Source: Agromyces protaetiae
GTDB lineage: Bacteria > Actinomycetota > Actinomycetes > Actinomycetales > Microbacteriaceae
Direction of reading: 5' to 3'
Length of the DNA: 64,000 bases
Assembly: GCF_004135405.1 (NCBI RefSeq)
Contig: NZ_CP035491.1
Coordinates: 2,728,001-2,792,000, forward strand
In this document: positions 1-64,000 of the stretch, in pieces
Numbering within the stretch: the stretch's first letter is position 1
Layout: every line of letters starts with the position of its first letter
The notes under the pieces: model-generated
What the model saw: the letters and a program-made list of their open reading frames with translations, nothing else
What the model was told of the DNA's origin: nothing
Databases searched by the model: none
Position numbers and translations under genes: made by a program

Positions 1-942
1 CGAGCCCGTGACGTACATGTGGTGCGCCCACACCGTGACCGAGAGGGCCGCGATCGCGATGGTCGCGTAGATGAGGGTCTTGTACCCGAAGATCGGCTTG
101 CGGCTGAAGACGGGGAAGATCTCGGACACGATGCCGAAGAACGGCAGGGCGATGATGTACACCTCGGGGTGGCCGAAGAACCAGAACAGGTGCTGCCAGA
201 GCAGGACGCCGCCGTTGGCGGGGTCGTAGACGTGCGCACCGAAGACGCGGTCGGCGCCGGCGGCGAGGATCGCGGCCGCGAGGACCGGGAACGCCATGAG
301 TACGAGGATCGACGTCACGAGAGTGTTCCACGTGAAGATCGGCATCCGGAACATCGTCATGCCGGGTGCGCGCATCGTGATGATCGTCGTGATGAAGTTC
401 ACCGCGCCCAGGATGGTGCCGAAGCCCGAGAGGCCGAGGCCGAGCATCCAGAGGTTGCCGCCGACGCCCGGCGAGAACGTCGTCGAGGCGAGCGGTTGAT
501 AGGCGAACCAGCCGAACGACGCGGCGCCCTGCGGCGTGAAGAAGCCGGCGACCGCCATGAGCGAGCCGAAGTTGAACAGCCAGTACGCGAACGCGTTGAG
601 TCGCGGGAATGCGACGTCGGGCGCGCCGATCTGCAGCGGCATGAGGACGTTCGCGAAGCCCGCGAACAGCGGGGTGGCGAACATGAGCAGCATGATCGTG
701 CCGTGCATCGTGAACAGCTGGTTGTACTGCTCACGGGTCTGCACGATCTCGAGACCGGGCTCGAAGAGCTGCGCGCGGATGACGAGCGCCATCACGCCGC
801 CGATGCAGAAGTAGATGAACGAGGTGATCAGGTACAGGTACCCGATGATCTTGTGGTCGGTGGAGGTGATCCACTTGACGATGATGTTGCCCTTGCGCTC
901 GACCTTCGAAGCGCCGAACGCCTGACTCGCTACGGTGCTCAT
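1..942 (-). CDS. ctaD: Cytochrome c oxidase subunit I (partial, 3' part outside window)
   Basis: Catalytic heme-copper subunit of the aa3-type terminal oxidase; it reduces oxygen at the heme a3/CuB centre and pumps protons in the plasma membrane. The first 314 codons are visible and the frame runs off the left edge. Heme a ligand H80 (TMHGTIML), the crosslinked pair H258/Y262 (FFGHPEVY) and the CuB histidines H307/H308 (WAHHMY) are present, with several hydrophobic helices between them. The ATG at 942 overlaps the ctaC stop in an ATGA tetranucleotide, so the two subunits are probably translationally coupled. Family length is about 570 residues, so roughly 45 percent is missing because of the window edge, not because of damage. 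Confidence 0.97.
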
Positions 943-1841
943 TCGGCTTCGTGCTCCTCTTTCAGCTCGGGTGCGCCCGTGCCGGGCAGGTTCTGGTTGC
1001 GGTCGTACTCGTTCGAGAGCTGACCGACCTGACCCTTGTCGCGGAGCGACTCGATGTAGGCGTCGTACTCGGCCTGCGAAACGACCTTGACGTTGAAGAG
1101 CATCAGCGAGTGGTACTCGCCGCACAGCTCGGCGCACTTGCCGGCGTACGTGCCCTCGCGCTCGGTGGTGAGCGACATGTAGTTGGTCTTGCCCGGGTAC
1201 ATGTCTTTCTTGTAGAGGAAGTCGACGACCCAGAAGGAGTGGATGACATCGCGCGACTCGAGCTCGAACTCGACGTTGGCATTGACCGGGAGGACGAGCG
1301 TCGGAAGCTCGGACTGGACGACTGAGCCCGCGGGGCCCTCTTCGTCGAGCTGGCCCTGGATGCCGGGCGAGTAGACGTCTTCGTTGACGTAGTTGAAGTC
1401 CCACGCCCACTGCTTGGCGATGACCTCGACTTTGACGTCGATGTCGTCGGCGGCGAAGCGCTCTTCAATCGCCTGCTGGTCGCGGGCCGTGAAGGCGAAG
1501 AAGCCGAGCACGAGGATGAGCGGGACGATCGTGTAGAAGACTTCGATCGGCATGTTGTAGCGCAGCTGCACGGGGAGGCCGGTCTGGCCGCGACGGCGGC
1601 GGTACGCGATGACCGCCCAGATCGTGAGGCCCCACGTGATGATGCCGACGACGAGGAGGACGATCCAGGAGGTCACCCAGAGGCCGGCGACGCGCTCGGT
1701 GTGGTTGGTGACGGGAGGCTCGCCCTCTTGGAATCCGGGGAGGAAGCCGTGGAGCTGAGCCTGCGTGCAACCTGCGAGCACAAGACTGAGTGTCGCTGCG
1801 ATCGGGATTGCAGCCCATCGGAGTCGGCGATTGTGGCGCAC
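939..1841 (-). CDS. ctaC: Cytochrome c oxidase subunit II, lipoprotein
   Basis: Carries the CuA centre that accepts electrons from cytochrome c or the bcc complex and passes them to subunit I. The 300-residue product has a lipoprotein signal (LVLAGC, lipidated C25), two transmembrane helices near 56-79 and 98-119, and an extracellular cupredoxin domain. CuA ligands H201, C236, E238, C240, H244 and M247 are all visible ([14 protein letters not shown]). The start is GTG, preceded by GAAAGG at a suitable distance. It is cotranscribed with ctaD through a 4-base overlap. A short hairpin (GCGCTTC / GAAGCGC, 1868-1886) lies in the predicted 5' leader. Confidence 0.97.
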
Positions 1842-1898
1842 CGGTGACCTTTCGGGAGACTCGAAGGCGCTTCTCAGCGAAGCGCGTGATCGTTGGAT

Positions 1899-1904
1899 AG
1901 CCTA
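1899..1904 (-). promoter_or_regulatory. Candidate -10 of ctaC
   Basis: TAGGCT on the minus strand, the same hexamer used before rnpB, parE and the Nif3-like gene. It would give a leader of about 50 bases. No convincing -35 was seen. Confidence 0.45.
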
Positions 1905-1988
1905 CTCCGACTCGACCGCCCAGACGTGCACTCCGGGACGGTGTCGGAGTGAGCCATCCGACGAATCCGCACACGACCTGCGGAAACG

Positions 1989-2021
1989 AAAAGGGGAGGT
2001 CGCTATGCGACCTCCCCTTTT
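1989..2021 (-). terminator. Rho-independent terminator of erpA
   Basis: A perfect 15-bp stem with a 3-base TAT loop; the arms carry AAAAGGGGAGG and CCTCCCCTTTT, giving an A tract and a U tract on either strand. It lies 18 bases past the erpA stop and separates erpA from ctaC. Confidence 0.9.
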
Positions 2022-2039
2022 CACGGGTGCTGCGAGCGT

Positions 2040-2390
2040 TCAGTGGAACGAATCACCGCACGCGCAACTGCCCTGCGCGTTGGGGTTGTCGATCGTGAAG
2101 CCCTGCTTCTGGATAGTGTCTTCGAAGTCGATCGAGGCGCCGTCGAGGTAGGGGACGCTCATCTTGTCGACGACGACCTCGACACCGTCGAAGTCGACGA
2201 CGGCATCGCCGTCGAGGAAGCGCTCGTCGAAGTAGAGCTGGTAGATGAGACCGGAGCATCCGCCCGGCTGCACGGCAACGCGCAGGCGGAGGTCTTCGCG
2301 GCCCTCCTGCGCGAGGAGGCTGCGCACCTTGTCGGCAGCGGGCTCGCTCAGCAGCACGCCGTGGCTGTTCTCGGTGATGGTCTGGCTCAT
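2040..2390 (-). CDS. erpA: Iron-sulfur cluster insertion protein ErpA (A-type carrier)
   Basis: A 116-residue A-type carrier of the HesB/IscA family that delivers Fe-S clusters to apo-proteins. The three cluster-binding cysteines are present: C45 in GGCSG, and C109 and C111 in SCACG near the C terminus. The ATG at 2390 was chosen over longer in-frame starts because AGGGAG lies just upstream and the family normally starts close to this point. It sits between the dipeptidase and ctaC, an order common in actinobacteria. A near-consensus -10 lies about 45 bases upstream and a strong terminator follows. Confidence 0.95.
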   Translation of the reverse strand: MSQTITENSHGVLLSEPAADKVRSLLAQEGREDLRLRVAVQPGGCSGLIYQLYFDERFLDGDAVVDFDGVEVVVDKMSVPYLDGASIDFEDTIQKQGFTIDNPNAQGSCACGDSFH

Positions 2391-2434
2391 CTCGCTCCCT
2401 CTATCAAGGTCGACCGCTTCATAGGTCTGTCGCC

Positions 2435-2440
2435 ATTGTA
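2435..2440 (-). promoter_or_regulatory. Candidate -10 of erpA
   Basis: TACAAT on the minus strand in the gap between the dipeptidase stop and erpA. It predicts a leader of about 37 bases that contains the AGGGAG ribosome binding site. Confidence 0.5.
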
Positions 2441-2472
2441 CGCGTGCGTTTCCGAGAGTCGCCCCGGATGTC

Positions 2473-3891
2473 TCATGCCCGCGCGTTGAGCCGAGCGAGG
2501 AAGAGCGCCTCGGCGAGGAGCGCCTTCTTGAACACCCCGAGGTGGAGCGACTCGTTGGGGCTGTGGGCACGGGACTCGGGGTCTTCGACGCCCGTCACGA
2601 GGATCTGCGCCGCGGGGAACTCCTCGACGAGTTCGGCGATGAACGGGATCGATCCGCCGACGCCGATCTCGACGGGCTCGACGCCCCACGCCTCGGCCAT
2701 GGCCTTGCGCGTCTCGTCGACCGCCCAGCCGCTCGTGTCGACGAGGAACGCCTCCCCCGTGTCGGGGCTCTCGAACGTCAGCTTCGCGCCGAACGGCGCG
2801 TGGGCCTCGAGGTGGGACTTGATCGCGGCGTAGGCCTCGTCGGCGGGCTGCCCCGGTGCGATCCGGGCGCTCACGCGGACGCGCACGCCGGGGACGAGCG
2901 TGTTGGACGCGTTCGCGACATCCGGTGCATCGATGCCCGTGATCGTGATCGCAGGTTCCGACCAGATGCGCTCGAGGATCTCTCCCCTTCCGATCGGCGT
3001 CACGCCGTCGAGGAGGCCGGTCTCGCTGCGGAGCTGCGCTTCGTCGTACGCGGGCACCTCGAGACCTGCCGAGCGGAGGTCCTCCACCGCGACCGACCCC
3101 GACGCGTCCCACAGCGTGTCGAGCAGACGGATCGCCGCGAGCATCGCGTCGGGCACCGCTCCCCCGAACATGCCCGAGTGCGACGCGTGGCCGAGGGTGT
3201 CGATCCGCAGGTTGAAGGCGACCGCCCCGCGCAGGGCGACGGTGATCGCAGGGGTGTCGACGTCCCAGTTGCCCGAGTCGGCGACGATGATCGCGTCGGC
3301 TTCGAGCAGGTCGCGCTGGTCCTTCAGGAAGTTCGCGAACGACTGTGAGGCCCACTCCTCTTCGCCTTCGATGAAGACGGCGAGGCCGAGGTCGAGGTCG
3401 TCGACGGCGGCGGCGAGCGCTCGGATCGCGCCGACGTGGGCCATGACGCCGGCCTTGTCGTCGGCGGCGCCGCGCCCGTGCAGGCGGTCGCCGCGCTGGG
3501 TCGGCTCGAACGGCGGGGTCTCCCAGTCTTCGTCCTTTCCGGGCGGCTGCACGTCGTGGTGGGCGTAGAGCAACACGGTCGGGCGTCCGTTGCGAGCGGC
3601 ACGCTTGGCCACGACGGCCGGCTGGCCGTATTCGGAGCCGTCTTCGACGAGGGCGCGTCGGATGTCGACGAGTTCGAACACGCCGGTGTCGCGCAGCAAG
3701 GCGGCGACGGCCTCGGCGCTCTCGACGACGTGGGCCGGGTCGAAGGCCGGCCATGACACCGACGGGATGCGGACGAGCTTGGAAAGATCGGCGACGGTGG
3801 CGGGGAATCCCGCGTCGACGGCCTCCCGAACCGCCCCGGATGTCTGGGAATCGACGGTGATGTCCGGCCGCGCCGGCTGCTCCTCGGTCAT
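2473..3891 (-). CDS. M20 family dipeptidase
   Basis: Zinc-dependent metallopeptidase of the M20 (ArgE/DapE/carnosinase-like) family, 472 residues, probably cytosolic. The metal-site motifs appear in order: HHDVQP (H111, D113), GRGAADDK (D144) and EGEEE (catalytic E177, metal ligand E178). The C-terminal SPNESLHLG segment is also typical. The ATG at 3891 is preferred to an upstream start because TAAGAT ends 7 bases before it, the leaderless pattern seen across the window. The natural substrate cannot be told; C-terminally unblocked dipeptides are usual for this subgroup. It is divergent from DUF3043. Confidence 0.93.
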   Translation of the reverse strand: MTEEQPARPDITVDSQTSGAVREAVDAGFPATVADLSKLVRIPSVSWPAFDPAHVVESAEAVAALLRDTGVFELVDIRRALVEDGSEYGQPAVVAKRAARNGRPTVLLYAHHDVQPPGKDEDWETPPFEPTQRGDRLHGRGAADDKAGVMAHVGAIRALAAAVDDLDLGLAVFIEGEEEWASQSFANFLKDQRDLLEADAIIVADSGNWDVDTPAITVALRGAVAFNLRIDTLGHASHSGMFGGAVPDAMLAAIRLLDTLWDASGSVAVEDLRSAGLEVPAYDEAQLRSETGLLDGVTPIGRGEILERIWSEPAITITGIDAPDVANASNTLVPGVRVRVSARIAPGQPADEAYAAIKSHLEAHAPFGAKLTFESPDTGEAFLVDTSGWAVDETRKAMAEAWGVEPVEIGVGGSIPFIAELVEEFPAAQILVTGVEDPESRAHSPNESLHLGVFKKALLAEALFLARLNARA

Positions 3892-3898
3892 GCCGGTA

Positions 3899-3908
3899 AT
3901 CTTAAGGT
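3899..3908. promoter_or_regulatory. Overlapping divergent -10 boxes (dipeptidase / DUF3043)
   Basis: TAAGAT on the minus strand (3904-3899) and TAAGGT on the plus strand (3903-3908) share two bases. The minus box sits 7 bases before the dipeptidase ATG; the plus box serves DUF3043 with a short leader carrying GAGGA. Confidence 0.6.
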
Positions 3909-3929
3909 CTACCGATTTCCGAGGAACCC

Positions 3930-4532
3930 GTGGCCAAGCAACCTGAGAACACCAAGTCCGAGTCCGGCGAGGCATCCGCCCCCGAGACTTTCGAAGAGAC
4001 GCAGGCCCGCCTGAAGGCCGCCGGCAAGAAGGGCGCCCCGACGCCGTCGCGAGCCCAGCAGGAGGCCGCGCGCAAGCGTCCGCTCGTGCCCGACGACCGC
4101 AAGGAGGCGGCTCGGCAGGCGAAGCTCAAGTCCGCCGAAGCGCGCGAACGGGCGCGCGTCGGCATGGCCGCCGGCGAAGACAAGTACCTCCCGCAGCGCG
4201 ACCGCGGCCCGCAGAAGCGCTACGCGCGCGACTACATCGACGCCCGGTTCAGCGTCGGCGAGCTGCTCATCCCGCTCATGTTCGTCGTCATCATCCTGAC
4301 GCTCATCCCGAACTACGCGCTGCAGTCGATCGGCATCCTCGCCCTGTGGGCGTTCTTCGCCGTCGCCGTCATCGACGTCGTGATCCTCGGCCAGGTGCTC
4401 ACGAAGAAGCTGCGCGCGAAGTACGGCGACCGTGCAGAGAAGATCCGCTGGTACGCGGCGATGCGCGCGCTGCAGCTGCGCCCCCTGCGCCTGCCCAAGC
4501 CGCAGGTCAAGTACGGCCAGTACCCCGAGTGA
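3930..4532 (+). CDS. DUF3043 domain-containing membrane protein
   Basis: A 200-residue actinobacterial membrane protein of unknown function. The N-terminal half is charged and Lys/Ala-rich with no membrane segment (about 1-105). Two hydrophobic helices follow near 108-127 and 130-151, and the C-terminal tail is basic. The start is GTG at 3930 with GAGGAACCC immediately upstream. It is divergent from the M20 dipeptidase and convergent with the phosphatase-like gene, from which a strong hairpin separates it. Confidence 0.9.
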   Translation: MAKQPENTKSESGEASAPETFEETQARLKAAGKKGAPTPSRAQQEAARKRPLVPDDRKEAARQAKLKSAEARERARVGMAAGEDKYLPQRDRGPQKRYARDYIDARFSVGELLIPLMFVVIILTLIPNYALQSIGILALWAFFAVAVIDVVILGQVLTKKLRAKYGDRAEKIRWYAAMRALQLRPLRLPKPQVKYGQYPE

Positions 4533-4556
4533 TCGGCTGAGCCGAGCACCGATTGA

Positions 4557-4592
4557 GTGAGCCGGATGTCCCCCTCGGGACATCCGGCTCAC
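4557..4592. terminator. Bidirectional hairpin between convergent genes
   Basis: A 16-bp perfect inverted repeat with a 4-base CCTC loop. The right arm includes the stop codon of the minus-strand phosphatase gene. The stem contains the word GGATGTCC that recurs around genes in this window. Confidence 0.8.
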
Positions 4593-5749
4593 GGCTTGGC
4601 GTACGCGCCGAACCTCGCGAGCGGAACGCGCGACTCCTCGTCGCTCAACGACCCGTGCTGGCCGATCATGCGCTCGGCCTGCCGGTTCTCCTCACGCGAA
4701 TCGTAGTAGGCGACGCCCGCGCGCGCGGCGACGAGGAGGTCGCCGATGCGCGGGCGGACGTCGTCGTCGACGACGCCGAAGAGACCGGCGTCGATCACCT
4801 CGTCGCGTGTGATGATCCACGCGCGATCGCCTTCGGCGTCGCGCCAGCGTGCGACGAGTGCCTCGCGGTCGGATGCATCGAGCCCGGGTTCGAAGTACAG
4901 TGCCACGTTGCGCGGTTCGCCGCCGACGTGTCGCACGCCGTCGACGAGCCCGGGGTCGCGGTCGACGAACACGTGGCGGGAGGCCGGGATGTCGACGACG
5001 CCGTGGTCGGCGGTCACGAGCATGCCCGCGCCACGAGGCATCCGCTCGCCGAGGCCCATGACCGCCGCGTCGAGGCGCTCGAGCGCCGCGAGCCAGCGGT
5101 CGGACTCCCAGCCCTCGGCGTGCGCGAGCTGATCGAGCTCGGGGACGTACAGGTAGACCAGCGCGCCGTCGACCTCGTCGAGGAGTTCGCGCGCGATCGC
5201 GAAGCGATCCTCGATCGATGCCCCGGCACGGTACTCGGCGCCGCGCAGCACCGCGCGTGTGAAGCCCGAGTCGGCGTACCGCGGGGCGCCCACGGCGAAG
5301 CTCGTGACGCCGTACTCGGCGGAGGTCTCGAACAGTGTCGGACGGCGTTGCCAGTCGGGCTGGATGAGCCCGGCCTCCCACCCGTTGAGCTGATTCGCGA
5401 GGATGTCGCGCTCGGGCACGAGCGTGCGGTAGCCGACGAGTCCGTGCCGCCCGGGGTCTGCGCCCGTCGCGAAGGTCGCGATGGCCGCAGCCGTCGTCGA
5501 CGGGAACACCGTGCGCACGGCGTCGCGCTTGCCGAGAACCGCGGTCAGGTACCGCGCATGCCCGCGGCGCGCCGCGAGGTTCGCCGTGCCGAGACCGTCG
5601 ACGAGAAGGACTGCCGCCGAACGCGCGCGCGGGAGCGCGAACGACGGCCCCGACGCCGTCGGCTCCCCCGTGAGACTCGCGATCGCGCTCGGGAGGACCG
5701 CGGCAAGCCGCCGATCGGTGTCGGCGGGCGCCGGTAGCATGGCAGGCAT
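4589..5749 (-). CDS. Alkaline phosphatase superfamily / nucleotide pyrophosphatase-type protein
   Basis: A 386-residue member of the type I phosphodiesterase/nucleotide pyrophosphatase family (alkaline phosphatase fold). Metal and nucleophile motifs are visible: D51 in LLVDGLG, T85/T86 in FPSTTA (probable nucleophile), the ELDQLAH segment and TADHGV. No signal peptide or membrane helix is seen, so it is probably cytosolic. A -10 (CAGACT) ends 7 bases before the ATG at 5749, supporting that start over the ATG three codons later. Substrate unknown. Confidence 0.9.
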
Positions 5750-5756
5750 TGCGCCC

Positions 5757-5762
5757 AGTCTG
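5757..5762 (-). promoter_or_regulatory. -10 of leaderless phosphatase gene
   Basis: CAGACT on the minus strand, 7 bases before the ATG at 5749. Confidence 0.5.
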
Positions 5763-5839
5763 TCATAGGGCGTCCGGTCGGCTCCGGAGCCGACGCGGAC
5801 CCCGACAGACCCGAGAACGACGAAGCCCGAGAAAGACGG

Positions 5840-8313
5840 ATGACCGCACCGAGCAACGAGCCCACCGACCGCCGCATCGCCGAGCGCATCGAAGACGTCG
5901 ACGTCTCCGCCGAGATGCAGGGCTCCTTCCTCGAATACGCGTACTCGGTCATCTACTCGCGCGCCCTCCCCGACGCCCGCGACGGCCTCAAGCCCGTGCA
6001 GCGACGCATCCTCTACGGCATGACCGAGATGGGCCTCCGCCCGAGCGGCCGCACGTCAAGAGCTCGCGCGTCGTCGGCGACGTGATGGGCAAGTACCACC
6101 CCCACGGCGATTCGGCGATCTACGACGCGCTCGTGCGCCTCGCCCAGCCGTTCTCGCTGCGCGTTCCCCTCATCGACGGCCACGGCAACTTCGGCTCGCT
6201 CGACGACGGCCCCGCGGCATCCCGCTACACCGAGGCGCGACTCGGCGCCCCCGCCCTCGCGATGACCGAGGGCCTCGACGAAGACGTCGTCGACTTCATC
6301 CCGAACTACGACAACTCGCTCCTCCAGCCCGAGGTCATGCCCTCGGCGTTCCCGAATCTGCTCGTGAACGGCGCGAGCGGCATCGCCGTCGGGATGGCGA
6401 CGAACATGGCACCGCACAACCTCATCGAGGTCGCCCACGCGGCCCGGCACCTCATCGCGAATCCCGATGCGCCGCTCGACGAGCTCATGGAGTTCGTCCC
6501 CGGACCCGACTTCCCGTCGGGCGGCACGATCGTCGGCCTCGACGGCGTGCGCGACGCCTACGCGACCGGGCGTGGGTCGTTCCGCACCCGCGCGAAGGTC
6601 GCCGTCGAGCAGCTCACGGCCCGCAAGACGGGCCTGGTCGTCACCGAGCTCCCCTACCTCGTCGGCCCCGAGAAGGTCATCGAGAAGATCAAGGACGGCG
6701 TCAACGCGAAGAAGATCACGGGTATCTCCGACGTCGCCGACTTCACCGATCGCAAGCGCGGCCTGCGGCTCGTGATCGGCATCAAGACGGGCTTCAACCC
6801 CCAGGCCGTGCTCGAGCAGCTCTATCGACTCACGCCGCTCGAAGACAACTTCGCGATCAACAACGTCGCCCTCGTCGACGGGCAGCCGCAGACGCTCGGC
6901 CTCAAAGAACTCCTGCAGGTCTTCATCGGGCACCGCGTGCGCGTCGTCACGCGGCGCTCCGAGTTCCGACTCGCGAAAGACCGCAAGCGACTGCACCTCG
7001 TCGAGGGCCTCCTCGTCGCGATCCTCGACATCGACGAGGTCATCCAGGTCATCCGCACGAGCGACGACTCCGACCAGGCGCGCTCGCGCCTCATGCAGGT
7101 CTTCGACCTCAGCGAGGTGCAGTCCGAGTACATCCTCGAACTGCGCCTGCGACGCCTCACGCGGTTCTCGCGCATCGAGCTCGAGACCGAGCGCGACACA
7201 CTCCTCGCCTCGATCGCCCGTCTCGAAGAACTCCTCGCGAGCGACGCGCGCATTCGCGCCCTCGTCGCCGACGAGCTCGCGCAGGTCGCCGAGCTGCACG
7301 GCACCCCGCGCCGCACACTCCTCACCGAGGGCAGAGTCGTCACTGCGGCGGCGGCCCGCAAGGCCGCCGCGTCGGCGTCGCTCGAGCACGCGGATGCCCC
7401 GTGCCGCGTGCTCCTCGGCGCCACGGGCCGCATCGCCCGCGTCGACCGACCCGAGGGTGCCGACGATCTCGTCATCACGGTGCCCGCGCGGCGCTCCAAG
7501 CACGACGCCCTGCTCTCGGGCCTCGACACGACGAGCCGCAGCGAGATCGGGGCTGTCACGAGCCGCGGGCGCCTCATCCGGTTCTCACCGCTCGACCTCC
7601 CCGCGCTGCCCGCCAACGCGCCGCAGCTCGCCGCGGGGGTGCGCATCGCCGACTACCTCGGCCTCGCCGACCGGTCGGAACGCGTGCTCGCGCTCGTCTC
7701 GCTCACGAGCGACCGACCCATCGCCCTCGCGACCGCGCAGGGCGTCGTCAAGCGCGTCGCGCCCGGCGGATACCCCAACAAGCCCGATTTCGAGGTCGTC
7801 GCGTTGAAGCCCGGCGACCACGTCGTGGGGGCGGCACAGGGCGGCGACGACGACGAGCTCGTGCTCATCGCCGATGACTCGCAACTGCTCCACTTCCCGG
7901 CCTCCTCCGTGCGCCCGCAGGGCGCGGCCGCGGGCGGCATGGCGGGCATCAAGCTCTCGCCCGGTGCGAAGGTCATCGCGTTCGCGGCACTCTCCCCCGC
8001 CGAGATCGCCGATGCGGTCGTCGTGACCGTCGCAGCGACCTCCGACACCCTCCTCGGCGCCGACCCCGGTGCAGCGAAGGTGTCGGCGTTCTCCGAGTTC
8101 CCCGGCAAGGGGCGCGCAACGGGCGGCGTGCGTGCGCAGCGCTTCCTCAAGGGACAGGACGCGCTCTCGGTCGCGTGGGCCGGACCAGGGCCCGCCCTCG
8201 CGCTCGGCGCTGACGGGTCGGTGCGTCAGTTGCCCGAAGAGTTCGGCAAACGGGATGCCTCGGGCACGCCGATCGAGGCTCCTATCGCGGTCATCGGTCG
8301 ACGCATCGGCTGA
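5840..8313 (+). pseudogene. parC: DNA topoisomerase IV subunit A, frameshifted
   Basis: GyrA/ParC-type subunit of a type IIA topoisomerase, about 824 residues when repaired. The winged-helix segment and catalytic tyrosine (AASRYTE, about Y130) are present, followed by the GyrA-like beta-pinwheel repeats. The frame set by the ATG at 5840 is lost at 6041-6050: GLRP is followed out of frame by [11 protein letters not shown], which is continuous in a family alignment only if one base is restored. Everything before and after is intact, so this is probably a sequencing or assembly error. ParC with convergent ParE next to the sigma factor matches the topoisomerase IV locus of other actinobacteria rather than the gyrase locus near oriC. 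Confidence 0.9.
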
Positions 8314-8329
8314 TCGGGCGAAACCTCCC

Positions 8330-8380
8330 GGAACGACGGATGGCGCCGAGCACGTGCTGCTCGGCGCCATCCGTCGTTCC
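8330..8380. terminator. Bidirectional terminator between parC and parE
   Basis: A perfect 23-bp inverted repeat with a 5-base CGTGC loop, the longest perfect stem found in the window. It lies in the 85-base gap between the two convergent stop codons. Confidence 0.9.
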
Positions 8381-8398
8381 GGCGTCTTCGCCGTCGGA

Positions 8399-10477
8399 TC
8401 AGGCGTCGATGCGGTCGCGGCTGAGCCCGCTCGCGCTGTCGATGATGAACTCCTTGCGGGGGGCGACCTCGTTGCCCATGAGGAGCTCGAAGACGCGGCC
8501 GGCCTGCTCGGCGTCGGAGACGCCGACCCTCCGAAGGGTGCGGTGGGCGGGGTCCATCGTCGTCTCTGCGAGCTGATCGGCGTCCATCTCGCCGAGACCC
8601 TTGTAGCGCTGCGGGGTGCCGAACTTCTTACCGCGGCGTTCGAGGTCTTTCGTGACCGCGATGAACTCGGCCTCGGAGTACGTGTAGATCGTCTCGTTGG
8701 GCTTCGAGCCGGGGTTCTGCACGACGAACCGGTGCAGCGGCGGCACCGCCGCGAACACCCGCCCTTCTTCGATCATCGGCCGCATGTAGCGGAAGAAGAG
8801 CGTGAGGAGGAGCGTGCGGATGTGGGCGCCGTCGACGTCGGCGTCGCTCATGATGATGACCTTGCCGTAGCGCGCCTGCGAGATTTCGAAGCTGCGCCCC
8901 GAGCCGGCGCCGATCGTCTGGATGATCGCCGCACATTCGGCGTTGCCGAGCATGTCGGCGATCGACGCCTTCTGGACATTGAGGATCTTGCCGCGGATCG
9001 GCAGGAGCGCCTGATGTTCGCTGTCGCGTGCGAGCTTCGCCGTGCCGAGGGCGGAGTCGCCCTCGACGATGAACAGTTCACTGTGCGCGACATCCGTCGA
9101 CCGGCAGTCGGCGAGCTTCGCCGGAAGCGACGACGACTCGAGGGCGTTCTTGCGCCGCTGCGTCTCTTTGTGGGTGCGCGCCGAGATGCGGGCCTTCATC
9201 TCGGCGACGACCTTGTCGAGGACGAGCGAGGTCTGCGCCTTGTCGTCGCGCTTCGTCGAGGAGAATCGTTCGCCGAGCGCCTTCGCGACGACCGACGAGA
9301 CGATCGCGCGAACTGCGGGCGTGCCGAGGACCTCTTTCGTCTGCCCTTCGAACTGCGGCTCCGCGAGTCGTACCGTCAGCACGACCGTGAGGCCGGCGAG
9401 GACGTCGTCTTTGTCGAGCTTGTCGGTGCCGACCTTGAGACGTCGGGCGTTCTGCTCGACCTGCGCGCGGATGAACTTGAGCAGCCCCTGTTCGAAGCCT
9501 GCGACGTGCGTGCCGCCCTTCGGTGTCGCGATGATGTTGACGAAGCTGCGGGCGATCGTGTCGTAGCCGGTGCCCCAGCGGAGCGCGATGTCGACGTGGC
9601 ACTCGCGCTCGACCTCGGTCGGCACCATCGCCCCGCCCTCGGTGAGCACGGGCACGGTCTCTTTGAACCGGCCGTCGCCCGTGAGCCGCCAGACATCCGT
9701 GATGGGCGCGTCGGACGCGAGGTGCTCGACGAACTCCGAGATTCCGCCGTCGAACTTGAAGCGGTGCTCCTCGCGCTCATCGCCGCGCTCATCGATGATC
9801 GTGAGGCCGAGGCCGGGGACGAGGAAGGCGGTCTGGCGCGCCCGCCCGAGGAGCTCTTCGAACTGGAACGCCGCGCCGCGCGTGAAGATCTGCGTGTCGG
9901 CCCAATAGCGGATGCGTGTGCCGGTGACGGCCTTCGCGACCTTGCCCGTGACCGTGAGCGAACTCGCCTCTTCGAAGGGGTGGAAGGCCGCAGCGGGCGA
10001 CGGGTCGCCCTTCCCGTCGTCGAATCGGCCGGGCTCGCCGCGGTGGAACGACATCGCCCACGTCTTGCCCTCACGGTCGACCTCGACGTCGAGTCGCTCC
10101 GAGAGCGCGTTGACGACCGACGCTCCGACACCGTGGAGTCCGCCCGAAGCCGCGTAGGAGCCCGACCCGAACTTGCCGCCCGCGTGGAGCTTCGTGAAGA
10201 CGACCTCGACGCCCGTGAGCCCCGTCTTGGGCTCGACGTCGACGGGGATGCCGCGCGCGTGGTCGCGCACCTCGACGCTGTTGTCGCGATGCAGGATGAC
10301 CTCGATCTCGGTGCCGTGCCCCGCGAGGGCCTCATCGACCGAGTTGTCGATGATCTCCCACAGGCAGTGCATGAGGCCGCGCGAGTCGGTCGACCCGATA
10401 TACATGCCGGGTCGCTTTCGAACGGCCTCGAGGCCCTCGAGGACGGAAAGATGACGCGCGGAGTAGTCGGAGCTCAC
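8399..10477 (-). CDS. parE: DNA topoisomerase IV subunit B (GyrB/ParE ATPase)
   Basis: ATPase subunit that partners ParC, 692 residues from the GTG at 10477. It has a GHKL ATP-binding domain (E41/N45 in EIIDNSVDEA, then GGLHGVGASVV), a transducer region, a TOPRIM domain (EGDSALG, DADVDGAHI) and a C-terminal segment ending in the GLGEMD region. A TTG three codons upstream is possible, but TAGGCT ends 8 bases before the GTG and SSDYSARHLSVLEG is a usual N terminus. It is convergent with parC, an arrangement that keeps the two subunits under separate promoters. Confidence 0.95.
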   Translation of the reverse strand: MSSDYSARHLSVLEGLEAVRKRPGMYIGSTDSRGLMHCLWEIIDNSVDEALAGHGTEIEVILHRDNSVEVRDHARGIPVDVEPKTGLTGVEVVFTKLHAGGKFGSGSYAASGGLHGVGASVVNALSERLDVEVDREGKTWAMSFHRGEPGRFDDGKGDPSPAAAFHPFEEASSLTVTGKVAKAVTGTRIRYWADTQIFTRGAAFQFEELLGRARQTAFLVPGLGLTIIDERGDEREEHRFKFDGGISEFVEHLASDAPITDVWRLTGDGRFKETVPVLTEGGAMVPTEVERECHVDIALRWGTGYDTIARSFVNIIATPKGGTHVAGFEQGLLKFIRAQVEQNARRLKVGTDKLDKDDVLAGLTVVLTVRLAEPQFEGQTKEVLGTPAVRAIVSSVVAKALGERFSSTKRDDKAQTSLVLDKVVAEMKARISARTHKETQRRKNALESSSLPAKLADCRSTDVAHSELFIVEGDSALGTAKLARDSEHQALLPIRGKILNVQKASIADMLGNAECAAIIQTIGAGSGRSFEISQARYGKVIIMSDADVDGAHIRTLLLTLFFRYMRPMIEEGRVFAAVPPLHRFVVQNPGSKPNETIYTYSEAEFIAVTKDLERRGKKFGTPQRYKGLGEMDADQLAETTMDPAHRTLRRVGVSDAEQAGRVFELLMGNEVAPRKEFIIDSASGLSRDRIDA

Positions 10478-10485
10478 GTCGACCA

Positions 10486-10491
10486 AGCCTA
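10486..10491 (-). promoter_or_regulatory. -10 of parE
   Basis: TAGGCT on the minus strand, 8 bases before the preferred GTG start; it overlaps the alternative TTG start, which argues against that start. Confidence 0.5.
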
Positions 10492-10555
10492 CTTATCGCG
10501 ACCGACACTCCCGGCCAGGCGCTACGCGCTGAGCGAAACTCCCGGCACATGGGAA

Positions 10556-10567
10556 GGGAGTGCTCCC
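10556..10567. promoter_or_regulatory. 12-bp palindrome upstream of DUF7455 gene
   Basis: GGGAGTGCTCCC, perfectly symmetric, 56 bases before the start codon and upstream of an AT-rich patch (TTTTCATTGCTATAC) that may hold the promoter. It could be an operator; no regulator is identified. Confidence 0.3.
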
Positions 10568-10622
10568 ACGGCGTGTTTTCATTGCTATACGGAATTTCGA
10601 GCGTGCGCGAAGAGGAGGAGCC

Positions 10623-10856
10623 ATGACGGAGTACACCGAGACCACCCGAGAGGTCGACGCCGAGGCTGCCTACGAGCTCACCGCCCTTGACCGGTGCGAT
10701 GCGTGCGGCGCCCAGGCCTACATCCGCGTCGAGGTCGCGAGCGGCGAACTGCTGTTCTGCGCCCACCACGGGCGCAAGCACCAGGAGAAGCTCTCCCAGA
10801 TCGCCCACTCGTGGCACGACGAGAGCAACCGCCTCCTCGTCGACACCCGCGACTGA
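10623..10856 (+). CDS. DUF7455 small zinc-ribbon-like protein
   Basis: A 77-residue protein with a likely metal site: C25 and C28 (RCDACG) and C46/H49 (FCAHHG). The ATG has GAGGAG six bases upstream. Small proteins of this type next to the principal sigma factor are common in actinobacteria, but no function is established. It stands alone between divergent parE and convergent gatD and is followed by a hairpin. Confidence 0.88.
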   Translation: MTEYTETTREVDAEAAYELTALDRCDACGAQAYIRVEVASGELLFCAHHGRKHQEKLSQIAHSWHDESNRLLVDTRD

Positions 10857-10877
10857 GTCGGCACGACCTCAGACTTC

Positions 10878-10916
10878 ACGACGAACGCCCCGCCGGATCG
10901 GCGGGGCGTTCGTCGT
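10878..10916. terminator. Terminator hairpin after DUF7455 gene
   Basis: A 17-bp perfect stem with a GGATC loop, 21 bases past the DUF7455 stop and about 85 bases before the end of gatD. It could serve both convergent units. Confidence 0.8.
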
Positions 10917-10974
10917 ATGCGGAGGCGTTCGGCCGGTTGCGGTCGTCGGGTCGCTGTACGTCGACGTCGCGCAC

Positions 10975-10990
10975 GAGGCATCCGGATGTC
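10975..10990. repeat. Intergenic 16-mer GAGGCATCCGGATGTC, copy 1
   Basis: Identical 16-base word found three times in intergenic DNA of this window (also 14685 and 40038). Its core CATCCGGATG is palindromic. This copy lies just past the 3' end of gatD. Confidence 0.6.
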
Positions 10991-11001
10991 CCGAAGCCGC
11001 C

Positions 11002-11738
11002 TCAGCTCGGAAGTGTGACGCCCGCGGCCGCGAGCTGCGCCGCGCGCGCCTCGGCCGCGTACCCGTCGACCACGATCGCCGGCTCGCCCGGCGCGTATTC
11101 GACGCCGGCGCGCGACGCGACCTCGACGAGGATCGCATCCGCGAATGCAGGATTCTTCGCGAGCACCGGCCCGTGCAGGTGCGTGCCGAGCACCCAGCCC
11201 ATGACGACGCCCTCCTGCCCGGAGCCGCGGCCGTTGCCCTCGCCCGCCACGATGCGCCCGAGCGGCGACGCCTCGGCCTGCACGTAGTCGCGCGCGTGGT
11301 TCTCGAAGCCGACGAGGTGGCCGAACCTGGGCGAACGGATGACGAGGTCGCCCGTCACGCGGGGTCCGGCGTGCGGAACTGCGCGACCCGGAAGGATGCC
11401 GAGGCCCTCGACGACGGTGCCGTCGGCGGACTCGACGCCCCAGCTCAGCAGTTCGTACCCCGTGCCGACCGCGAGGATCGGCACGCCCTCGGTGCCCAGC
11501 GACGGAACTCGTCGTGCATCGTCAAGAGGCGCGCGCGCGCGGCCTCGAGCGTCGAGTCGCTGCCCGATCCGACGACGATGGCGTCGACCCGATCGGGCAG
11601 CTCGCTCGCGTCTTCGACGCCGACGACGACGGCATCGTGGCCTGCCCAGCGGAGCCGCTGCGCGAGCACGGCGGCGTTCTGCGCGTCGCCGTTGGTGTCG
11701 AGGAGCGACGGCACGATGCTCAGGATCGTGAAGGTCAT
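11002..11738 (-). pseudogene. gatD: GatD-like glutamine amidotransferase, frameshifted and lacking the catalytic cysteine
   Basis: Partner of MurT; in Gram-positive bacteria the pair amidates the alpha-carboxyl of D-Glu in lipid II. The repaired protein is 245 residues. The frame from the ATG at 11738 breaks at 11493-11494, where restoring one base joins HDEFRRWA to EGVPILAV; this is probably a sequencing error. The expected nucleophile motif (G-x-C-x-G-x-Q) reads AVGTGYEL, so Cys is G92 and Gln is E96, while the partner histidine H189 (GTHLHGP) is kept. The start overlaps the murT stop by 4 bases. Without the cysteine, glutamine hydrolysis is unlikely, so the domain may be structural or changed in function. 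Confidence 0.85.
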
Positions 11739-13000
11739 TCGGCCTCCGTGAGTCCGAGGTGGGCGCGGGTGCGGCGCATCGAGTCGGCGCTGAAGACGAT
11801 CGTCTTGACACCCGACGCAGGAGCCGGTGCGGCGAGGAAGTCGTCGATCGCAGTGGGGAGGTCGGTCTCGACGCGGTCGATCGCGACCCCGTCGTAGGCG
11901 AGCATGAGCGCCGCTTCGTGCGCCTTCGAGCCGCTCACGATCGCGACGCGCCCGAGCGAGGATGCGTCGGCCGGCCAGAAGTAGGACGGGTCGCGCACGT
12001 CGGAGCCGATCGCGAAGAGGATCTGCTCGGTACCGGGTGCGATGCCGTCGACGTTGAGCTGGTAGCTCGCCGTGTTCTGGATGAGCACGAAGTCGACTTC
12101 TTGCCCGCGCACGGTGACGCGTTCGCCGCGCCCGAAGACGGCGGGGATCTCGCTCAACGCGCGGGCTGCGACATCCTGATCGAACCGCTCGCCGAGCGCC
12201 GCCTTCGCGGTCGCGTAGGCGGCTGCCGCGTCGACGCCGTAATGGATGCCTCGCGCGGGAAGCTGCACGTCGACGGATGCGTCACCGTCGCGCAGCACGG
12301 CCGATCGACCGTCGACCGCCTCGACCACGATGCCGTGGCGATCGCTGTCGCTCGCCAGCCGATCCTCGGCGGTGTCGGTGTATCCGAGTCCGCGCGGGGC
12401 GCCGTCGAGGACGGCCTGCGAGACGCCGAACCGCTTCACTTCGATGCCGTCGGGAACGCGCGCGGCGATCCGCTCGACGTTCGCATCGTCGGCGTTCACG
12501 ACGACCGCTTCGCGCGCGCGCCCAGCGATGCGGGCGAGCATGCCGACGACCATCTGCGGATCGTGGAAGCGGTCGATCTGGTCGACCATGACGTTCGTGA
12601 GGGTCACGATGCGGGCATCGACGCCCTGCATGACGAGCGCACCGTGGCCCTCGTCCATCTCGAGCACGGCGATGTCGCCCGGGACCCGCCCGCGCCAGTC
12701 GGCGCGCTCGAGGAGCGCCGAGGTGAGGCCTTGGCTGATGTTCGCGGTCGACGGGTTGGTGAACACCGACGCGCCGTGCGCCCGCAGGATCGCGACGAGC
12801 ATCTTCGTCGTCGTCGATTTGCCGGCAGAGCCCGTCACGACGACGAGTCCCTGCGGGAAGCCCGAGAGCGTGCGCTTCAGATAGCCGGGGGCGATGCGGT
12901 TGACGACGAGACCCGGAATCGCCGAACCGCCGCCCGGCTTGCGCAGCCGGGCGGCGAATCGGGTGAGTCTGCCGACGAGGATCGCCGGCGCGTATCGCAA
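11735..13000 (-). CDS. murT: MurT-like Mur ligase (DUF1727), divergent, no zinc ribbon
   Basis: A 421-residue Mur ligase-type ATPase. The N terminus carries the P-loop TGSAGKSTTTK (about 57-67) and the central ATP-dependent amide ligase fold; the C-terminal DUF1727 domain begins near residue 290. Two features are unusual. Canonical MurT has a four-cysteine zinc ribbon inserted in the central domain, and no such Cys cluster occurs here. The C-terminal motifs usually written KNPAGFN and SWIWDVD read QNTASYQLN and SYFWPAD. The TTG at 13000 gives the normal N terminus (MRYAPAIL) and lies 7 bases after rpoD, so the genes are probably cotranscribed rpoD-murT-gatD. Confidence 0.9.
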   Translation of the reverse strand: MRYAPAILVGRLTRFAARLRKPGGGSAIPGLVVNRIAPGYLKRTLSGFPQGLVVVTGSAGKSTTTKMLVAILRAHGASVFTNPSTANISQGLTSALLERADWRGRVPGDIAVLEMDEGHGALVMQGVDARIVTLTNVMVDQIDRFHDPQMVVGMLARIAGRAREAVVVNADDANVERIAARVPDGIEVKRFGVSQAVLDGAPRGLGYTDTAEDRLASDSDRHGIVVEAVDGRSAVLRDGDASVDVQLPARGIHYGVDAAAAYATAKAALGERFDQDVAARALSEIPAVFGRGERVTVRGQEVDFVLIQNTASYQLNVDGIAPGTEQILFAIGSDVRDPSYFWPADASSLGRVAIVSGSKAHEAALMLAYDGVAIDRVETDLPTAIDDFLAAPAPASGVKTIVFSADSMRRTRAHLGLTEAE

Positions 13001-13007
13001 GAGCGGC

Positions 13008-14417
13008 CTACTCGAGGTAGTCGCGGAGCGACTGCGAGCGCGACGGGTGGCGGAGCTTCGCCATCGTCTTCGACTCGATCTGTCGGATGCGCTCGCGCGT
13101 GACGCCGAAGGTGTCGCCGATCTGGTCGAGCGTCTTCGGCATGCCGTCGCCGAGGCCGAAGCGCATGCGGATGACGCCCGCCTCGCGCTCGGAGAGCGAG
13201 TCGAGGAGCGACTCGAGCTGCTTCTGCAGCATCGTGAAGCCCACGGCGTCGGCCGGGACGACCGCCTCGGTGTCTTCGATGAGGTCGCCGAACTCGCTGT
13301 CGCCGTCTTCACCGAGGGGCGTGTGCAGCGAGATCGGCTCGCGGCCGTACTTCTGCACCTCGATGACCTTCTCGGGGGTCATGTCGAGTTCGCGCGAGAG
13401 CTCTTCGGGGGTGGGTTCGCGCCCGAGGTCTTGCAGCATCTGACGCTGGACGCGGGCGAGCTTGTTGATGACCTCGACCATGTGCACGGGGATGCGGATC
13501 GTGCGGGCCTGGTCGGCCATGGCACGCGTGATCGCCTGGCGGATCCACCACGTCGCGTAGGTCGAGAACTTGAAGCCCTTCGTGTAGTCGAACTTCTCGA
13601 CCGCACGGATGAGGCCCAGGTTGCCCTCCTGGATGAGGTCGAGGAACTGCATGCCGCGACCCGTGTAGCGCTTGGCGAGCGAGACCACGAGGCGCAGGTT
13701 CGCGCCGAGCAGGTGGCTCTTCGCACGCTGACCGTCTTTCGCGACCCACTGCAGCTCGCGACCGAGTTGCGTGCGCTTCTCGGGCTCGCTCATGTGCGAG
13801 AGCTTCTCCTCGGCGAACAGACCCGCCTCGATGCGCATCGCGAGCTCGACCTCTTCGGCCGCGTTCAGGAGCGCGACCTTGCCGATCTGCTTGAGGTAGT
13901 CCTTGACGGGGTCGGCCGTGGCGCCCGTGATGGCGCTCGAGTAGACCGGGACCTCGTCTTCGTCGTCGGCGGCGCGGAGTACGAGCGCACCGGTCGGGTG
14001 CGGCTCCGTCGGAATGGGCGCCGCGTCCTCCTCGTCGTCGGCGTCGGCTTCGTCTGCATCGGCCACGACCTCCGCGACCTCGACGGTCTCGACCGCGACG
14101 TCTTCGAGCTCTTCGGGGTCGACCTCGGCGTCGTCCTCGAGCTCGTCGTCGGTCTTCGGCTTCGCCTTCGAGCGCGTCGCCGCCTTGGCGGTCGCCGTGC
14201 GGGGCGTCTTCGAGGCCGTCTTGGGTGCGGTCTTGGAAGCCGAGGTCGACTTCGCCGCAGCGGTCTTCGCTGCCGGCTTCGCAGCCGCAGCAGTCTTCGC
14301 GGCGGGCTTCGCCGCCGTCTTCGCGGTCGTCGTCGACTTCGCCGACGTCGACGCGCGCTTCGCCGGAGCAGCCTTCGGGGCCTCAGCCTCGGCGGCGGTC
14401 GCGGACTTGGTTGCCAT
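13008..14417 (-). CDS. rpoD: Principal RNA polymerase sigma factor (sigma-70, SigA/RpoD)
   Basis: Housekeeping sigma factor, 469 residues from the ATG at 14417, which has AGAGGT upstream. The first 145 or so residues are a low-complexity Ala/Lys/Thr stretch followed by an acidic region, both typical of actinobacterial SigA. Region 1.2 ([11 protein letters not shown]), region 2 ([40 protein letters not shown]), region 3 and region 4 ([13 protein letters not shown]) are complete, ending in the usual LRDYLE. It is followed at 7 bases by murT. A TATAAT box on the minus strand lies about 150 bases upstream. Confidence 0.97.
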
Positions 14418-14479
14418 ACGTTTTCGACCTCTCATCACCGTCGCGCGGGCGAGGCGCTCGAAGCGCCGGCACGTGCTGC

Positions 14480-14563
14480 GGGTCCGTGGATTTCGGACAC
14501 TACAAGGACCCATGTCAAGTCCGCTGCGATTCGCTGTGCGAATCCGGACGAGAACGGGTCCTT
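14480..14563 (-). other. Possible structured 5' leader of rpoD
   Basis: The very 5' end of the predicted transcript (14563-14556) is complementary over 8 bases to 14511-14504, and this second segment can instead pair over 6 bases with 14485-14480. A 7-bp hairpin (GATTCGC / GCGAATC, 14528-14544) lies between. Alternative folds are possible; no known riboswitch is recognised. Confidence 0.25.
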
Positions 14564-14569
14564 CGCACC

Positions 14570-14575
14570 ATTATA
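14570..14575 (-). promoter_or_regulatory. Consensus -10 of rpoD
   Basis: TATAAT on the minus strand, the only perfect -10 found in the window. No good -35 is present. It predicts a leader of about 145 bases (14418-14563). The remaining gap up to 14744 holds no ORF, only the 16-mer at 14685. Confidence 0.65.
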
Positions 14576-14684
14576 CAAGCGCATCCCCTCCGGCCGCGCG
14601 AACCGACTCGTCGGCGCGCCGTCAGGCCCGTCACGATCATCTACAACGTGCGGGAGGCGTCGGGCATTCCGCAGGCGCTCGCGG

Positions 14685-14700
14685 GAGGCATCCGGATGTC
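14685..14700. repeat. Intergenic 16-mer GAGGCATCCGGATGTC, copy 2
   Basis: Exact copy of the word at 10975, here between the rpoD promoter and the 3' end of the PAC2 gene. Eleven flanking bases (GGGAGG, CCCG) differ only slightly between copies. Confidence 0.6.
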
Positions 14701-14744
14701 CCGTGCCGAGCGCCGGCCCATACGACGCGACGCGACGCGACCGC

Positions 14745-15671
14745 TCAGTCGATCGCCGGCGAATCGTCGTCTCGACTCCGACGACGAGCGAGGAACTTCT
14801 CGAGCTCCGCGGCGATCTCATCGGCCGAGGGCAGCGCGCCGTCTTCGTCGGTCAGCGGTGAGCGGAGGCTCGTGCCCTCCATATAGGCGTCGTGCCGCTC
14901 CTCGAGTGTGCCGACGAGCTTCGCGAGCTCGGTGTTGTCGGACACTTGCTCGTCGATGCGCCCGAGGAACTCGCGCCCCTGCTCGCGCAGCGCGTCGGTC
15001 GGGAAGATGCGGCCGGTCGCGGCGCTGATGGCGTCGAGCGCTGCGAGCGCGGCGGCCGGATACTCGGCGTCAGCGAGGTAGTGGGGAACGAGGAGCACGA
15101 AGCCCGCGGTCGGATGACCGAGTTCTTGCAGCCTGACCTCGACGAGGTGGAGCGCGTTCGCGGGCGCCTCGGTCGTGGGGCGCCAGACCGACATCGACTC
15201 GACGAGTTCGGCGCGGTTGCCGCTCACCGTGACGCGGATCGGGCGCGTGTGCGGCACGGGCATGGGGATCGCATGCACCCACGTCGTCGACGACACGCCG
15301 AAACGCTCGACGAGCCACAGCACCGCCGCCGTGAAGGCCTCCCAGCGGAAGTCGGGCTCGAACCCCGTGAGCAGGAGGAACTGCTGCCCGATCTCGTCGG
15401 TCGCGAGCTCGAGCTGGAGGCCCGGAGCCCGGTACTCGGTGATGTGGTCGCCCTCGAAGAGGATGATCGGACGGCGCGCCCGGTAGTCGAGCAGCTCGTC
15501 GATGTCGAAGGTCGCGACGGTGATGAGATCGAGCTCGGAACGGAGGTATTCGTTCGTCTGCGACACCGCGGAACCCGCGTCGGCGAACCCCGTCAGACCG
15601 GCGACCAGCGGGAGTCCGCGGGGCACCTGGACGTCGGGGTTCAGCTCGAAGAGCGAGCGGGGATCGCGCAT
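14745..15671 (-). CDS. PAC2 family protein
   Basis: A 308-residue PAC2-domain protein (proteasome-assembly-chaperone-like fold). The PAC2 core spans about residues 1-235, with the conserved GLTGFADAG near the N terminus and GFVLLVPHYLADAEYPAA later. The C terminus is charged and ends in a coiled-coil-like segment. The function in bacteria is not established. A -10 (TACGCT) ends 6 bases before the ATG at 15671, fixing that start. It is divergent from pepA, with both promoters inside 87 bases. Confidence 0.9.
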   Translation of the reverse strand: MRDPRSLFELNPDVQVPRGLPLVAGLTGFADAGSAVSQTNEYLRSELDLITVATFDIDELLDYRARRPIILFEGDHITEYRAPGLQLELATDEIGQQFLLLTGFEPDFRWEAFTAAVLWLVERFGVSSTTWVHAIPMPVPHTRPIRVTVSGNRAELVESMSVWRPTTEAPANALHLVEVRLQELGHPTAGFVLLVPHYLADAEYPAAALAALDAISAATGRIFPTDALREQGREFLGRIDEQVSDNTELAKLVGTLEERHDAYMEGTSLRSPLTDEDGALPSADEIAAELEKFLARRRSRDDDSPAID

Positions 15672-15677
15672 GCTTCC

Positions 15678-15683
15678 AGCGTA
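15678..15683 (-). promoter_or_regulatory. -10 of leaderless PAC2 gene
   Basis: TACGCT on the minus strand, 6 bases before the ATG at 15671. Confidence 0.55.
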
Positions 15684-15745
15684 CTGACGCCCGATGACGC
15701 GCCGCCCGGATGCGTCGTTCCGAGGCTGTGCCCAGAGCGAACACG

Positions 15746-15751
15746 TACGAT
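15746..15751 (+). promoter_or_regulatory. -10 of leaderless pepA
   Basis: TACGAT, 7 bases before the ATG at 15759. No ribosome binding site lies between. Confidence 0.55.
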
Positions 15752-15758
15752 CGACCCC

Positions 15759-17237
15759 ATGCCGACTCCCCTGCTCACCCTGTCCGCCGCGCCCGCAACC
15801 GACTCCGATGCCGACGTCCTCCTCTTCTTCGCGACCGCCGGCGAAGCCGGTGCAGAGGTCCAGGCGCCCGAGGGTTTCGAGTGGGTGCAAGCCGCAGTCT
15901 CCTCGCTCGGCGCGAAGGGCTCGGCCGAGGAACTGACGCGGCTCCCAGGCCGCGAGGGCGCACCGCGCATCGTCGCGGTCGTCGGTACGGGCGACCAAGC
16001 GGATGCCCCGAGCCTCCGCCTCGCGGCCGGCGCGGCGCTGCGTGCGCTCGCCGACGTCGAGACCGTTGCCGTCGTCGCCCCCGCGTCGTCCGACGCTCAG
16101 GACGTCGCCGCTGCGCTCGAGGGCGCCGCTCTCGGCGCGTACCGCTATAACGCCTACCGGTCCGAGCCGAAGACCGGCGCGACCGCGATCGCCGCCCACA
16201 CCCCGTTCACGGAGGCCGATCTGCACCTCGACCGGGTGCGCGCCGTCGTCGAGGCCGTCGCGACCACGAAGGACCTCGTCAACCAGTCCCCCGACGAGCT
16301 CTACCCCGAGGTCTTCGCCTCGCTCGCGACCGAAGCCGCCGAGGCCGCGGGGCTCGCCGTGAGGGTCTGGGACGACGCGGCGCTCCGCGCCGACGGGTTC
16401 GGCGGCATCGCGGGCGTCGGCCAGGGATCCTCGCGCGGACCTCGGCTCGTGCGCGTCGAGTACGCACCCGAGGGCGCCGACTTCACCCTCGCCCTCGTCG
16501 GCAAGGGCATCACGTTCGATTCGGGCGGACTCTCGCTCAAGCCCGGCGCGTCGATGATCGGCATGAAGGGCGACATGGCGGGCGCCGCCGCGGTGCTCCA
16601 GTCGACGCTCGCGGTTGCGAAGCTCGGCGCACCCGTGAAGATCGTCGCCTGGCTGTGCCTCGCCGAGAACCTCCCATCGGGCACCGCCATCCGACCGAAC
16701 GACGTGCTCCGCATGTACGGCGGCAAGACCGTCGAGGTGCTGAACACCGACGCCGAGGGCCGACTCGTCATGGCCGACGCGCTCGTCGCCGCGAGCGAGG
16801 AGCAGCCGGACGCGATCATCGACGTCGCGACCCTCACGGGCGCTCAGCTCGTCGCGCTCGGCACCCGCATCTCGGGGCTCATGGGCGACACGACCCTCGT
16901 CGACCGCGTGCGCTCCGCCGCCGACGCCGTCGACGAAGCCGTCTGGCCGATGCCGCTCCCCGCGCACCTGAAGTCGCTCCTGAAGTCGGAGGTCGCGGAC
17001 CTCGCGAACACGAAACTCGGTCAGGTGACCCCAGGGATGCTCCTCGCCGGCGTGTTCCTCCGCGAGTTCGTCGGCCGTCGCGAAGGCGAGGACGCCGAGC
17101 GGATCCCGTGGGCGCACCTCGACATCGCGGGCCCCGCCGACAACACCGGCGCGGGCTGGGGATTCACCGGCTCGGGCGCCACCGGCGCGGCCGTCCGGAC
17201 GCTTGTGCAGTTGGGCGAGGACCTCGCCGCCAAGTAG
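15759..17237 (+). CDS. pepA: Leucyl aminopeptidase (M17 family)
   Basis: Cytosolic two-zinc aminopeptidase that releases N-terminal residues from peptides, 492 residues. The C-terminal catalytic domain shows GKGITFDSGGLSLKP, the MKGDMAGAAAV segment and the signature NTDAEGRL with its metal ligands. The N-terminal domain (1-160) is more variable, as usual. The ATG at 15759 follows a -10 by 7 bases. It precedes lpdA in the same direction with a 96-base gap. Confidence 0.96.
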   Translation: MPTPLLTLSAAPATDSDADVLLFFATAGEAGAEVQAPEGFEWVQAAVSSLGAKGSAEELTRLPGREGAPRIVAVVGTGDQADAPSLRLAAGAALRALADVETVAVVAPASSDAQDVAAALEGAALGAYRYNAYRSEPKTGATAIAAHTPFTEADLHLDRVRAVVEAVATTKDLVNQSPDELYPEVFASLATEAAEAAGLAVRVWDDAALRADGFGGIAGVGQGSSRGPRLVRVEYAPEGADFTLALVGKGITFDSGGLSLKPGASMIGMKGDMAGAAAVLQSTLAVAKLGAPVKIVAWLCLAENLPSGTAIRPNDVLRMYGGKTVEVLNTDAEGRLVMADALVAASEEQPDAIIDVATLTGAQLVALGTRISGLMGDTTLVDRVRSAADAVDEAVWPMPLPAHLKSLLKSEVADLANTKLGQVTPGMLLAGVFLREFVGRREGEDAERIPWAHLDIAGPADNTGAGWGFTGSGATGAAVRTLVQLGEDLAAK

Positions 17238-17333
17238 TAAGGTCTCTAGGGCCGAAAACAGCCCGAGCAGCCTGCATCGTGAAGTCGCCGATGCAGTCGC
17301 GCCTGCGGATCCGCACAAGAAGGAGATATCCGG

Positions 17334-18707
17334 TTGTCCGAGCAGAACTTTGACCTGGTCGTCCTCGGAGGCGGCAGCGGCGGGTACGCGGCGGCGCTTC
17401 GCGCCGTCGAACTGGGCTCGACCGTCGCCCTGATCGAGAAGGACAAGCTCGGCGGCACCTGCCTCCACCGCGGCTGCATCCCGACCAAGGCGCTGCTCCA
17501 CGCGGCCGAGGTCGCCGACAGCTCGCGAGAGTCCGCCAAGTTCGGCGTTCGTTCGACGTTCGAGGGCATCGACGTCGCGGCCGTCACGAGCTACCGCGAG
17601 GGCATCGTCTCGAGCAAGTGGAAGGGCCTGCAGGGCCTCATCAAGGCACGCGGCATCACCGTCGTCGAGGGCGAGGGCCGTCTCGTCGCCCCGAACGCCG
17701 TGCAGGTCGGCGACACCCGCTACGTCGGCAAGAACATCGTCCTCGCGACCGGTTCGTACTCGCGCTCGCTCCCCGGCCTCGAGATCGGCGGTCGCGTGAT
17801 CACGAGCGAGCAGGCACTCGAGCTCGACTTCGTCCCGAACAAGGTCGCCGTCCTCGGCGGCGGCGTCATCGGCGTCGAGTTCGCGAGCGTCTGGAAGTCG
17901 TTCGGCGCCGACGTCACGATCATCGAAGCGCTCCCCCACCTCGTCCCCAACGAGGAGGAGTCGATCTCGAAGCAGCTCGAGCGCGCCTTCCGCAAGCGCG
18001 GCATCGAGTACAAGCTCGGCGTCCGCTTCCAGAGCGTCGTCCAGAACGACCAGGGCGTCGTCGTGACGCTCGAGAACGGCGAGACCGTCGAGGCCGAGCT
18101 CCTGCTCGTCGCCGTCGGCCGCGGCCCCGTGACCGCGGGCCTCGGCTACGAAGAGGCCGGCGTCACGATCGACCGCGGCTTCGTCATCACCGACGAGCGC
18201 CTCCGCACCTCGGTGCCCGGCATCTACGCCGTCGGCGACATCGTCCCCGGCCTCCAGCTCGCGCACCGCGGGTTCCAGCAGGGCATCTTCGTCGCCGAAG
18301 AGATCGCGGGCCTGAACCCGATCGTCGTCGAAGACGTGAACATCCCCAAGGTCACCTACTGCGAGCCCGAGGTCGCTTCGGTCGGCTACACCGAGGCGAA
18401 GGCCGCCGAGAAGTTCGGCGCCGACCAGGTCTCGTCGTACGACTACAACCTCGCGGGCAACGGCAAGAGCCACATCCTCGAGACGAGCGGCTCGATCAAG
18501 GTGGTCCGCCTCAACGACGGCCCCATCGTCGGCGTCCACATGATCGGCGCCCGCGTCGGCGAGCTCATCGGCGAAGCCCAGCTCGCCGTCAACTGGGAGG
18601 CGTACCCCGAGGACGTCGCTCCCTTCATCCACGCGCACCCCACGCAGAACGAGGCCCTCGGCGAGGCGTTCCTCAAGCTCGCGGGCAAGCCGCTCCACGC
18701 GCTCTGA
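17334..18707 (+). CDS. lpdA: Dihydrolipoyl dehydrogenase (E3)
   Basis: FAD enzyme that reoxidises dihydrolipoamide in the pyruvate and 2-oxoglutarate dehydrogenase complexes, 457 residues. It has the N-terminal FAD motif GGGSGGYAAA, the redox disulfide LGGTCLHRGCIPTK, the NAD motif GGGVIGVEFA and the C-terminal interface with the active HAHPTQNE. The start is TTG at 17334, supported by AAGGAG eight bases upstream. The E2 gene follows after 65 bases and is probably regulated with it. Confidence 0.96.
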   Translation: MSEQNFDLVVLGGGSGGYAAALRAVELGSTVALIEKDKLGGTCLHRGCIPTKALLHAAEVADSSRESAKFGVRSTFEGIDVAAVTSYREGIVSSKWKGLQGLIKARGITVVEGEGRLVAPNAVQVGDTRYVGKNIVLATGSYSRSLPGLEIGGRVITSEQALELDFVPNKVAVLGGGVIGVEFASVWKSFGADVTIIEALPHLVPNEEESISKQLERAFRKRGIEYKLGVRFQSVVQNDQGVVVTLENGETVEAELLLVAVGRGPVTAGLGYEEAGVTIDRGFVITDERLRTSVPGIYAVGDIVPGLQLAHRGFQQGIFVAEEIAGLNPIVVEDVNIPKVTYCEPEVASVGYTEAKAAEKFGADQVSSYDYNLAGNGKSHILETSGSIKVVRLNDGPIVGVHMIGARVGELIGEAQLAVNWEAYPEDVAPFIHAHPTQNEALGEAFLKLAGKPLHAL

Positions 18708-18732
18708 TCAGCGCATTTCAATACGACTGCAA

Positions 18733-18738
18733 TAAGCT
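18733..18738 (+). promoter_or_regulatory. Candidate -10 of the E2 gene
   Basis: TAAGCT in the lpdA-E2 gap, which could give the E2 gene a promoter of its own with a leader of about 28 bases containing GAAGGAG. Confidence 0.4.
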
Positions 18739-18772
18739 AAACGCGTCCAACGCTGTGAAGGAGACCACCGCA

Positions 18773-20281
18773 ATGAGCGTATCCGTCAGCCTCCCGGCAC
18801 TCGGTGAGAGTGTCACTGAAGGCACGGTCACCCGCTGGCTCAAGAACGTCGGCGACCGTGTCGAGGTCGACGAGCCTCTGCTCGAGGTCTCGACCGACAA
18901 GGTCGACACCGAGATCCCGTCGCCGGTCGCCGGTGTCATCGAGGCGATCCTCGTCCAAGAAGACGAGACCGTCGAGGTCGGTGCACCGCTCGTGACCATC
19001 GGCGACGGGTCGGCCGAGGCCGCTCCCGCCGCGCCCGAGGCACCTGCCGCCGCTCCGGCCCCGGCACCGGCTCCCGTCGTCGAGGCGCCTGCCGCACCGG
19101 CACCCGCCCCGGTGGTCGAGGCTCCAGCCGCGCCCACCGCACCGGCGCCGGCCCCCGTCGTCGAAGCACCGGCTGCCCCCGCGACACCGGCTCCCGTCGC
19201 CGCACCGCCCGCAGCGCCCGCTCCGGCACCCGTGGTCGAGGCCCCGGCCGCACCCGCCGCCCCGGCGCCTGCACCCGCCGCTCCCGTCGTGGCACCGCCG
19301 GCCGCGGCCGCTCCGGCGCCCGTGGTCGAGGCTCCGGCCGCACCCGCTGCTCCGGTCGCCGAGGCTCCCTCCGCGGGCGCGCACGCCGGCGGCTCGGGCT
19401 ACGTGACGCCGATCGTCCGCAAGCTCGCGAACGAGCAGGGCGTCGACCTCACGAGCGTCACCGGCACCGGTGTCGGCGGCCGCATCCGCAAGCAGGACGT
19501 GCTCGCCGCACAGCCGGCCGCCGCCGCACCCGCGGCGGCTGCGCGTCCCGTGCTCGAGACGTCGCCGCTCCGCGGCACGACCGTCCCGATGACGCGCCTC
19601 CGCAAGGTCGTCGCCGAGCGCGCCGTCGTCTCGATGACCTCGACCGCGCAGCTCACCTCGGTCGTCGAGGTCGACGTGACGAAGGTCGCCCGTCTCCGCG
19701 ACAAGGTGAAGGGCGACTTCCTCGCGAAGACGGGCAACAAGCTCTCGTTCCTGCCGTTCTTCGCACTCGCCGCCGCCGAGGCGCTCCGCGCCTACCCGAT
19801 CATCAACTCGACGGTCGACGGCGACTCCATCGTCTACCCCGCGCAGGAGAACATCTCGATCGCGGTCGACACCGAGCGCGGCCTTCTCACCCCCGTCGTC
19901 CGTGACGCGAGTTCGCTCGACATCGCGGGCCTCGCGGCGCAGATCGCCGACTTGGCCGAGCGCACGCGCAACAACCAGCTCAAGCCCGACGAGCTCTCGG
20001 GCGGCACGTTCACGCTGACCAACACCGGTTCGCGCGGCGCGCTCTTCGACACGCCCGTCGTGTTCCTCCCGCAGTCGGCGATCCTCGGCACGGGAATCGT
20101 CGTGAAGCGCCCGGTCGTGCTCTCGCAGGACGGCCAGGACACGATCGCGATCCGTTCGATGGTCTACCTCGCCCTGTCGTACGACCACCGCATCATCGAC
20201 GGCGCCGACGCCGCCCGCTTCCTCACCGCGGTCAAGGACCGCCTCGAGAGCGGCGATTTCGAGGGCGACCTCGGCATCTAG
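18773..20281 (+). CDS. sucB: 2-oxoglutarate/branched-chain dehydrogenase E2 component (dihydrolipoamide acyltransferase)
   Basis: Acyltransferase core of a 2-oxoacid dehydrogenase complex, 502 residues. One lipoyl domain sits at 1-78 with lipoyl lysine K43 (STDKVDT). A Pro/Ala linker of about 125 residues follows, containing five copies of PVVEAPAAP. Then come the E3-binding domain (VTPIVRKLANEQGVDL) and the catalytic domain ending in the active YDHRIIDGADA. The ATG at 18773 has GAAGGAG nine bases upstream. Whether the complex uses 2-oxoglutarate or pyruvate cannot be settled here; AceE elsewhere in the window needs such an E2. Its stop codon shares CTAG with the convergent gene. Confidence 0.93.
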   Translation: MSVSVSLPALGESVTEGTVTRWLKNVGDRVEVDEPLLEVSTDKVDTEIPSPVAGVIEAILVQEDETVEVGAPLVTIGDGSAEAAPAAPEAPAAAPAPAPAPVVEAPAAPAPAPVVEAPAAPTAPAPAPVVEAPAAPATPAPVAAPPAAPAPAPVVEAPAAPAAPAPAPAAPVVAPPAAAAPAPVVEAPAAPAAPVAEAPSAGAHAGGSGYVTPIVRKLANEQGVDLTSVTGTGVGGRIRKQDVLAAQPAAAAPAAAARPVLETSPLRGTTVPMTRLRKVVAERAVVSMTSTAQLTSVVEVDVTKVARLRDKVKGDFLAKTGNKLSFLPFFALAAAEALRAYPIINSTVDGDSIVYPAQENISIAVDTERGLLTPVVRDASSLDIAGLAAQIADLAERTRNNQLKPDELSGGTFTLTNTGSRGALFDTPVVFLPQSAILGTGIVVKRPVVLSQDGQDTIAIRSMVYLALSYDHRIIDGADAARFLTAVKDRLESGDFEGDLGI

Positions 20282-21951
20282 TCGAAGATCTCGCGCAAGC
20301 GCCACCCGGCCTCGGTCCTCATCATGAGGACCGAGGCCGGTTCGCGTTCGGCCGCGGCGAACGGCACCTCGACGAGGAAGGCGTCGCCCATCGTCCCGGT
20401 GACGTGCGCTCCGGCCAGGTCGTAGTCCTCGACATCGACCGCGTCTCCCTGCTGGCCTGCGGCGATCGCTGCCCGATCGGCTGCCTCGAGCGTCGAACCC
20501 GCATCGACGACGCCGTCGAGGCACGCAAGGTCGAGTCGCTCGAGGCACTCGGCACGTTCGGCGAGGAGTCGAGCGGCTTCTGCGATGGGGTCCTCTTCGC
20601 CGACGACGCCTGAGGTTCGACTCGAATCGTCGGGGGCTGACGGGCGTGCCCTGGCGTCAGCGGCCGGAGCCGCGTCCGACTCCGAACTCCGTCCCGCGCC
20701 GGTCGTTTCGATCGGCGCGCCGATCAGGCCGGTCGGGTCGGCATGCGCCGGGCTCGTGCTGCCGTCACTCGGCGGCACGAGCGTGAGAAGCAGCACGAGC
20801 GCGCCACCGCCGACGAGCCCGGCGACGAGCAGTTTCGGGCGGTGACGGCGCAACGCGCCGACGAGGCGGACTCGCCACGCAACGAGGATCGACGGCTCGA
20901 GGCCGAACTCCGCGCCCACGACGGCCGAGGCCGGACCCGGCTGCGATGCGGGTGCAACCGTCGCGTCGGCGGCAGCTTCGTGCGCGTCCACGCCCAACCG
21001 ACCGCCGCTCTTCCCGAGGCCGAGGATCCGCGGAAGGATCCGGCCGAGCGCCTCCAGGCGGCTCCGACGCTCGCGTCCATCCCGAGGTGCTCGAACGCCA
21101 CCGCCGCGCTCGGCGTGCTGCCATCGCGGCGCCTCGGCAGCACCCGCGACCGGCACGGCCGACCGGACCGGCAGCGGATCTGCGAGCGCGAAGAGCATCC
21201 GTTCGATCTCGGCCGTGCACGAGCGGAACGGTCGAGCCGCGAGTCGTTCCCGAAGCAGGCTCGAGACCGGTGCGAGTGCTCCGGCCGGACGGGTCGCGCC
21301 CGCGACATCCTCGATGAGCGCTGCGAACGATTCGTGCATCTGCCGCACCGTCGCCGTCCACGCCGTTCCCTCGCCGCCGAGGTCTGCGGCACGGACGAGC
21401 GCGCCCGTGCCGATGAGACGAGGGCGCCCATGCTCGTCGAAGAGCACGTCGGCGGCGCTGAGCCGGGTGTGCGCGAGTCCGCGACGCTCGAGCGCCCCGA
21501 TCGCGACGGCGATCGGGGCAAGGATCGTGACGGCTTCGCCTGGCATGAGATTCGTCGTGAGCACGAGCTGCGCGAGCGATGCTCCTGCCAGCCGTTCGAC
21601 GAAGAGGCAGGTCCGACCGTCGGGCAGCACGGCGAGGTCGATGAGTCGCGGGAGCGCGGAGCCCTCCGCCATCGCCTCGACCTCGACGGCGATGGCGTGT
21701 TGGTCGGCTGCGGCATCGTACAGGCGGAGGACCGCGAGTCGAGCGGCCGACGCGGCACCCGCGGCGGCATCGTCCGCCTCGCCGGTCTCGTCGAGCTCGC
21801 CCGCGGCCTCATCGGTGACGAGATGGAGCGACGCGCGATCGCCGTCGGCGAGCCGGCGGACGACGCGGAATCCCGCGATCCGCTCGGCCGCCGCGGAGGC
21901 AGCCGAGTCGATCGGGACGGGAGTGACAGGCGGGTGGGATCGACGACGCAT
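20278..21951 (-). CDS. Membrane-anchored pseudokinase-like protein of unknown function
   Basis: A protein of about 557 residues. The N-terminal 230 residues resemble a Ser/Thr kinase fold but lack catalytic residues: the loop expected to read HRDxKxxN is HTRLSAADV (about 160), and the DFG position reads LIGTG. A basic, disordered stretch is followed by one membrane helix (about 372-393, [16 protein letters not shown]). The acidic C-terminal domain would lie outside the cell. The start is uncertain: ATG 21951 is chosen, but its GGAGG is adjacent with no spacing, and a GTG at 22002 is possible. Comparable membrane pseudokinases act in cell-wall control; no direct link is shown here. Confidence 0.7.
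20306..20340. terminator. Hairpin inside the 3' end of the pseudokinase gene, terminator for E2
   Basis: A 15-bp perfect stem with an ATCAT loop, 25 bases past the E2 stop but within the coding sequence of the convergent gene. The stem codes for the segment around [12 protein letters not shown] on the minus strand. Confidence 0.7.
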
Positions 21952-22048
21952 CCTCCGATGCTCGTCCGCGCGCCACGCGCAGGCACGCGGACCGAGCCGC
22001 ACGGTGGAAGCGTGACATCCGGTCGCCCGTGTGGAGGAGCCGTCGACA

Positions 22049-22054
22049 TAGACT
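22049..22054 (+). promoter_or_regulatory. -10 of leaderless lipB
   Basis: TAGACT, 6 bases before the ATG at 22061. Confidence 0.6.
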
Positions 22055-22060
22055 GGCGCA

Positions 22061-22714
22061 ATGCTCGACTACGTCGACACGGGGCTAAGCGCCAACTCCG
22101 TGCCGTATCTCGAGGGACTCTCCCTCCAGCGCGCCGTCCATCGGGCGGTCGTCGCGGGCGAACGCCCCGACACCGTCATCCTCCTCGAACACGATTCGGT
22201 CTACACGGCGGGCAAACGCACCGCCCCCGACGAACGGCCCGTCGACGGCACTCCCGTCATCGACGTCGACCGCGGCGGCAAGATCACGTGGCACGGTCCC
22301 GGACAGTTGGTCGGGTATCCCATCGTGCGTCTCGGCGAACCGATCGATGTCGTCGGCTACGTCCGTCGGCTCGAGGCCGTGCTCATCGACCTCCTCGCCG
22401 AGTTCGACATCGTCGGCCGACGGGTGGAAGGCCGATCGGGCGTGTGGGTCGGCGACGGCGTCGACGAGAAGATCGCCGCGATCGGCATCCGCGTCGAAGG
22501 CGGCGTCACGATGCACGGCTTCGCCCTCAACTGCTCGAACTCGCTCGAACCCTACGATCGCATCGTCGCGTGCGGTATCCGCGACGCGGGCGTCACGACC
22601 ATGAGCAGGGTGCTCGGTCGGGACATCCACCCCGCCGACGTCGCAGCGCCGCTGCGACGCCTCCTCGACGCCGAACTCGCGACGATTCGAGCGACCGAGG
22701 CGGCTCTCGCGTGA
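22061..22714 (+). CDS. lipB: Octanoyltransferase LipB
   Basis: Transfers octanoate from acyl carrier protein to lipoyl domains, the first step of lipoate synthesis; 217 residues. The signature [16 protein letters not shown] is present. The catalytic dyad is K137 (EKIAAIGIR) and C171 (VACGI), matching the Lys/Cys pair known in mycobacterial LipB. The ATG lies 6 bases after a -10, so the mRNA is probably leaderless. The stop overlaps the lipA start by 4 bases (GTGA). Its substrate proteins include the E2 encoded 1.8 kb upstream. Confidence 0.96.
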
Positions 22715-23700
22715 GCACGGCGCCCGACGGCCGGCGGATGCTCCGGCTGGAAGTCCGCAACGCCCAGACGCCCATCGAGCGCAAGCCCGAGTGGATCAAG
22801 ACTCGCGCGAAGATGGGGCCCGAGTACCGGTCGCTCCAGACGCTCGTGAAGTCCGAGGAGCTGCACACGGTCTGCCAAGAGGCCGGATGCCCCAACATCT
22901 ACGAGTGCTGGGAGGACCGCGAGGCGACCTTCCTCATCGGCGGCTCGCAGTGCACGCGCCGCTGCGACTTCTGCCAGATCGATACGGGCAAACCCGCCGA
23001 CTACGACACGGACGAGCCGCGCCGGGTCGCCGAGAGCGTGCAGCGCATGCAGTTGCGCTACGCCACGGTCACCTGCGTCGCGCGCGACGACCTGCCCGAC
23101 GGCGGCGCATGGCTCAACGCCGAGACGGTGCGGCAGATCCACGCCGTCAACCCGGGCACCGGCGTCGAACTGCTCGCCACCGACTTCAACGGCGAGCCCG
23201 CCCTGCTCGGCGAGGTGTTCGGCAGCCGCCCCGAGGTCTTCGCGCACAACGTCGAGACCGTGCCGCGCATCTTCAAGCGCATCAGGCCCGCGTTCCGCTA
23301 CGAGCGCTCGCTCGACGTGCTGACGCAGGCGCGTGCGGCCGGACTCATCACGAAGTCGAACCTCATCCTCGGCATGGGCGAGGAGCGCGATGAGGTTTCG
23401 CAGGCGCTCCGAGATCTGCACGACGCCGGCACCGACATCATCACGATCACGCAGTATCTGCGGCCGAGCCCGCGGCACCTGCCGGTCGCGCGCTGGGTGC
23501 GTCCCGAGGAGTTCATCGAGCTCAAGGCGGAGGCTGAGGCGATCGGGTTCCTCGGTGTACTCGCCGGTCCGCTCGTTCGGTCGTCGTATCGTGCCGGGCG
23601 CCTGTGGGCGCAGTCGATGCAGGCGAAAGGCCGCCCGATCCCGGTCGGGCTCGAACATCTGGCGGATGTCTCGCTGGGCTTCGCCCAGGCCGTCGGCTGA
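22711..23700 (+). CDS. lipA: Lipoyl synthase
   Basis: Radical SAM enzyme that inserts two sulfurs into octanoyl chains, 329 residues. The auxiliary cluster cysteines are C55, C60 and C66 (CQEAGC...C) and the radical SAM cluster is C81, C85, C88 (CTRRCDFC). The GTG at 22711 overlaps the lipB stop and is preferred to an internal ATG nine codons later, because coupling would then be direct. Length and motifs are normal for the family. A complex inverted repeat follows the stop. Confidence 0.96.
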
Positions 23701-23702
23701 CC

Positions 23703-23780
23703 TGTCAGATCGACACGGTTCGGCCTGGAGCGAACACGGTGGGAATGCCGCTCGCTCGGGGCCGAACCGGTCGTCTGACG
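23703..23780. terminator. Imperfect inverted repeat after lipA
   Basis: Arms 23703-23725 and 23760-23780 match in an outer GTCAGA/TCTGAC block and an inner 10-bp block (CGGTTCGGCC / GGCCGAACCG). The 34-base loop contains a smaller GAGCG/CGCTC pair. Probable terminator of lipBA, overlapping the promoter region of the next gene. Confidence 0.45.
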
Positions 23781-23794
23781 CATCCGCGCGCCGG

Positions 23795-23800
23795 TATCCT
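23795..23800 (+). promoter_or_regulatory. -10 of leaderless DUF4191 gene
   Basis: TATCCT, 7 bases before the ATG at 23808. Confidence 0.55.
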
Positions 23801-23807
23801 TGAGACC

Positions 23808-24512
23808 ATGGCACGCGACAAGTCCGCCCAGAAGGAGCCCGGCCGCTTCAAGCAGATGTGGCAGGTCTTCCAGATGACCCGCCGCTACGACCCCTCGGCG
23901 CAGTGGCTCATGCTCCTCGGCTTCCTCGCGCCCGTCGTCGTCACGATCGTGCTCGCCCTGTGGCTCAGCGAGGGCAACGGCCTCACGATGGCGCTCTGGA
24001 TCATTGCGGGCGTGCTCGCCGGCCTCCTCCTCGTGCTCATCATCCTCGGCCGTCGCGCGGAGCGCGCGGCCTACTCGCAGATCGACGGTCAGCCCGGCGC
24101 GGTCGGCGCGGTGCTCCGCAGCGGCCTGCGCGGCAGCTGGATCGGCAATGAGATGCCCGTCGCCGTCAACGGCAAGACGCAAGACGCCGTCTACCGCGCC
24201 GTGGGCCGCGGCGGCGTCGTGCTCATCGGCGAAGGCGACGCAGGGCGTGTCGAGCGCATGCTCAAAGACGAGGAGCGCAAGGTCTCGCGCGTCCTTCCCA
24301 ACGTGCCGATCCGACTCCTCACGGTCGGCCACGGCGAGGGCTCCGTCGAACTCCACCGTCTCTCGGCGGCGCTCCGCAAGACGAAGCGGTCCCTCACGAA
24401 GCCCGAGGTGCAGGCCGTGTCGAACCGCCTCAACTCGCTCCAGTCGTCGCTTCCCATTCCGAAGGGCATCGACCCCATGAAGGCGCGCGCACAGCGCGGT
24501 CGCATGCGCTGA
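23808..24512 (+). CDS. DUF4191 domain-containing membrane protein
   Basis: A 234-residue actinobacterial membrane protein without known function, regularly found beside lipA. Two membrane helices lie near 32-52 and 59-80, followed by a soluble basic C-terminal domain (about 85-234) containing GNEMPVAVNGKTQDAVYRAVG and ending in a run of Arg/Lys. The ATG at 23808 lies 7 bases after a -10, so it is probably leaderless. Convergent with the RDD gene, with a hairpin between. Confidence 0.92.
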   Translation: MARDKSAQKEPGRFKQMWQVFQMTRRYDPSAQWLMLLGFLAPVVVTIVLALWLSEGNGLTMALWIIAGVLAGLLLVLIILGRRAERAAYSQIDGQPGAVGAVLRSGLRGSWIGNEMPVAVNGKTQDAVYRAVGRGGVVLIGEGDAGRVERMLKDEERKVSRVLPNVPIRLLTVGHGEGSVELHRLSAALRKTKRSLTKPEVQAVSNRLNSLQSSLPIPKGIDPMKARAQRGRMR

Positions 24513-24534
24513 CGCGCACCTTCCCACGACGTCG

Positions 24535-24579
24535 CGACGCGGCATCCGGTCACCCGGTCATCGGGCGGATGCCGCGTCG
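24535..24579. terminator. Hairpin between DUF4191 and RDD genes
   Basis: A 14-bp perfect stem (24535-24548 with 24566-24579) and a 17-base loop, between two convergent stop codons. It includes GGCATCCG and its complement. Confidence 0.65.
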
Positions 24580-24597
24580 TCGTCGTGTGCGGCGAAC

Positions 24598-25032
24598 CTA
24601 TGCGCGGATGAGCACCGTGCCGGCGACCTTGTCGTGGAAGCCCCGCTGGTCGCTGTCCCACACGAGCGCCGGGACGACGATCACGAGGAGAAGCGTACGC
24701 ACGAGGGGTCGCCAGAGACCGATCCATCCCCCGCTGATCGGCACGAGGTGCATGCCGCAGATCCGGTGGCCGACGCTGCCGCCGATCGTGGGGATGAAGA
24801 CGATCTGCATGACGGCGAAGACACCGAGCGTCGCCCACGAGTGCTCGAGCGTGCTGTACGGAGCGAAGAGCATCGCGATGAGCAGTGCGGCCGCCCAGTC
24901 GATCGCGAGCGCGCCGATGCGTCGCCCGACACGGGCGACCGAGCGGCTCCCGGACTCGGGAAGGCCGAGCCGCTCCCCCGGCCAACGGCTGGGTTCGAGG
25001 TCTCCGAAGGTGGTCGGTTTCGCGTCGGGCAC
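24598..25032 (-). CDS. RDD family membrane protein
   Basis: A 144-residue protein with three hydrophobic helices (about 39-57, 66-86, 107-124) and the RDD features: an Arg-rich start to the domain (RVGRRIGALAIDW), GHRICGMHLV and a final RGFHDKVAGT. RDD proteins are thought to be transporters or membrane accessory factors; the substrate is unknown. The GTG at 25032 lies 6 bases after TAGGAT, fixing the start. It is divergent from glnA, and the two promoters sit inside 135 bases. Confidence 0.9.
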   Translation of the reverse strand: MPDAKPTTFGDLEPSRWPGERLGLPESGSRSVARVGRRIGALAIDWAAALLIAMLFAPYSTLEHSWATLGVFAVMQIVFIPTIGGSVGHRICGMHLVPISGGWIGLWRPLVRTLLLVIVVPALVWDSDQRGFHDKVAGTVLIRA

Positions 25033-25038
25033 CCGTCG

Positions 25039-25044
25039 ATCCTA
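25039..25044 (-). promoter_or_regulatory. -10 of leaderless RDD gene
   Basis: TAGGAT on the minus strand, 6 bases before the GTG at 25032. It lies 15 bases from the GlnR-like box, so GlnR binding could also affect this gene. Confidence 0.55.
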
Positions 25045-25059
25045 CCGATGACCACCTGT

Positions 25060-25097
25060 GTAACACGGTCGAAACAATTGCGTCACGGTGGGGAAAC
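25060..25097 (+). promoter_or_regulatory. GlnR-type operator of glnA
   Basis: GTAAC-n6-GAAAC-n6-GTCAC-n6-GAAAC, a full match to the two-half-site pattern gTnAC-n6-GaAAC known for actinobacterial GlnR. It ends 10 bases before a candidate -10 (TAGCGT, 25108-25113), so it covers the -35 zone of glnA. Confidence 0.85.
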
Positions 25098-25107
25098 CGC
25101 TCGGCAG

Positions 25108-25113
25108 TAGCGT
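25108..25113 (+). promoter_or_regulatory. Candidate -10 of glnA
   Basis: TAGCGT just downstream of the GlnR-type box. It predicts a leader of about 47 bases with GGAG before the start codon. Confidence 0.45.
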
Positions 25114-25167
25114 CAGTCCCGGTCGTGCAAAGTCCGCCGATTCCCACCCCCTTGGAGCGTCGCCACC

Positions 25168-26592
25168 ATGTTCAGTGATTCCTCTGAAGTCCTCAAGTTC
25201 ATCAAGGAAACGGACGTCAAATTCCTCGACATCCGCTTCACCGACCTCCCGGGTGTGCAGCAGCACTTCAACATCCCCGCGTCGACGGTGGACGAGGAGT
25301 TCTTCACCGTCGGCCAGCTCTTCGACGGCTCGTCGATCCGCGGCTTCGCGAACATCCACGAGTCCGACATGCAGCTCATCCCCGACGTGACCACCGCGTA
25401 CGTCGACCCGTTCCGCGTCGAGCGCACGCTCATCATGGTCTTCGACATCTACAACCCGCGCAACGGCGAGATCTACTCGAAGGACCCGCGCCAGGTCGCC
25501 AAGAAGGCCGAGAAGTACCTGGCCTCGACCGGCATCGCCGACACCGCGTACTTCGCCCCTGAGGCCGAGTTCTACATCTTCGACGACGTCCGCTACGAGG
25601 TGAAGCAGAACGGCAGCTTCTACTCGGTCGACTCCGACGAGGGCGCCTGGAACTCGGGCCGCGTCGAAGAGGGCGGCAACCTCGGCAACAAGACCCCCTA
25701 CAAGGGCGGCTACTTCCCCGTCTCGCCGGTCGACAAGCAGGCCGACCTCCGCGACGACATCTCGCTCAAGCTCATCGACGCGGGCCTCATCCTCGAGCGC
25801 GCCCACCACGAGGTCGGCACGGGCGGCCAGGCCGAGATCAACTACCGCTTCGACACGATGGTGCACGCCGCCGACGACATCCTGAAGTTCAAGTACATCG
25901 TCAAGAACACGGCCGAGCAGTGGGGCAAGACGGCGACGTTCATGCCGAAGCCGCTTTTCGGCGACAACGGCTCGGGCATGCACACCCACCAGTCGCTCTG
26001 GAACGAGGGCAAGCCCCTGTTCTACGACGAGGCCGGCTACGGCGGGCTCTCGGACATCGCGCGCTGGTACATCGGCGGCATCCTCAAGCACGCCCCCTCG
26101 ATCCTCGCCTTCACGAACCCGACGGTGAACTCGTACCACCGTCTCGTTCCGGGCTTCGAGGCTCCCGTCAACCTCGTGTACTCGGCGGGCAACCGTTCGG
26201 CGGCCATCCGCATCCCGATCACGGGCACGAACCCCAAGGCCAAGCGCATCGAGTTCCGCGCGCCCGACGCCTCGGGCAACCCCTACCTCGCGTTCGCGGC
26301 GCAGCTCATGGCGGGTCTCGACGGCATCAAGAACCGCATCGAACCGCACGAGCCCGTCGACAAGGACCTCTACGAGCTCCCCGCCGAAGAGGCCAAGACG
26401 ATCCCGCAGGTTCCGGGCTCGCTCGACGCCGTGCTCAACGCTCTCGAGGCCGACCACGACTTCCTCCTCGAGGGCGGCGTCTTCACCAAGGAGCTCATCG
26501 AGACCTGGATCGACTACAAGCGCGAGAAGGAGCTCAAGCCGCTCGCGCAGCGTCCGCACCCGTTCGAGTTCGAGCTCTACTACGGCGTCTGA
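25168..26592 (+). CDS. glnA: Glutamine synthetase type I (adenylylated form)
   Basis: Makes glutamine from glutamate, ammonia and ATP; 474 residues, dodecameric GSI-beta type. The beta-Grasp domain comes first, then the catalytic domain with the latch DGSSIRGF, metal site residues in PEAEFYIFD and [10 protein letters not shown], and NRSAAIRIP. The adenylylation tyrosine is Y402 ([10 protein letters not shown]), consistent with glnE nearby. The ATG at 25168 follows GGAG. Regulation is expected at two levels: a GlnR-type operator upstream and GlnE on the protein. A strong terminator follows. Confidence 0.97.
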
Positions 26593-26634
26593 TCGCACAG
26601 TTTGCACCGACCGGCACCCCCTGCCGTCCCCTGG

Positions 26635-26667
26635 AAAGGCCCGTTCGCTTCGGCGAGCGGGCCTTTT
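26635..26667 (+). terminator. Rho-independent terminator of glnA
   Basis: A 14-bp stem with one G-U pair, stable TTCG tetraloop, A-rich left edge and four T at the end (GGGCCTTTT). Confidence 0.9.
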
Positions 26668-26697
26668 CGCATCGGGTTCGCCGTCCCACCGTCCTTC

Positions 26698-26752
26698 GAT
26701 CCGTCGCGGATGGCCCTTCCTTCGCGTGCAGAAGGGCGATCCGCGACGGATC
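26698..26752. terminator. Long inverted repeat between glnA and glnE
   Basis: 22-base arms (26698-26719 and 26731-26752) with one mismatch and an 11-base loop, just past the end of glnE. Probably the terminator of the minus-strand operon, although it has no T tract. Confidence 0.6.
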
Positions 26753-26779
26753 GCAGACCCTGGGTGCGTGCAACGCCCG

Positions 26780-29700
26780 CTACGCGCTCGGCTCGCGCCG
26801 CGGCTCGACGCCGTAGAACGCCCGCTCGAAAACCGCACGGGCACGGCGCGTCGCCTGCAGGTAATCGTGCTCGAGACGGCTCGCCGAGCCGGGCGGGTAT
26901 CCCATGATGCGCGCCACGCCCTCGAGCTGCGTGCGGTCGACCGGCAGGACGTCGGTTGTCTTGTCGAGCCAGAGCGTGAGCGCAGACCGCGCCCGCGAGG
27001 CGATGATCCAGGCGGCGCGGAGCGTCTCGGCATCGGAGGCGGGCACGAGGCCGGCATCGACGGCGTTCGCAAGCGCGTCGAGCGTTGAGGTCGTGCGGAG
27101 CGCGGGCACCTCTGCCGCGTGCTGCAACTGCACGAGTTGGATGAACCACTCGACGTCGCTCAGCGAACCGCGACCGAGCTTCAGGTGCCGCGCGGGGTCG
27201 GCTCCCTGCGGCAACCGCTCGTTCTCGACGCGGGCCTTGATGCGTTTGACCTCGCGCACGTCCCGGTCGGAGATCTCCTCGGGGTAGCGCACGGTGTCGG
27301 CGAGCTCGGTGAAGTCGCGGATGAGCGCATCATCGCCCGCGACGCCGCGCGCCCGTAGGAGCGCTTGCGCCTCCCACGTGAGCGACCACCGGGCGTAGTA
27401 GGCGCGGTAGGCGTCGAGCGAGCGGGCGATGACGCCGTTCCGCCCCTCGGGCCGCAGATCGGCGTCGAGGTCGAACGGGAGGCGTGCGTCTTCGCTCAGG
27501 CGTTTGAGCTCGGCGACGATCTTGAGCGCCCTCGTGTGCGCTGCGTCGGGCTCGGCGCCGTCTGGGCGGTACACGTAGATGATGTCGGCGTCCGAGCCGA
27601 TGCCGAGTTCGCGCCCGCCGAAGCGCCCCATGCCGATGACGGCGAACTCGATGCCGTCGGAAACGGCGGCTGCCCCGCCGTCGGCGGCTGGTTCGGCGCC
27701 GTTGGTCCGGATCGCTTCGACGAGCCCTGCGATGTGGTTCTCCGCGACGTCGCTCAGGCCATGTCCGAGTTCTTGGATGGTGCAGACGTCGAGGATGCCC
27801 GCGAGGGCGAGTCGCAGCACCTCGCGTCGTCGCATCGCGCGCAAGACCCTGCCCGAGGCATCCGCCGTCGTGTGACGCGCGAGCACCGCGCGCGTCTCGT
27901 CACGGAGCGACTGGAGGGTGCGCGGACGCAACTCGTCGACGTCTTCGAGCCAGGCGACCGCTTCGGGGATGCGCTCGAGCAGTTCGCCCGCGAACCGCGA
28001 CCCCGACAGCACACGAGTGAGCCGCATGGCGGCGTCGGACGAGTCGCGCAGCAGCCGCAGGTACCAGTGCGTCGTTCCGAGTTCGTCGCTCAAGCGCCGG
28101 AAGGCGAGCATGCCGTAGTCGGGGTCGGCACCCTCGGCGAACCACGAGATCAGCACGGGCATGAGGTGGCGTTGGATCGTCGCGCGTCGCGACACGCCAG
28201 CGGTGAGCGCGCCGATGTGGGCGAGCGCGCCGCGCGGGTCGCGGAAACCGATCGCCGCGAGGCGCGCCTCGGCCTGCTCGCTCGTAAGCTCCAGGCCTTC
28301 GGTCGGGAGCGCCGCAACGGCGGAGAGCAGCGGCCGGTAGAACAGCCGTTCGTGGAGGCCGCGCACCCGCTGCCGCGTCGCCTGCCACGTCGCCGTGAGC
28401 TCGTCAGCGCTCCTCGCGAAGCCCGACGCGCGCGCGAGGATGCGCAGCGCCGCGGGACCGGTCGGCATGAGGTGGGTGCGGCGGAGCCGCGCGAGCTGCA
28501 ACCGGTGCTCGAGCACCCGCAGCATCCGGTAGTCGAGGGAGAATTCCCCCGCCTCCTCGCGGCCGACGTAGCCGTGCTCGGCGAGTGCCGCGAGCGCGCT
28601 GAGCGTGTCGCGCTGGCGGATCGCAGGGTCGGATGCCCCGTGCACGAGCTGCAGGAGCTGCACCGTGAACTCGATGTCTCGAAGGCCGCCCGGCCCGAGC
28701 TTCAACTGCACGTCGACCTCGTCGGCGGGGATGTACTCGGTCACCCGTTCGCGCATGCGCTGCACGGACTCGACGAACCCCTCGCGCGATGAACTCGTCC
28801 ACACCTTCGGCGTGACGCCCGCGAGGTATCGCGCACCGAGCTCGGCGTCGCCGGCGAGCGGCCGGGCCTTCAGGAGCGCCTGGAACTCCCACCCCTTCGC
28901 CCACCGGTCGTAGTACTGCAGGTGCGACTCGAGAGTGCGCACGAGCGCGCCGTCCTTGCCCTCGGGTCGCAGGTTCGGATCCACCTCCCACAGCGGCGGC
29001 TCGATGCCGGCCTCGCCGATGATGCGCTGGGTGAGCATCGCGAGGCGTGTCGCGATCTCGAGCGCGCGTGCCGTCGAGACGACCTCCTCGTCGGCCGACT
29101 CGGCGACGTAGATGACGTCGACGTCGCTCACGTAGTTGAGTTCCCGCGCGCCCGCTTTGCCCATTCCGATGATCGCGAGCCGCGTCGCGGCGACCTCGGT
29201 CGCCACGTACCGACCGGGCGCCGCGGGTTCGCCTTCGCCGCGCGAGACGGCGCGTCGCGCGGCCTCGAGAGCGGCATCGAGAGTCGCGCCCGCGAGGTCG
29301 GCGAGGCCCGCCGCGACGGTGTCGAGCGCCTCGACGGCGCTCGGCCGCGTGAGATCCCACAGCGCGAGCCCGGTCAGCAGACGGCGGTACCTGACGCGCA
29401 CCGCGCGGGCGGATGCCTCGTGGTCGGCGCGGTTCACTCCCCCGTCGAGCGCCTGCCCGAGCAAGACCCGCGCGCTGCGCGCGTCGAGCGGCGGCTCGGG
29501 CTCGGCGAGGAACACGGGGAGCTCGGCCGGATTCCGTTCGAAGAAGTCGGTGAGGCCCTGCGATGCTCCGAGCACGCGCGCGAAGCGCGCCGCAGGCTCG
29601 TCGCGTTCGAGGATCGAGACGACGGATGCCTCGGCGCGATCGAGGAGGCGCAGGGCGCCCCGCACGGCCGCGTCGGGGTCGGCCGCGTGCGAGAACGCGT

Positions 29701-29824
29701 CGAGGAGCCGATCCGCGTCGACGCCCGTGCGCCGTTCGAGTTCGTCGAACTGCGCCGCGGCGGCGCTCAGGTCGTCGAACCCCGCGCGCGCGAGCGCACT
29801 GAGAAGACCGCCCTGACGAGACAT
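26780..29824 (-). CDS. glnE: Bifunctional glutamine synthetase adenylyltransferase/deadenylylase
   Basis: Controls glutamine synthetase by attaching and removing AMP on its tyrosine; 1014 residues. Two nucleotidyltransferase domains are visible: an N-terminal one with GMGKAGARELNYVSDVDVIY (about 240) and a C-terminal one with GMGRFGGRELGIGSDADIIY (about 720), each followed by a GlnD-UR-like helical domain. The ATG at 29824 gives the usual N terminus and has AGGGG upstream; it lies 14 bases after the second glutamine synthetase gene, so the two are cotranscribed. The order glnA - glnE - glnA2 recalls the mycobacterial locus. Confidence 0.95.
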   Translation of the reverse strand: MSRQGGLLSALARAGFDDLSAAAAQFDELERRTGVDADRLLDAFSHAADPDAAVRGALRLLDRAEASVVSILERDEPAARFARVLGASQGLTDFFERNPAELPVFLAEPEPPLDARSARVLLGQALDGGVNRADHEASARAVRVRYRRLLTGLALWDLTRPSAVEALDTVAAGLADLAGATLDAALEAARRAVSRGEGEPAAPGRYVATEVAATRLAIIGMGKAGARELNYVSDVDVIYVAESADEEVVSTARALEIATRLAMLTQRIIGEAGIEPPLWEVDPNLRPEGKDGALVRTLESHLQYYDRWAKGWEFQALLKARPLAGDAELGARYLAGVTPKVWTSSSREGFVESVQRMRERVTEYIPADEVDVQLKLGPGGLRDIEFTVQLLQLVHGASDPAIRQRDTLSALAALAEHGYVGREEAGEFSLDYRMLRVLEHRLQLARLRRTHLMPTGPAALRILARASGFARSADELTATWQATRQRVRGLHERLFYRPLLSAVAALPTEGLELTSEQAEARLAAIGFRDPRGALAHIGALTAGVSRRATIQRHLMPVLISWFAEGADPDYGMLAFRRLSDELGTTHWYLRLLRDSSDAAMRLTRVLSGSRFAGELLERIPEAVAWLEDVDELRPRTLQSLRDETRAVLARHTTADASGRVLRAMRRREVLRLALAGILDVCTIQELGHGLSDVAENHIAGLVEAIRTNGAEPAADGGAAAVSDGIEFAVIGMGRFGGRELGIGSDADIIYVYRPDGAEPDAAHTRALKIVAELKRLSEDARLPFDLDADLRPEGRNGVIARSLDAYRAYYARWSLTWEAQALLRARGVAGDDALIRDFTELADTVRYPEEISDRDVREVKRIKARVENERLPQGADPARHLKLGRGSLSDVEWFIQLVQLQHAAEVPALRTTSTLDALANAVDAGLVPASDAETLRAAWIIASRARSALTLWLDKTTDVLPVDRTQLEGVARIMGYPPGSASRLEHDYLQATRRARAVFERAFYGVEPRREPSA

Positions 29825-29838
29825 CCGGTCGTCGACCC

Positions 29839-31176
29839 CTAGAGGATCTCGAGGTTGCGCTGCAGCTCGAAGGGCGTCACCTGCGAGCGGTAGTCCTTCC
29901 ACTCGGCGCGCTTGTTCGCGAGGACGAAGCTGAAGACCTCTTCGCCGAGCGTCTCGGCGACGAGTTCGGAGTCTTCCATGTACTCGATCGCGTGCTCGAG
30001 GCTCGAGGGCAGCGGGTCGTAGCCGAGCGCGCGGCGCTCGGTGTCGCTCAGCGTCCAGACGTTGTCTTCGGCCTCGGGCGGGAGCTCGTAGCCCTCTTCG
30101 ATGCCCTTGAGGCCGGCCGCGAGCAGTAGCGAGAACGCGAGATACGGGTTCGCGGCCGAGTCGATCGCCCGATATTCGACACGGGCGCTCTGCCCCTTGT
30201 TGGGCTTGTAGAGGGGGACGCGCACGAGCGCCGAACGGTTGTTGTGACCCCAGCACACGAAGCTCGGCGCTTCGCCGCCGCCCCAGATGCGCTTGTACGA
30301 GTTCACGAACTGGTTCGTGACGGCCGAGATCTCGGAGGAATGGCGCAGCAGGCCCGCGATGAACTGGCGGCCGATCTTCGACAACTGGTACTGCGCGCCG
30401 GCCTCGAAGAACGCGTTCGCGTCGCCCTCGAAGAGCGAGAGGTGGGTGTGCATGCCGCTGCCGGGGAACTCGGAGAACGGCTTCGGCATGAACGTCGCGT
30501 AGACGCCCTGCTCGATCGCGACTTCTTTGATGACCGTGCGGAAGGTCATGATGTTGTCGGCCGTCGTGAGCGCGTCGGCGTAGCGGAGGTCGATCTCGTT
30601 CTGGCCGGGGCCCGCCTCGTGGTGGCTGAACTCGACCGAGATGCCGAGGTCTTCGAGCATGCGCACGGAACGGCGCCGGAAATCGTGCGCGGTGCCGCCC
30701 GGGACGTTGTCGAAATACCCGGCCGAGTCGACGGGGACCGGGCCCTCAGGGCCGTACTTCGACGACTTGAGCAGGTAGAACTCGATCTCGGGGTGCGTGT
30801 AGAACGTGAACCCGCGGTCGGCGGCGCGCGCGAGCGTGCGCTTCAGCACATTCCGGGGGTCGGAGACCGCCGGCTCGCCGTCGGGCGTCGTGATGTCGCA
30901 GAACATGCGCGCCGTGGGGTCGACGTCGCCGCGCCACGGAAGGGTCTGGAACGTCGTGGGGTCGGGGAACGCGAGCAGATCGGACTCGTACGTTCGGCTC
31001 AACCCTTCGATGGCCGAGCCGTCGAACCCGATCCCTTCGTTGAACGCGCCCTCGACCTCAGCGGGGGCGATGGCCACGGACTTCAAGGTCCCGACGACGT
31101 CGGTGAACCACAACCTGACGAACTTGACCCCTCGTTCTTCGATGGTCCGGAGAACGAAGTCGCGCTGCTTATCCAT
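29839..31176 (-). CDS. glnA2: Second glutamine synthetase-like enzyme (GlnA2 type, no adenylylation site)
   Basis: A 445-residue GSI-family protein. Catalytic features are kept: [36 protein letters not shown]. The adenylylation segment is absent; the aligned region reads [17 protein letters not shown] with no tyrosine, so GlnE should not act on it. It could be a true glutamine synthetase or a gamma-glutamylpolyamine/gamma-glutamyl ligase, as shown for some actinobacterial GlnA paralogues. The ATG at 31176 has GAGAGGG upstream, and a -10 (TACGCT) lies 24 bases before it. Confidence 0.92.
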
Positions 31177-31199
31177 CCACACCCTCTCTCGCATCTCAC

Positions 31200-31205
31200 A
31201 GCGTA
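31200..31205 (-). promoter_or_regulatory. -10 of glnA2-glnE operon
   Basis: TACGCT on the minus strand, giving a leader of about 17 bases with GAGAGGG. Confidence 0.5.
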
Positions 31206-31236
31206 CCGGCACGGCCGGGCCGTCAGGCGTCTGTGG

Positions 31237-31242
31237 AAGACT
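31237..31242 (+). promoter_or_regulatory. Weak -10 of leaderless panB
   Basis: AAGACT, 6 bases before the ATG at 31249; spacing fits the leaderless pattern but the hexamer is poor at its first base. Confidence 0.35.
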
Positions 31243-31248
31243 GGCGGC

Positions 31249-32094
31249 ATGTCAGAGCAGAACCCGTACGGCGGCGCCGCTGCCGCGACCGACGGTCCGA
31301 AGCGCGTCCGCACCCGGCACTTCCAGAACGCGAAGCGCGACGGCATCAAGATCACGGGGCTCACGAGCTACGACCAGCTCACGGCCCGCATCTTCGACGA
31401 AGCCGGCATCGACTTCCTTCTCGTCGGCGACTCGGCCGGCAACAACGTGTTCGGCTACGAGACGACCCTGCCGGTGAAGGTCGACGACCTGATCCCGCTC
31501 ACGCGCGCCGTCGCAGGCGCCGTGAAGCGCGCGTTCGTCGTCGCCGACATGCCGTTCGGCTCGTACGAGAACGGCCCCGAAGACGCCCTCCACACGGCCG
31601 TGCGCTTCATGAAGGAGACCGGCGCCCACGCGGTCAAACTCGAGGGCGGGGAGCGCAGCCGCAAGCAGATCCACCGCATCGTTCAGGCGGGCATCCCCGT
31701 CATGGCGCACATCGGCTACACCCCGCAGAGCGAACACGGCCTCGGCGGGCATGTCATCCAGGGCCGCGGCGACGGCATCACACAACTCCTCGCGGACGCG
31801 CAGGCCGTGCAAGATGCCGGTGCGTTCGCGGTCGTCCTCGAGATGGTGCCGTCCGAGGCGGCGCGCCAGGTCACCGAGCAGCTCTCGATCCCGACGATCA
31901 GCGTCGGCGCCGGTCCCCACACCGACGGCCAGCTGCTCGTCTGGACCGACTGGGCGGGGCTCACGCCGGGCCGCATCCCGAAGTTCGTCAAGCAGTACGC
32001 GAACCTCTCGGGCATTCTGAACGACGCCGCGCACGCGTGGCGCGACGACGTCGCGAACGGCGTCTACCCGGGCCCCGAGCACTCCTACGAGTAG
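31249..32094 (+). CDS. panB: 3-methyl-2-oxobutanoate hydroxymethyltransferase
   Basis: First committed step of pantothenate synthesis: transfers a hydroxymethyl group from methylenetetrahydrofolate to ketoisovalerate. The 281-residue TIM barrel shows [17 protein letters not shown] (metal site), [29 protein letters not shown] and [10 protein letters not shown] with the catalytic Glu. The ATG at 31249 follows a weak -10 by 6 bases. It is divergent from glnA2 and convergent with the SPOR-like gene; no other pan genes are in the window. Confidence 0.96.
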
Positions 32095-32112
32095 CGCGAG
32101 GTGCCGCGGAGA

Positions 32113-32298
32113 TCAGTCGTCCGCGGCATCCTCTTCGGCCCACTTCGCGCTGTTCGCGCGCAGGATCTCGAGCGCTCGGGATGCCTCGTCGCGCGTCTCG
32201 AACGGACCCACGCGATCGATCGACGGCGACACGAAGCCCTGTTCGACCTCGCCCGTTCTGATGTTGTACCAGTAGAGGTGCTCGACATCATCGGTCAT
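32113..32298 (-). CDS. SPOR-like small protein
   Basis: A 61-residue acidic protein with the pattern YWYNIRTGEVEQGF...GPFETRDEASRALEI, which matches the short SPOR-type proteins of actinobacteria. It lacks a signal peptide or membrane helix. The function is unknown; in other genomes it lies near methionine aminopeptidase or panB. The ATG is fixed by TAGGAT 6 bases upstream, so it is probably leaderless. Confidence 0.85.
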   Translation of the reverse strand: MTDDVEHLYWYNIRTGEVEQGFVSPSIDRVGPFETRDEASRALEILRANSAKWAEEDAADD

Positions 32299-32304
32299 GC
32301 CGCG

Positions 32305-32310
32305 ATCCTA
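32305..32310 (-). promoter_or_regulatory. -10 of leaderless SPOR-like gene
   Basis: TAGGAT on the minus strand, 6 bases before the ATG at 32298. Confidence 0.6.
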
Positions 32311-32354
32311 CGCCGCACGCCTCCGTCGATGGGGAACTCGTGCATCGCTCGCGA

Positions 32355-32360
32355 TAAGGT
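32355..32360 (+). promoter_or_regulatory. -10 of leaderless ppgK
   Basis: TAAGGT, 6 bases before the ATG at 32367. Confidence 0.6.
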
Positions 32361-32366
32361 TCTCCC

Positions 32367-33119
32367 ATGGCGACCACCCACGCGATCGGCATCGACATCG
32401 GCGGCACCGGCATCAAGGGGGCGGTGGTCGACCTCGCAACCGGAACGCTCCTCTCGGAGCGGCGCAAGATCAAGACCCCGCAGGGCGGCAAGCCCGATGA
32501 CATCCTCGATGCAACCGCCGAACTGCTCGCGGGCTTCGACGAGGCAGGCGAAGAGGGTGTCCCCGTCGGGCTGTGCTTCCCGGCGATCGTGAAGCGCGGG
32601 TACACGCTGTCTGCGGCGAACATCTCCGAGAAGTGGATCGGCCTGCCGGCCGAGAGGCTCTTCGAGGAGCGTTTCGGTCGTGAGATCCACTTCATCAACG
32701 ACGCGGATGCCGCGGGGTACGCCGAGTCGCGCTACGGCGCCGCCGTCGGCGCCGAAGGGCTCGTCATCCTCACGACGCTCGGCACGGGCATCGGCAGCGC
32801 GTTCCTCTACGACGGAGTCCTCGTGCCGAACACCGAGCTCGGCCACCTCGAGATCGACGGCGAGAAGGCCGAGCGGGCCGCCGCGTACTCGGCGATGGAG
32901 CGTGAAGACCTCGACTGGAAGCAGTGGACCAAGCGTCTTCAGCGGTTCTACTCGCACGTCGAGTTCCTCTTCACGCCCGACCTGTTCGTCGTCGGCGGCG
33001 GCGTCTCGAAGCACCACGAGGAGTTCTTGCCGCTCCTCGACCTGAAGACGCCGATCGTGCCGGCCACGCACCGCAACAATTCGGGCATCATCGGCGCCGC
33101 GTCGCTCGCGGTCGGCTGA
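32367..33119 (+). CDS. ppgK: Polyphosphate glucokinase
   Basis: Phosphorylates glucose with inorganic polyphosphate, and usually ATP, in glycolysis; 250 residues. A ROK-type fold with the phosphate-binding motif DIGGTGIKG (9-17), the PpgK segment LTTLGTGIGSAFL and the sugar-binding INDADAAG and ELGHLEI. The WKQW and HVEFLFTPD regions near the C terminus are typical of polyphosphate glucokinases rather than ATP-only ROK kinases. The start is fixed by TAAGGT 6 bases upstream. Confidence 0.95.
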   Translation: MATTHAIGIDIGGTGIKGAVVDLATGTLLSERRKIKTPQGGKPDDILDATAELLAGFDEAGEEGVPVGLCFPAIVKRGYTLSAANISEKWIGLPAERLFEERFGREIHFINDADAAGYAESRYGAAVGAEGLVILTTLGTGIGSAFLYDGVLVPNTELGHLEIDGEKAERAAAYSAMEREDLDWKQWTKRLQRFYSHVEFLFTPDLFVVGGGVSKHHEEFLPLLDLKTPIVPATHRNNSGIIGAASLAVG

Positions 33120-33186
33120 GACATCCGGGCCGTTCTGACCGTCCTGACCGTCGCCGAGGGCGACGTGCATCGCGTGACCAGGAGAA

Positions 33187-33570
<384 letters not shown>

Positions 33571-33576
33571 CCTTCC

Positions 33577-33582
33577 AGCCTA
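33577..33582 (-). promoter_or_regulatory. -10 of rnpB
   Basis: TAGGCT on the minus strand, 6 bases before the RNA 5' end at 33570. This anchors the -10 to start distance used for the leaderless genes. Confidence 0.65.
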
Positions 33583-33593
33583 CAGGGCGGGCC

Positions 33594-34331
33594 TCAGATG
33601 CCCGATTCGTCGGTGCGGACGAGGATGCGGTCGCACTCGGGGCACTGCACGACGTCGTCGGGCGCCGCACGGCGCACCGCCTCGAGGTCGGAGCCCGTGA
33701 GCGTGATCGTGCAACCGCCGCACGTGCGCTGACGGAGGAGGGCCGCGCCGACCCCGCCGCCGCGAACACGGCGCTGCTCGTAGAACGCGAGGAGGTCGGC
33801 GGGGATCGTCGCGGCGACGACCGCGCGGTCACGGTCGGTCTGCTCGCGTTCGGTGGCGATGCCTGCGGAGGCTTCGTCACGCTCGGCCTCGAGGCTCTGC
33901 TGTGCGACGGCGATCGCGGCCCGTTCGTCGTCGATCGCGGCGACGGCGCCCTCGGCGCCCTCGACCTTCTCCATGACGACGAGCTCTTGGTCTTCGAGGT
34001 CGGAGAGCCGGCGCTTGAGCGAGACGAGCTCGCCCTCGAGCGCCTGCACGTCTTTCAGCGACGAGGTCTGGGTGAGGCGCTCGCCGTCGCGCGCGATGCG
34101 CGCCTCGACGATCCTGACGTCGCTCTCGATGCGGCCGAGCTCGGTCTTCGCGTCTTCGAGTACCCCGACGGCCTCGGCGCGCGAGCGCCGGACGGCGTCG
34201 TCGCGGGTCGCGAGTTCTGCGAGCGGGGCCGTCTGCGGAAGGGCGTTCAGGCGGTGGGCGAGCTGTGCGAGTCGCGTGTCGAGCGCCTGCAGGCGGAGCA
34301 GTTCTTGCTGGGCGGCGGGAGCGGCCTTCAT
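33594..34331 (-). CDS. C4-type zinc ribbon / coiled-coil protein
   Basis: A 245-residue protein with a long helical coiled coil (about 5-185) followed by a C-terminal zinc ribbon: TCGGC (about 205) and QCPEC (about 230). The family (COG1579-like) is widespread, essential in some species, and of unknown function, possibly nucleic-acid binding. AAGGAGG precedes the ATG at 34331. It lies 82 bases after the Nif3-like gene in the same direction, the usual pairing in actinobacteria. Confidence 0.92.
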   Translation of the reverse strand: MKAAPAAQQELLRLQALDTRLAQLAHRLNALPQTAPLAELATRDDAVRRSRAEAVGVLEDAKTELGRIESDVRIVEARIARDGERLTQTSSLKDVQALEGELVSLKRRLSDLEDQELVVMEKVEGAEGAVAAIDDERAAIAVAQQSLEAERDEASAGIATEREQTDRDRAVVAATIPADLLAFYEQRRVRGGGVGAALLRQRTCGGCTITLTGSDLEAVRRAAPDDVVQCPECDRILVRTDESGI

Positions 34332-34413
34332 GCGGGCCTCCTTCGGGTCGGGGCGGTCTGCCGATCGCGTCGATCGCAGAAGTGGTTCGGTCGGGTGTCG
34401 GTCGCAGTCGCGG

Positions 34414-35232
34414 TCATTGCACGACCTGGAAGTCCCACGGGTCGGTGCGCAGTTCGCTCACGAGGACGTCGAGCTCGGGATGCGCCGCACGCAGCTCTGC
34501 GGCGGCGCGGTCGAGCCACAGCCACTCACTCGCCCAGTGGGAGACGTCGAGGAGCGCGGGGCCGCCGCCGAGAAGCGCCTGCTCGCGGGCTTCGGAGGCG
34601 GGGTGATGGCGGAGGTCGGCCGTGATGTAGACGTCGGCGGCGCGCACGGCGGGGTCGGAGAGGAGCGAGTCGCCCGCTCCCCCGCACACGGCGACGGTCT
34701 CGACGGGAGCGTCGAACCCGCCCGAGGCGCGGACGCCCGTCGCGGTCGCCGGCAGGATCTCGGCGAGACGGCGGGCGAGTCGCCCGAGGGTCGTCGGCTC
34801 GGGAAGCCTGCCCACTCGCCCGAGCCCACGCGCCGGATCGACGCCCGGCACGATCGGCGAGACATCCGTCAGCCCGAGGGCGTCGGCGAGGACCGCCGAC
34901 GTTCCCGACTCGACGACGTCGGCGTTCGTGTGCGCCGCGACGAGCGCGCAATCGGCGCGGATGAGCCGCGCGAGGAGCGATCCCTTGTAGCGGTCTTCGG
35001 CGATGCTCGTGACGCCGCGAAGGAGCAGCGGATGGTGGGCGATGACGAGGTCGGCGCCCGACTCGATCGCCTCGTCGACGGTCGCGGCGACTGCGTCGAC
35101 GACGAAGAGCACACGCCCGATGGATGCCCCGGGGTCGCCCGTCACGAGCCCGGGAGCGTCCCACGGCTCCGCGCCCGCGAGCGGCCAGAGCCGGTCGACG
35201 GTCGCGAGCACTTCGGAGAGCGGGACGGTCAC
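34414..35232 (-). CDS. Nif3-like dinuclear metal centre protein
   Basis: A 272-residue member of the Nif3/YbgI family, hexameric proteins with two metal ions per subunit. Metal ligands are seen in IAHHPLLL, AAHTNADV, ITADLRHH and DVSHWASE. Often annotated as a GTP cyclohydrolase type 1-like protein, but the biological role is not established. The GTG at 35232 is fixed by TAGGCT 6 bases upstream. Followed by the zinc ribbon gene. Confidence 0.92.
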   Translation of the reverse strand: MTVPLSEVLATVDRLWPLAGAEPWDAPGLVTGDPGASIGRVLFVVDAVAATVDEAIESGADLVIAHHPLLLRGVTSIAEDRYKGSLLARLIRADCALVAAHTNADVVESGTSAVLADALGLTDVSPIVPGVDPARGLGRVGRLPEPTTLGRLARRLAEILPATATGVRASGGFDAPVETVAVCGGAGDSLLSDPAVRAADVYITADLRHHPASEAREQALLGGGPALLDVSHWASEWLWLDRAAAELRAAHPELDVLVSELRTDPWDFQVVQ

Positions 35233-35238
35233 CCGCTC

Positions 35239-35244
35239 AGCCTA
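35239..35244 (-). promoter_or_regulatory. -10 of leaderless Nif3-like gene
   Basis: TAGGCT on the minus strand, 6 bases before the GTG at 35232. Confidence 0.6.
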
Positions 35245-35311
35245 CCGGCGGGGCGGCGTCCTCGAAGGGCGACGCCGTGCCGGGCGGCGTACGACGGGAT
35301 TGCGTCACCCT

Positions 35312-35333
35312 GACTACTCGTGCGAGAGTAGTC
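35312..35333. promoter_or_regulatory. Palindromic operator before padR-MFS
   Basis: GACTACTC-n6-GAGTAGTC, a perfect 8-6-8 palindrome. It covers the likely -10 of padR (GAGAGT, 35324-35329) and ends 2 bases before the GTG, so binding would block the promoter. Probably bound by the PadR protein itself. Confidence 0.7.
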
Positions 35334-35335
35334 GT

Positions 35336-35935
35336 GTGTCGAGCATCCGTCTGTACATCCTGAGCTCGCTCATCGAGCGCGGGCCGATGCACGGGCACGC
35401 CCTGAAGAACCTCGCCGAGCAGGAGCACGTCCACGAGTGGACCGACATCTCCGTCGGCGCCCTCTACGGCGCGCTCAAGCGCATGCACGCAGACGGACTC
35501 GTCGCCATCGAGCGCACCGAGCGGGAGGGGAACTACCCGGCCCGCCAGGTCTACGGCATCACCGACGGGGGCATCGCCGCGCTCCGAGACATCCGGGCAC
35601 GCGCCTTCGCGACGCTCGACAAGACGCCCGACCCCTTCGACCTCGCATTCACGCGACTCGACCCCGACGACCTCGACGGGCTCGGCCCTGCGCTCGTCGC
35701 TCGCCGCGACGGGTACCGCGAGCAGCTCGAAGCCGGCCGCGCGAAGATCGAGCACATCGATCAGTACCTCTGGCGCTCCGAGCGACTGGCCCTCGAGCAC
35801 CGGCTCCACCGGCTCGAGGCCGAGATCGCCTGGCACGACGATCTCATCGCGAGCGTGCCGCTCATCGTCGAAGACGAACGCGAGCGCCGCCGCCGCAAGG
35901 GGTCGAAGGGCGACACGCCGCCCGAGGCATCCTGA
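35336..35935 (+). CDS. PadR family transcriptional regulator
   Basis: A 199-residue regulator with the N-terminal winged helix (about 1-80: LYILSSLIERGPMHGHAL, SVGALYGALKRM) and a C-terminal Vir-type helical domain (about 95-185) for dimerisation. The GTG at 35336 was chosen because the reading frame starts there and the palindrome ends 2 bases upstream; the mRNA is probably leaderless. The MFS exporter gene follows after 53 bases, so the protein probably represses its own operon and is released by the exported compound. Confidence 0.92.
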   Translation: MSSIRLYILSSLIERGPMHGHALKNLAEQEHVHEWTDISVGALYGALKRMHADGLVAIERTEREGNYPARQVYGITDGGIAALRDIRARAFATLDKTPDPFDLAFTRLDPDDLDGLGPALVARRDGYREQLEAGRAKIEHIDQYLWRSERLALEHRLHRLEAEIAWHDDLIASVPLIVEDERERRRRKGSKGDTPPEAS

Positions 35936-35988
35936 CGCGACATCCTGACCCATCTCCCCACATTCCGCACCAACCCCTGAGGACTCTC

Positions 35989-37548
35989 ATGAGCGATTCC
36001 ACGACCGCCGAACCGCCTGCCCGAACGCCCTACCCCACCTGGACCGCTCCCCCGGGCGTGACCCCTCGCCGAGCCTGGGCCGCATTCGCCGTCCTGCTCA
36101 TCGGCGCCTTCATGTCGCTGCTCGACACGACGATCGTGAACGTCGCGCTCCCGACCATCCGCGACGCGATCGACGCCGACGAGGCGACCCTCGCGTGGAT
36201 CATCTCGGGCTACGCGCTCGCCTTCGGCCTCGCTCTCATCCCGGCCGGCCGCCTGGGCGACCGCTTCGGGCATAAGTGGGTGTTCTTCACCGGACTTGCG
36301 ATCTTCACGGCCGCGAGCCTCTGGTGCGGACTCGCGCAGGGCCCCGTCGAACTCATCATCGCGCGCGTCGTGCAGGGCCTCGGCGGCGGCATCTTCTTCC
36401 CGGCCGTCACTGCATTCGGCCAACTCCTCTTCGCCCCGCAGAAGCGCGGCGCCGCATTCGGCGTCATGGGCGCCGTCATCGGCGTCTCGACGGCGCTCGG
36501 GCCCATCGTCGGCGGCCTGCTGATCGAGGCGCTCGGCGACGAGACCGGCTGGCGGTGGATCTTCGCCGTCAACATCCCGATCGGCGTCGTCGCCCTCGTC
36601 CTCGCCGCGACCGTGATCCCGGCCGTCAAGGCCGGCCAGAAGGCGGCGACCGACCTCGTCGGCCTGCTCCTCCTCGCCGCGGGCCTCACGGCACTCCTCG
36701 TTCCGCTCATCCAGGGCCAAGACGAAGGCTGGCCGCTCTGGACGTTCCTCTCCCTCGCGGGCGGCGTCGTGCTCCTCGTCGCCTTCTGGTTCTGGGAGTC
36801 GGCGCTCGCGCGCCGCGGCGTCGTGCCGCTCGTGCCGCCGCGCCTCTTCGCCCACCCGCAGTTCACGGGCGGCACCGTGCTCGCCCTCGTCTACTTCGCG
36901 GCGTTCACGAGCATCTTCTTCGTCATCGCGCTCCTCTGGCAGGCCGGACTCGGGCACACGGCGCTCGAGTCGGGCCTCGTGACGATCCCCTTCGCGATCG
37001 GCAACATCGTCGGCGCCGCGACGAGCGACCGGCTCGCCCAGCGACTCGGCCGCGGTGTGCTGCTCCTCGGCACCGCCCTCGTCGCCGTCGGGCTCGCCGC
37101 CGTGTGGCTCGTCCTCGAACTCGTGCCCGCGGCCGACCTCAACAACTGGCTCCTGCTCGCACCGCTCCTCGTTGCGGGCATCGGCAACGGATTCTTCATC
37201 GCCCCGAACGCGCGCTTCATCGTCGCGACGGTCGACGGCAAGGACGCAGGCGCCGCGAGCGGAGTCATCGGCACGGTGCAGCGCATCGGCTCGGCGATCG
37301 GCATCGCCGTCGTCTCGAGCGTGCTGTTCGCGGTCGCCGACCTCGGCTCGGTCGGAGACGACATCCAGGCCGCGATGCAGAGCGGCGACTTCTCGTCGCC
37401 CGATGCGGCCGCGGCATCCGTGCTCGCCGACCACTTCGTGCCGGCCGCGACGACCGCGCTCGCGCTCAGCGTCGCGTTCGCGGTCATCTCGTTCGCACTC
37501 GTGTGGACCCTGCCGAAGCGCGTGTCGCTGCACGGCGCGCCCGATTGA
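35989..37548 (+). CDS. MFS drug exporter (DHA2 family, 14 helices)
   Basis: A 519-residue major facilitator of the DHA2 type, exporting drugs or other toxic compounds with proton exchange. Motifs: LLDTTIVNVALPTI in helix 1 (DHA2 motif D1), GRLGDRFGHK in the loop 2-3 (motif A), and the antiporter motif region GVMGAVIGVSTALGPIVGG. About 14 hydrophobic helices are visible. TGAGGA precedes the ATG at 35989. Probably cotranscribed with and controlled by the PadR gene. Substrate unknown. Confidence 0.93.
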   Translation: MSDSTTAEPPARTPYPTWTAPPGVTPRRAWAAFAVLLIGAFMSLLDTTIVNVALPTIRDAIDADEATLAWIISGYALAFGLALIPAGRLGDRFGHKWVFFTGLAIFTAASLWCGLAQGPVELIIARVVQGLGGGIFFPAVTAFGQLLFAPQKRGAAFGVMGAVIGVSTALGPIVGGLLIEALGDETGWRWIFAVNIPIGVVALVLAATVIPAVKAGQKAATDLVGLLLLAAGLTALLVPLIQGQDEGWPLWTFLSLAGGVVLLVAFWFWESALARRGVVPLVPPRLFAHPQFTGGTVLALVYFAAFTSIFFVIALLWQAGLGHTALESGLVTIPFAIGNIVGAATSDRLAQRLGRGVLLLGTALVAVGLAAVWLVLELVPAADLNNWLLLAPLLVAGIGNGFFIAPNARFIVATVDGKDAGAASGVIGTVQRIGSAIGIAVVSSVLFAVADLGSVGDDIQAAMQSGDFSSPDAAAASVLADHFVPAATTALALSVAFAVISFALVWTLPKRVSLHGAPD

Positions 37549-37605
37549 GCTGAGCGTCACGGGGCGCACCGCTGCCGAGGTGTGCTGGAAAGGCTCGTCG
37601 ACGGA

Positions 37606-38676
37606 TCAGGCCTCACCCTCGTCTATGAGCCAGACCCGCTTAAGCGGGATCTTCGCCTTAATGTCGTCGGGGAGCACTTCGTAGTGCTTGAGGAGCCGTC
37701 GAAGGACCTCTTCGGCGTCCCAGACCGCGACCTTGAGCTGCTGCGCCGCGACTTTGTCTCTCGCGTCCTTCGTCAATTCGCTCAAGCTCACAAGCAGCCC
37801 GTGGTCCGCGTTGTGCAGACTGACGACGCCGCCAAGCTGATCGAGAACCTGCGACCCGATCGCACCTGCCTGTGCCTTGACCTGCACGATGATCGTCGGG
37901 GCAGAGATGCCGAGGACACCCGATCCAGCGATGATGTCGATGCCGCCGTCCTTGCCCTTGGGCGGGACCTTGCACGTCATTCCCTCCGCCTCGAGAAGCG
38001 CCGCGACGAGCCCCTGGAATTCGTACCCGTCGAACCGCTCTCGGAGACGGCCGAGGATGCGATCACGTGAGAACTGCTCGATATCCTGCCCGTCGCTGGC
38101 GATCGCCTCGTCGGTGTCGACGACATCGTCACCGGCTTTCGGAACCGTCAGCGGCACCCCCGGTCGGGCGCCCGGATCGGCGTCCGCGCCGCCGAGGATC
38201 TTGCCGAGGCGATACGCAGCGTCGTTCCGGCTGATCTGGACGACCGTGCTGAACGCGCCAAGCGAGTACAAGAGGTCTTGGTTGATCGCCGTGCGGGCGA
38301 CGTCGGGGCGTTTCCAATCGACACTCCGGACGTGATTGAGAACGCCCGGGCCAGCGAGGTACTCGTATCCCCCGGTCACTATGCCGAATGCGAGGCGACC
38401 TTGCTGCCTGAGCGGGAGCACCACGATGTCTCCGGCTGCCATCCGATTCGCGAAGGCGTTGAGCTGCGCCGCGTAGTTCCCGATCGCTTTCTCTGGCTTG
38501 CCCGGCATCGCGGCCGCGAGGAGGAGGCGCATCGATGGAAGGTCGGCCGCCGAGCTGAGGCTGCCGATCTCAGAGAAGTCGACCCCGGTGTACCCGTTCT
38601 CGAGCATCCACAAGTCGTATGCCCAGTTCTTCGAACCGCGCACCAGCCAGGCTCTCGGCTCCGTCGTCGCACTCAT
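37606..38676 (-). CDS. Mrr-type restriction endonuclease with N-terminal reader-like domain
   Basis: A 356-residue protein. The C-terminal 140 residues are an Mrr-like PD-(D/E)xK nuclease: GYEFQGLVAALLEAEG, GKDGGIDII (catalytic D) and IIVQVKAQ (Q-x-K). The N-terminal 130 residues (WLVRGSKNWAYDLWMLENG...GDIVVLPLRQQGRLAFGIV) look like an EVE/PUA-like domain of the kind that reads modified bases; this part is inferred by pattern only. The protein would be a modification-dependent (type IV) restriction enzyme. Codon use is less GC-biased than in neighbours. A -10 (CAAGAT) lies 6 bases before the ATG, although the small zinc-ribbon gene just upstream may also drive it. Confidence 0.85.
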   Translation of the reverse strand: MSATTEPRAWLVRGSKNWAYDLWMLENGYTGVDFSEIGSLSSAADLPSMRLLLAAAMPGKPEKAIGNYAAQLNAFANRMAAGDIVVLPLRQQGRLAFGIVTGGYEYLAGPGVLNHVRSVDWKRPDVARTAINQDLLYSLGAFSTVVQISRNDAAYRLGKILGGADADPGARPGVPLTVPKAGDDVVDTDEAIASDGQDIEQFSRDRILGRLRERFDGYEFQGLVAALLEAEGMTCKVPPKGKDGGIDIIAGSGVLGISAPTIIVQVKAQAGAIGSQVLDQLGGVVSLHNADHGLLVSLSELTKDARDKVAAQQLKVAVWDAEEVLRRLLKHYEVLPDDIKAKIPLKRVWLIDEGEA

Positions 38677-38682
38677 GCCCTC

Positions 38683-38688
38683 ATCTTG
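38683..38688 (-). promoter_or_regulatory. Candidate -10 of the Mrr-like gene
   Basis: CAAGAT on the minus strand, 6 bases before the ATG at 38676; this suggests the nuclease can be expressed without the upstream gene. Confidence 0.4.
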
Positions 38689-38710
38689 TCAGGCGGCCCC
38701 GACTCAGCGC

Positions 38711-39175
38711 TCAAGTCGCGCACGCGTCGCAGATGCCGGACGCAGGTAGCTGCATGGAGCACGTCGGGCAGAACCGAACCGCGCGGGCCCCCGATCGGCT
38801 TGCCATCCCGTTCCCATCGCGAAGCTTGTTCACCGGGTGGGACACCCACCACTCCCGCCCGTCGAACCAGGAGCCGCGATCGACATCGCCGACCGAATCG
38901 AGGATCTCCGCCTCGGAGGAGAGTCCACCGGTGTAGCCGAAGTGTATGTGCAGCGTCTTGCCGCCGCCGTTGCGAATCCCCTTGATGTAGCTCAGCGTGG
39001 CGATGTCCTCGTAGTGGCTCACGCCGAGGTGATCGACAATCCGCTGCACAAGCCGCAGATTCTCCGTTGGAAACCCGTGGGCACGAAAAGCCTGCTCGAG
39101 AGTCTCCCATCGATTCGGCGTGCGTATCGCGGAGGCTGCACGCTGATCCAACTCCGGAGCCGGTTCCTCGAACAC
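38711..39175 (-). CDS. Unknown protein with C-terminal zinc ribbon, upstream of Mrr-like gene
   Basis: A 154-residue protein not recognised from family memory. It is mostly soluble and mixed alpha/beta, with the segment IVDHLGVSHYEDIATLSY in the middle and a four-cysteine ribbon at the very end (FCPTC...CDAC). The GTG at 39175 is supported by TAGCCT 6 bases upstream. It lies 34 bases before the restriction gene on the same strand and 19 bases past the 3' end of tRNA-Val. GC content and codon choice (GAA, AAA, CCG mix) are lower than in flanking genes, suggesting acquisition with the nuclease. Confidence 0.7.
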   Translation of the reverse strand: MFEEPAPELDQRAASAIRTPNRWETLEQAFRAHGFPTENLRLVQRIVDHLGVSHYEDIATLSYIKGIRNGGGKTLHIHFGYTGGLSSEAEILDSVGDVDRGSWFDGREWWVSHPVNKLRDGNGMASRSGARAVRFCPTCSMQLPASGICDACAT

Positions 39176-39181
39176 GATCCT

Positions 39182-39187
39182 AGGCTA
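39182..39187 (-). promoter_or_regulatory. -10 of leaderless zinc-ribbon gene
   Basis: TAGCCT on the minus strand, 6 bases before the GTG at 39175 and 7 bases past the tRNA-Val 3' end. Confidence 0.5.
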
Positions 39188-39194
39188 GTCGAAG

Positions 39195-39267
39195 TGGGCC
39201 CTGCCGGGCTCGAACCGACGACATCCACGGTGTAAGCGTGGCGCTCTACCAACTGAGCTAAAGGCCC
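39195..39267 (-). tRNA. tRNA-Val (anticodon TAC)
   Basis: A 73-nt cloverleaf: acceptor GGGCCTT/AGGGCCC with one G-U pair, D arm GCTC...GAGC, anticodon stem CCACG/CGTGG with loop CTTACAC (anticodon TAC), T arm GTCGG TTCGAGC CCGGC and discriminator A. CCA is not encoded. A lower-GC gene pair begins just past its 3' end. Confidence 0.96.
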
Positions 39268-39308
39268 CCGCGCCGGAGCGGCGCACGCCAATGCTAGCCG
39301 AGCCTCCC

Positions 39309-39314
39309 TAGACT
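39309..39314 (+). promoter_or_regulatory. -10 of leaderless membrane protein gene
   Basis: TAGACT, 7 bases before the ATG at 39322. Confidence 0.55.
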
Positions 39315-39321
39315 CACCGCC

Positions 39322-40022
39322 ATGGCGCAGCCGCTGCAGCAGCATCCGAGCCGCACCGCCCTGCCCGAGCATCGCTGGCCTGCCGTCATCATGCTGCTCT
39401 TCGCGCTCGCGCTCTACGCACTCCTGCCGGGGCAGATCCTGGGGCCGCAGCGCTACCTCGTCGTCGCGTTCGGCGTCGCGCTCATGGTGCCGCTCGTCGC
39501 CGTGAACCCGCACCGGCTGACCCGGCAGACCCGATGGAGTCGCGCGATCTCGGTCGCGTTCGCGCTCGGACTCGTGATCACCAACCAGGTCACGCTGCTG
39601 CTGCTGATCTTCGCGCTCGTGAGCGGCGGGCGGGATGCTCCGGGGTTGCTGCTCGGCGCACTGCAGGTGTGGGTGGTCAACGTCATCGGCTTCACGACCC
39701 TCTTCTGGGAGCTCGATCGCGGCGGACCGGTCATCCGTACGACCTCGGCCCGTGCCGACTTGCCCCCGCCGACTTCCGCTTCCCGCAGGACGAGGACGAC
39801 GACGCCGTCGCAGAGGTGGCGGCGAGGTCGTCCGCCGTGCGCGACTGGACGCCGCGCTTCGTCGACTACTTCTATTCGACGCTCTCGAACTCGATGGCCT
39901 TCAGCGCGACCGACGCAATGCCGCTCTCGCCGCGGTTCAAGCTCCTCATGGCGCTGCAGGCGTTCGGGAGCTTCCTGATCCTCGCGCTCGTCATCGCGCG
40001 GTCGGTCAACATCCTCGATTGA
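39322..40022 (+). pseudogene. Multi-pass membrane protein of unknown function, frameshifted
   Basis: About 233 residues when repaired. The first half has four or so hydrophobic helices (about 20-130) ending in FTTLFWELDRGGP. The frame breaks in a run of five C at 39763-39767; six C would join ARADLPP to ADFRFPQDE and give the second half, with DWTPRFVDYFYSTLSNSMAFSATDAMPL and a last helix (FLILALVIARSVNIL). The DYFYSTLSNS...TDAMPL pattern followed by a helix loosely recalls two-helix ion channel domains, but no selectivity signature is present. The damage is probably a homopolymer error. Leaderless start after TAGACT. Confidence 0.7.
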
Positions 40023-40037
40023 GGAGTGGCCGGCACC

Positions 40038-40053
40038 GAGGCATCCGGATGTC
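40038..40053. repeat. Intergenic 16-mer GAGGCATCCGGATGTC, copy 3
   Basis: Exact copy of the word at 10975 and 14685, in the 44-base gap between the convergent membrane protein and peroxiredoxin genes. Confidence 0.6.
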
Positions 40054-40066
40054 TCGCACCGACCGC

Positions 40067-40528
40067 CTACGCGACCGCCGCGAGCGCTTCGCGGTACGCC
40101 GAGAGCGGGCGCGGCTCGCCCGGTGCGCTCGCGAAGCTCGCCTTCACGAGCCCGTCGGTGCCGATGAGGAACGTCGCGCGAGCGGCCGCCCCGGCGTCTT
40201 CCCGGAACGCGCCGAACGACTGCGCCACGGCGCCGTGCGGCCAGAAGTCGCTGAGGAGCGGGAAGTCGTAGTGCTGCTCGGCCGCCCACGCGCGCAGGGT
40301 GTGCTTGGAGTCGACCGAGATGCCGACGAGCTGCACCGATGCGTCGTCGAAGATCGCGATGTTGTCGCGCAGTTCGCAGAGTTCGCCGTGGCAGATGCCC
40401 GAGAAGGCGAGCGGGAAGAACACGAGGGCGACCGGGCGTTCGGCGTGCAGTTCGGAGAGCTTGCGAAGAGCGCCGAACTGGTCGACGAGGGCGAAGTCGG
40501 GCGCAACGGCTCCGGGCTGCAGGATCAT
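40067..40528 (-). CDS. Peroxiredoxin (AhpE/Bcp-like)
   Basis: A 153-residue thioredoxin-fold peroxidase that reduces hydrogen peroxide and organic hydroperoxides. The peroxidatic cysteine is C46 in FFPLAFSGICHGEL, with a second cysteine C51 close by; the Arg of the active site is in the later AFGAFRED region. The pattern is nearest to AhpE-type one-cysteine enzymes. GAGGA precedes the ATG. It is divergent from aceE. Confidence 0.93.
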   Translation of the reverse strand: MILQPGAVAPDFALVDQFGALRKLSELHAERPVALVFFPLAFSGICHGELCELRDNIAIFDDASVQLVGISVDSKHTLRAWAAEQHYDFPLLSDFWPHGAVAQSFGAFREDAGAAARATFLIGTDGLVKASFASAPGEPRPLSAYREALAAVA

Positions 40529-40598
40529 TGTGGGATTCCTCTACGTCGAGACGATTCGCCCCCAGCGTAGCTGTGACCCTCCACTGTCCGAGAGTCAC

Positions 40599-40604
40599 TA
40601 GGAT
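40599..40604 (+). promoter_or_regulatory. -10 of aceE leader ORF
   Basis: TAGGAT, 6 bases before the GTG at 40611, matching exactly the leaderless arrangement of other genes in the window. Confidence 0.55.
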
Positions 40605-40610
40605 GACTTG

Positions 40611-40697
40611 GTGCCCACCATGACCGCGACCCGGTCATCACGCGTGCGCACGATTGCAACGCAGGCATCCCCTGCTGAAGAGAGAGGTCGAGTGTGA
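40611..40697 (+). CDS. Putative 28-residue leader peptide of aceE
   Basis: An ORF of 28 codons beginning with GTG (next in-frame ATG at 40620) and rich in Arg, Ser and Thr ([20 protein letters not shown] and on). Three things support it: TAGGAT ends 6 bases before the GTG; the frame stays open to a TGA that overlaps the aceE GTG in GTGA (40694-40697), the same coupling seen in lipB-lipA; and it explains the otherwise odd 83-base leader. The last third uses codons rare in this genome (ATT, GCA, CCT, GCT, AGA, GGT). A TGACCG/CGGTCA inverted repeat lies at 40620-40638. No similarity is known to me. Confidence 0.5.
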
Positions 40698-43420
40698 CTG
40701 TCAACGACCAGGATCCGTATTCGGTCGAGGCTCTGGACTCGGACCCCGAGGAGACCGGCGAGTGGGCCGAGTCCCTCGATGCGGTCGTCGAGGCGAAGGG
40801 CCACCAGCGCGGCCGTGAGATCATGCTCAGCCTGCTCAAGCGCTCGAAAGAACTCCACCTCGGCGTGCCGATGGTGCCCACCACCGACTACCTGAACACG
40901 ATCGCTCCCGAGAACGAGCCCGAGTTCCCCGGCGACGAAGAGATCGAGCGCCGCTACCGGGCCTGGATCCGCTGGAACGCCGCCGTGCTCGTCCACCGCG
41001 CGCAGCGCCCCGACATCGCCGTCGGCGGCCACATCTCGACCTACGCGTCGAGCGCCGCGCTCTACGAGGTCGGCTTCAACCACTTCTTCCGCGGCCAGGA
41101 CCACCCCGGCGGCGGCGACCAGGTCTTCTACCAGGGCCACGCCTCCCCCGGCATGTACGCCCGCGCGTTCCTCGAGGGCCGACTGAGCGCCGACCAGCTC
41201 GACGGCTTCCGCCAAGAGAAGTCGCACGCGCCCTACGGCCTCTCGTCGTACCCGCACCCGCGACTCATGCCCGACTTCTGGCAGTTTCCGACCGTGTCGA
41301 TGGGCCTCGGGCCCATCAACGCGATCTACCAGGCGCAGCTCAACAAGTACCTCACCAACCGCGGCATCAAGGATGCCTCCGACCAGCACGTGTGGGCGTT
41401 CCTCGGCGACGGCGAGATGGACGAGGTCGAGAGCCGCGGCCAGCTCCAGGTCGCAGCCAACGAAGGCCTCGACAACCTCACGTTCGTCGTCAACTGCAAT
41501 CTGCAGCGACTCGACGGCCCCGTGCGCGGCAACGGCAAGATCATCCAGGAGCTCGAGAGCTTCTTCCGCGGCGCCGGCTGGAACGTCATCAAGGTCATCT
41601 GGGGCCGCGAGTGGGACGACCTCATCGAGCGCGACCACGACGGCGCCCTCCGCAACCTCATGAACGTCACCCCCGACGGCGACTACCAGACCTACAAGGC
41701 CGAGTCGGGCGCGTACGTCCGCGAGAACTTCTTCGGCCGCGACCCGCGCGCGCTCGCCCTCGTCGAGCACCTCACCGACGACGAGGTGTGGGGCTTGAAG
41801 CGCGGCGGCCACGACTACCGCAAGGTCTACGCCGCCTTCAAGGCTGCCACCGAGCACAAGGGCCAACCGACGGTCATCCTCGCGAAGACCATCAAGGGCT
41901 ACGGCCTCGGTCCCGCCTTCGAGGGTCGCAACGCGACCCACCAGATGAAGAAGATGACGCTCGGGAACCTCAAGACGTTCCGCGACACGATGCGCATCCC
42001 CATCAGCGACGCCCAGCTCGAAGAGAACCCCTACCTCCCGCCGTACTTCCACCCGGGCGAGGGCGACGAGGCGATCCAGTACCTGCAGGAGCGCCGCCGC
42101 GCGCTCGGCGGCTACACGCCCGAGCGCCGCCGCACCCACACCGAGATCTCGCTGCCCGACGACTCGGCGTACGCGATCGCGAAGAAGGGCTCGGGCACGC
42201 AAGAGATCGCGACGACGATGGCGTTCGTCCGTCTCCTGAAGGACCTCATGCGGTCCAAGGAGTTCGGCAACCGGATCGTCCCGATCATCCCCGACGAGGC
42301 CCGCACGTTCGGCATGGACGCGTTCTTCCCGAACGCGAAGATCTACAACCCGAACGGCCAGCACTACACATCGGTCGACCGCGAGCTCCTCCTCGCCTAC
42401 AAAGAGAGCCCGCAGGGCCAGATCGTCCACGTCGGCATCAACGAGGCCGGCGCGCTCGCCGCGTTCACCGCGGTCGGTACGTCGTACTCGACGCAGGGCG
42501 AGCCGCTCATCCCGATCTACGTCTTCTATTCGATGTTCGGGTTCCAGCGCACGGGCGACGCGATCTGGGCGGCAGGCGATCAGATGGCGCGCGGCTTCAT
42601 GATCGGCGCGACGGCCGGCCGCACGACCCTCACGGGCGAAGGACTCCAGCACGCCGACGGCCACTCGCTGCTCCTCGCGGCGACGAACCCCGCGGTCGTC
42701 TCGTACGACCCCGCGTACGGCTACGAGATCGGGCACATCGTGCGCTCGGGCCTCGACCGCATGTACGGCGGTCAGCACCCCGACCCCAACGTCATGTACT
42801 ACCTCACGGTGTACAACGAGCCGATCGTGCAGCCGGCCGAGCCCGAGGGCGTCGACGTCGAGGGCATCGTGCGAGGCATCCACCGCATCGCCGAGGGTCA
42901 GGCGCAGGGCCCCAAGGCCCAGCTGCTCGCGTCGGGCGTCTCGGTTCCGTGGATCCTCGAGGCTCAGCAGCTCTTGGCTGAAGACTGGGGCGTCTCGGCG
43001 GATGTCTGGAGCGTCACGAGTTGGTCCGAGCTGAGCCGTGACGGCCAGGCCGCCGACGAGCACAACTTCCTGAACCCGGGCGCGGAGCGCCGGGTGCCGT
43101 ACCTCACGCAGAAGCTCTCCGGAGCATCCGGCCCGTTCGTCGCGGTGTCCGACTTCATGCGCGGCGTGCAGGAGCAGATCCGCGCCTACGTGCCTGGCCA
43201 GTACGCGACGCTCGGCGCCGACGGGTTCGGGTTCTCCGACACCCGCCCCGCCGCGCGCCGGTTCTTCAAGATCGACGGGCCGTCGGTCGTCGTCCGCACG
43301 CTCCAGCTCCTCGCGGAGCGCGGCGAGGTCGACCCGTCGCTGGCCGCCCAGGCGATCGAGAAGTACCGCCTGTACGACGTGAACGCGGGAACGACCGGTT
43401 CGGCCGGCGGCGAGAGCTGA
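40694..43420 (+). CDS. aceE: Pyruvate dehydrogenase E1 component, homodimeric
   Basis: Thiamine diphosphate enzyme that decarboxylates pyruvate and acetylates the E2 lipoyl group; 908 residues, single-chain form used by actinobacteria and proteobacteria. The TPP-binding motif GDGEMDE...NCN is near 240-275; the pyrimidine and transketolase-like C-terminal domains follow ([23 protein letters not shown]). The GTG at 40694 has GAGAGG upstream and lies inside the GTGA stop overlap of a short leader ORF. It is followed after 14 bases by fasR. The E2 and E3 partners are encoded at 17.3-20.3 kb. Confidence 0.97.
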
Positions 43421-43434
43421 CGGGCGAACACGAG

Positions 43435-44658
43435 TTGGCGACGAAGCCCCGGACGAAAGCGGAAACGCTCGCGTGGTTGCGCACCATCGCGGGTGAGCTG
43501 GCGACCCAGACGCTCAAGCGGCTGGAAGACACGCTCCCGTGGTACGGCGACATGCCGCCGAGCCGTCGTTCCGCTGTGGGGCTCGTCGCCCAGGCCGGAA
43601 TCACGTCGTTCATCGCGTGGTTCGACGACCCGCGGTCGACGCCGTGGATCGCGGCCGACGTGTTCGGCGCGGCGCCGCGTGAGCTCCTCCGCTCGGTGAG
43701 CCTGCAGCAGACGCTGCAGCTCATCCGGGTGACGGTCGAGGTCGTCGAGGAACGCATCAAAGACGGCGGCGAAGACCTCCGCGAGGCGATCCTGCTGTAC
43801 TCGCGCGAGATCGCGTTCGCCGCGGCCGACGTGTACGCCCGCGCCGCCGAGGCCCGCGGGCTGTGGGATGCGCGTCTCGAGGCGCTCGTCGTCGACTCGA
43901 TCCTCTCGGGCGAGTACGACGACGAGCTCCCGAGTCGCATCGCGGCGCTCGGATGGCACGGTCACGGCGAGGTCGCGGTGCTCGTCGGCACGGCGCCGAA
44001 GCAGTTCGACGTCGACCAGGTGCGCCGCGCCGCCCGGCACATGCACGCCGACGTGCTCGTCGGTGTGCAGGGCAACCGGCTCGTCGTCGTCATCGGCCGC
44101 TCCGAGCCGCGCGGGCGCGACGGCGCCGAGGGCGAGGAGACGATCGGCACTGCCCCCGCGCTGACCTTCATCGAGATCGCGACCGAGCTCGAGCAGTACT
44201 TCGGCACCGGGCATCTCGTCCTCGGGCACGAGGTGCCGAATCTCGTCGACGCCTCGAAGAGCGCCCGTGCGGCGCTCGCCGGCTTCGCCGTCGCTCGCTC
44301 GTGGCGGAACGCGCCGCGGCCGGTGCACGCCGACGACCTGCTGCCCGAGCGCGCCCTCGCGGGCGACCCGCTCGCGAAGGCGACGCTCGTGCACCGCATT
44401 TACCGGCCGCTCCAGGCGCACTCGACCGAACTGCTGACGACTCTGTGGAGCTACCTCGACAACGGTCGCTCGCTCGAGGCGACGGCGCGCGAGCTCTTCG
44501 TGCACCCCAACACCGTGCGGTACCGGTTGAAGCGCGTCTCCGACGTCATCGGCTGGGATGCCACGGGGGCGCGCGAAGCGCTTATCCTGCAGTGCGCGCT
44601 CATCGTCGGCTCGATGAGCGACCACGAGGTCTCGCCGCGCCGTCGGCCGCGCGGCTGA
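43435..44658 (+). CDS. fasR: PucR-type regulator of fatty acid synthesis, FasR
   Basis: A 407-residue regulator with a central GGDEF-like/PucR region and a C-terminal helix-turn-helix (SLEATARELFVHPNTVRYRLKRV, about 345-368). Place and type match FasR of Streptomyces, which lies just upstream of fabD-fabH-acpP-fabF and activates them. The TTG at 43435 is the likely start, 14 bases after aceE; no clear ribosome binding site is seen. Placement after aceE would link acetyl-CoA supply with fatty acid synthesis. Confidence 0.9.
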   Translation: MATKPRTKAETLAWLRTIAGELATQTLKRLEDTLPWYGDMPPSRRSAVGLVAQAGITSFIAWFDDPRSTPWIAADVFGAAPRELLRSVSLQQTLQLIRVTVEVVEERIKDGGEDLREAILLYSREIAFAAADVYARAAEARGLWDARLEALVVDSILSGEYDDELPSRIAALGWHGHGEVAVLVGTAPKQFDVDQVRRAARHMHADVLVGVQGNRLVVVIGRSEPRGRDGAEGEETIGTAPALTFIEIATELEQYFGTGHLVLGHEVPNLVDASKSARAALAGFAVARSWRNAPRPVHADDLLPERALAGDPLAKATLVHRIYRPLQAHSTELLTTLWSYLDNGRSLEATARELFVHPNTVRYRLKRVSDVIGWDATGAREALILQCALIVGSMSDHEVSPRRRPRG

Positions 44659-44680
44659 CGCTCGGGCGGGCATTCTGTAC

Positions 44681-44719
44681 CCCACGCACAAGCCTTCTGC
44701 GTAGAGCTTGTCGCGTGGG
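44681..44719. promoter_or_regulatory. Inverted repeat upstream of fabD, candidate FasR site
   Basis: ACAAGC-n12-GCTTGT flanked by CCCACGC and CGCGTGGG; the arms match over 13 bases with one extra base. It ends 27 bases before the fabD -10. Confidence 0.5.
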
Positions 44720-44745
44720 CACACCCCCGAGCGCGCCGTGATTGG

Positions 44746-44751
44746 CAAACT
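44746..44751 (+). promoter_or_regulatory. -10 of fabD
   Basis: CAAACT, 6 bases before the GTG at 44758. GGGGAG lies between but is too close to the start to act as a ribosome binding site. Confidence 0.4.
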
Positions 44752-44757
44752 GGGGAG

Positions 44758-45678
44758 GTGATCGTCGTCGTCTGCCCGGGTCAGGGCTCGCAAACCCCCG
44801 GCTTCCTCGCTCCTTGGCTCGCCGAGCCCGCATTCGCCGAGCGCCTCGCCGCGCTCTCCGACGCCGCCGAGGTCGACCTCGCACTGCACGGCACCGAGAG
44901 CGACGCCGACACGATCCGTGACACCTCGATCGCCCAGCCGCTCATCGTGGCCGCCGGCATCCTGACGCTCGACGCCGTGCTCGCAGGCGACCGCCGCTCG
45001 CGCGTCGGCGGGGTCGCCGGTCACTCGGTCGGCGAGATCACGGCGGCCGCCGCGACGGGCGTCTTGAGCGATACCGACGCGATGCGGTTCGTCGCGGCGC
45101 GAGGTCGCGCGATGGCGGATGCCGCAGCCGAGGTCGCGACGGGCATGAGCGCCGTGCTCGGCGGAGACGAGGCCGAGCTTCTCGCGAAGCTCGCCGGACT
45201 CGGGCTCGAGCCCGCGAACTTCAACGGCGGCGGCCAGATCGTCGTCGCGGGCGCCCTCGATGCGCTCGAGCAACTGAAGGCCGAACCTCCGGCGGGTGCG
45301 CGAGTCATCCCACTGCAGGTCGCAGGCGCCTTCCACACGCGCTACATGGCGTCCGCGGTCGACCGCCTCGCGGCCGTCGCGGCCGAACTCTCCCCCGCCG
45401 ACCCGACGCTCCCGCTGTGGACCAACCGCGACGGTTCGCTCGTCTCGAGCGGCGCGGCGTTCCTCGACCTCCTCGTGGGGCAGGTGTCGTCGCCCGTCCG
45501 CTGGGACCTCGACATGGAGGCGTTCGGCGCCGCGGGCGTCACCGGCATCATCGAACTCGCGCCCGCAGGCGCCCTCGTGGGGCTCGCCAAGCGCGGACTC
45601 AAGGGCGTGCCGACGGTGGCCGTGAAGACCCCCGACGACCTCGCAGCGGCGCACGCCCTGCTCGACGACGCGGCGTGA
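44758..45678 (+). CDS. fabD: Malonyl-CoA:ACP transacylase
   Basis: Loads malonate on acyl carrier protein to start type II fatty acid synthesis; 306 residues. The N terminus MIVVVCPGQGSQ, the active serine S90 in GHSVGE and the catalytic His in GAFHTRYM are present. The GTG at 44758 is the only start that gives the family N terminus. First gene of the fabD-fabH-acpP-fabF series; fabH follows after 40 bases. Confidence 0.96.
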   Translation: MIVVVCPGQGSQTPGFLAPWLAEPAFAERLAALSDAAEVDLALHGTESDADTIRDTSIAQPLIVAAGILTLDAVLAGDRRSRVGGVAGHSVGEITAAAATGVLSDTDAMRFVAARGRAMADAAAEVATGMSAVLGGDEAELLAKLAGLGLEPANFNGGGQIVVAGALDALEQLKAEPPAGARVIPLQVAGAFHTRYMASAVDRLAAVAAELSPADPTLPLWTNRDGSLVSSGAAFLDLLVGQVSSPVRWDLDMEAFGAAGVTGIIELAPAGALVGLAKRGLKGVPTVAVKTPDDLAAAHALLDDAA

Positions 45679-45718
45679 TCCGTACGCGCCCCGCCGACCC
45701 GAGAGAAGAAAGCCGAGC

Positions 45719-46726
45719 ATGACCACCACCCCCACGCTTCAGCAATCCCACGGCCCCGCGTTCACGCGCATCTACGCGATGGGCGCCGCACGCGGCGAGC
45801 ACGCCGTTCCCAACGACGACCTCGTCGGCCCGATCGACTCGTCCGACGAGTGGATCCGCCAGCGCACGGGCATCGTGACGCGCATGCGCGCGGGCGCCGA
45901 CGTGCAGGCCGTCGACCTCGCGACGGAGGCCGGCCGCGAGGCGATCGAGCGCTCGGGCGTTTCTCCCGAGCTCATCGACCTCGTCATCGTCGCGACCATC
46001 TCGAACGTCCAGCAGACGCCGTCGATCGCGGCGGTCGTCGCCGACCGGGTGGGAGCGAACCCCGCGGCCGCTTACGACATGAACGCGGCCTGCGCCGGGT
46101 ACGCCTACGCGGTCACCCAGGCCGACGCGCTCATCCGTACGGGTGTCGCGCGCTACGCGCTCGTCATCGGCGCCGAGAAGCTCTCCGACGTCGTCGACCC
46201 GACCGACCGCAGCATCTCGTTCCTCCTCGGCGACGGCGCCGGCGCCGCGGTCATCGGCCCGAGCGACACCCCCGGCATCTCGCGAGCGGTGTGGGGCTCC
46301 GACGGGTCGAAGGCCGACGCGGTGGGCATGAACCACACGCTCACCGAGTTCCGCGATGGCGCCTCGGAGTGGCCGACACTCCGTCAGGAGGGCCAGACGG
46401 TCTTCCGCTGGGCGGTCTGGGAGATGGCGAAGGTCGCGAAAGAGGCGTTGGATGCCGCGGGCGTCGGCCCGGGCGACCTCGCCGCCTTCATCCCCCACCA
46501 GGCGAACATGCGCATCATCGACGAGTTCGCCAAGCAGTTGAAGCTTCCCGAGACGGTGGCGATCGCGCGCGACATCGAGACGACCGGCAACACGTCGGCC
46601 GCTTCGATTCCGCTCGCGACCCACAGACTGCTCGAGGAACACCCCGAGCTCTCGGGCGGCCTCGCCCTGCAGATCGGATTCGGTGCCGGCCTCGTGTTCG
46701 GCGCCCAGGTCGTGGTTCTTCCCTGA
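45719..46726 (+). CDS. fabH: 3-oxoacyl-ACP synthase III
   Basis: Starts fatty acid chains by condensing an acyl-CoA with malonyl-ACP; in actinobacteria it usually prefers branched-chain primers. 335 residues with the Cys-His-Asn triad: C125 (NAACAGYAY), IPHQANMRI and TTGNTSAAS. The ATG at 45719 follows a purine-rich stretch (GAGAGAAGAAAG). acpP follows after 71 bases that contain a palindrome and a possible promoter. Confidence 0.96.
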   Translation: MTTTPTLQQSHGPAFTRIYAMGAARGEHAVPNDDLVGPIDSSDEWIRQRTGIVTRMRAGADVQAVDLATEAGREAIERSGVSPELIDLVIVATISNVQQTPSIAAVVADRVGANPAAAYDMNAACAGYAYAVTQADALIRTGVARYALVIGAEKLSDVVDPTDRSISFLLGDGAGAAVIGPSDTPGISRAVWGSDGSKADAVGMNHTLTEFRDGASEWPTLRQEGQTVFRWAVWEMAKVAKEALDAAGVGPGDLAAFIPHQANMRIIDEFAKQLKLPETVAIARDIETTGNTSAASIPLATHRLLEEHPELSGGLALQIGFGAGLVFGAQVVVLP

Positions 46727-46746
46727 GCCGCATCCACCCGTCCACC

Positions 46747-46774
46747 TAGACTGTGTCTCGGTCAAACGAGACAC
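46747..46774 (+). promoter_or_regulatory. acpP promoter with 22-bp palindrome
   Basis: TAGACT (46747-46752) is directly followed by GTGTCTCG-n6-CGAGACAC (46753-46774), a perfect 8-6-8 palindrome where the transcript would start. It may be an operator or the first hairpin of the acpP leader. Confidence 0.55.
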
Positions 46775-46797
46775 ACCCCCTCGCAAGGAGAAAAACC

Positions 46798-47046
46798 ATG
46801 GCGCTGTCCACCGAAGAAGTCCTCGCCGGCCTGGCCGAGCTCATCAACGACGAGACCGGCATCGCGACCGACACCGTCGAGCTGGACAAGTCGTTCACCG
46901 ACGACCTCGACATCGACTCGATCTCGATGATGACGATCGTCGTCAACGCCGAGGAGAAGTTCGACGTGAAGATCCCCGACGAAGAGGTCAAGAACCTCAA
47001 GACCGTCGGCGACGCCGTCAGCTTCATCGTCAAGGCCCAGGACTAG
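46798..47046 (+). CDS. acpP: Acyl carrier protein
   Basis: An 82-residue acidic carrier for the growing acyl chain. The phosphopantetheine serine is S41 in DIDSISMM. Helix pattern and length are normal for the family. AAGGAG lies 8 bases before the ATG at 46798, one of the best ribosome binding sites in the window, as expected for an abundant protein. It has a candidate promoter of its own just upstream. Confidence 0.97.
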   Translation: MALSTEEVLAGLAELINDETGIATDTVELDKSFTDDLDIDSISMMTIVVNAEEKFDVKIPDEEVKNLKTVGDAVSFIVKAQD

Positions 47047-47119
47047 TCGTCCACGGGCGGGCGCTCCGGCGCCCGCCCGCAGGTCGATCCCCGTTTCCCT
47101 CCCCCGGAGTGTTTTCGTT

Positions 47120-48355
47120 ATGACCAAGAACATCGTCGTCACGGGCGTCGGCGCGTCCTCGCCCATCGGCGGCACCGCACCCGAGAGCTGGGAAGCGCTG
47201 CTCGCCGGCACGTCGGGCGCCCGCACGCTCGAACACGACTGGGTGGCCGAGTACGCGCTGCCCGTCACCTTCGCGGCCGAGGCCCTCGTGCGCCCCGACA
47301 CCGTGCTCGAGCGCCCGGTGGCGAAGCGCCTCGACCCCTCTGCGCAGCTCGCGCTCGTGGCTGCGATGGAGGCCTGGGCCGACGCCGGCTCCCCCGAAGT
47401 CGATCCCGAACGTCTCGGCGTCGAGTTCGCGACCGGTATCGGCGGGGTGTGGACCCTGCTCGACGCCTGGGACACGCTTCGTGAGAAGGGCCCGCGTCGG
47501 GTGCTGCCCATGACGGTGCCGATGCTCATGCCGAACTCGGCGTCCGGCAACCTCTCTCTGCACTTCGGCGCCCGCGCCTTCGCCACGACGGTCGCGAGCG
47601 CATGCGCGTCGAGCACCGAATCGATCGCGAACGCCGTCAAGCATCTGCAAGACGGACTCGCCGACGTCGTGATCGCGGGTGGTGCCGAATCGGCGATCCA
47701 CCCGATCACGATCGCGTCGTTCGCGTCGATGCAGGCGCTCTCCAAGCGCAACGACGACCCGGCGACGGCTTCGCGACCGACGAGCATCGACCGCGACGGC
47801 TTCGTCATGGGTGAGGGCGCGGGTGTCCTCATCCTCGAGACCGAGGAGCACGCGAAGGCGCGCGGAGCCAAGATCTACGGCTATGTCGCGGGCGGCGGCG
47901 TCACTGCCGACTCGTACCACATCACGGCGAACGACCCCGAGGGTCGCGGTGCCGCCCGCGCCGTGAGGCTCGCGCTCGAGCAGGCCGGCGCCTCGCCCGA
48001 CGACGTGACGCACATCAACGCCCACGCGACCTCGACGCCGGTCGGCGACCCGAACGAGTACCAGGCGCTCAAGGCCGTCTTCGGCGACCGCATCGACGAC
48101 ATCCCGGTGTCGGCGACGAAGGCTTCGACCGGGCACCTCCTCGGCGGCACCGGTGCGCTCGAGGCGATCTTCACGATCCTCGCCCTCCGCGACCGCAAGG
48201 CGCCGCCGACGATCAACATCACCGAGCAAGACCCCGAGGTGCCGTTCCGCGTCTCGGGGGACGCGCAAGACCTCGGAGCGGGCGACCAGCTCGCGATCTC
48301 GAACTCGTTCGGCTTCGGCGGGCACAACGCGGTCATCGCGTTCCGCTCGGCCTGA
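47120..48355 (+). CDS. fabF: 3-oxoacyl-ACP synthase II
   Basis: Elongating ketosynthase, 411 residues. The Cys-His-His triad is C162 (VASACASSTE), AHATSTPVGD and TGHLLGGTGA. The glycine-rich C terminus (NSFGFGGHNA) is intact. The ATG at 47120 has GGAG about 10 bases upstream. It ends the fab cluster and is followed by a strong hairpin. Confidence 0.96.
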   Translation: MTKNIVVTGVGASSPIGGTAPESWEALLAGTSGARTLEHDWVAEYALPVTFAAEALVRPDTVLERPVAKRLDPSAQLALVAAMEAWADAGSPEVDPERLGVEFATGIGGVWTLLDAWDTLREKGPRRVLPMTVPMLMPNSASGNLSLHFGARAFATTVASACASSTESIANAVKHLQDGLADVVIAGGAESAIHPITIASFASMQALSKRNDDPATASRPTSIDRDGFVMGEGAGVLILETEEHAKARGAKIYGYVAGGGVTADSYHITANDPEGRGAARAVRLALEQAGASPDDVTHINAHATSTPVGDPNEYQALKAVFGDRIDDIPVSATKASTGHLLGGTGALEAIFTILALRDRKAPPTINITEQDPEVPFRVSGDAQDLGAGDQLAISNSFGFGGHNAVIAFRSA

Positions 48356-48372
48356 GGCAGCGCGTCGCAGAC

Positions 48373-48412
48373 ATGAAGCGGCCCCGGCGATCCATCGCCG
48401 GGGCCGCTTCAT
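48373..48412. terminator. Terminator of the fab cluster
   Basis: An 18-bp perfect stem with a TCCA loop, 17 bases past the fabF stop; it can also end DUF3145 transcription from the other side. Confidence 0.85.
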
Positions 48413-48493
48413 CGCGGTGCGGGGTTTCGCTCGTGCGCCGACCGGGTTCTCCTCACCGATCTTCGCGTCGCGCCACGGCCCGCGCCGCGGGCT

Positions 48494-49015
48494 TCATCCG
48501 ACCCGATGCATCCAGACCACCGGGGCGAAGTCGTTCGCATGACGGAAGGGTTCGAGTTCGTCGTCCCATGCCTGCCCGAGGGCGAGGCGGAGTTCGCGGT
48601 GGAGCTCGACGGCGTCGTTCGCAGCGATCTCCATGGCGTAGCGCACTCGGTCTTCGGGGATGACGGTGTTGCCGGCCGTGTCGGTCTGTGCGAAGAACAC
48701 GCCGAGTTCGGGGGTGTGCATCCAGCGTGCGCCGTCGGAGCCGGGCGTGGGGTCTTCGCTCACCTCGTAGCGGAGTTGCTCCCAGCCGCGAAGCGCCGAC
48801 GCGATGCGCGCTCCGTCGCCGACGCGACCCTCCCACGCGAACTCGGCACGGAGGGTGCCCCGAAGCACGGGCTGTTCGAGCCACTCGAAGTTCACGGGCA
48901 CGCCGGTGGCCCGGCCGACCGCCCATTCGACGTGCGGGCACATCGCACGCGGCGAGGAGTGCACGAACAGCACGCCTCGCGCGGCGCACTCGGCCCGCGT
49001 GACCTTCTCGCCCAT
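48494..49015 (-). CDS. DUF3145 domain-containing protein
   Basis: A 173-residue actinobacterial protein of unknown function found beside the fab genes in Streptomyces and relatives. Conserved features include GVLFVHSSPRAMCPHVEWAV near the start and WDDELEPFRHANDFAPV at the end. GGAGAACGAG precedes the ATG at 49015. No membrane segment or signal peptide. Convergent with fabF and divergent from the second PadR gene. Confidence 0.93.
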   Translation of the reverse strand: MGEKVTRAECAARGVLFVHSSPRAMCPHVEWAVGRATGVPVNFEWLEQPVLRGTLRAEFAWEGRVGDGARIASALRGWEQLRYEVSEDPTPGSDGARWMHTPELGVFFAQTDTAGNTVIPEDRVRYAMEIAANDAVELHRELRLALGQAWDDELEPFRHANDFAPVVWMHRVG

Positions 49016-49225
49016 CTCGTTCTCCGTTCCCGTGAGGTGCGTCTTCCCCAACGACCTCTGGAACCGACGAGCGGCGTGGTTATTCGATTGGCGACGGCGT
49101 GCCGTCACGGCGATTATGCCCCGGATCAGCGGTTCGGACAAGGGCACGGGCCCGACGTGTCGTCGACAGACGGCTGGGCAGAAACCGTATGCTCAGTGAA
49201 ACTTTCCTGTCCCCTGGAGGCACCA

Positions 49226-49864
49226 ATGGCCGTGCGCGACGCACTGCTCGCCCTGCTCCTCACCGGCCCGGCCTACGGCTTCCAGTTGCACGGCGAACTC
49301 GCCCGCCGCACGGGCGGTCGTCGCGAGGTCAACGTCGGCCAGACGTACGCGACGCTCGACCGGCTCACCGCCCGCGAACTCATCGCATCGGCGGGGACGA
49401 CCGAAGACGGTCTGCCGTTGCATCGGCTCACCGAGGCCGGCGAGCGCGAGGCGCGCGCCTGGCTGGGCGGGGCGGATGCCTCGGGCGCCGACCCGTGGGA
49501 TGAAACCGTCGATCGCGTCCTCGTCGCTGCCTCGCTGCCGGGCGTCGACCTCGTCGGCGTGCTCGACGGAGAGCAAGCCCGGTGGGAGAAGCGCCGCTCC
49601 GAGGCGTCCGATCGCCGTGCGGCGGCGGCGGCAGCCGCGGCCGCAGCTGGCTCCGGCGCCGAAACCGCGCTCCCCGTGCTCGCCGCCGATTCCGGGGTCG
49701 CCAGGGCCGACGCCGCGCTCACATGGCTCGAAACGGTACGCGGAGCTCGACCTGCGGCGTTCGGCCCCGACGATGCTCGTCCGAAGCGCGGACGGCGTCC
49801 TGGGAAGCGCACGAGCGACCCCGGGACATCCGCCGACCCAGGCTCGGCTCACGCCTCCGCGTAA
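49226..49864 (+). CDS. PadR family transcriptional regulator
   Basis: A 212-residue regulator with an N-terminal winged helix (RDALLALLLTGPAYGFQLHGEL, cut here by its own length, then VGQTYATLDRL) and a C-terminal helical region that includes a run of about eleven Ala and a disordered basic tail. GGAGG lies 6 bases before the ATG at 49226; TATGCT at 49189 may be the -10. Its target is not evident: the divergent DUF3145 gene or an unlinked operon. The tail overlaps the end of the convergent polymerase gene by 16 bases. Confidence 0.88.
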   Translation: MAVRDALLALLLTGPAYGFQLHGELARRTGGRREVNVGQTYATLDRLTARELIASAGTTEDGLPLHRLTEAGEREARAWLGGADASGADPWDETVDRVLVAASLPGVDLVGVLDGEQARWEKRRSEASDRRAAAAAAAAAAGSGAETALPVLAADSGVARADAALTWLETVRGARPAAFGPDDARPKRGRRPGKRTSDPGTSADPGSAHASA

Positions 49865-51668
49865 CTCTCGACGATCGCGAGCCCCAGCGGGAACTCGACG
49901 GGGAACGCCCCGAAGAGCAGGCGCCCCGCGTCGGCCGCCGACTCGCGAACGGCGTCGGCGACGCGTTCGGCCTGCTCGGCGGGCGTGTGGACGATGATCT
50001 CGTCGTGAAGGAAGTACACGAGGTGCGGGGCACTGTCGAAGACCGTCCCGGATGCCTCGGCGCGCGTCACCGCGGCACCGGCGGCGCCGATCTCGGCCAA
50101 CCGCGAGCGGAGCGCCGCCATCCAACAGAGCGCCCACTCGGCGGAACTGCCTTGGACGACGAAGTTGCGCGTGAAGCGCCCCCACTCTCGGGCGACCGAT
50201 CGGGCTCGACGCTCGTCGGCCGGGCTCGCGTCGGGCTGCGAGGCTCGCGTCTGCGCCTCCCACCACGCCGGCGGCGGGACAGGCGACGAACGCCCGAGCC
50301 GGGTCGTCACCCTGAGTCCGCGCTCGCCGTCGGCCGCGGCGCGATCCACGAGGGCCATGGCTTTCGGATAGGCGCGTGCGAGCCGAGGGACGAGCCGCCC
50401 GCTGTCGCCGGTCGTCGCGCCGTACATCGCGCCGAGGAGTGCGACCTTGGCCTGGTCGCGCGTCTCGACGACACCCGAGTCGACGAGCCCCGCGTAGAGA
50501 TCGCGGCCACGACCTGCCTCGGCCATGCGCTCGTCGAGCGCGAGCCCGGCGAGCACGCGAGGGTCGAGCTGGGCCGCGTCGGCGACGACGAGCCGCCAGC
50601 CCGGATCGGCGACGACTGCCCGCCGCACCTGCTTCGGCAGCTGCAGGGCCCCGCCGCCCGAGGTCGCCCATCTGCCCGTCGCCGTGCCGCCCGGCACGTA
50701 GTCGGCCCGGAACCTGCCGTCGCGGATCCACTCGTCGAGCCACGCCCAACCGTTCGCCGAGTACAGGCGTGCGAGCTTCTTGTACGCGATGAGCGGAGGG
50801 ATCGCGGGATGGTCGTGCTCACGGAGCTCCCACCGGCTCGTCGACGCGACGGGCAGCCCGGCGTTGCGGAGGCCTCGGAGCAGATCGATCTGGGAGTCGA
50901 GATTGAGCGTCGGCGCGTCGAGCGCCGCTCGCACGTCGGCTGCGAGCGCCGCCATACGGGCGGGCTTGCCGCCGTGCGGCGGGCGGGCGCCGAGCTCGGA
51001 CTCGAGCACCCCTTCGTGGACGTCGGTACTCCACGGAAGCCCGGCCGCGCGCAGCTCGGCGCCGATGAGGGCGCCTGCGGACTCTGCCGCCAGAAGAACG
51101 CGGAGCCGAGCGGGCGAAGTGCTCCCGGCGATGAGCGCATCCTGTCGGCGCAGTTCGGCGACGAGTTCGGCGGCGGTCGGCCGGTCGATCGCCGAGTTCG
51201 AGGCGGTTGTCGGCTCGTGTGAGACGGCGGATGCCTCGGCGAGGTCGAAGAGGGTGACTGCAGAGGTCTCGCTCAGCGTCGCGGCCGCGGCGTCGGCGGG
51301 CGTCGCCAACCCGCCCTCACCGGGCTCGGCGGGGCCGGGCGGCAGCCAAGACGGGCGCGGCGGCAGGTCGGGGCGCGGGACATCCGTCATCGTCGACTGC
51401 TCGAGGATCGCGCCGCACAACCGCAGATCGACGACGCGCTCGACTCGTACCCCGCGTCCAGCAGCCGCGGGTACCACTCTCGCGTGTCGCGCCACACCCA
51501 CCGCGGCCGCTCGGGCGCAAACCTCGCGACGAGCGCGGGAAGATCGTCGGCGGATGCCTTGGCGAGCACGCCGGATGTCTCGTCGGCAGGCGAATCGTCG
51601 GCGGCTGCCACGTCGACGTCGACGAGCACCACGCGGCCGGGTCCGGCCGAACCGATCACGATCCGCAC
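49849..51668 (-). pseudogene. Family A DNA polymerase (bifunctional 3'-5' exonuclease/polymerase type), frameshifted
   Basis: About 606 residues when repaired, an accessory PolA-like protein known from actinobacteria. The polymerase motifs are complete: motif A VVADAAQLDPR (catalytic Asp kept, the usual Tyr-Ser replaced by Ala-Ala), motif B RDQAKVALLGAMYG and motif C FLHDEIIVH. No 5' nuclease domain is present and the exonuclease-like N-terminal part is degenerate. The frame breaks in four C at 51450-51453; one more restores DAGVRVERVVDLRLCGAIL. The GTG at 51668 gives MRIVIGSAGPGRVV. Divergent from the zinc-ribbon endonuclease-like gene. Probably a sequencing error rather than a dead gene. 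Confidence 0.82.
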
Positions 51669-51852
51669 CCCTTCATTCTCGTTCGAACCGCCGACACGCG
51701 CCGCGGAGACCCCGCCGCGACCGATGTCGGCGGCCCGAGGCATCCTGTCGGCATGACCCGAATCGACCGCGCATGACCGCAGTGGCCTTCGCCTGCGGCC
51801 ACGGCGCCGATGATCCCGCCGCCCCGCGGCTCCGCCGCCCCTGCCCCTGTGC

Positions 51853-52557
51853 ATGCTCGTCCACGAGACGCACCGCTCGCGGGCGGAACTGCTGGGCAAG
51901 GTCGCCCCCGCGCAACGCACGCGGCTCGCGGCCGAGACGCGCGTCGGGGCAGAATACGACTGGCTCTGCCGTCGCGGGCACGACCGCTACTCCGCGACGG
52001 TGCTCGACGTGCTCACGGGCACCGGGTGCGCGAAGTGCCGGGCCAGCGCCGTCGCGCCCGGTGCGCTGCGCGAGGCGGGCGTCGCCTTCATGAGCCCGGG
52101 CCTGCGCACCCGCACCTCCCAGACCGAGCAGCGCCTGCGCATCCTGCTCGACGAGCGCCTCGTGCTCCATCACCGGGTGAACGCCGTGGGCATCGCCCGA
52201 ACGTTCCACGGCCGCACCGAGGTATGGCCCGACATCCTCGTGCCGCAGGTGCGCATCGCGATCGAGTACGACGACCCCGGGCGCTCGGGGCGGGCGCACA
52301 TCGCGCTCAAAGAGGCATCCGACCTCGACAAAGACGACGCGCTCCGCGAGGTCGGCTGGGAGGTGATCCGCGTCCGCGGCGGCGGGCTCGGCCCGCTCGG
52401 GCGAACGAGCATCGTCTGCCGATCGATCACGCCCGCTGTGGCGGACGACGTCGTCTCGCTCATGCGGGAGCTCCGCGGCGATGCCGCGATCGATCGGATC
52501 GCCCGTCCGTCGACGATCGGTGGAGAAATCCTGCGCGAGAGCATGCTCCGCCGATAG
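51853..52557 (+). CDS. Zinc-ribbon protein with Vsr/DUF559-like endonuclease fold
   Basis: A 234-residue protein (open frame). An N-terminal zinc ribbon (WLCRRGHDRY...GTGCAKC) is followed by a restriction-endonuclease-like domain with EVWPDILVPQVRIAIEYDD and DLDKDDALREVGWEVIRVR, the layout of Vsr and DUF559 nucleases. A longer start is likely: an ATG at 51773 opens MTAVAFACGHGADD in another frame, and one added base in the C-rich stretch 51835-51848 would join it to MLVHETHRSR, giving 261 residues. Role probably DNA repair or restriction; not established. Confidence 0.78.
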   Translation: MLVHETHRSRAELLGKVAPAQRTRLAAETRVGAEYDWLCRRGHDRYSATVLDVLTGTGCAKCRASAVAPGALREAGVAFMSPGLRTRTSQTEQRLRILLDERLVLHHRVNAVGIARTFHGRTEVWPDILVPQVRIAIEYDDPGRSGRAHIALKEASDLDKDDALREVGWEVIRVRGGGLGPLGRTSIVCRSITPAVADDVVSLMRELRGDAAIDRIARPSTIGGEILRESMLRR

Positions 52558-52602
52558 GGTGAGGGAACCCTCCCCGTCCCCTAGCGCAGAGAGGCCTGCG
52601 GC

Positions 52603-53073
52603 GTGCTCCTTCCCTTCCTGATCGTCGGCGGAATCGGGCTGCTCCTGCTCGTGATCTCGCTGCTGCTCGGCGACGTCTTCGACCACTTCGAGATCGGCGA
52701 CGGCGCCCTCTCGGGCACGGCGCTCGCGGTCGGCATGGTCGTGTTCGGCGCAGCCGGGGCGATCACCGTGACCTCGGGGCTCGAGATCGTCTGGGCGTAC
52801 GTGCTCGCGGCCGTGCTCGCCGTCGTCGCGTACGTCGTCGCGGTGCTCAGCATCCGCGCGCTCACGCGCTCGTCCGACGGCGCACCCGCGAGCGCCGTCG
52901 GCCTCACCGGAGTGACGACTTCGCCCGTGACGAGCTCGGGCGGCGAAGTCCGCCTCGAGGGCCCCGGCGAGGTCGAGCGCCGCCTCGCATTCGCCGACGC
53001 CGAGATCGCCGAGGGCGTGCGCATCCGCGTCGTCGAGCACTCCGGTTCACGCGTCAAAGTCGTCGCCGACTGA
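52603..53073 (+). CDS. NfeD-like membrane protein
   Basis: A 156-residue protein with two or three membrane helices (about 1-22, 40-62, 66-86) and a C-terminal OB-fold domain (about 95-156: VGLTGVTTSPVTSSGGEVRLEG). NfeD proteins are membrane partners of flotillins, and the flotillin gene follows after 69 bases. The start is GTG at 52603 with GAGAGG about 8 bases upstream. Confidence 0.9.
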   Translation: MLLPFLIVGGIGLLLLVISLLLGDVFDHFEIGDGALSGTALAVGMVVFGAAGAITVTSGLEIVWAYVLAAVLAVVAYVVAVLSIRALTRSSDGAPASAVGLTGVTTSPVTSSGGEVRLEGPGEVERRLAFADAEIAEGVRIRVVEHSGSRVKVVAD

Positions 53074-53142
53074 GCCGCCACGCGAGTCATCGACCACCCC
53101 TCTCCCCCACAGACCATCCGCTCACCCGAACGAAAGGCCGCC

Positions 53143-54619
53143 GTGCTCGCCCCGAACTCGTCCAGGTCATCGCGATCATCGCGATCGTCATCGCCATCCT
53201 CGGACTCCTCACGTTCATCGCCCGCCGCATCCGCCGCGTCCCGCCGAACGAGGCCCTCGTCATCGTCGGCCGCGGCGCCGGCCGCCCCGCCCCCGGCGAC
53301 GCGCCCGTCAGCCAGCGAGTCGTCATCGGCGGCCGCACGTTCGTGTGGCCGATCCTCCAACAGGGCTTCGCGATCTCGCTCGAGCAGCGCCAGATCGGCA
53401 TCACCGTCGAGGGCGTCGACAAGAACCGCATCAAGATCGCGATCAAGGCCTCGATCAACTTCAAGGTGAGCGGTACCGAAGACGGCGTCCGCCGCGCGGC
53501 TCAGCGCTTCCTCTCGCAGCAAGACCTCCTGACCGAGATCATCAAGGAGTCGCTCGAAGGCTCGCTCCGGTCGATCGTCGGCGACATGACGATCGAACAG
53601 ATCATCTCCGACCGCAAGGGCCTCTCCGACCGCGTCGTGACCGAGACCAAGGCAGACCTCGCCGAACAGGGCCTCCAGGTCGACCTCCTCAACATCTCCG
53701 ATATCTCCACCCCCGGCAGCGACTACCTCGCGAACCTCGGCCGCGCCGAAGCCGCGCGCGCCCGACAGGTCGCCGAGGTGAGCGAGGCCGAGGCCGCGCG
53801 GGTGAGCGAGTTCGCCCGAATCGACGCGTCCGAGCAGGTCGCCGAGCGACAGAAGGCGCTGAGCCTCAAGCAGGCCACCATCAAAGCCGAGACCGACCGC
53901 GCCAACGCCGAGGCCGAGGCCGCCGGTCAGCTCGCGAAGGCCGAACAAGACAAGCTGGTCGCCGTGCAGGAGCGCGACGCGCTCGCCGAGCAGGCGCTTG
54001 TGACGCAGGAGAAGCTCGACATCGACATCCGCAAGCCCGCCGAGGCGCAGGCGTACGCCGAGGTGCAGCGAGCGAACGCCCAGCGCGATGCCGCGAACGC
54101 CGCGACCGAAGCCGACGCATTCAAGCGCACCAAAATCGCCGAGGCGAACAAGGTCGCCGCCGTGCAAGACGCCGAGGCATCGGCCACCGCCGTGCGCTTC
54201 GCGGGTGAGGCCGAGCGCGACCGCCAGGTCGCCCTCGCCGCCGGTATCCGCGCCGACGGTGAAGCGCGCGCCGCCGCGATCCAGGCCGAAGGTCTCGCCG
54301 AGGCCGCTGCGACCGACGCGAAGGCCGAAGCCCTCAAGAAGTACGGCGAGGCCGCGCTTGCACAAGAGATCATCTCGCGCCTCCCCGAGATCGTGCGCGC
54401 AGCCGCCGAGCCGATCTCGAACATCGGCACCATGACGGTCGTCTCGACCGACGGAGCGAGCGCCGTCACGAAGACCGTCGGCCAGGTGCTGGGTGAGGGC
54501 ACGGAGGTCGTGAAGTCGCTCACGGGGCTCGACGTCAGCGCCATCCTGGCCGGGCTCGCCGGGAGCCAGTTCGGCAGCAAGGCCGCGGGCGGCGCCTCGG
54601 CGGTTCCCCGAAGGCCTGA
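53143..54619 (+). pseudogene. Flotillin / YqiK-type SPFH membrane protein, two frameshifts
   Basis: SPFH scaffold protein for ordered membrane zones, about 492 residues when repaired. An N-terminal helix (VIAIIAIVIAILGLLTF) is followed by the SPFH domain, a long Glu/Ala coiled coil (EAEAARVSEF...AEAAATDAKAEA) and a C-terminal tail. The GTG at 53143 (MLAP) leaves frame at about 53151-53156 before ELVQVIAI. The frame is lost again at four C (54606-54609); one more gives a TGA at 54617, just before a strong terminator. With both bases restored the length is an exact multiple of three. Pairs with the NfeD gene upstream. Confidence 0.82.
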
Positions 54620-54673
54620 TCCGACGGCGGCGCAGCGCCCCGACGGCGGCGTCGGACACCGAGTGAATCCCCT

Positions 54674-54710
54674 CGAACGGGTGGAGGCAGTCATTGCCTC
54701 CACCCGTTCG
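54674..54710 (+). terminator. Terminator of the nfeD-flotillin operon
   Basis: A 16-bp perfect stem with a GTCAT loop. It supports a flotillin stop at 54617-54619 rather than the open frame that continues across this hairpin. Confidence 0.85.
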
Positions 54711-54783
54711 TCGTTCGCGGCATGGGCCGAGGCGACGACGATTCGCCCGAGACATCCGAAAACCCCTCGCTTCGATACCGGTT

Positions 54784-54805
54784 GTTCATCTCAGGTTCCA
54801 TTCCG
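54784..54805 (+). promoter_or_regulatory. Tandem 11-mers resembling a PhoP (PHO) box before phnD
   Basis: GTTCATCTCAG directly followed by GTTCCATTCCG, two 11-base direct repeats each beginning GTTC. This form recalls the PHO box of Streptomyces PhoP. It lies 111 bases before the phnD start. Confidence 0.45.
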
Positions 54806-54859
54806 AGCACCCCGTTCTCGTAATTCCCGGTCACTTCCAGAGGCTTTCATTTCGATATC

Positions 54860-54877
54860 GCCGGTTCCGATACCGGC
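54860..54877. promoter_or_regulatory. Palindrome GCCGGT-n6-ACCGGC before phnD
   Basis: A perfect 6-6-6 palindrome 39 bases before phnD. CGATACCGG inside it is repeated at 54773-54781. It may be the operator of the TetR-type protein at the end of this operon. Confidence 0.4.
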
Positions 54878-54915
54878 AGTACCGAAACAGAATCCCTCTG
54901 AAAGGACCAGACCTC

Positions 54916-55830
54916 ATGCGCGCCCGCGCCCTCTCAGCCCTCGGCCTTCTCGCCCTCGGATCCGTCGCACTTGTCGGATGCTCGAGCGCCGCCGCCGCCG
55001 GACCCGCCCCGTCCGACCCCGACGCTCCCATCACGTTCGCGACCACGCCGCTCGGCGACGACCCGACCGCCGAGAACCCCATCGAGGCGTTCGCGGACCT
55101 CGTCTCGGCCGAGACCGGTCGCGAGGTCGAGATCATCGACGTGCCCGACTACACGGCGGTCGTCGAAGCGATTCGCAGCCACCACGTCGACATCGGCTTC
55201 ATGAGCGGCTTCCCCTCGGCTCTCGCCGTCAACACGGGCGAGGTCGACGCGCTCGTCGCGTGGCCCGGCAACGACGACCCGGTGTCGACGTGCCTCGTGC
55301 TCGCCGACTCTCCGCTCGAGAGCCTCGAAGACATCACGCCCGAGACGGTCGTCGCCTTCGCCGATCCGGCTTCGAGCTCGGGCTACTTCATGCCCGTCTC
55401 AATGCTTCACGAAGCCGGTCTCGAGAAGGACGTCGATTACACGTCGATGTTTTCGGGAGGCCACGACATGAGCTTCATCGCGCTCCAGCAGAAGCAGGTC
55501 GACATCGCATGCACGTCGACGATCTTCCCGACCATGACGGGTACCGACCTCTTCCCGTTCCAGCCGGGCGAGACCCGATCGATCGGTGAGAGCGACTCCA
55601 TGCCGGTCGCGGTCTCGGTGCTCGCCGACCAGAACATCGCAGCCGACAAGCGCGAGTTGCTGCTCGAGGCGCTGCCGAAGGTCTTCGTGTCCGAGAACGC
55701 CGAGGCGCTGGGCGCCATGTTCACTGCGATGCAGGGCACCGACCCGATCCTCGAGCCGAAGAAGTCGATCTTCCAACCGTTCGTCGACATCGCCAAGATC
55801 GCCGACGTCGACATCTCGGATCTCGGCTGA
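54916..55830 (+). CDS. phnD: Phosphate/phosphonate ABC transporter substrate-binding lipoprotein
   Basis: A 304-residue PhnD-type solute-binding protein. Signal peptide with lipobox SVALVGC (lipidated C22) anchors it outside the membrane. Binding motifs include FATTPLGDDPT, VDIGFMSGFPSA and FADPASSSGYFMPV, the usual Ser/Thr-rich anion site. The ATG at 54916 follows AAAGGA. First gene of phnD-phnC-phnE. The ligand may be phosphate, phosphite, phosphonate or an organophosphate; the sequence does not decide. Confidence 0.92.
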   Translation: MRARALSALGLLALGSVALVGCSSAAAAGPAPSDPDAPITFATTPLGDDPTAENPIEAFADLVSAETGREVEIIDVPDYTAVVEAIRSHHVDIGFMSGFPSALAVNTGEVDALVAWPGNDDPVSTCLVLADSPLESLEDITPETVVAFADPASSSGYFMPVSMLHEAGLEKDVDYTSMFSGGHDMSFIALQQKQVDIACTSTIFPTMTGTDLFPFQPGETRSIGESDSMPVAVSVLADQNIAADKRELLLEALPKVFVSENAEALGAMFTAMQGTDPILEPKKSIFQPFVDIAKIADVDISDLG

Positions 55831-55835
55831 CGGAC

Positions 55836-56714
55836 GTGTCCGCGATGATCGCACCTGCGAAGGCTTCGCCGGCTGGGGGTCCCACCCCGGCGGGCGGGCC
55901 CGCCCAGCACACCCAGTCCACCCACGAACCCGGCAACGCGCTTCCACTCGTCTCCGTCCGCGACCTCGCCGTCGCTTACGGAACCGGCCCGCTCGTGCTC
56001 GACGGCGTCGACCTCGACCTCTTCCCCCGCGAGATGGTCGCCCTCCTCGGCTCGTCGGGCTCCGGCAAGTCGACCCTCATGAAGAGCCTCACTGGGTTCG
56101 CCCCGATCTCCTCGGGCAGCGTCCGCGTCGCGGGCTATGACCTCGCGAATCTTCGTCGGGGCCAGCTTCGCGACGTACGAGCCTCGGTCGGACAGGTCTT
56201 CCAGCAGTTCAACCTCGTCGGACGCCTGAGCGTGCTCACGAACGTGCTCACGGGCGCGCTGCACGACGCCGGGCCGATCAACCTCGTCGGCGGGTTCACG
56301 AGCGCGCACCGGAAGCGTGCGCTCGAACTCCTCGACCGGGTCGGAATCGCGCACAAGGCGAAGGACGATGCGCGTTCGCTTTCGGGCGGCCAGCAGCAGC
56401 GCGTGGCGATCGCCCGCGCACTCATGCAGCAGCCGAAGCTCATCCTCGCCGATGAGCCGGTCGCCTCCCTCGACCCGAAGATGTCGCATCAGGTGCTCGA
56501 CCTCCTGCGCGGAATCGCCCGGGAGGACGGCATCCCCGTCCTCGTAAGTCTGCACGTCATGCCGCTCGCCCTCGAGCACTCCGACCGGATCATCGGTCTC
56601 CGGCACGGCGAGGTGCTCGTCTCCGACTCGACCGAACGGCTCGACGAGTCCGCACTCGAACCCATCTACGCACACGACGACGAAGGAGCATCCGATGACG
56701 ACGACCTCGTCTGA
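55836..56714 (+). CDS. phnC: Phosphonate-type ABC transporter ATP-binding protein
   Basis: ATPase that drives the PhnDE importer, 292 residues. Walker A GSSGSGKST, Q loop VFQQFNLV, signature LSGGQQQR, Walker B LILADEPVASLD and the switch His (SLHVM) are present. The first 35 residues are a Pro/Gly/Ala-rich extension. The GTG at 55836 lies 5 bases after phnD; an ATG three codons later is also possible. It overlaps phnE by 20 bases. Confidence 0.93.
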   Translation: MSAMIAPAKASPAGGPTPAGGPAQHTQSTHEPGNALPLVSVRDLAVAYGTGPLVLDGVDLDLFPREMVALLGSSGSGKSTLMKSLTGFAPISSGSVRVAGYDLANLRRGQLRDVRASVGQVFQQFNLVGRLSVLTNVLTGALHDAGPINLVGGFTSAHRKRALELLDRVGIAHKAKDDARSLSGGQQQRVAIARALMQQPKLILADEPVASLDPKMSHQVLDLLRGIAREDGIPVLVSLHVMPLALEHSDRIIGLRHGEVLVSDSTERLDESALEPIYAHDDEGASDDDDLV

Positions 56715-57567
56715 GCGCCCGCGAACTCGATCACGTGAGGGCTCGGGCCCCCGCCGCGCCGCGCGCCCCGAACTCGACGCGCGCGAGCGGGCACGTCTCG
56801 AGCAGGCCTTCCGAGCGCCGCGCACTCGATTCCTCGTCGGCCTCCCGCTCGCCGCCCTGTTCCTCGTCTGGTCCTTCGTCGGCGCGGAGTTCGACTTCGC
56901 GAAGCTCGGCGAGGGCACGGTCAACATGGGCGAGTTCCTCGGCAGGCTGTTCCCGCCGAGCTGGGAGAAGTTCGACACGATCGTCGCGCTGCTCATCGAG
57001 ACGCTCCAGATGGCGATCGTCGGAACGGTCCTCGGCGCGGTGCTCTCGCTCGTCATCGCGTTCGGCGCGGCGTCGAACATCGCCCCGCGCTGGCTCTACT
57101 ACCCGACGCGCTGGATCATGAACATCATCCGATCGCTGCCCGAGCTCGTCATCGCCCTCATGTTCGTCTCGGCGGTCGGGCTCGGTCCTTTCGCGGGCAT
57201 CCTCGCCATGACGATCGGGTCGATCGGCTCGATCGGCAAGGTCTTCGCCGAGGCGATGGAGGCGGTCGACCGCGGCCCGGTGACGGCGATGCAGGCGGTC
57301 GGCGCGTCCAAGCGCCAGCTCGTCCAGTACGGCGTGCTACCGCAGGCCGCTCCCCTGCTCGTCTCCTACACCCTGCTCCTCTTCGAGGGCAACGTGCGCG
57401 GCGCCACCATTCTCGGCATGGTCGGCGCAGGCGGCATCGGCCTCGAACTCACCACCGCGATGAAGATGTACGACTACGGCCACCTGAGCGCAATCGTCAT
57501 CTGCATCATCGTGCTCGTCACGGTCATCGACCAGGCGAGCGCCATCATCAGAAGGAAGATCACATGA
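56695..57567 (+). CDS. phnE: Phosphonate-type ABC transporter permease
   Basis: A 290-residue membrane permease with about six helices. The cytoplasmic EAA loop is seen at EAMEAVDRGPVTAMQAVGASKRQ. The N terminus is basic and disordered for about 45 residues. GAAGGAG lies before the ATG at 56695, inside the end of phnC. The stop overlaps the phosphatase start in ATGA, so the downstream genes belong to the same transcript. Confidence 0.93.
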   Translation: MTTTSSERPRTRSREGSGPRRAARPELDARERARLEQAFRAPRTRFLVGLPLAALFLVWSFVGAEFDFAKLGEGTVNMGEFLGRLFPPSWEKFDTIVALLIETLQMAIVGTVLGAVLSLVIAFGAASNIAPRWLYYPTRWIMNIIRSLPELVIALMFVSAVGLGPFAGILAMTIGSIGSIGKVFAEAMEAVDRGPVTAMQAVGASKRQLVQYGVLPQAAPLLVSYTLLLFEGNVRGATILGMVGAGGIGLELTTAMKMYDYGHLSAIVICIIVLVTVIDQASAIIRRKIT

Positions 57568-58372
57568 CCACCACCGACTTGCCCGTCATCCCCCTCACGG
57601 CTCCGGTCAACCTGCGCGACCTCGGGGCATCGCCGTCGCCGACGGCTCAGTCCGCCAAGGATTCGCGATCCGCGCCGACGACCTCACGACGACGACGACA
57701 GAGAGCGCCGACGCACTCGTCGCGAACGGCCTCCGTGCGGTCATCGACCTGCGCTCCTACGACGAGGTCGCGGTCACCGGCCGCGGACCGCTCGCGCTGC
57801 ACGGCGAGGTGAGCTACCACCACGTGCCGTTCATGACGAGCCTCGGTGAGGCGACGGCACACGTCGACCACGAGGCATCCGCCGTTGAAACGCAGGATAC
57901 CTCGGACGTCGACCCGCTCGATCAGCCCGGCTTCGGCGGCATGTACGTTCGGATGTACGAGGGCGTGGCGTCGCAGATCGTGACCGCGCTCGCCATCATC
58001 GCGCACGCCCCCGGCACCGTCGCGTTCCATTGCGCGGCCGGCCAGGATCGCACGGGCGTCCTCGCCGCGTCTCTCCTGCTCGCGCTCGGCGCCGACCACG
58101 ACGACATCGTCGCCGACTACGCCCGCACGGGCGAGAACTCGGCCGCGATCATGGAGCGACTCGCGCCCGTGATGGCGCCGCTCATGGCCAAGTTCGGGTT
58201 CGATCTCGACGAAGCGGCGCGCGCCGCGACGCGCACCGCGTTCTCGGATGTCCCGATGCGCACGCTCCTCGCCGAGATGACCGCCCGCCACGGCGACCCG
58301 CTTGCGCCGCTCCGTGCAGCGGGCCTCACCGACGCGCTCATCGAGCGACTGCGCGAACGGGCCGCGGCGTGA
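57564..58372 (+). pseudogene. Dual-specificity/tyrosine phosphatase-like protein, frameshifted
   Basis: About 269 residues when repaired; a Y_phosphatase3-type enzyme with the P-loop HCAAGQDRTGV (C-x5-R) and the general acid region VIDLRSYDEV. The frame from the ATG at 57564 is lost in four G at 57624-57627; a fifth G gives NLRDLGGIAVADGS and an uninterrupted protein, so this is probably an error. The place, coupled to phnE and to a TetR gene, suggests that it frees phosphate from an imported organophosphate or acts on a signal related to it; this is inference. Confidence 0.85.
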
Positions 58373-58998
58373 CCATCGCGATCGACGAGGCCGGGTTCGC
58401 GTCTGCACGACGCGGGCCCGGCCGCCCGCGTGCCGAGGGCCACGATGAACGCATCTTCGCTGCCGCGGGCGCTCTGCTCGACCGAGGCGAGGAGGTGACC
58501 GTCAGCCGCGTCGTCGAGCTCTCGGGAGTCAGTCGGGCGTCGCTCTACCGCCGGTGGCCGAGCATGACCGATCTCCTCGCAGCGGTCCTCGACGAAGGCC
58601 GCGAGGTCCCCGAGATCCCGCTCGACGGCGACCTCCTTGAGAACGTGCTCGTCGCCTACACGTCGCCGCGGGCGGCGGGCCCGAACTTCAGCGAGGATCG
58701 CTTTCGCATGCGGCTCCGCCTCGCGCTCACGGACCGGAAGCTCGCGCAGGCGTACTGGCGCTCGCACGTCGCACGTCGTCGCGCGGGCATCACGGCCGTC
58801 CTCGAGGCCGGCATCGCTCGGGGCGAACTCCGCGCCGACCTCGACCTCGACGCGTGCATCGACCTGGTCAACGGCGTCTTCTACTACCAGTACGTGGTGC
58901 GTGGAGCCTCGTTCGACGACCCTGACGTCGTCGCGCGCTGCCGCGAGGCGGTGCGGGTCGCGTGGCGCGGGATGACGACGGACGAACGGCGCGAGTAG
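58369..58998 (+). CDS. TetR family transcriptional regulator
   Basis: A 209-residue regulator. The N-terminal helix-turn-helix is at about 20-65 (RGPGRPRAEGHDERIFAAAG, then SRVVELSGVSRASLYRRW); the C-terminal part is the ligand and dimer domain. The GTG at 58369 overlaps the phosphatase stop (GTGA), so it is the last gene of the phn operon and may control it. Its TAG stop (58996-58998) overlaps the 3' end of the convergent tRNA gene. Confidence 0.9.
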   Translation: MTIAIDEAGFASARRGPGRPRAEGHDERIFAAAGALLDRGEEVTVSRVVELSGVSRASLYRRWPSMTDLLAAVLDEGREVPEIPLDGDLLENVLVAYTSPRAAGPNFSEDRFRMRLRLALTDRKLAQAYWRSHVARRRAGITAVLEAGIARGELRADLDLDACIDLVNGVFYYQYVVRGASFDDPDVVARCREAVRVAWRGMTTDERRE

Positions 58999-59069
58999 GG
59001 CGGACGGGACTTGAACCCGTGACCGAGCGATTATGAGTCGCCTGCTCTGACCGGCTGAGCTACCGCCCC
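58996..59069 (-). tRNA. tRNA with CAT anticodon, probably tRNA-Ile2
   Basis: A 74-nt cloverleaf: acceptor GGGGCGG/CCGCCCT with a G-U pair at 1-72, anticodon loop CTCATAA (CAT), T arm ACGGG TTCAAGT CCCGT and discriminator A. The stem context GGCGACTCATAATCGCT resembles bacterial tRNA-Ile2, whose C34 is changed to lysidine, more than elongator or initiator tRNA-Met. The initiator is excluded because it has three G-C pairs below the anticodon loop. Confidence 0.85.
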
Positions 59070-59094
59070 GCGCACCTGCGTGCGGACGAAGCGA

Positions 59095-60344
59095 CTACTC
59101 CGTGAGCGAGGCCGGTGCGGCGTCGGTCACCGGGTCGGTGACCGGCCTCCCACGATACAGGCTCTCGAACGTGTTGAGCGTGGTCTGGATGTCGTGCGCG
59201 GCGATGAGTCGGATCGAGCCCTCCTTGAGGGCGCGGTACTCCTCGGGAGACGCTTCGAGCACGGTGCGGAGCTTCGCCGCAAGGTCTTCGGGTTGCCCGG
59301 TTCGAAGAGGTAGCCGTTCTCGCCATCGTGCACGAGGTGCGGGAGCGCCATGGCGTTCGCGGCGACGACGGGGAGCGCCGAGGCCATCGACTCCATCGTG
59401 ACGATCGACTGGAGCTCGGCGATCGAGGGCATGGCGAGCACGGATGCCCGGTGGTAAGCCTCGCGGAGCTCTTCGTCGGTCACGTAGCCCGTGAAGGTCA
59501 CGCGGTCGGCGATGCCGAGTTCGGCGGCGAGGTGCTGCAGGTTCTTCATCTGGTCGCCGCCGCCGACGATCTCGATCTTGGCGTCGAGTTCTGCCGGCAG
59601 GAGCGTCGCCGCGCGGAGGAGCACGTCGATCTGCTTCTCGCCCGTGACGCGGCCGACGAAGAGGATGCGGTTCTCGGTGCGGGGCTCCCAGCTCGGGGAG
59701 TACTTGTGGGCGTCGATGCCGCACGAGATCGCGTGCACGCCGTGGAGTCCGGTGTGCTTCTCGAGGAACTGCGCGGCCTTCCGGGTCGGCGTCGTGACGG
59801 CTTCGGCTCGCCCGAAGGTACGGCCCGCGGACTTCCATGCGACGCCGACGGCGAAGTCTTGCCAGGCCTTGGGCAGGAGCGTGAACTCGAGGAGGTTCTC
59901 GGGCATGAAGTGGTTGGTGCCGATGATGCGGATGCCGCGCTTCTCGGCCTCGACGGCGAGACCTCGGCCGACGACGAGGTGCGACTGGAAGTGCACGACG
60001 TCGGGCTTGACGGCGTCGATGACGCGCGCGGCGTTCTGCTTGATGCGCCACGGGAGCGCGAAGCGCAGCCAGTCGTGGGGGTACCAGCGCCACGAGTAGA
60101 TGCGGTGGGCGGTCATCTCTTGACCCTCGTGGGTCTCTTTCCACGTGCCGTGCTTGCGGCTCGGCGCAGGCGCCATGATGTGCACGTCGTGGCCGCGCTC
60201 GACGAGTCCTGCGGCGAGGCGTTCGGCGAAGCGTGCGGCCCCATTGACATCGGGTGCGAACGTGTCGGCACCGATCAGGATGCGGAGCGGGCGCTCGACG
60301 CTGCTCGCCGGTTCGGCGGGATGCGCGCCGGGTGTATCTGGCAC
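59095..60344 (-). pseudogene. GT4-type glycosyltransferase, frameshifted near the C terminus
   Basis: About 416 residues when repaired; a GT-B glycosyltransferase that acts on a lipid- or small-molecule acceptor at the membrane face. N-terminal domain with IGADTFAPDVNGAARFAERLA; C-terminal nucleotide-sugar domain with ILFVGRVTGEKQIDVLL, FTGYV and the ALPVVAANAMALPHLV region. The frame is lost at three G (59290-59292) after FEPGNP; one more base gives EDLAAKLRTVLEASPEEY and a stop at 59095. The GTG at 60344 has GAGGA upstream. The likely product is a mannosyl- or glucosyl-conjugate; not determined. Confidence 0.87.
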
Positions 60345-60433
60345 GGGGAGTGGTTCCTCACGATTCGGTCAGGGGCCGATCAGCCCCGATGGTGCGGCAC
60401 GACGGGGGTGTTCGTGCGGGCTGAATCGACCAT

Positions 60434-60461
60434 AGTCTACGCAAACGGTCCGGGAACGGTC
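60434..60461 (-). promoter_or_regulatory. Glycosyltransferase promoter with tandem 11-mers
   Basis: TAGACT on the minus strand (60439-60434) is preceded directly by two 11-base direct repeats, GACCGTTTGCG and GACCGTTCCCG (60450-60440, 60461-60451), covering the -35 zone. The form is that of an OmpR-type response regulator site. Confidence 0.45.
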
Positions 60462-60473
60462 TGTACCGGGCAT

Positions 60474-60491
60474 GTCATCCGATCGGATGAC
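60474..60491. promoter_or_regulatory. Perfect 18-bp palindrome
   Basis: GTCATCCGATCGGATGAC, fully symmetric. It lies 7 bases past the transporter stop and about 35 bases upstream of the glycosyltransferase -10, so it may be an operator, or a short terminator hairpin with a GATC loop. Confidence 0.45.
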
Positions 60492-60497
60492 GCGGCG

Positions 60498-61415
60498 TCA
60501 CAGCCTCGTCTGCGGGTGGTTCCTGGCGAGCATGAACACGCCCCAGACTGCGATCGCACCGGCGACGACGAACACCGGGATCGCCCACGGAGGCGCCTGG
60601 GAAGCCTCGCCGAGGATGACGATTCCGATGGCGACGGCAACCATCGGGTCGACGACCGTGAGACCCGCGATCACAAGGTCAGGAGGCCCCGACGCATAGG
60701 CGTTCTGCACGAAGTAGGCGCCGAGCGCTGTGCCGGCGAGCAGGCCGACGACGCACAGCGCGGTGAGCCACTCGAAGTGCGACTCCTGCAGCCGCGCGAG
60801 CACGACCTTGGCGAGGGTCGCGACGAACCCGTACAGGACGCCCGCCATGATCACGTAGAACACGGCACGGATGCGCGAGCGCATGAGCCCGAAGATGACG
60901 GCCGCAGCGGCGAGCACGACGAGCAGAATGACGAGGATCGTGATGAGCTGACGGTCGGTCACGGGCCGTGAGACGGCGGTGAACGCGGCGACGCCGACGA
61001 AGAGGAAGACGCCGCCGACGCACATGACGATCGCGATGATCGATTTGCGATTGAGCTGCACCTTGTTGACGCGAGAGTTCACGATCGACGTGATGACGAG
61101 GGCGATCGCGCCGAGCGGCTGCACGACGATGAGGGGCGCGAAGTAGAGGCTCGAGAGCTGGAAGGCGATCGCGAGCCCGAGCATGAGCGTGCCGATGACC
61201 CACGAGGGGCGCGCGAGCAGGAGCTTCAATTGCGTGAGGTTGAGCCCTTTGCCGAGCGAATCGACGGTCTTCGACTCGACCTTCAGCACCCCGCGGTGCT
61301 GGAACTGCGCACCGAGCGAGAGGAACACGGCGCCGATGAGCGCCAGCGGGATCCCGATGAACTGCGTCGGCGAGAGCGCGATCTGCTCCGTCAGGTCGCT
61401 GAGGTCGGGATTCAC
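60498..61415 (-). CDS. EamA/DMT-like membrane transporter
   Basis: A 305-residue membrane protein with about nine or ten helices and the two-fold pattern of drug/metabolite transporters (LIGAVFLSLGAQFQHRGV at the start and GLTVVDPMVAVAIGIVILGE in the second half). The nearest general type is the DMT or NIPA-like magnesium transporter group; substrate not known. The GTG at 61415 is fixed by TAGGGT 7 bases upstream. It is upstream of the glycosyltransferase on the same strand with a 153-base gap that holds regulatory repeats. Confidence 0.87.
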   Translation of the reverse strand: MNPDLSDLTEQIALSPTQFIGIPLALIGAVFLSLGAQFQHRGVLKVESKTVDSLGKGLNLTQLKLLLARPSWVIGTLMLGLAIAFQLSSLYFAPLIVVQPLGAIALVITSIVNSRVNKVQLNRKSIIAIVMCVGGVFLFVGVAAFTAVSRPVTDRQLITILVILLVVLAAAAVIFGLMRSRIRAVFYVIMAGVLYGFVATLAKVVLARLQESHFEWLTALCVVGLLAGTALGAYFVQNAYASGPPDLVIAGLTVVDPMVAVAIGIVILGEASQAPPWAIPVFVVAGAIAVWGVFMLARNHPQTRL

Positions 61416-61422
61416 GCCCTCG

Positions 61423-61428
61423 ACCCTA
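61423..61428 (-). promoter_or_regulatory. -10 of leaderless transporter gene
   Basis: TAGGGT on the minus strand, 7 bases before the GTG at 61415. Confidence 0.5.
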
Positions 61429-61471
61429 CCCGCTCGCCGCCGATCCCCCGCGGCGACGCTCCCCAGGTCGA

Positions 61472-61477
61472 TATCCT
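61472..61477 (+). promoter_or_regulatory. -10 of leaderless def
   Basis: TATCCT, 6 bases before the ATG at 61484. Confidence 0.6.
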
Positions 61478-61483
61478 TGCGGG

Positions 61484-62047
61484 ATGGCCGTCCTCCCGAT
61501 CCGCATCTCCGGTGACCCCGTCCTCCACTCCCCCGCGGCACCCGTGGAGGAGATCGACGACACGATCCGCGAACTCGTCGCGGACATGTTCGAGACCATG
61601 GACCGGGCGCCGGGCGTCGGCCTCGCGGCCCCGCAAGTCGGCGTGCCGCTGCGCATCTTCACATTCGGCTGGACCGACGAGTCGGGCAAGGCGTGGCGGG
61701 ATGTCGCGATCAATCCCGAACTCTGGATCAGCCCGCCGCCGGCCGGTGAGCCCGATCTCGACGAGGAAGAGGGCTGCCTGTCGTTCCCGGGCGAGCGGTT
61801 CGGTCTGCGCCGCGCGGAGCACGCGATCCTGCGCGCGACCGATCTCGACGGCAACGGGTACGAGATTCAAGCGCACGGATGGCTCGCGCGCATCTTCCAG
61901 CACGAGTACGACCACCTCGACGGCACGCTCTACATCGATCGCCTCGGCGAGAGCGATCGCAAGATCGTGCACAAGATCTCGAAGAAGCTCGGCTGGGGCA
62001 AGCCCGGCGTGCAGTGGATGCCCGGGGTCGACGACCTCGAGGGCTGA
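61484..62047 (+). CDS. def: Peptide deformylase
   Basis: Removes the formyl group from new proteins; 187 residues, metal enzyme. The three motifs are complete: GVGLAAPQVG, EGCLSFPG (metal Cys) and QHEYDHLDG (metal His pair and catalytic Glu). The ATG is fixed by TATCCT 6 bases upstream. The gene stands alone, divergent from the transporter and convergent with azlD. Confidence 0.97.
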   Translation: MAVLPIRISGDPVLHSPAAPVEEIDDTIRELVADMFETMDRAPGVGLAAPQVGVPLRIFTFGWTDESGKAWRDVAINPELWISPPPAGEPDLDEEEGCLSFPGERFGLRRAEHAILRATDLDGNGYEIQAHGWLARIFQHEYDHLDGTLYIDRLGESDRKIVHKISKKLGWGKPGVQWMPGVDDLEG

Positions 62048-62114
62048 GCCCGGCGATACCGCCGCGACCGTCGCGCCCCGGTTTCAGAGCGGCGGATGCC
62101 TCGGAGTCGCCGCG

Positions 62115-62420
62115 TCAGGTAACCGCGCGAAGCCCGGCGGCGACCGCCGCGGCTACGATCACGACGACGACGAACGGCACCCGGAGCGCGAAGAGCGCGG
62201 CCGCGACGATGACCGCGGGAAGTCGGGCATCGACGACGATCGCCTGCCCGTCGCCGAAGGTCTGGACTGCGATGAGGGCCGCGAGGAGCGCGACGGTGAG
62301 CAGGTCGGCGATCCGCGCGGGTCGCTCGCGCTCGAGGAAGCTCGCCGGGACGGCGTAGCCCGCGAGCTTGAGCGCGAGCGTCGCGATGCTGGCGAGGATC
62401 ACGATGTGCCAGATCGTCAC
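62115..62420 (-). CDS. azlD: AzlD family branched-chain amino acid exporter subunit
   Basis: A 101-residue membrane protein with three helices (about 3-22, 38-57, 65-95) and the conserved ERERPARIADLLTVALLAAL. It forms an export complex with AzlC. The GTG at 62420 overlaps the azlC stop by 4 bases (GTGA), which fixes the start. 67 bases separate it from the convergent def. Confidence 0.92.
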   Translation of the reverse strand: MTIWHIVILASIATLALKLAGYAVPASFLERERPARIADLLTVALLAALIAVQTFGDGQAIVVDARLPAVIVAAALFALRVPFVVVVIVAAAVAAGLRAVT

Positions 62421-63145
62421 GTCGCTCGCCTCCGGCCGAGGAGGTCGAACCAGCCGACGACGACCGCGACGACTGCGGCGACGAGCACGGGCAGTCCGGG
62501 CATCAGCACGGGGGTCGTGAAGGCGGCGACGACCGCGGCCGCCACCGCGACGGCGCCCGTCTGCAGGCTCTTGAGCCTCGGCCACAGGAGTCCGAGGAAT
62601 GCCGCGGCGGCCGCGGCATCCAACCCCCACGCCCTCGTGTCGCCAATCGCGTCGCCGATGAGTGCGCCCGCGAGCGTCGTGAGGTTCCACCCGACGAAGA
62701 TCGCGACGCCCGTGACCCAGAACCCGATGCGGGACTGCCGCTCGTCGGTCTGGGCGAGCGCGACGGCGGTCGATTCGTCGATCGTCACCCACGACGCCGC
62801 AGCGCGTCGCCAGGGGCCGCCCGTGTCGACGACCGGCTTCATGCGCATGCCGTAGACGACGTTGCGCACCCCGAGGAGGCCCGCGGCGGCGATGGCGGAT
62901 GCCCCGGCCGCGACGCCGCCCGAGGCGACCACGCCGACGAGGGCGAACTGGGAACCGCCCGTGAACATGATGAGGCTGAGGAAGCAGGTCTGCCAGACAT
63001 CCAGCCCCGCAGCGACCGAGAGGGCGCCGAACGACACGCCGTACACGGCGGTGGCGAGGCCGACGGCCAGGCCGTCGCGCGCGGCGGGTGACTTCAGCAG
63101 GCGTTTGCGCGAGGCATCCGCCCCGCCATCGGCTGCCTCGCCCAC
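62417..63145 (-). CDS. azlC: AzlC family branched-chain amino acid exporter
   Basis: A 242-residue membrane protein of the AzlC/BrnF type that exports branched-chain or related amino acids. Typical segments are GVSFGALSVAAGL, FTGGSQFALVGVVASGG and LLGVRNVVYGMRM near the first helices, and DESTAVALAQ in the middle. The start is GTG at 63145, with GGAGG four bases upstream. Divergent from the methyltransferase gene and coupled to azlD. Confidence 0.93.
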   Translation of the reverse strand: MGEAADGGADASRKRLLKSPAARDGLAVGLATAVYGVSFGALSVAAGLDVWQTCFLSLIMFTGGSQFALVGVVASGGVAAGASAIAAAGLLGVRNVVYGMRMKPVVDTGGPWRRAAASWVTIDESTAVALAQTDERQSRIGFWVTGVAIFVGWNLTTLAGALIGDAIGDTRAWGLDAAAAAAFLGLLWPRLKSLQTGAVAVAAAVVAAFTTPVLMPGLPVLVAAVVAVVVGWFDLLGRRRAT

Positions 63146-63195
63146 GCATCCTCCACAACTCGCCGCCGGTGCGCGGATCGGCGCACGGGCTCACC

Positions 63196-63201
63196 CATAC
63201 T
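63196..63201 (+). promoter_or_regulatory. -10 of leaderless methyltransferase gene
   Basis: CATACT, 7 bases before the GTG at 63209. Confidence 0.5.
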
Positions 63202-63208
63202 AGATCGG

Positions 63209-64000
63209 GTGACCCTGCCCGCCGCCGCGCCCGAACGCACCGCGATCGACCTCGATGCGAACCGCCCGCTCGACGACCGCTACTTCGAGCGAATGGCCGC
63301 GAGCCTCGGCGACAAGGCCCGCGTGATCCCGTTCCTCGTCGGCCGACGGGTGCTCGACGTCGGCGCGGGCGGCGGCGAACTCGCCCGCGCGATCGCGGGC
63401 GCCGGATTCGCGGTGACGGCGCTCGATGCGAGCGACGAGGCGATCCGCCGCCTCGAATCGCTCGGCGGCGTCGAGGTCGCACATGGCGACGCGTCGGACG
63501 CGGCTCGCGTCGTCGGAGGCGGCTTCGATGCGATCGTGTGCTCGGCGGTGCTGCACGAGGTCTACTCGTATGCGCCCGCGGACGCACGCCGGGGGACCCT
63601 CGACGCGGCGCTCGCGATGTTCGCAGACATGCTCGCTCCTGGCGGCCGGCTCGTGATCCGCGACGGCGTCATGCCCGACGACCCAAGTCGTCCCGCGAGC
63701 GTGCTTCTCCCGCCCGGGCGGATCGACGCCTTCGACCGGTACGCAGTGCTCACGCCGCACGCCGAGCTCGTGCTCGCACGCGACGGCGCCCGCGTCGAGG
63801 GCACACGCCACCAGATCGCCGAACTCCTCTTCACGCTGACGTGGGGCGCCGAGACCTTCGCGCGCGAAGCGCAGGAGCGCTATCAGCTCCACACACTCGC
63901 GGGCTACGCCGAGGCCGTCGCGCCGTACGGGCTGTCGCTCGTGCACGCCGACGCCGTCACGCAGCCGGGATACGTGGCGGCCCTCGCCGACATCGAGGTG
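63209..64000 (+). CDS. Class I SAM-dependent methyltransferase (partial, 3' end outside window)
   Basis: The first 264 codons are visible. The SAM-binding motif I is RVLDVGAGGGELARAIA (about 47-63), followed by motif II (VTALDAS) and motif III region (FDAIVCSAVLHEV). The later LLPPGRIDAFDRY and LLFTLTWGAETFARE segments belong to a variable acceptor domain. The GTG at 63209 is fixed by CATACT 7 bases upstream. Substrate unknown. The frame is open to the right edge. Confidence 0.88.
   Translation, partial: MTLPAAAPERTAIDLDANRPLDDRYFERMAASLGDKARVIPFLVGRRVLDVGAGGGELARAIAGAGFAVTALDASDEAIRRLESLGGVEVAHGDASDAARVVGGGFDAIVCSAVLHEVYSYAPADARRGTLDAALAMFADMLAPGGRLVIRDGVMPDDPSRPASVLLPPGRIDAFDRYAVLTPHAELVLARDGARVEGTRHQIAELLFTLTWGAETFAREAQERYQLHTLAGYAEAVAPYGLSLVHADAVTQPGYVAALADIEV

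Follow-up and report, generated by a model that had tools for sequence, protein, structure and literature searches.

Group B peptidoglycan, in which the cross-link runs through the alpha-carboxyl group of D-Glu, is characteristic of the Microbacteriaceae, a large bacterial family with plant pathogens among its members, and the question raised by the locus described here is which enzyme makes the bond to this carboxyl group. In the titles and opening abstracts of a literature that was covered largely without subscription journals, no gene was named as responsible for this bond in group B peptidoglycan. In Micrococcus luteus glycine is found on D-Glu, and in Micrococcus glycine is joined to the lipid-linked precursors by an ATP-dependent route without tRNA. 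Within the family, a comparison table of related genera gives B-type peptidoglycan for nine of ten genera and an unknown type for one (PMC7033078); the wall of A. aureus AR33 is of type B2-gamma with diaminobutyrate (PMC5217419), and in Clavibacter a D-diaminobutyrate bridge connects D-Glu to D-Ala (PMC9603630).

The window, a stretch of 64,000 nucleotides of Agromyces protaetiae, contains a murT homologue and a gatD homologue whose product carries glycine in place of the catalytic cysteine. In an earlier sequence-only reading it was proposed that this pair could join an amino acid to the D-Glu alpha-carboxyl, GatD serving as a scaffold without catalytic function. Sequence, neighbourhood and structure comparisons were here used to follow up this proposal, and on their basis the pair is a strong candidate for the enzyme, so far missing, that builds the family's unusual wall cross-link.

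The MurT/GatD pair in the window

The pair is located on the minus strand in a position here called the slot, the upstream border of which is sigA, the gene of a sigma-70 factor (13008..14513, minus strand; Pfam Sigma70 regions 1.2, 2, 3 and 4), and the downstream border a gene for a parE/gyrB-like topoisomerase subunit (8399..10486, minus strand; Pfam DNA gyrase B and Toprim). The murT gene, encoding a Mur ligase-type ATPase (11735..13003 with approximate start, aligned part 11738-12985), was recognized by matches to Pfam Mur_ligase_M and MurT_C, to NCBIfam and to PDB entries. It overlaps gatD in the sequence ATGA, in which the gatD start codon at 11738 and the murT stop codon share bases.

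The Mur_ligase_M match of the window MurT reached 47.3 bits (cut-off 24, E 3e-12), and the C-terminal domain (MurT_C, PF08353) scored 20.6 or 23.7 bits in two scans against a cut-off of 25. The score with the NCBIfam MurT equivalog was 80.3 bits, far under the cut-off of 800, and the closest solved structures were the MurT proteins of S. pneumoniae and S. aureus (6fqb/6gs2, E 7e-20 to 2e-16). As claimed in the sequence-only reading, the P-loop reads GSAGKST, and QNTASYQLN and SYFWPAD are present as further motifs. With the numbering transferred via the PDB alignment, the position of S. aureus MurT D349 was invariant in all 17 rows of alignment A1, and the equivalent of the Mg-site Glu of S. 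aureus MurT (E108) is conserved, as is the MurT P-loop.

The 3′ part of gatD (11002..11508, minus strand) was identified by Pfam GATase_3 (47.8 bits), by two NCBIfam GatD models (88.7 bits with a cut-off of 450 and 70 bits with a cut-off of 400) and by alignment. Its nucleophile elbow reads AVGTGYEL and not Cys-Gly-x-Tyr-Gln; the catalytic Cys is thus replaced by Gly and the motif Gln by Glu, and the catalytic His (equivalent of H189) is present in the motif GTHLHGP. These changes, together with the kept His, had been noted before and were confirmed by reading and by alignment. Genome searches found no second MurT in the genome of the window, where a second intact murT/gatD had been named beforehand as a finding that would count against the proposal. 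A GATase_3 profile search of the same genome matched three other places and, on first inspection, did not recover the window GatD.

The open reading frame at 11002-11811 had been taken for GatD; GatD does adjoin murT there, but the reading frame is not the protein, due to a frame break of one base near 11495. The first third of gatD (5′ part, 11490..11738, minus strand, found by six-frame reading), which begins with the ATG at 11738, is in another frame than the last two thirds. In all 29 Agromyces relatives gatD is one unbroken frame, and in comparison with relative G053 the window shows one-base deletions at two more conserved places, one of them near 6040, where Pfam identifies a gene for gyrase/topoisomerase IV subunit A, and the other near 39760. 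Therefore, the break in gatD is probably a sequencing or assembly error, which is likelier than a real break. For the single-contig assembly of the window as such, indel errors are probable at these three places (6040, 11495 and 39760 in comparison with G053).

Extent of the cysteine loss

A close MurT was present in 58 of 60 Agromyces genomes, the exceptions being G040 and G050. The nucleophile Cys of GatD was absent and replaced by Gly in 30/30 Agromyces copies including that of the window (AVGTGWELLSW in relative G008), so that the check for Cys at this position in close relatives found none in 29/29. Both genes are under purifying selection in the genus, with a median dN/dS of 0.32 for gatD (406 pairs) and 0.18 for murT (300 pairs). 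As the same motif occurs in all 30 copies and gatD is under purifying selection, the loss of the Cys is not due to chance.

Across 42 genera of the Microbacteriaceae, each represented by one copy chosen from strong MurT matches, the nucleophile position was occupied by Gly in 36, Ala in 5, Ser in 1 and Cys in none, and the catalytic His was kept in 28. Among 30 further family loci, GatD was Cys-less at the slot in seven more genera (g145, g142, g118, g153, g137, g121 and g123). These 30 loci also include 11 of class D, 11 with a Cys-bearing GatD and L148, which gave no GatD. Here, class A denotes the Cys-less MurT/GatD pair of the type found in the window and class D a separate Cys-less MurT/GatD clade. 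Outside the family the Cys was kept in 33/33 distinct readable GatD sequences, with one more locus yielding no GatD, in an outgroup set that was chosen and is not complete (11 + 4 loci, with one repeat, L061 = L135, and 19 of 20 loci). In a MurT tree of 114 sequences built by a quick method, all 60 class-A rows form one clade (SH-aLRT 99), and the Cys-bearing family members fall among the outgroups.

The absence of a four-Cys zinc ribbon from MurT had been regarded as a further mark of B-type species. The ribbon is indeed missing from the window MurT, but in alignment A1 it is equally absent from the four MurT sequences that are paired with a Cys-bearing GatD. Its absence is for this reason not informative, and loss of the zinc ribbon was rejected as a B-type mark, in agreement with PMC6085368 and PMC6113224, the latter of which states that the MurT zinc ribbon is present in only a subset of bacteria; nor does the ribbon define the isoglutaminyl synthase.

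The slot behind sigA

Of 117 class-A loci, a total to which some genomes contribute twice, 115 have sigA next to the pair, and for the other two (L100 and L114) only about 500 bases upstream were covered. A parE-type gene is present in the flank covered for 87 of these 117 loci and is turned round in a few. In all sigA-linked pairs with a readable GatD the Cys is gone. No sigA was found in the fetched flanks of the outgroup pairs or in those of the 11 Cys-bearing pairs of the family (L139, L140, L142, L145-L147 and L150-L154). Among the latter, L151-L154 (g165 and g187) comprise divergent Cys-bearing MurT/GatD genes away from sigA, and of their genomes both that were checked for the slot, G501 and G523, have it empty.

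Class D consists of 11 loci of seven genera, in which MurT forms a clade on a long branch with a support of 100, GatD lacks both Cys and His, and the pair is beside sigA in 11/11 loci. The class-D locus L227 has the order sigA-murT-gatD-ATPgrasp-parE, which matches the order sigA-cofE-ATPgrasp-parE described below. Nine class-A loci have a racemase gene in the vicinity of the pair, and the racemase thus occurs near both the class-A and the CofE systems. Altogether the gene sets of the slot vary from the MurT pair alone to MurT or CofE together with one or two ATP-grasp genes, each with or without a racemase. In a reduced family genome of 0.93 Mb (L228; G459:C1, 927303 bases) sigA is likewise followed by the Cys-less pair, and a racemase gene is close by.

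Replacement of the pair by CofE-like and ATP-grasp proteins

In 398 genomes of the family, matches were counted at E < 1e-20 for MurT and at E < 1e-100 for the CofE-like and ATP-grasp proteins. With these thresholds 62 genomes had CofE only, 320 had MurT only (including Cys-bearing and class-D pairs), none had both and 16 had neither, some of these 16 being incomplete. The exclusion of CofE and MurT gave a Fisher p of 5e-58, a value that ignores kinship among genomes that are not phylogenetically independent. The expectation that the Cys loss would occur only in and throughout B-type species was not supported, since 62 of the 398 genomes have the CofE-like protein instead; nor does the loss extend throughout the family, in which 16 genomes have neither system and 11 of the loci read have a pair that is Cys-bearing and not linked to sigA. 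The notion that the pair is dispensable because a MurT-level match is missing in 78 of the 398 genomes was rejected, as 62 of those 78 carry the CofE-like protein. Both kinds occur within single genera, for instance Agromyces, g114, g116, g163, g182 and g184. Three weaker CofE matches (1e-37 to 1e-45) are located in MurT-bearing genomes, and two of them (G495:C1:613116-614389 and G561:C1:3454304-3455598) are divergent CofE-like genes adjoining a divergent MurT, a possible intermediate between slot systems.

For the analysis of the slot itself, sigA was sought in 30 genomes without a sigA-linked MurT and the region behind it was read in 26. Directly behind sigA a CofE-like gene (PF01996) was found in 15 of the 26 slots, 14 of these with an ATPgrasp_ST protein and 11 with an alanine-racemase-like gene. 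Eight slots were empty, with sigA and parE together and no ligase gene, and three, all of genus g4, contained other genes. Among named CofE loci, taken as the best 80 of at least 504 relatives, sigA is upstream in 79, and an ATP-grasp gene is present in 76, a parE-type gene in 68, a racemase in 43 and MurT in none. One of the loci read, L288, is labelled Stenotrophomonas maltophilia P13 and shows the Microbacteriaceae order sigA-cofE-ATPgrasp-parE, and because of this order the contig is probably a contamination or carries a wrong label. The ATP-grasp protein was matched in 68 of the 398 genomes, 56 of which belong to the 62 genomes with CofE and 12 to those with MurT, 6 of the latter having been read as class D; the match is missing in 5 of the 11 class-D genomes read.

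The three CofE-like sequences scanned were above the cut-off of PF01996 (28.8-50.1 bits, cut-off 25), and the score with the CofE equivalog TIGR01916 was 34.8 bits (cut-off 180.65). The predicted structure of the CofE-like protein (pLDDT 86.6) matched only CofE structures at E < 0.001 (2phn/7uld, E ~1e-7). The ATP-grasp protein scored 147-152 bits with ATPgrasp_ST (PF14397); no PDB relative was found for it by sequence, and the first matches of its predicted structure (pLDDT 89.8) were D-Ala-D-Ala ligase, RimK, ArgX and peptide ligases. Named relatives of both the CofE-like and the ATP-grasp proteins join amino acids by amide bonds. The slot is common to the pair and to other amide-bond ligases, without overlap at strong scores.

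Wall chemistry and gene content of the slot

The named CofE loci (best 80 of at least 504 relatives) include two from Leucobacter. As a B-type cross-linked wall is described for Leucobacter chironomi (PMC4511665), the CofE-like system occurs in a genus with B-type walls.

In named Microbacterium species the occurrence of the racemase was compared with the reported diamino acid (PMC10757982). The racemase is in the slot of M. testaceum (4/4 loci), M. proteolyticum and M. galbinum, for which D-ornithine is reported, and is missing from the slot of M. arborescens, for which L-lysine is reported. For M. radiodurans D-ornithine is reported and the slot is without racemase; for M. enclense L-lysine is reported, the racemase is present in one strain, and the slot of NIO-1002 is rearranged. 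The same source names M. radiodurans and M. enclense as exceptions within their clades, and their slots at odds with the reported diamino acid, or rearranged, are L274, L265 and L294. Four of the six species with stated chemistry fit, so that a tracking of the diamino acid by the racemase is suggestive only, and the racemase was not upheld as a simple D-ornithine marker.

Agromyces has one ligase in the slot and Microbacterium two or three, and these numbers may match the length of the bridge as given by the bridge formulas. Two tandem ATP-grasp genes, with no racemase found, occur in the slots L283, L282, L309, L239, L274 and L275, which belong to M. arborescens, M. oleivorans, M. saccharophilum, M. 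radiodurans and Microbacterium sp. 11MF and possibly indicate a longer bridge.

Proposed function and alternative explanations

From the comparisons of sequence and gene order, we propose with a probability of about 0.6 that the slot builds the bridge of group B peptidoglycan and that the class-A pair joins an amino acid, and not ammonia, to the alpha-carboxyl of D-Glu. The pair would then be a derived form of MurT/GatD, no longer able to hydrolyse glutamine, that acts as an ATP-dependent amino-acid ligase in group B peptidoglycan synthesis. MurT would phosphorylate the D-Glu alpha-carboxyl in lipid I/II, GatD would keep MurT in its active shape without ammonia being made, and the attacking amine would be that of the first bridge amino acid, putatively 2,4-diaminobutyrate in Agromyces. 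In other genera the same first step may be carried out by the CofE-like protein or the class-D MurT/GatD, further bridge residues may be added by the ATP-grasp enzymes, and the racemase may be the source of the D-diamino acid.

A precedent is available from S. aureus, in which GatD and MurT must act together and the GatD exchange C94G abolished the use of glutamine and left the NH3-dependent MurT activity at pH 8.5 unaffected (PMC3266927). As the ammonia-dependent activity persists, a Gly-bearing GatD is a plausible structural partner of MurT, and an amino acid in the place of ammonia would be the most economical reading of the pair. The central idea of the earlier proposal is well supported by comparison, with the Cys-less sigA-linked pairs, the single MurT, the other amide-bond ligases in the slot and the C94G precedent in its favour; its argument from the zinc ribbon fails, and that from a restriction to B-type species was not supported. 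Counting against the proposed function are the empty slots (8/26), the other genes in g4 (3/26), the genomes with neither system (16/398), the 11 Cys-bearing family loci, the three weaker CofE matches in MurT-bearing genomes, the Microbacterium species whose racemase does not fit the diamino acid, and the His kept in 28/42 genera without a glutaminase role.

A wider reading is more tentative, and we give it somewhat less than an even chance: three separately evolved systems, class-A MurT/GatD, class-D MurT/GatD and the CofE-like protein, would replace one another behind sigA in attaching the first bridge residue to the alpha-carboxyl of D-Glu, with the ATP-grasp enzymes extending the bridge and the racemase making the D-diamino acid, and MurT/GatD would have changed on two occasions from an amidase into an amino-acid ligase, in both cases through inactivation of the glutaminase.

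The alternative that survives best accepts the slot as a wall-bridge locus and assigns another bond to the pair, for example the addition of a residue further along the bridge or a change at a different carboxyl group of the precursor. The slot gene sets differ, and because of this the order of the bridge steps is not fixed by the data, which speaks in its favour; it is nevertheless unlikely, since the relatives of the pair act exactly on the D-Glu alpha-carboxyl of lipid II (PMC3266927, PMC6085368), and since searches of the window gave no match for a CofE-like protein, an ATP-grasp protein or a racemase, and those of its genome none for the first two.

Still less probable is that the pair has remained an amidase which uses free ammonia, MurT amidating D-Glu with NH3 and the dead GatD serving as scaffold only. 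The ATP site and the D349 equivalent are kept in MurT, and MurT/GatD-C94G of S. aureus amidates lipid II with NH3 at pH 8.5; however, C94G did not use ammonia at pH 7.5 (PMC3266927), yet the Cys is lost in 42/42 genera. Moreover, the B-type wall of Clavibacter has the bridge attached to D-Glu (PMC9603630), and the systems that replace the pair belong to families of amino-acid-joining ligases and not of ammonia users.

That GatD is a relic or regulator, in a pair without ligase role that is even broken in the window strain, would agree with the frameshift and with the strong drift of the GatD motifs in certain genera, in which even the catalytic His has disappeared, but is very improbable in view of the purifying selection in Agromyces, the finding of gatD next to murT in all class-A loci that were read other than L148, and the one-base deletions in other conserved genes of the assembly, that of gatD being absent in 29/29 relatives.

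With the amino-acid ligase reading, small and specific gene sets are proposed for the D-Glu alpha-carboxyl bond, and bridge chemistry could be predicted from gene content. The pair would offer a clear example of how an amidotransferase may have turned into an amino-acid ligase through loss of its glutaminase, and a role in the cell wall is proposed for the CofE-like and ATP-grasp proteins.

Comparison with known systems

The MurT/GatD lipid II isoglutaminyl synthase of S. aureus and S. pneumoniae resembles the window pair in its adjacent genes, in the Mur ligase ATPase with P-loop and GATase_3-type partner, and in the D349 equivalent and the triad His. In contrast to the isoglutaminyl synthase, the window pair lacks the catalytic Cys and the motif Gln, so that no glutaminase activity would be expected, it is located behind sigA, and its scores with MurT_C and the NCBIfam equivalogs are below the cut-offs. 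The CofE-like protein of the slot shares the Pfam domain (PF01996) and the predicted fold of coenzyme F420-0:gamma-glutamyl ligase (CofE), but the identity in the structural match is about 15%, and the protein sits in the slot, where it replaces MurT/GatD. The ATP-grasp protein shares the Pfam match of ATPgrasp_ST (PF14397) and has its nearest predicted fold among the Ddl/RimK-type ligases, from which it differs by its occurrence in one or two copies beside the CofE-like protein or a class-D MurT, a setting read as that of wall-bridge synthesis. The archaeal MurT-like and pMur ligases of pseudomurein are relatives of MurT in another setting; some archaea have a MurT-like protein without GatD (PMC11915815), whereas in the window pair a catalytically dead GatD has been kept.
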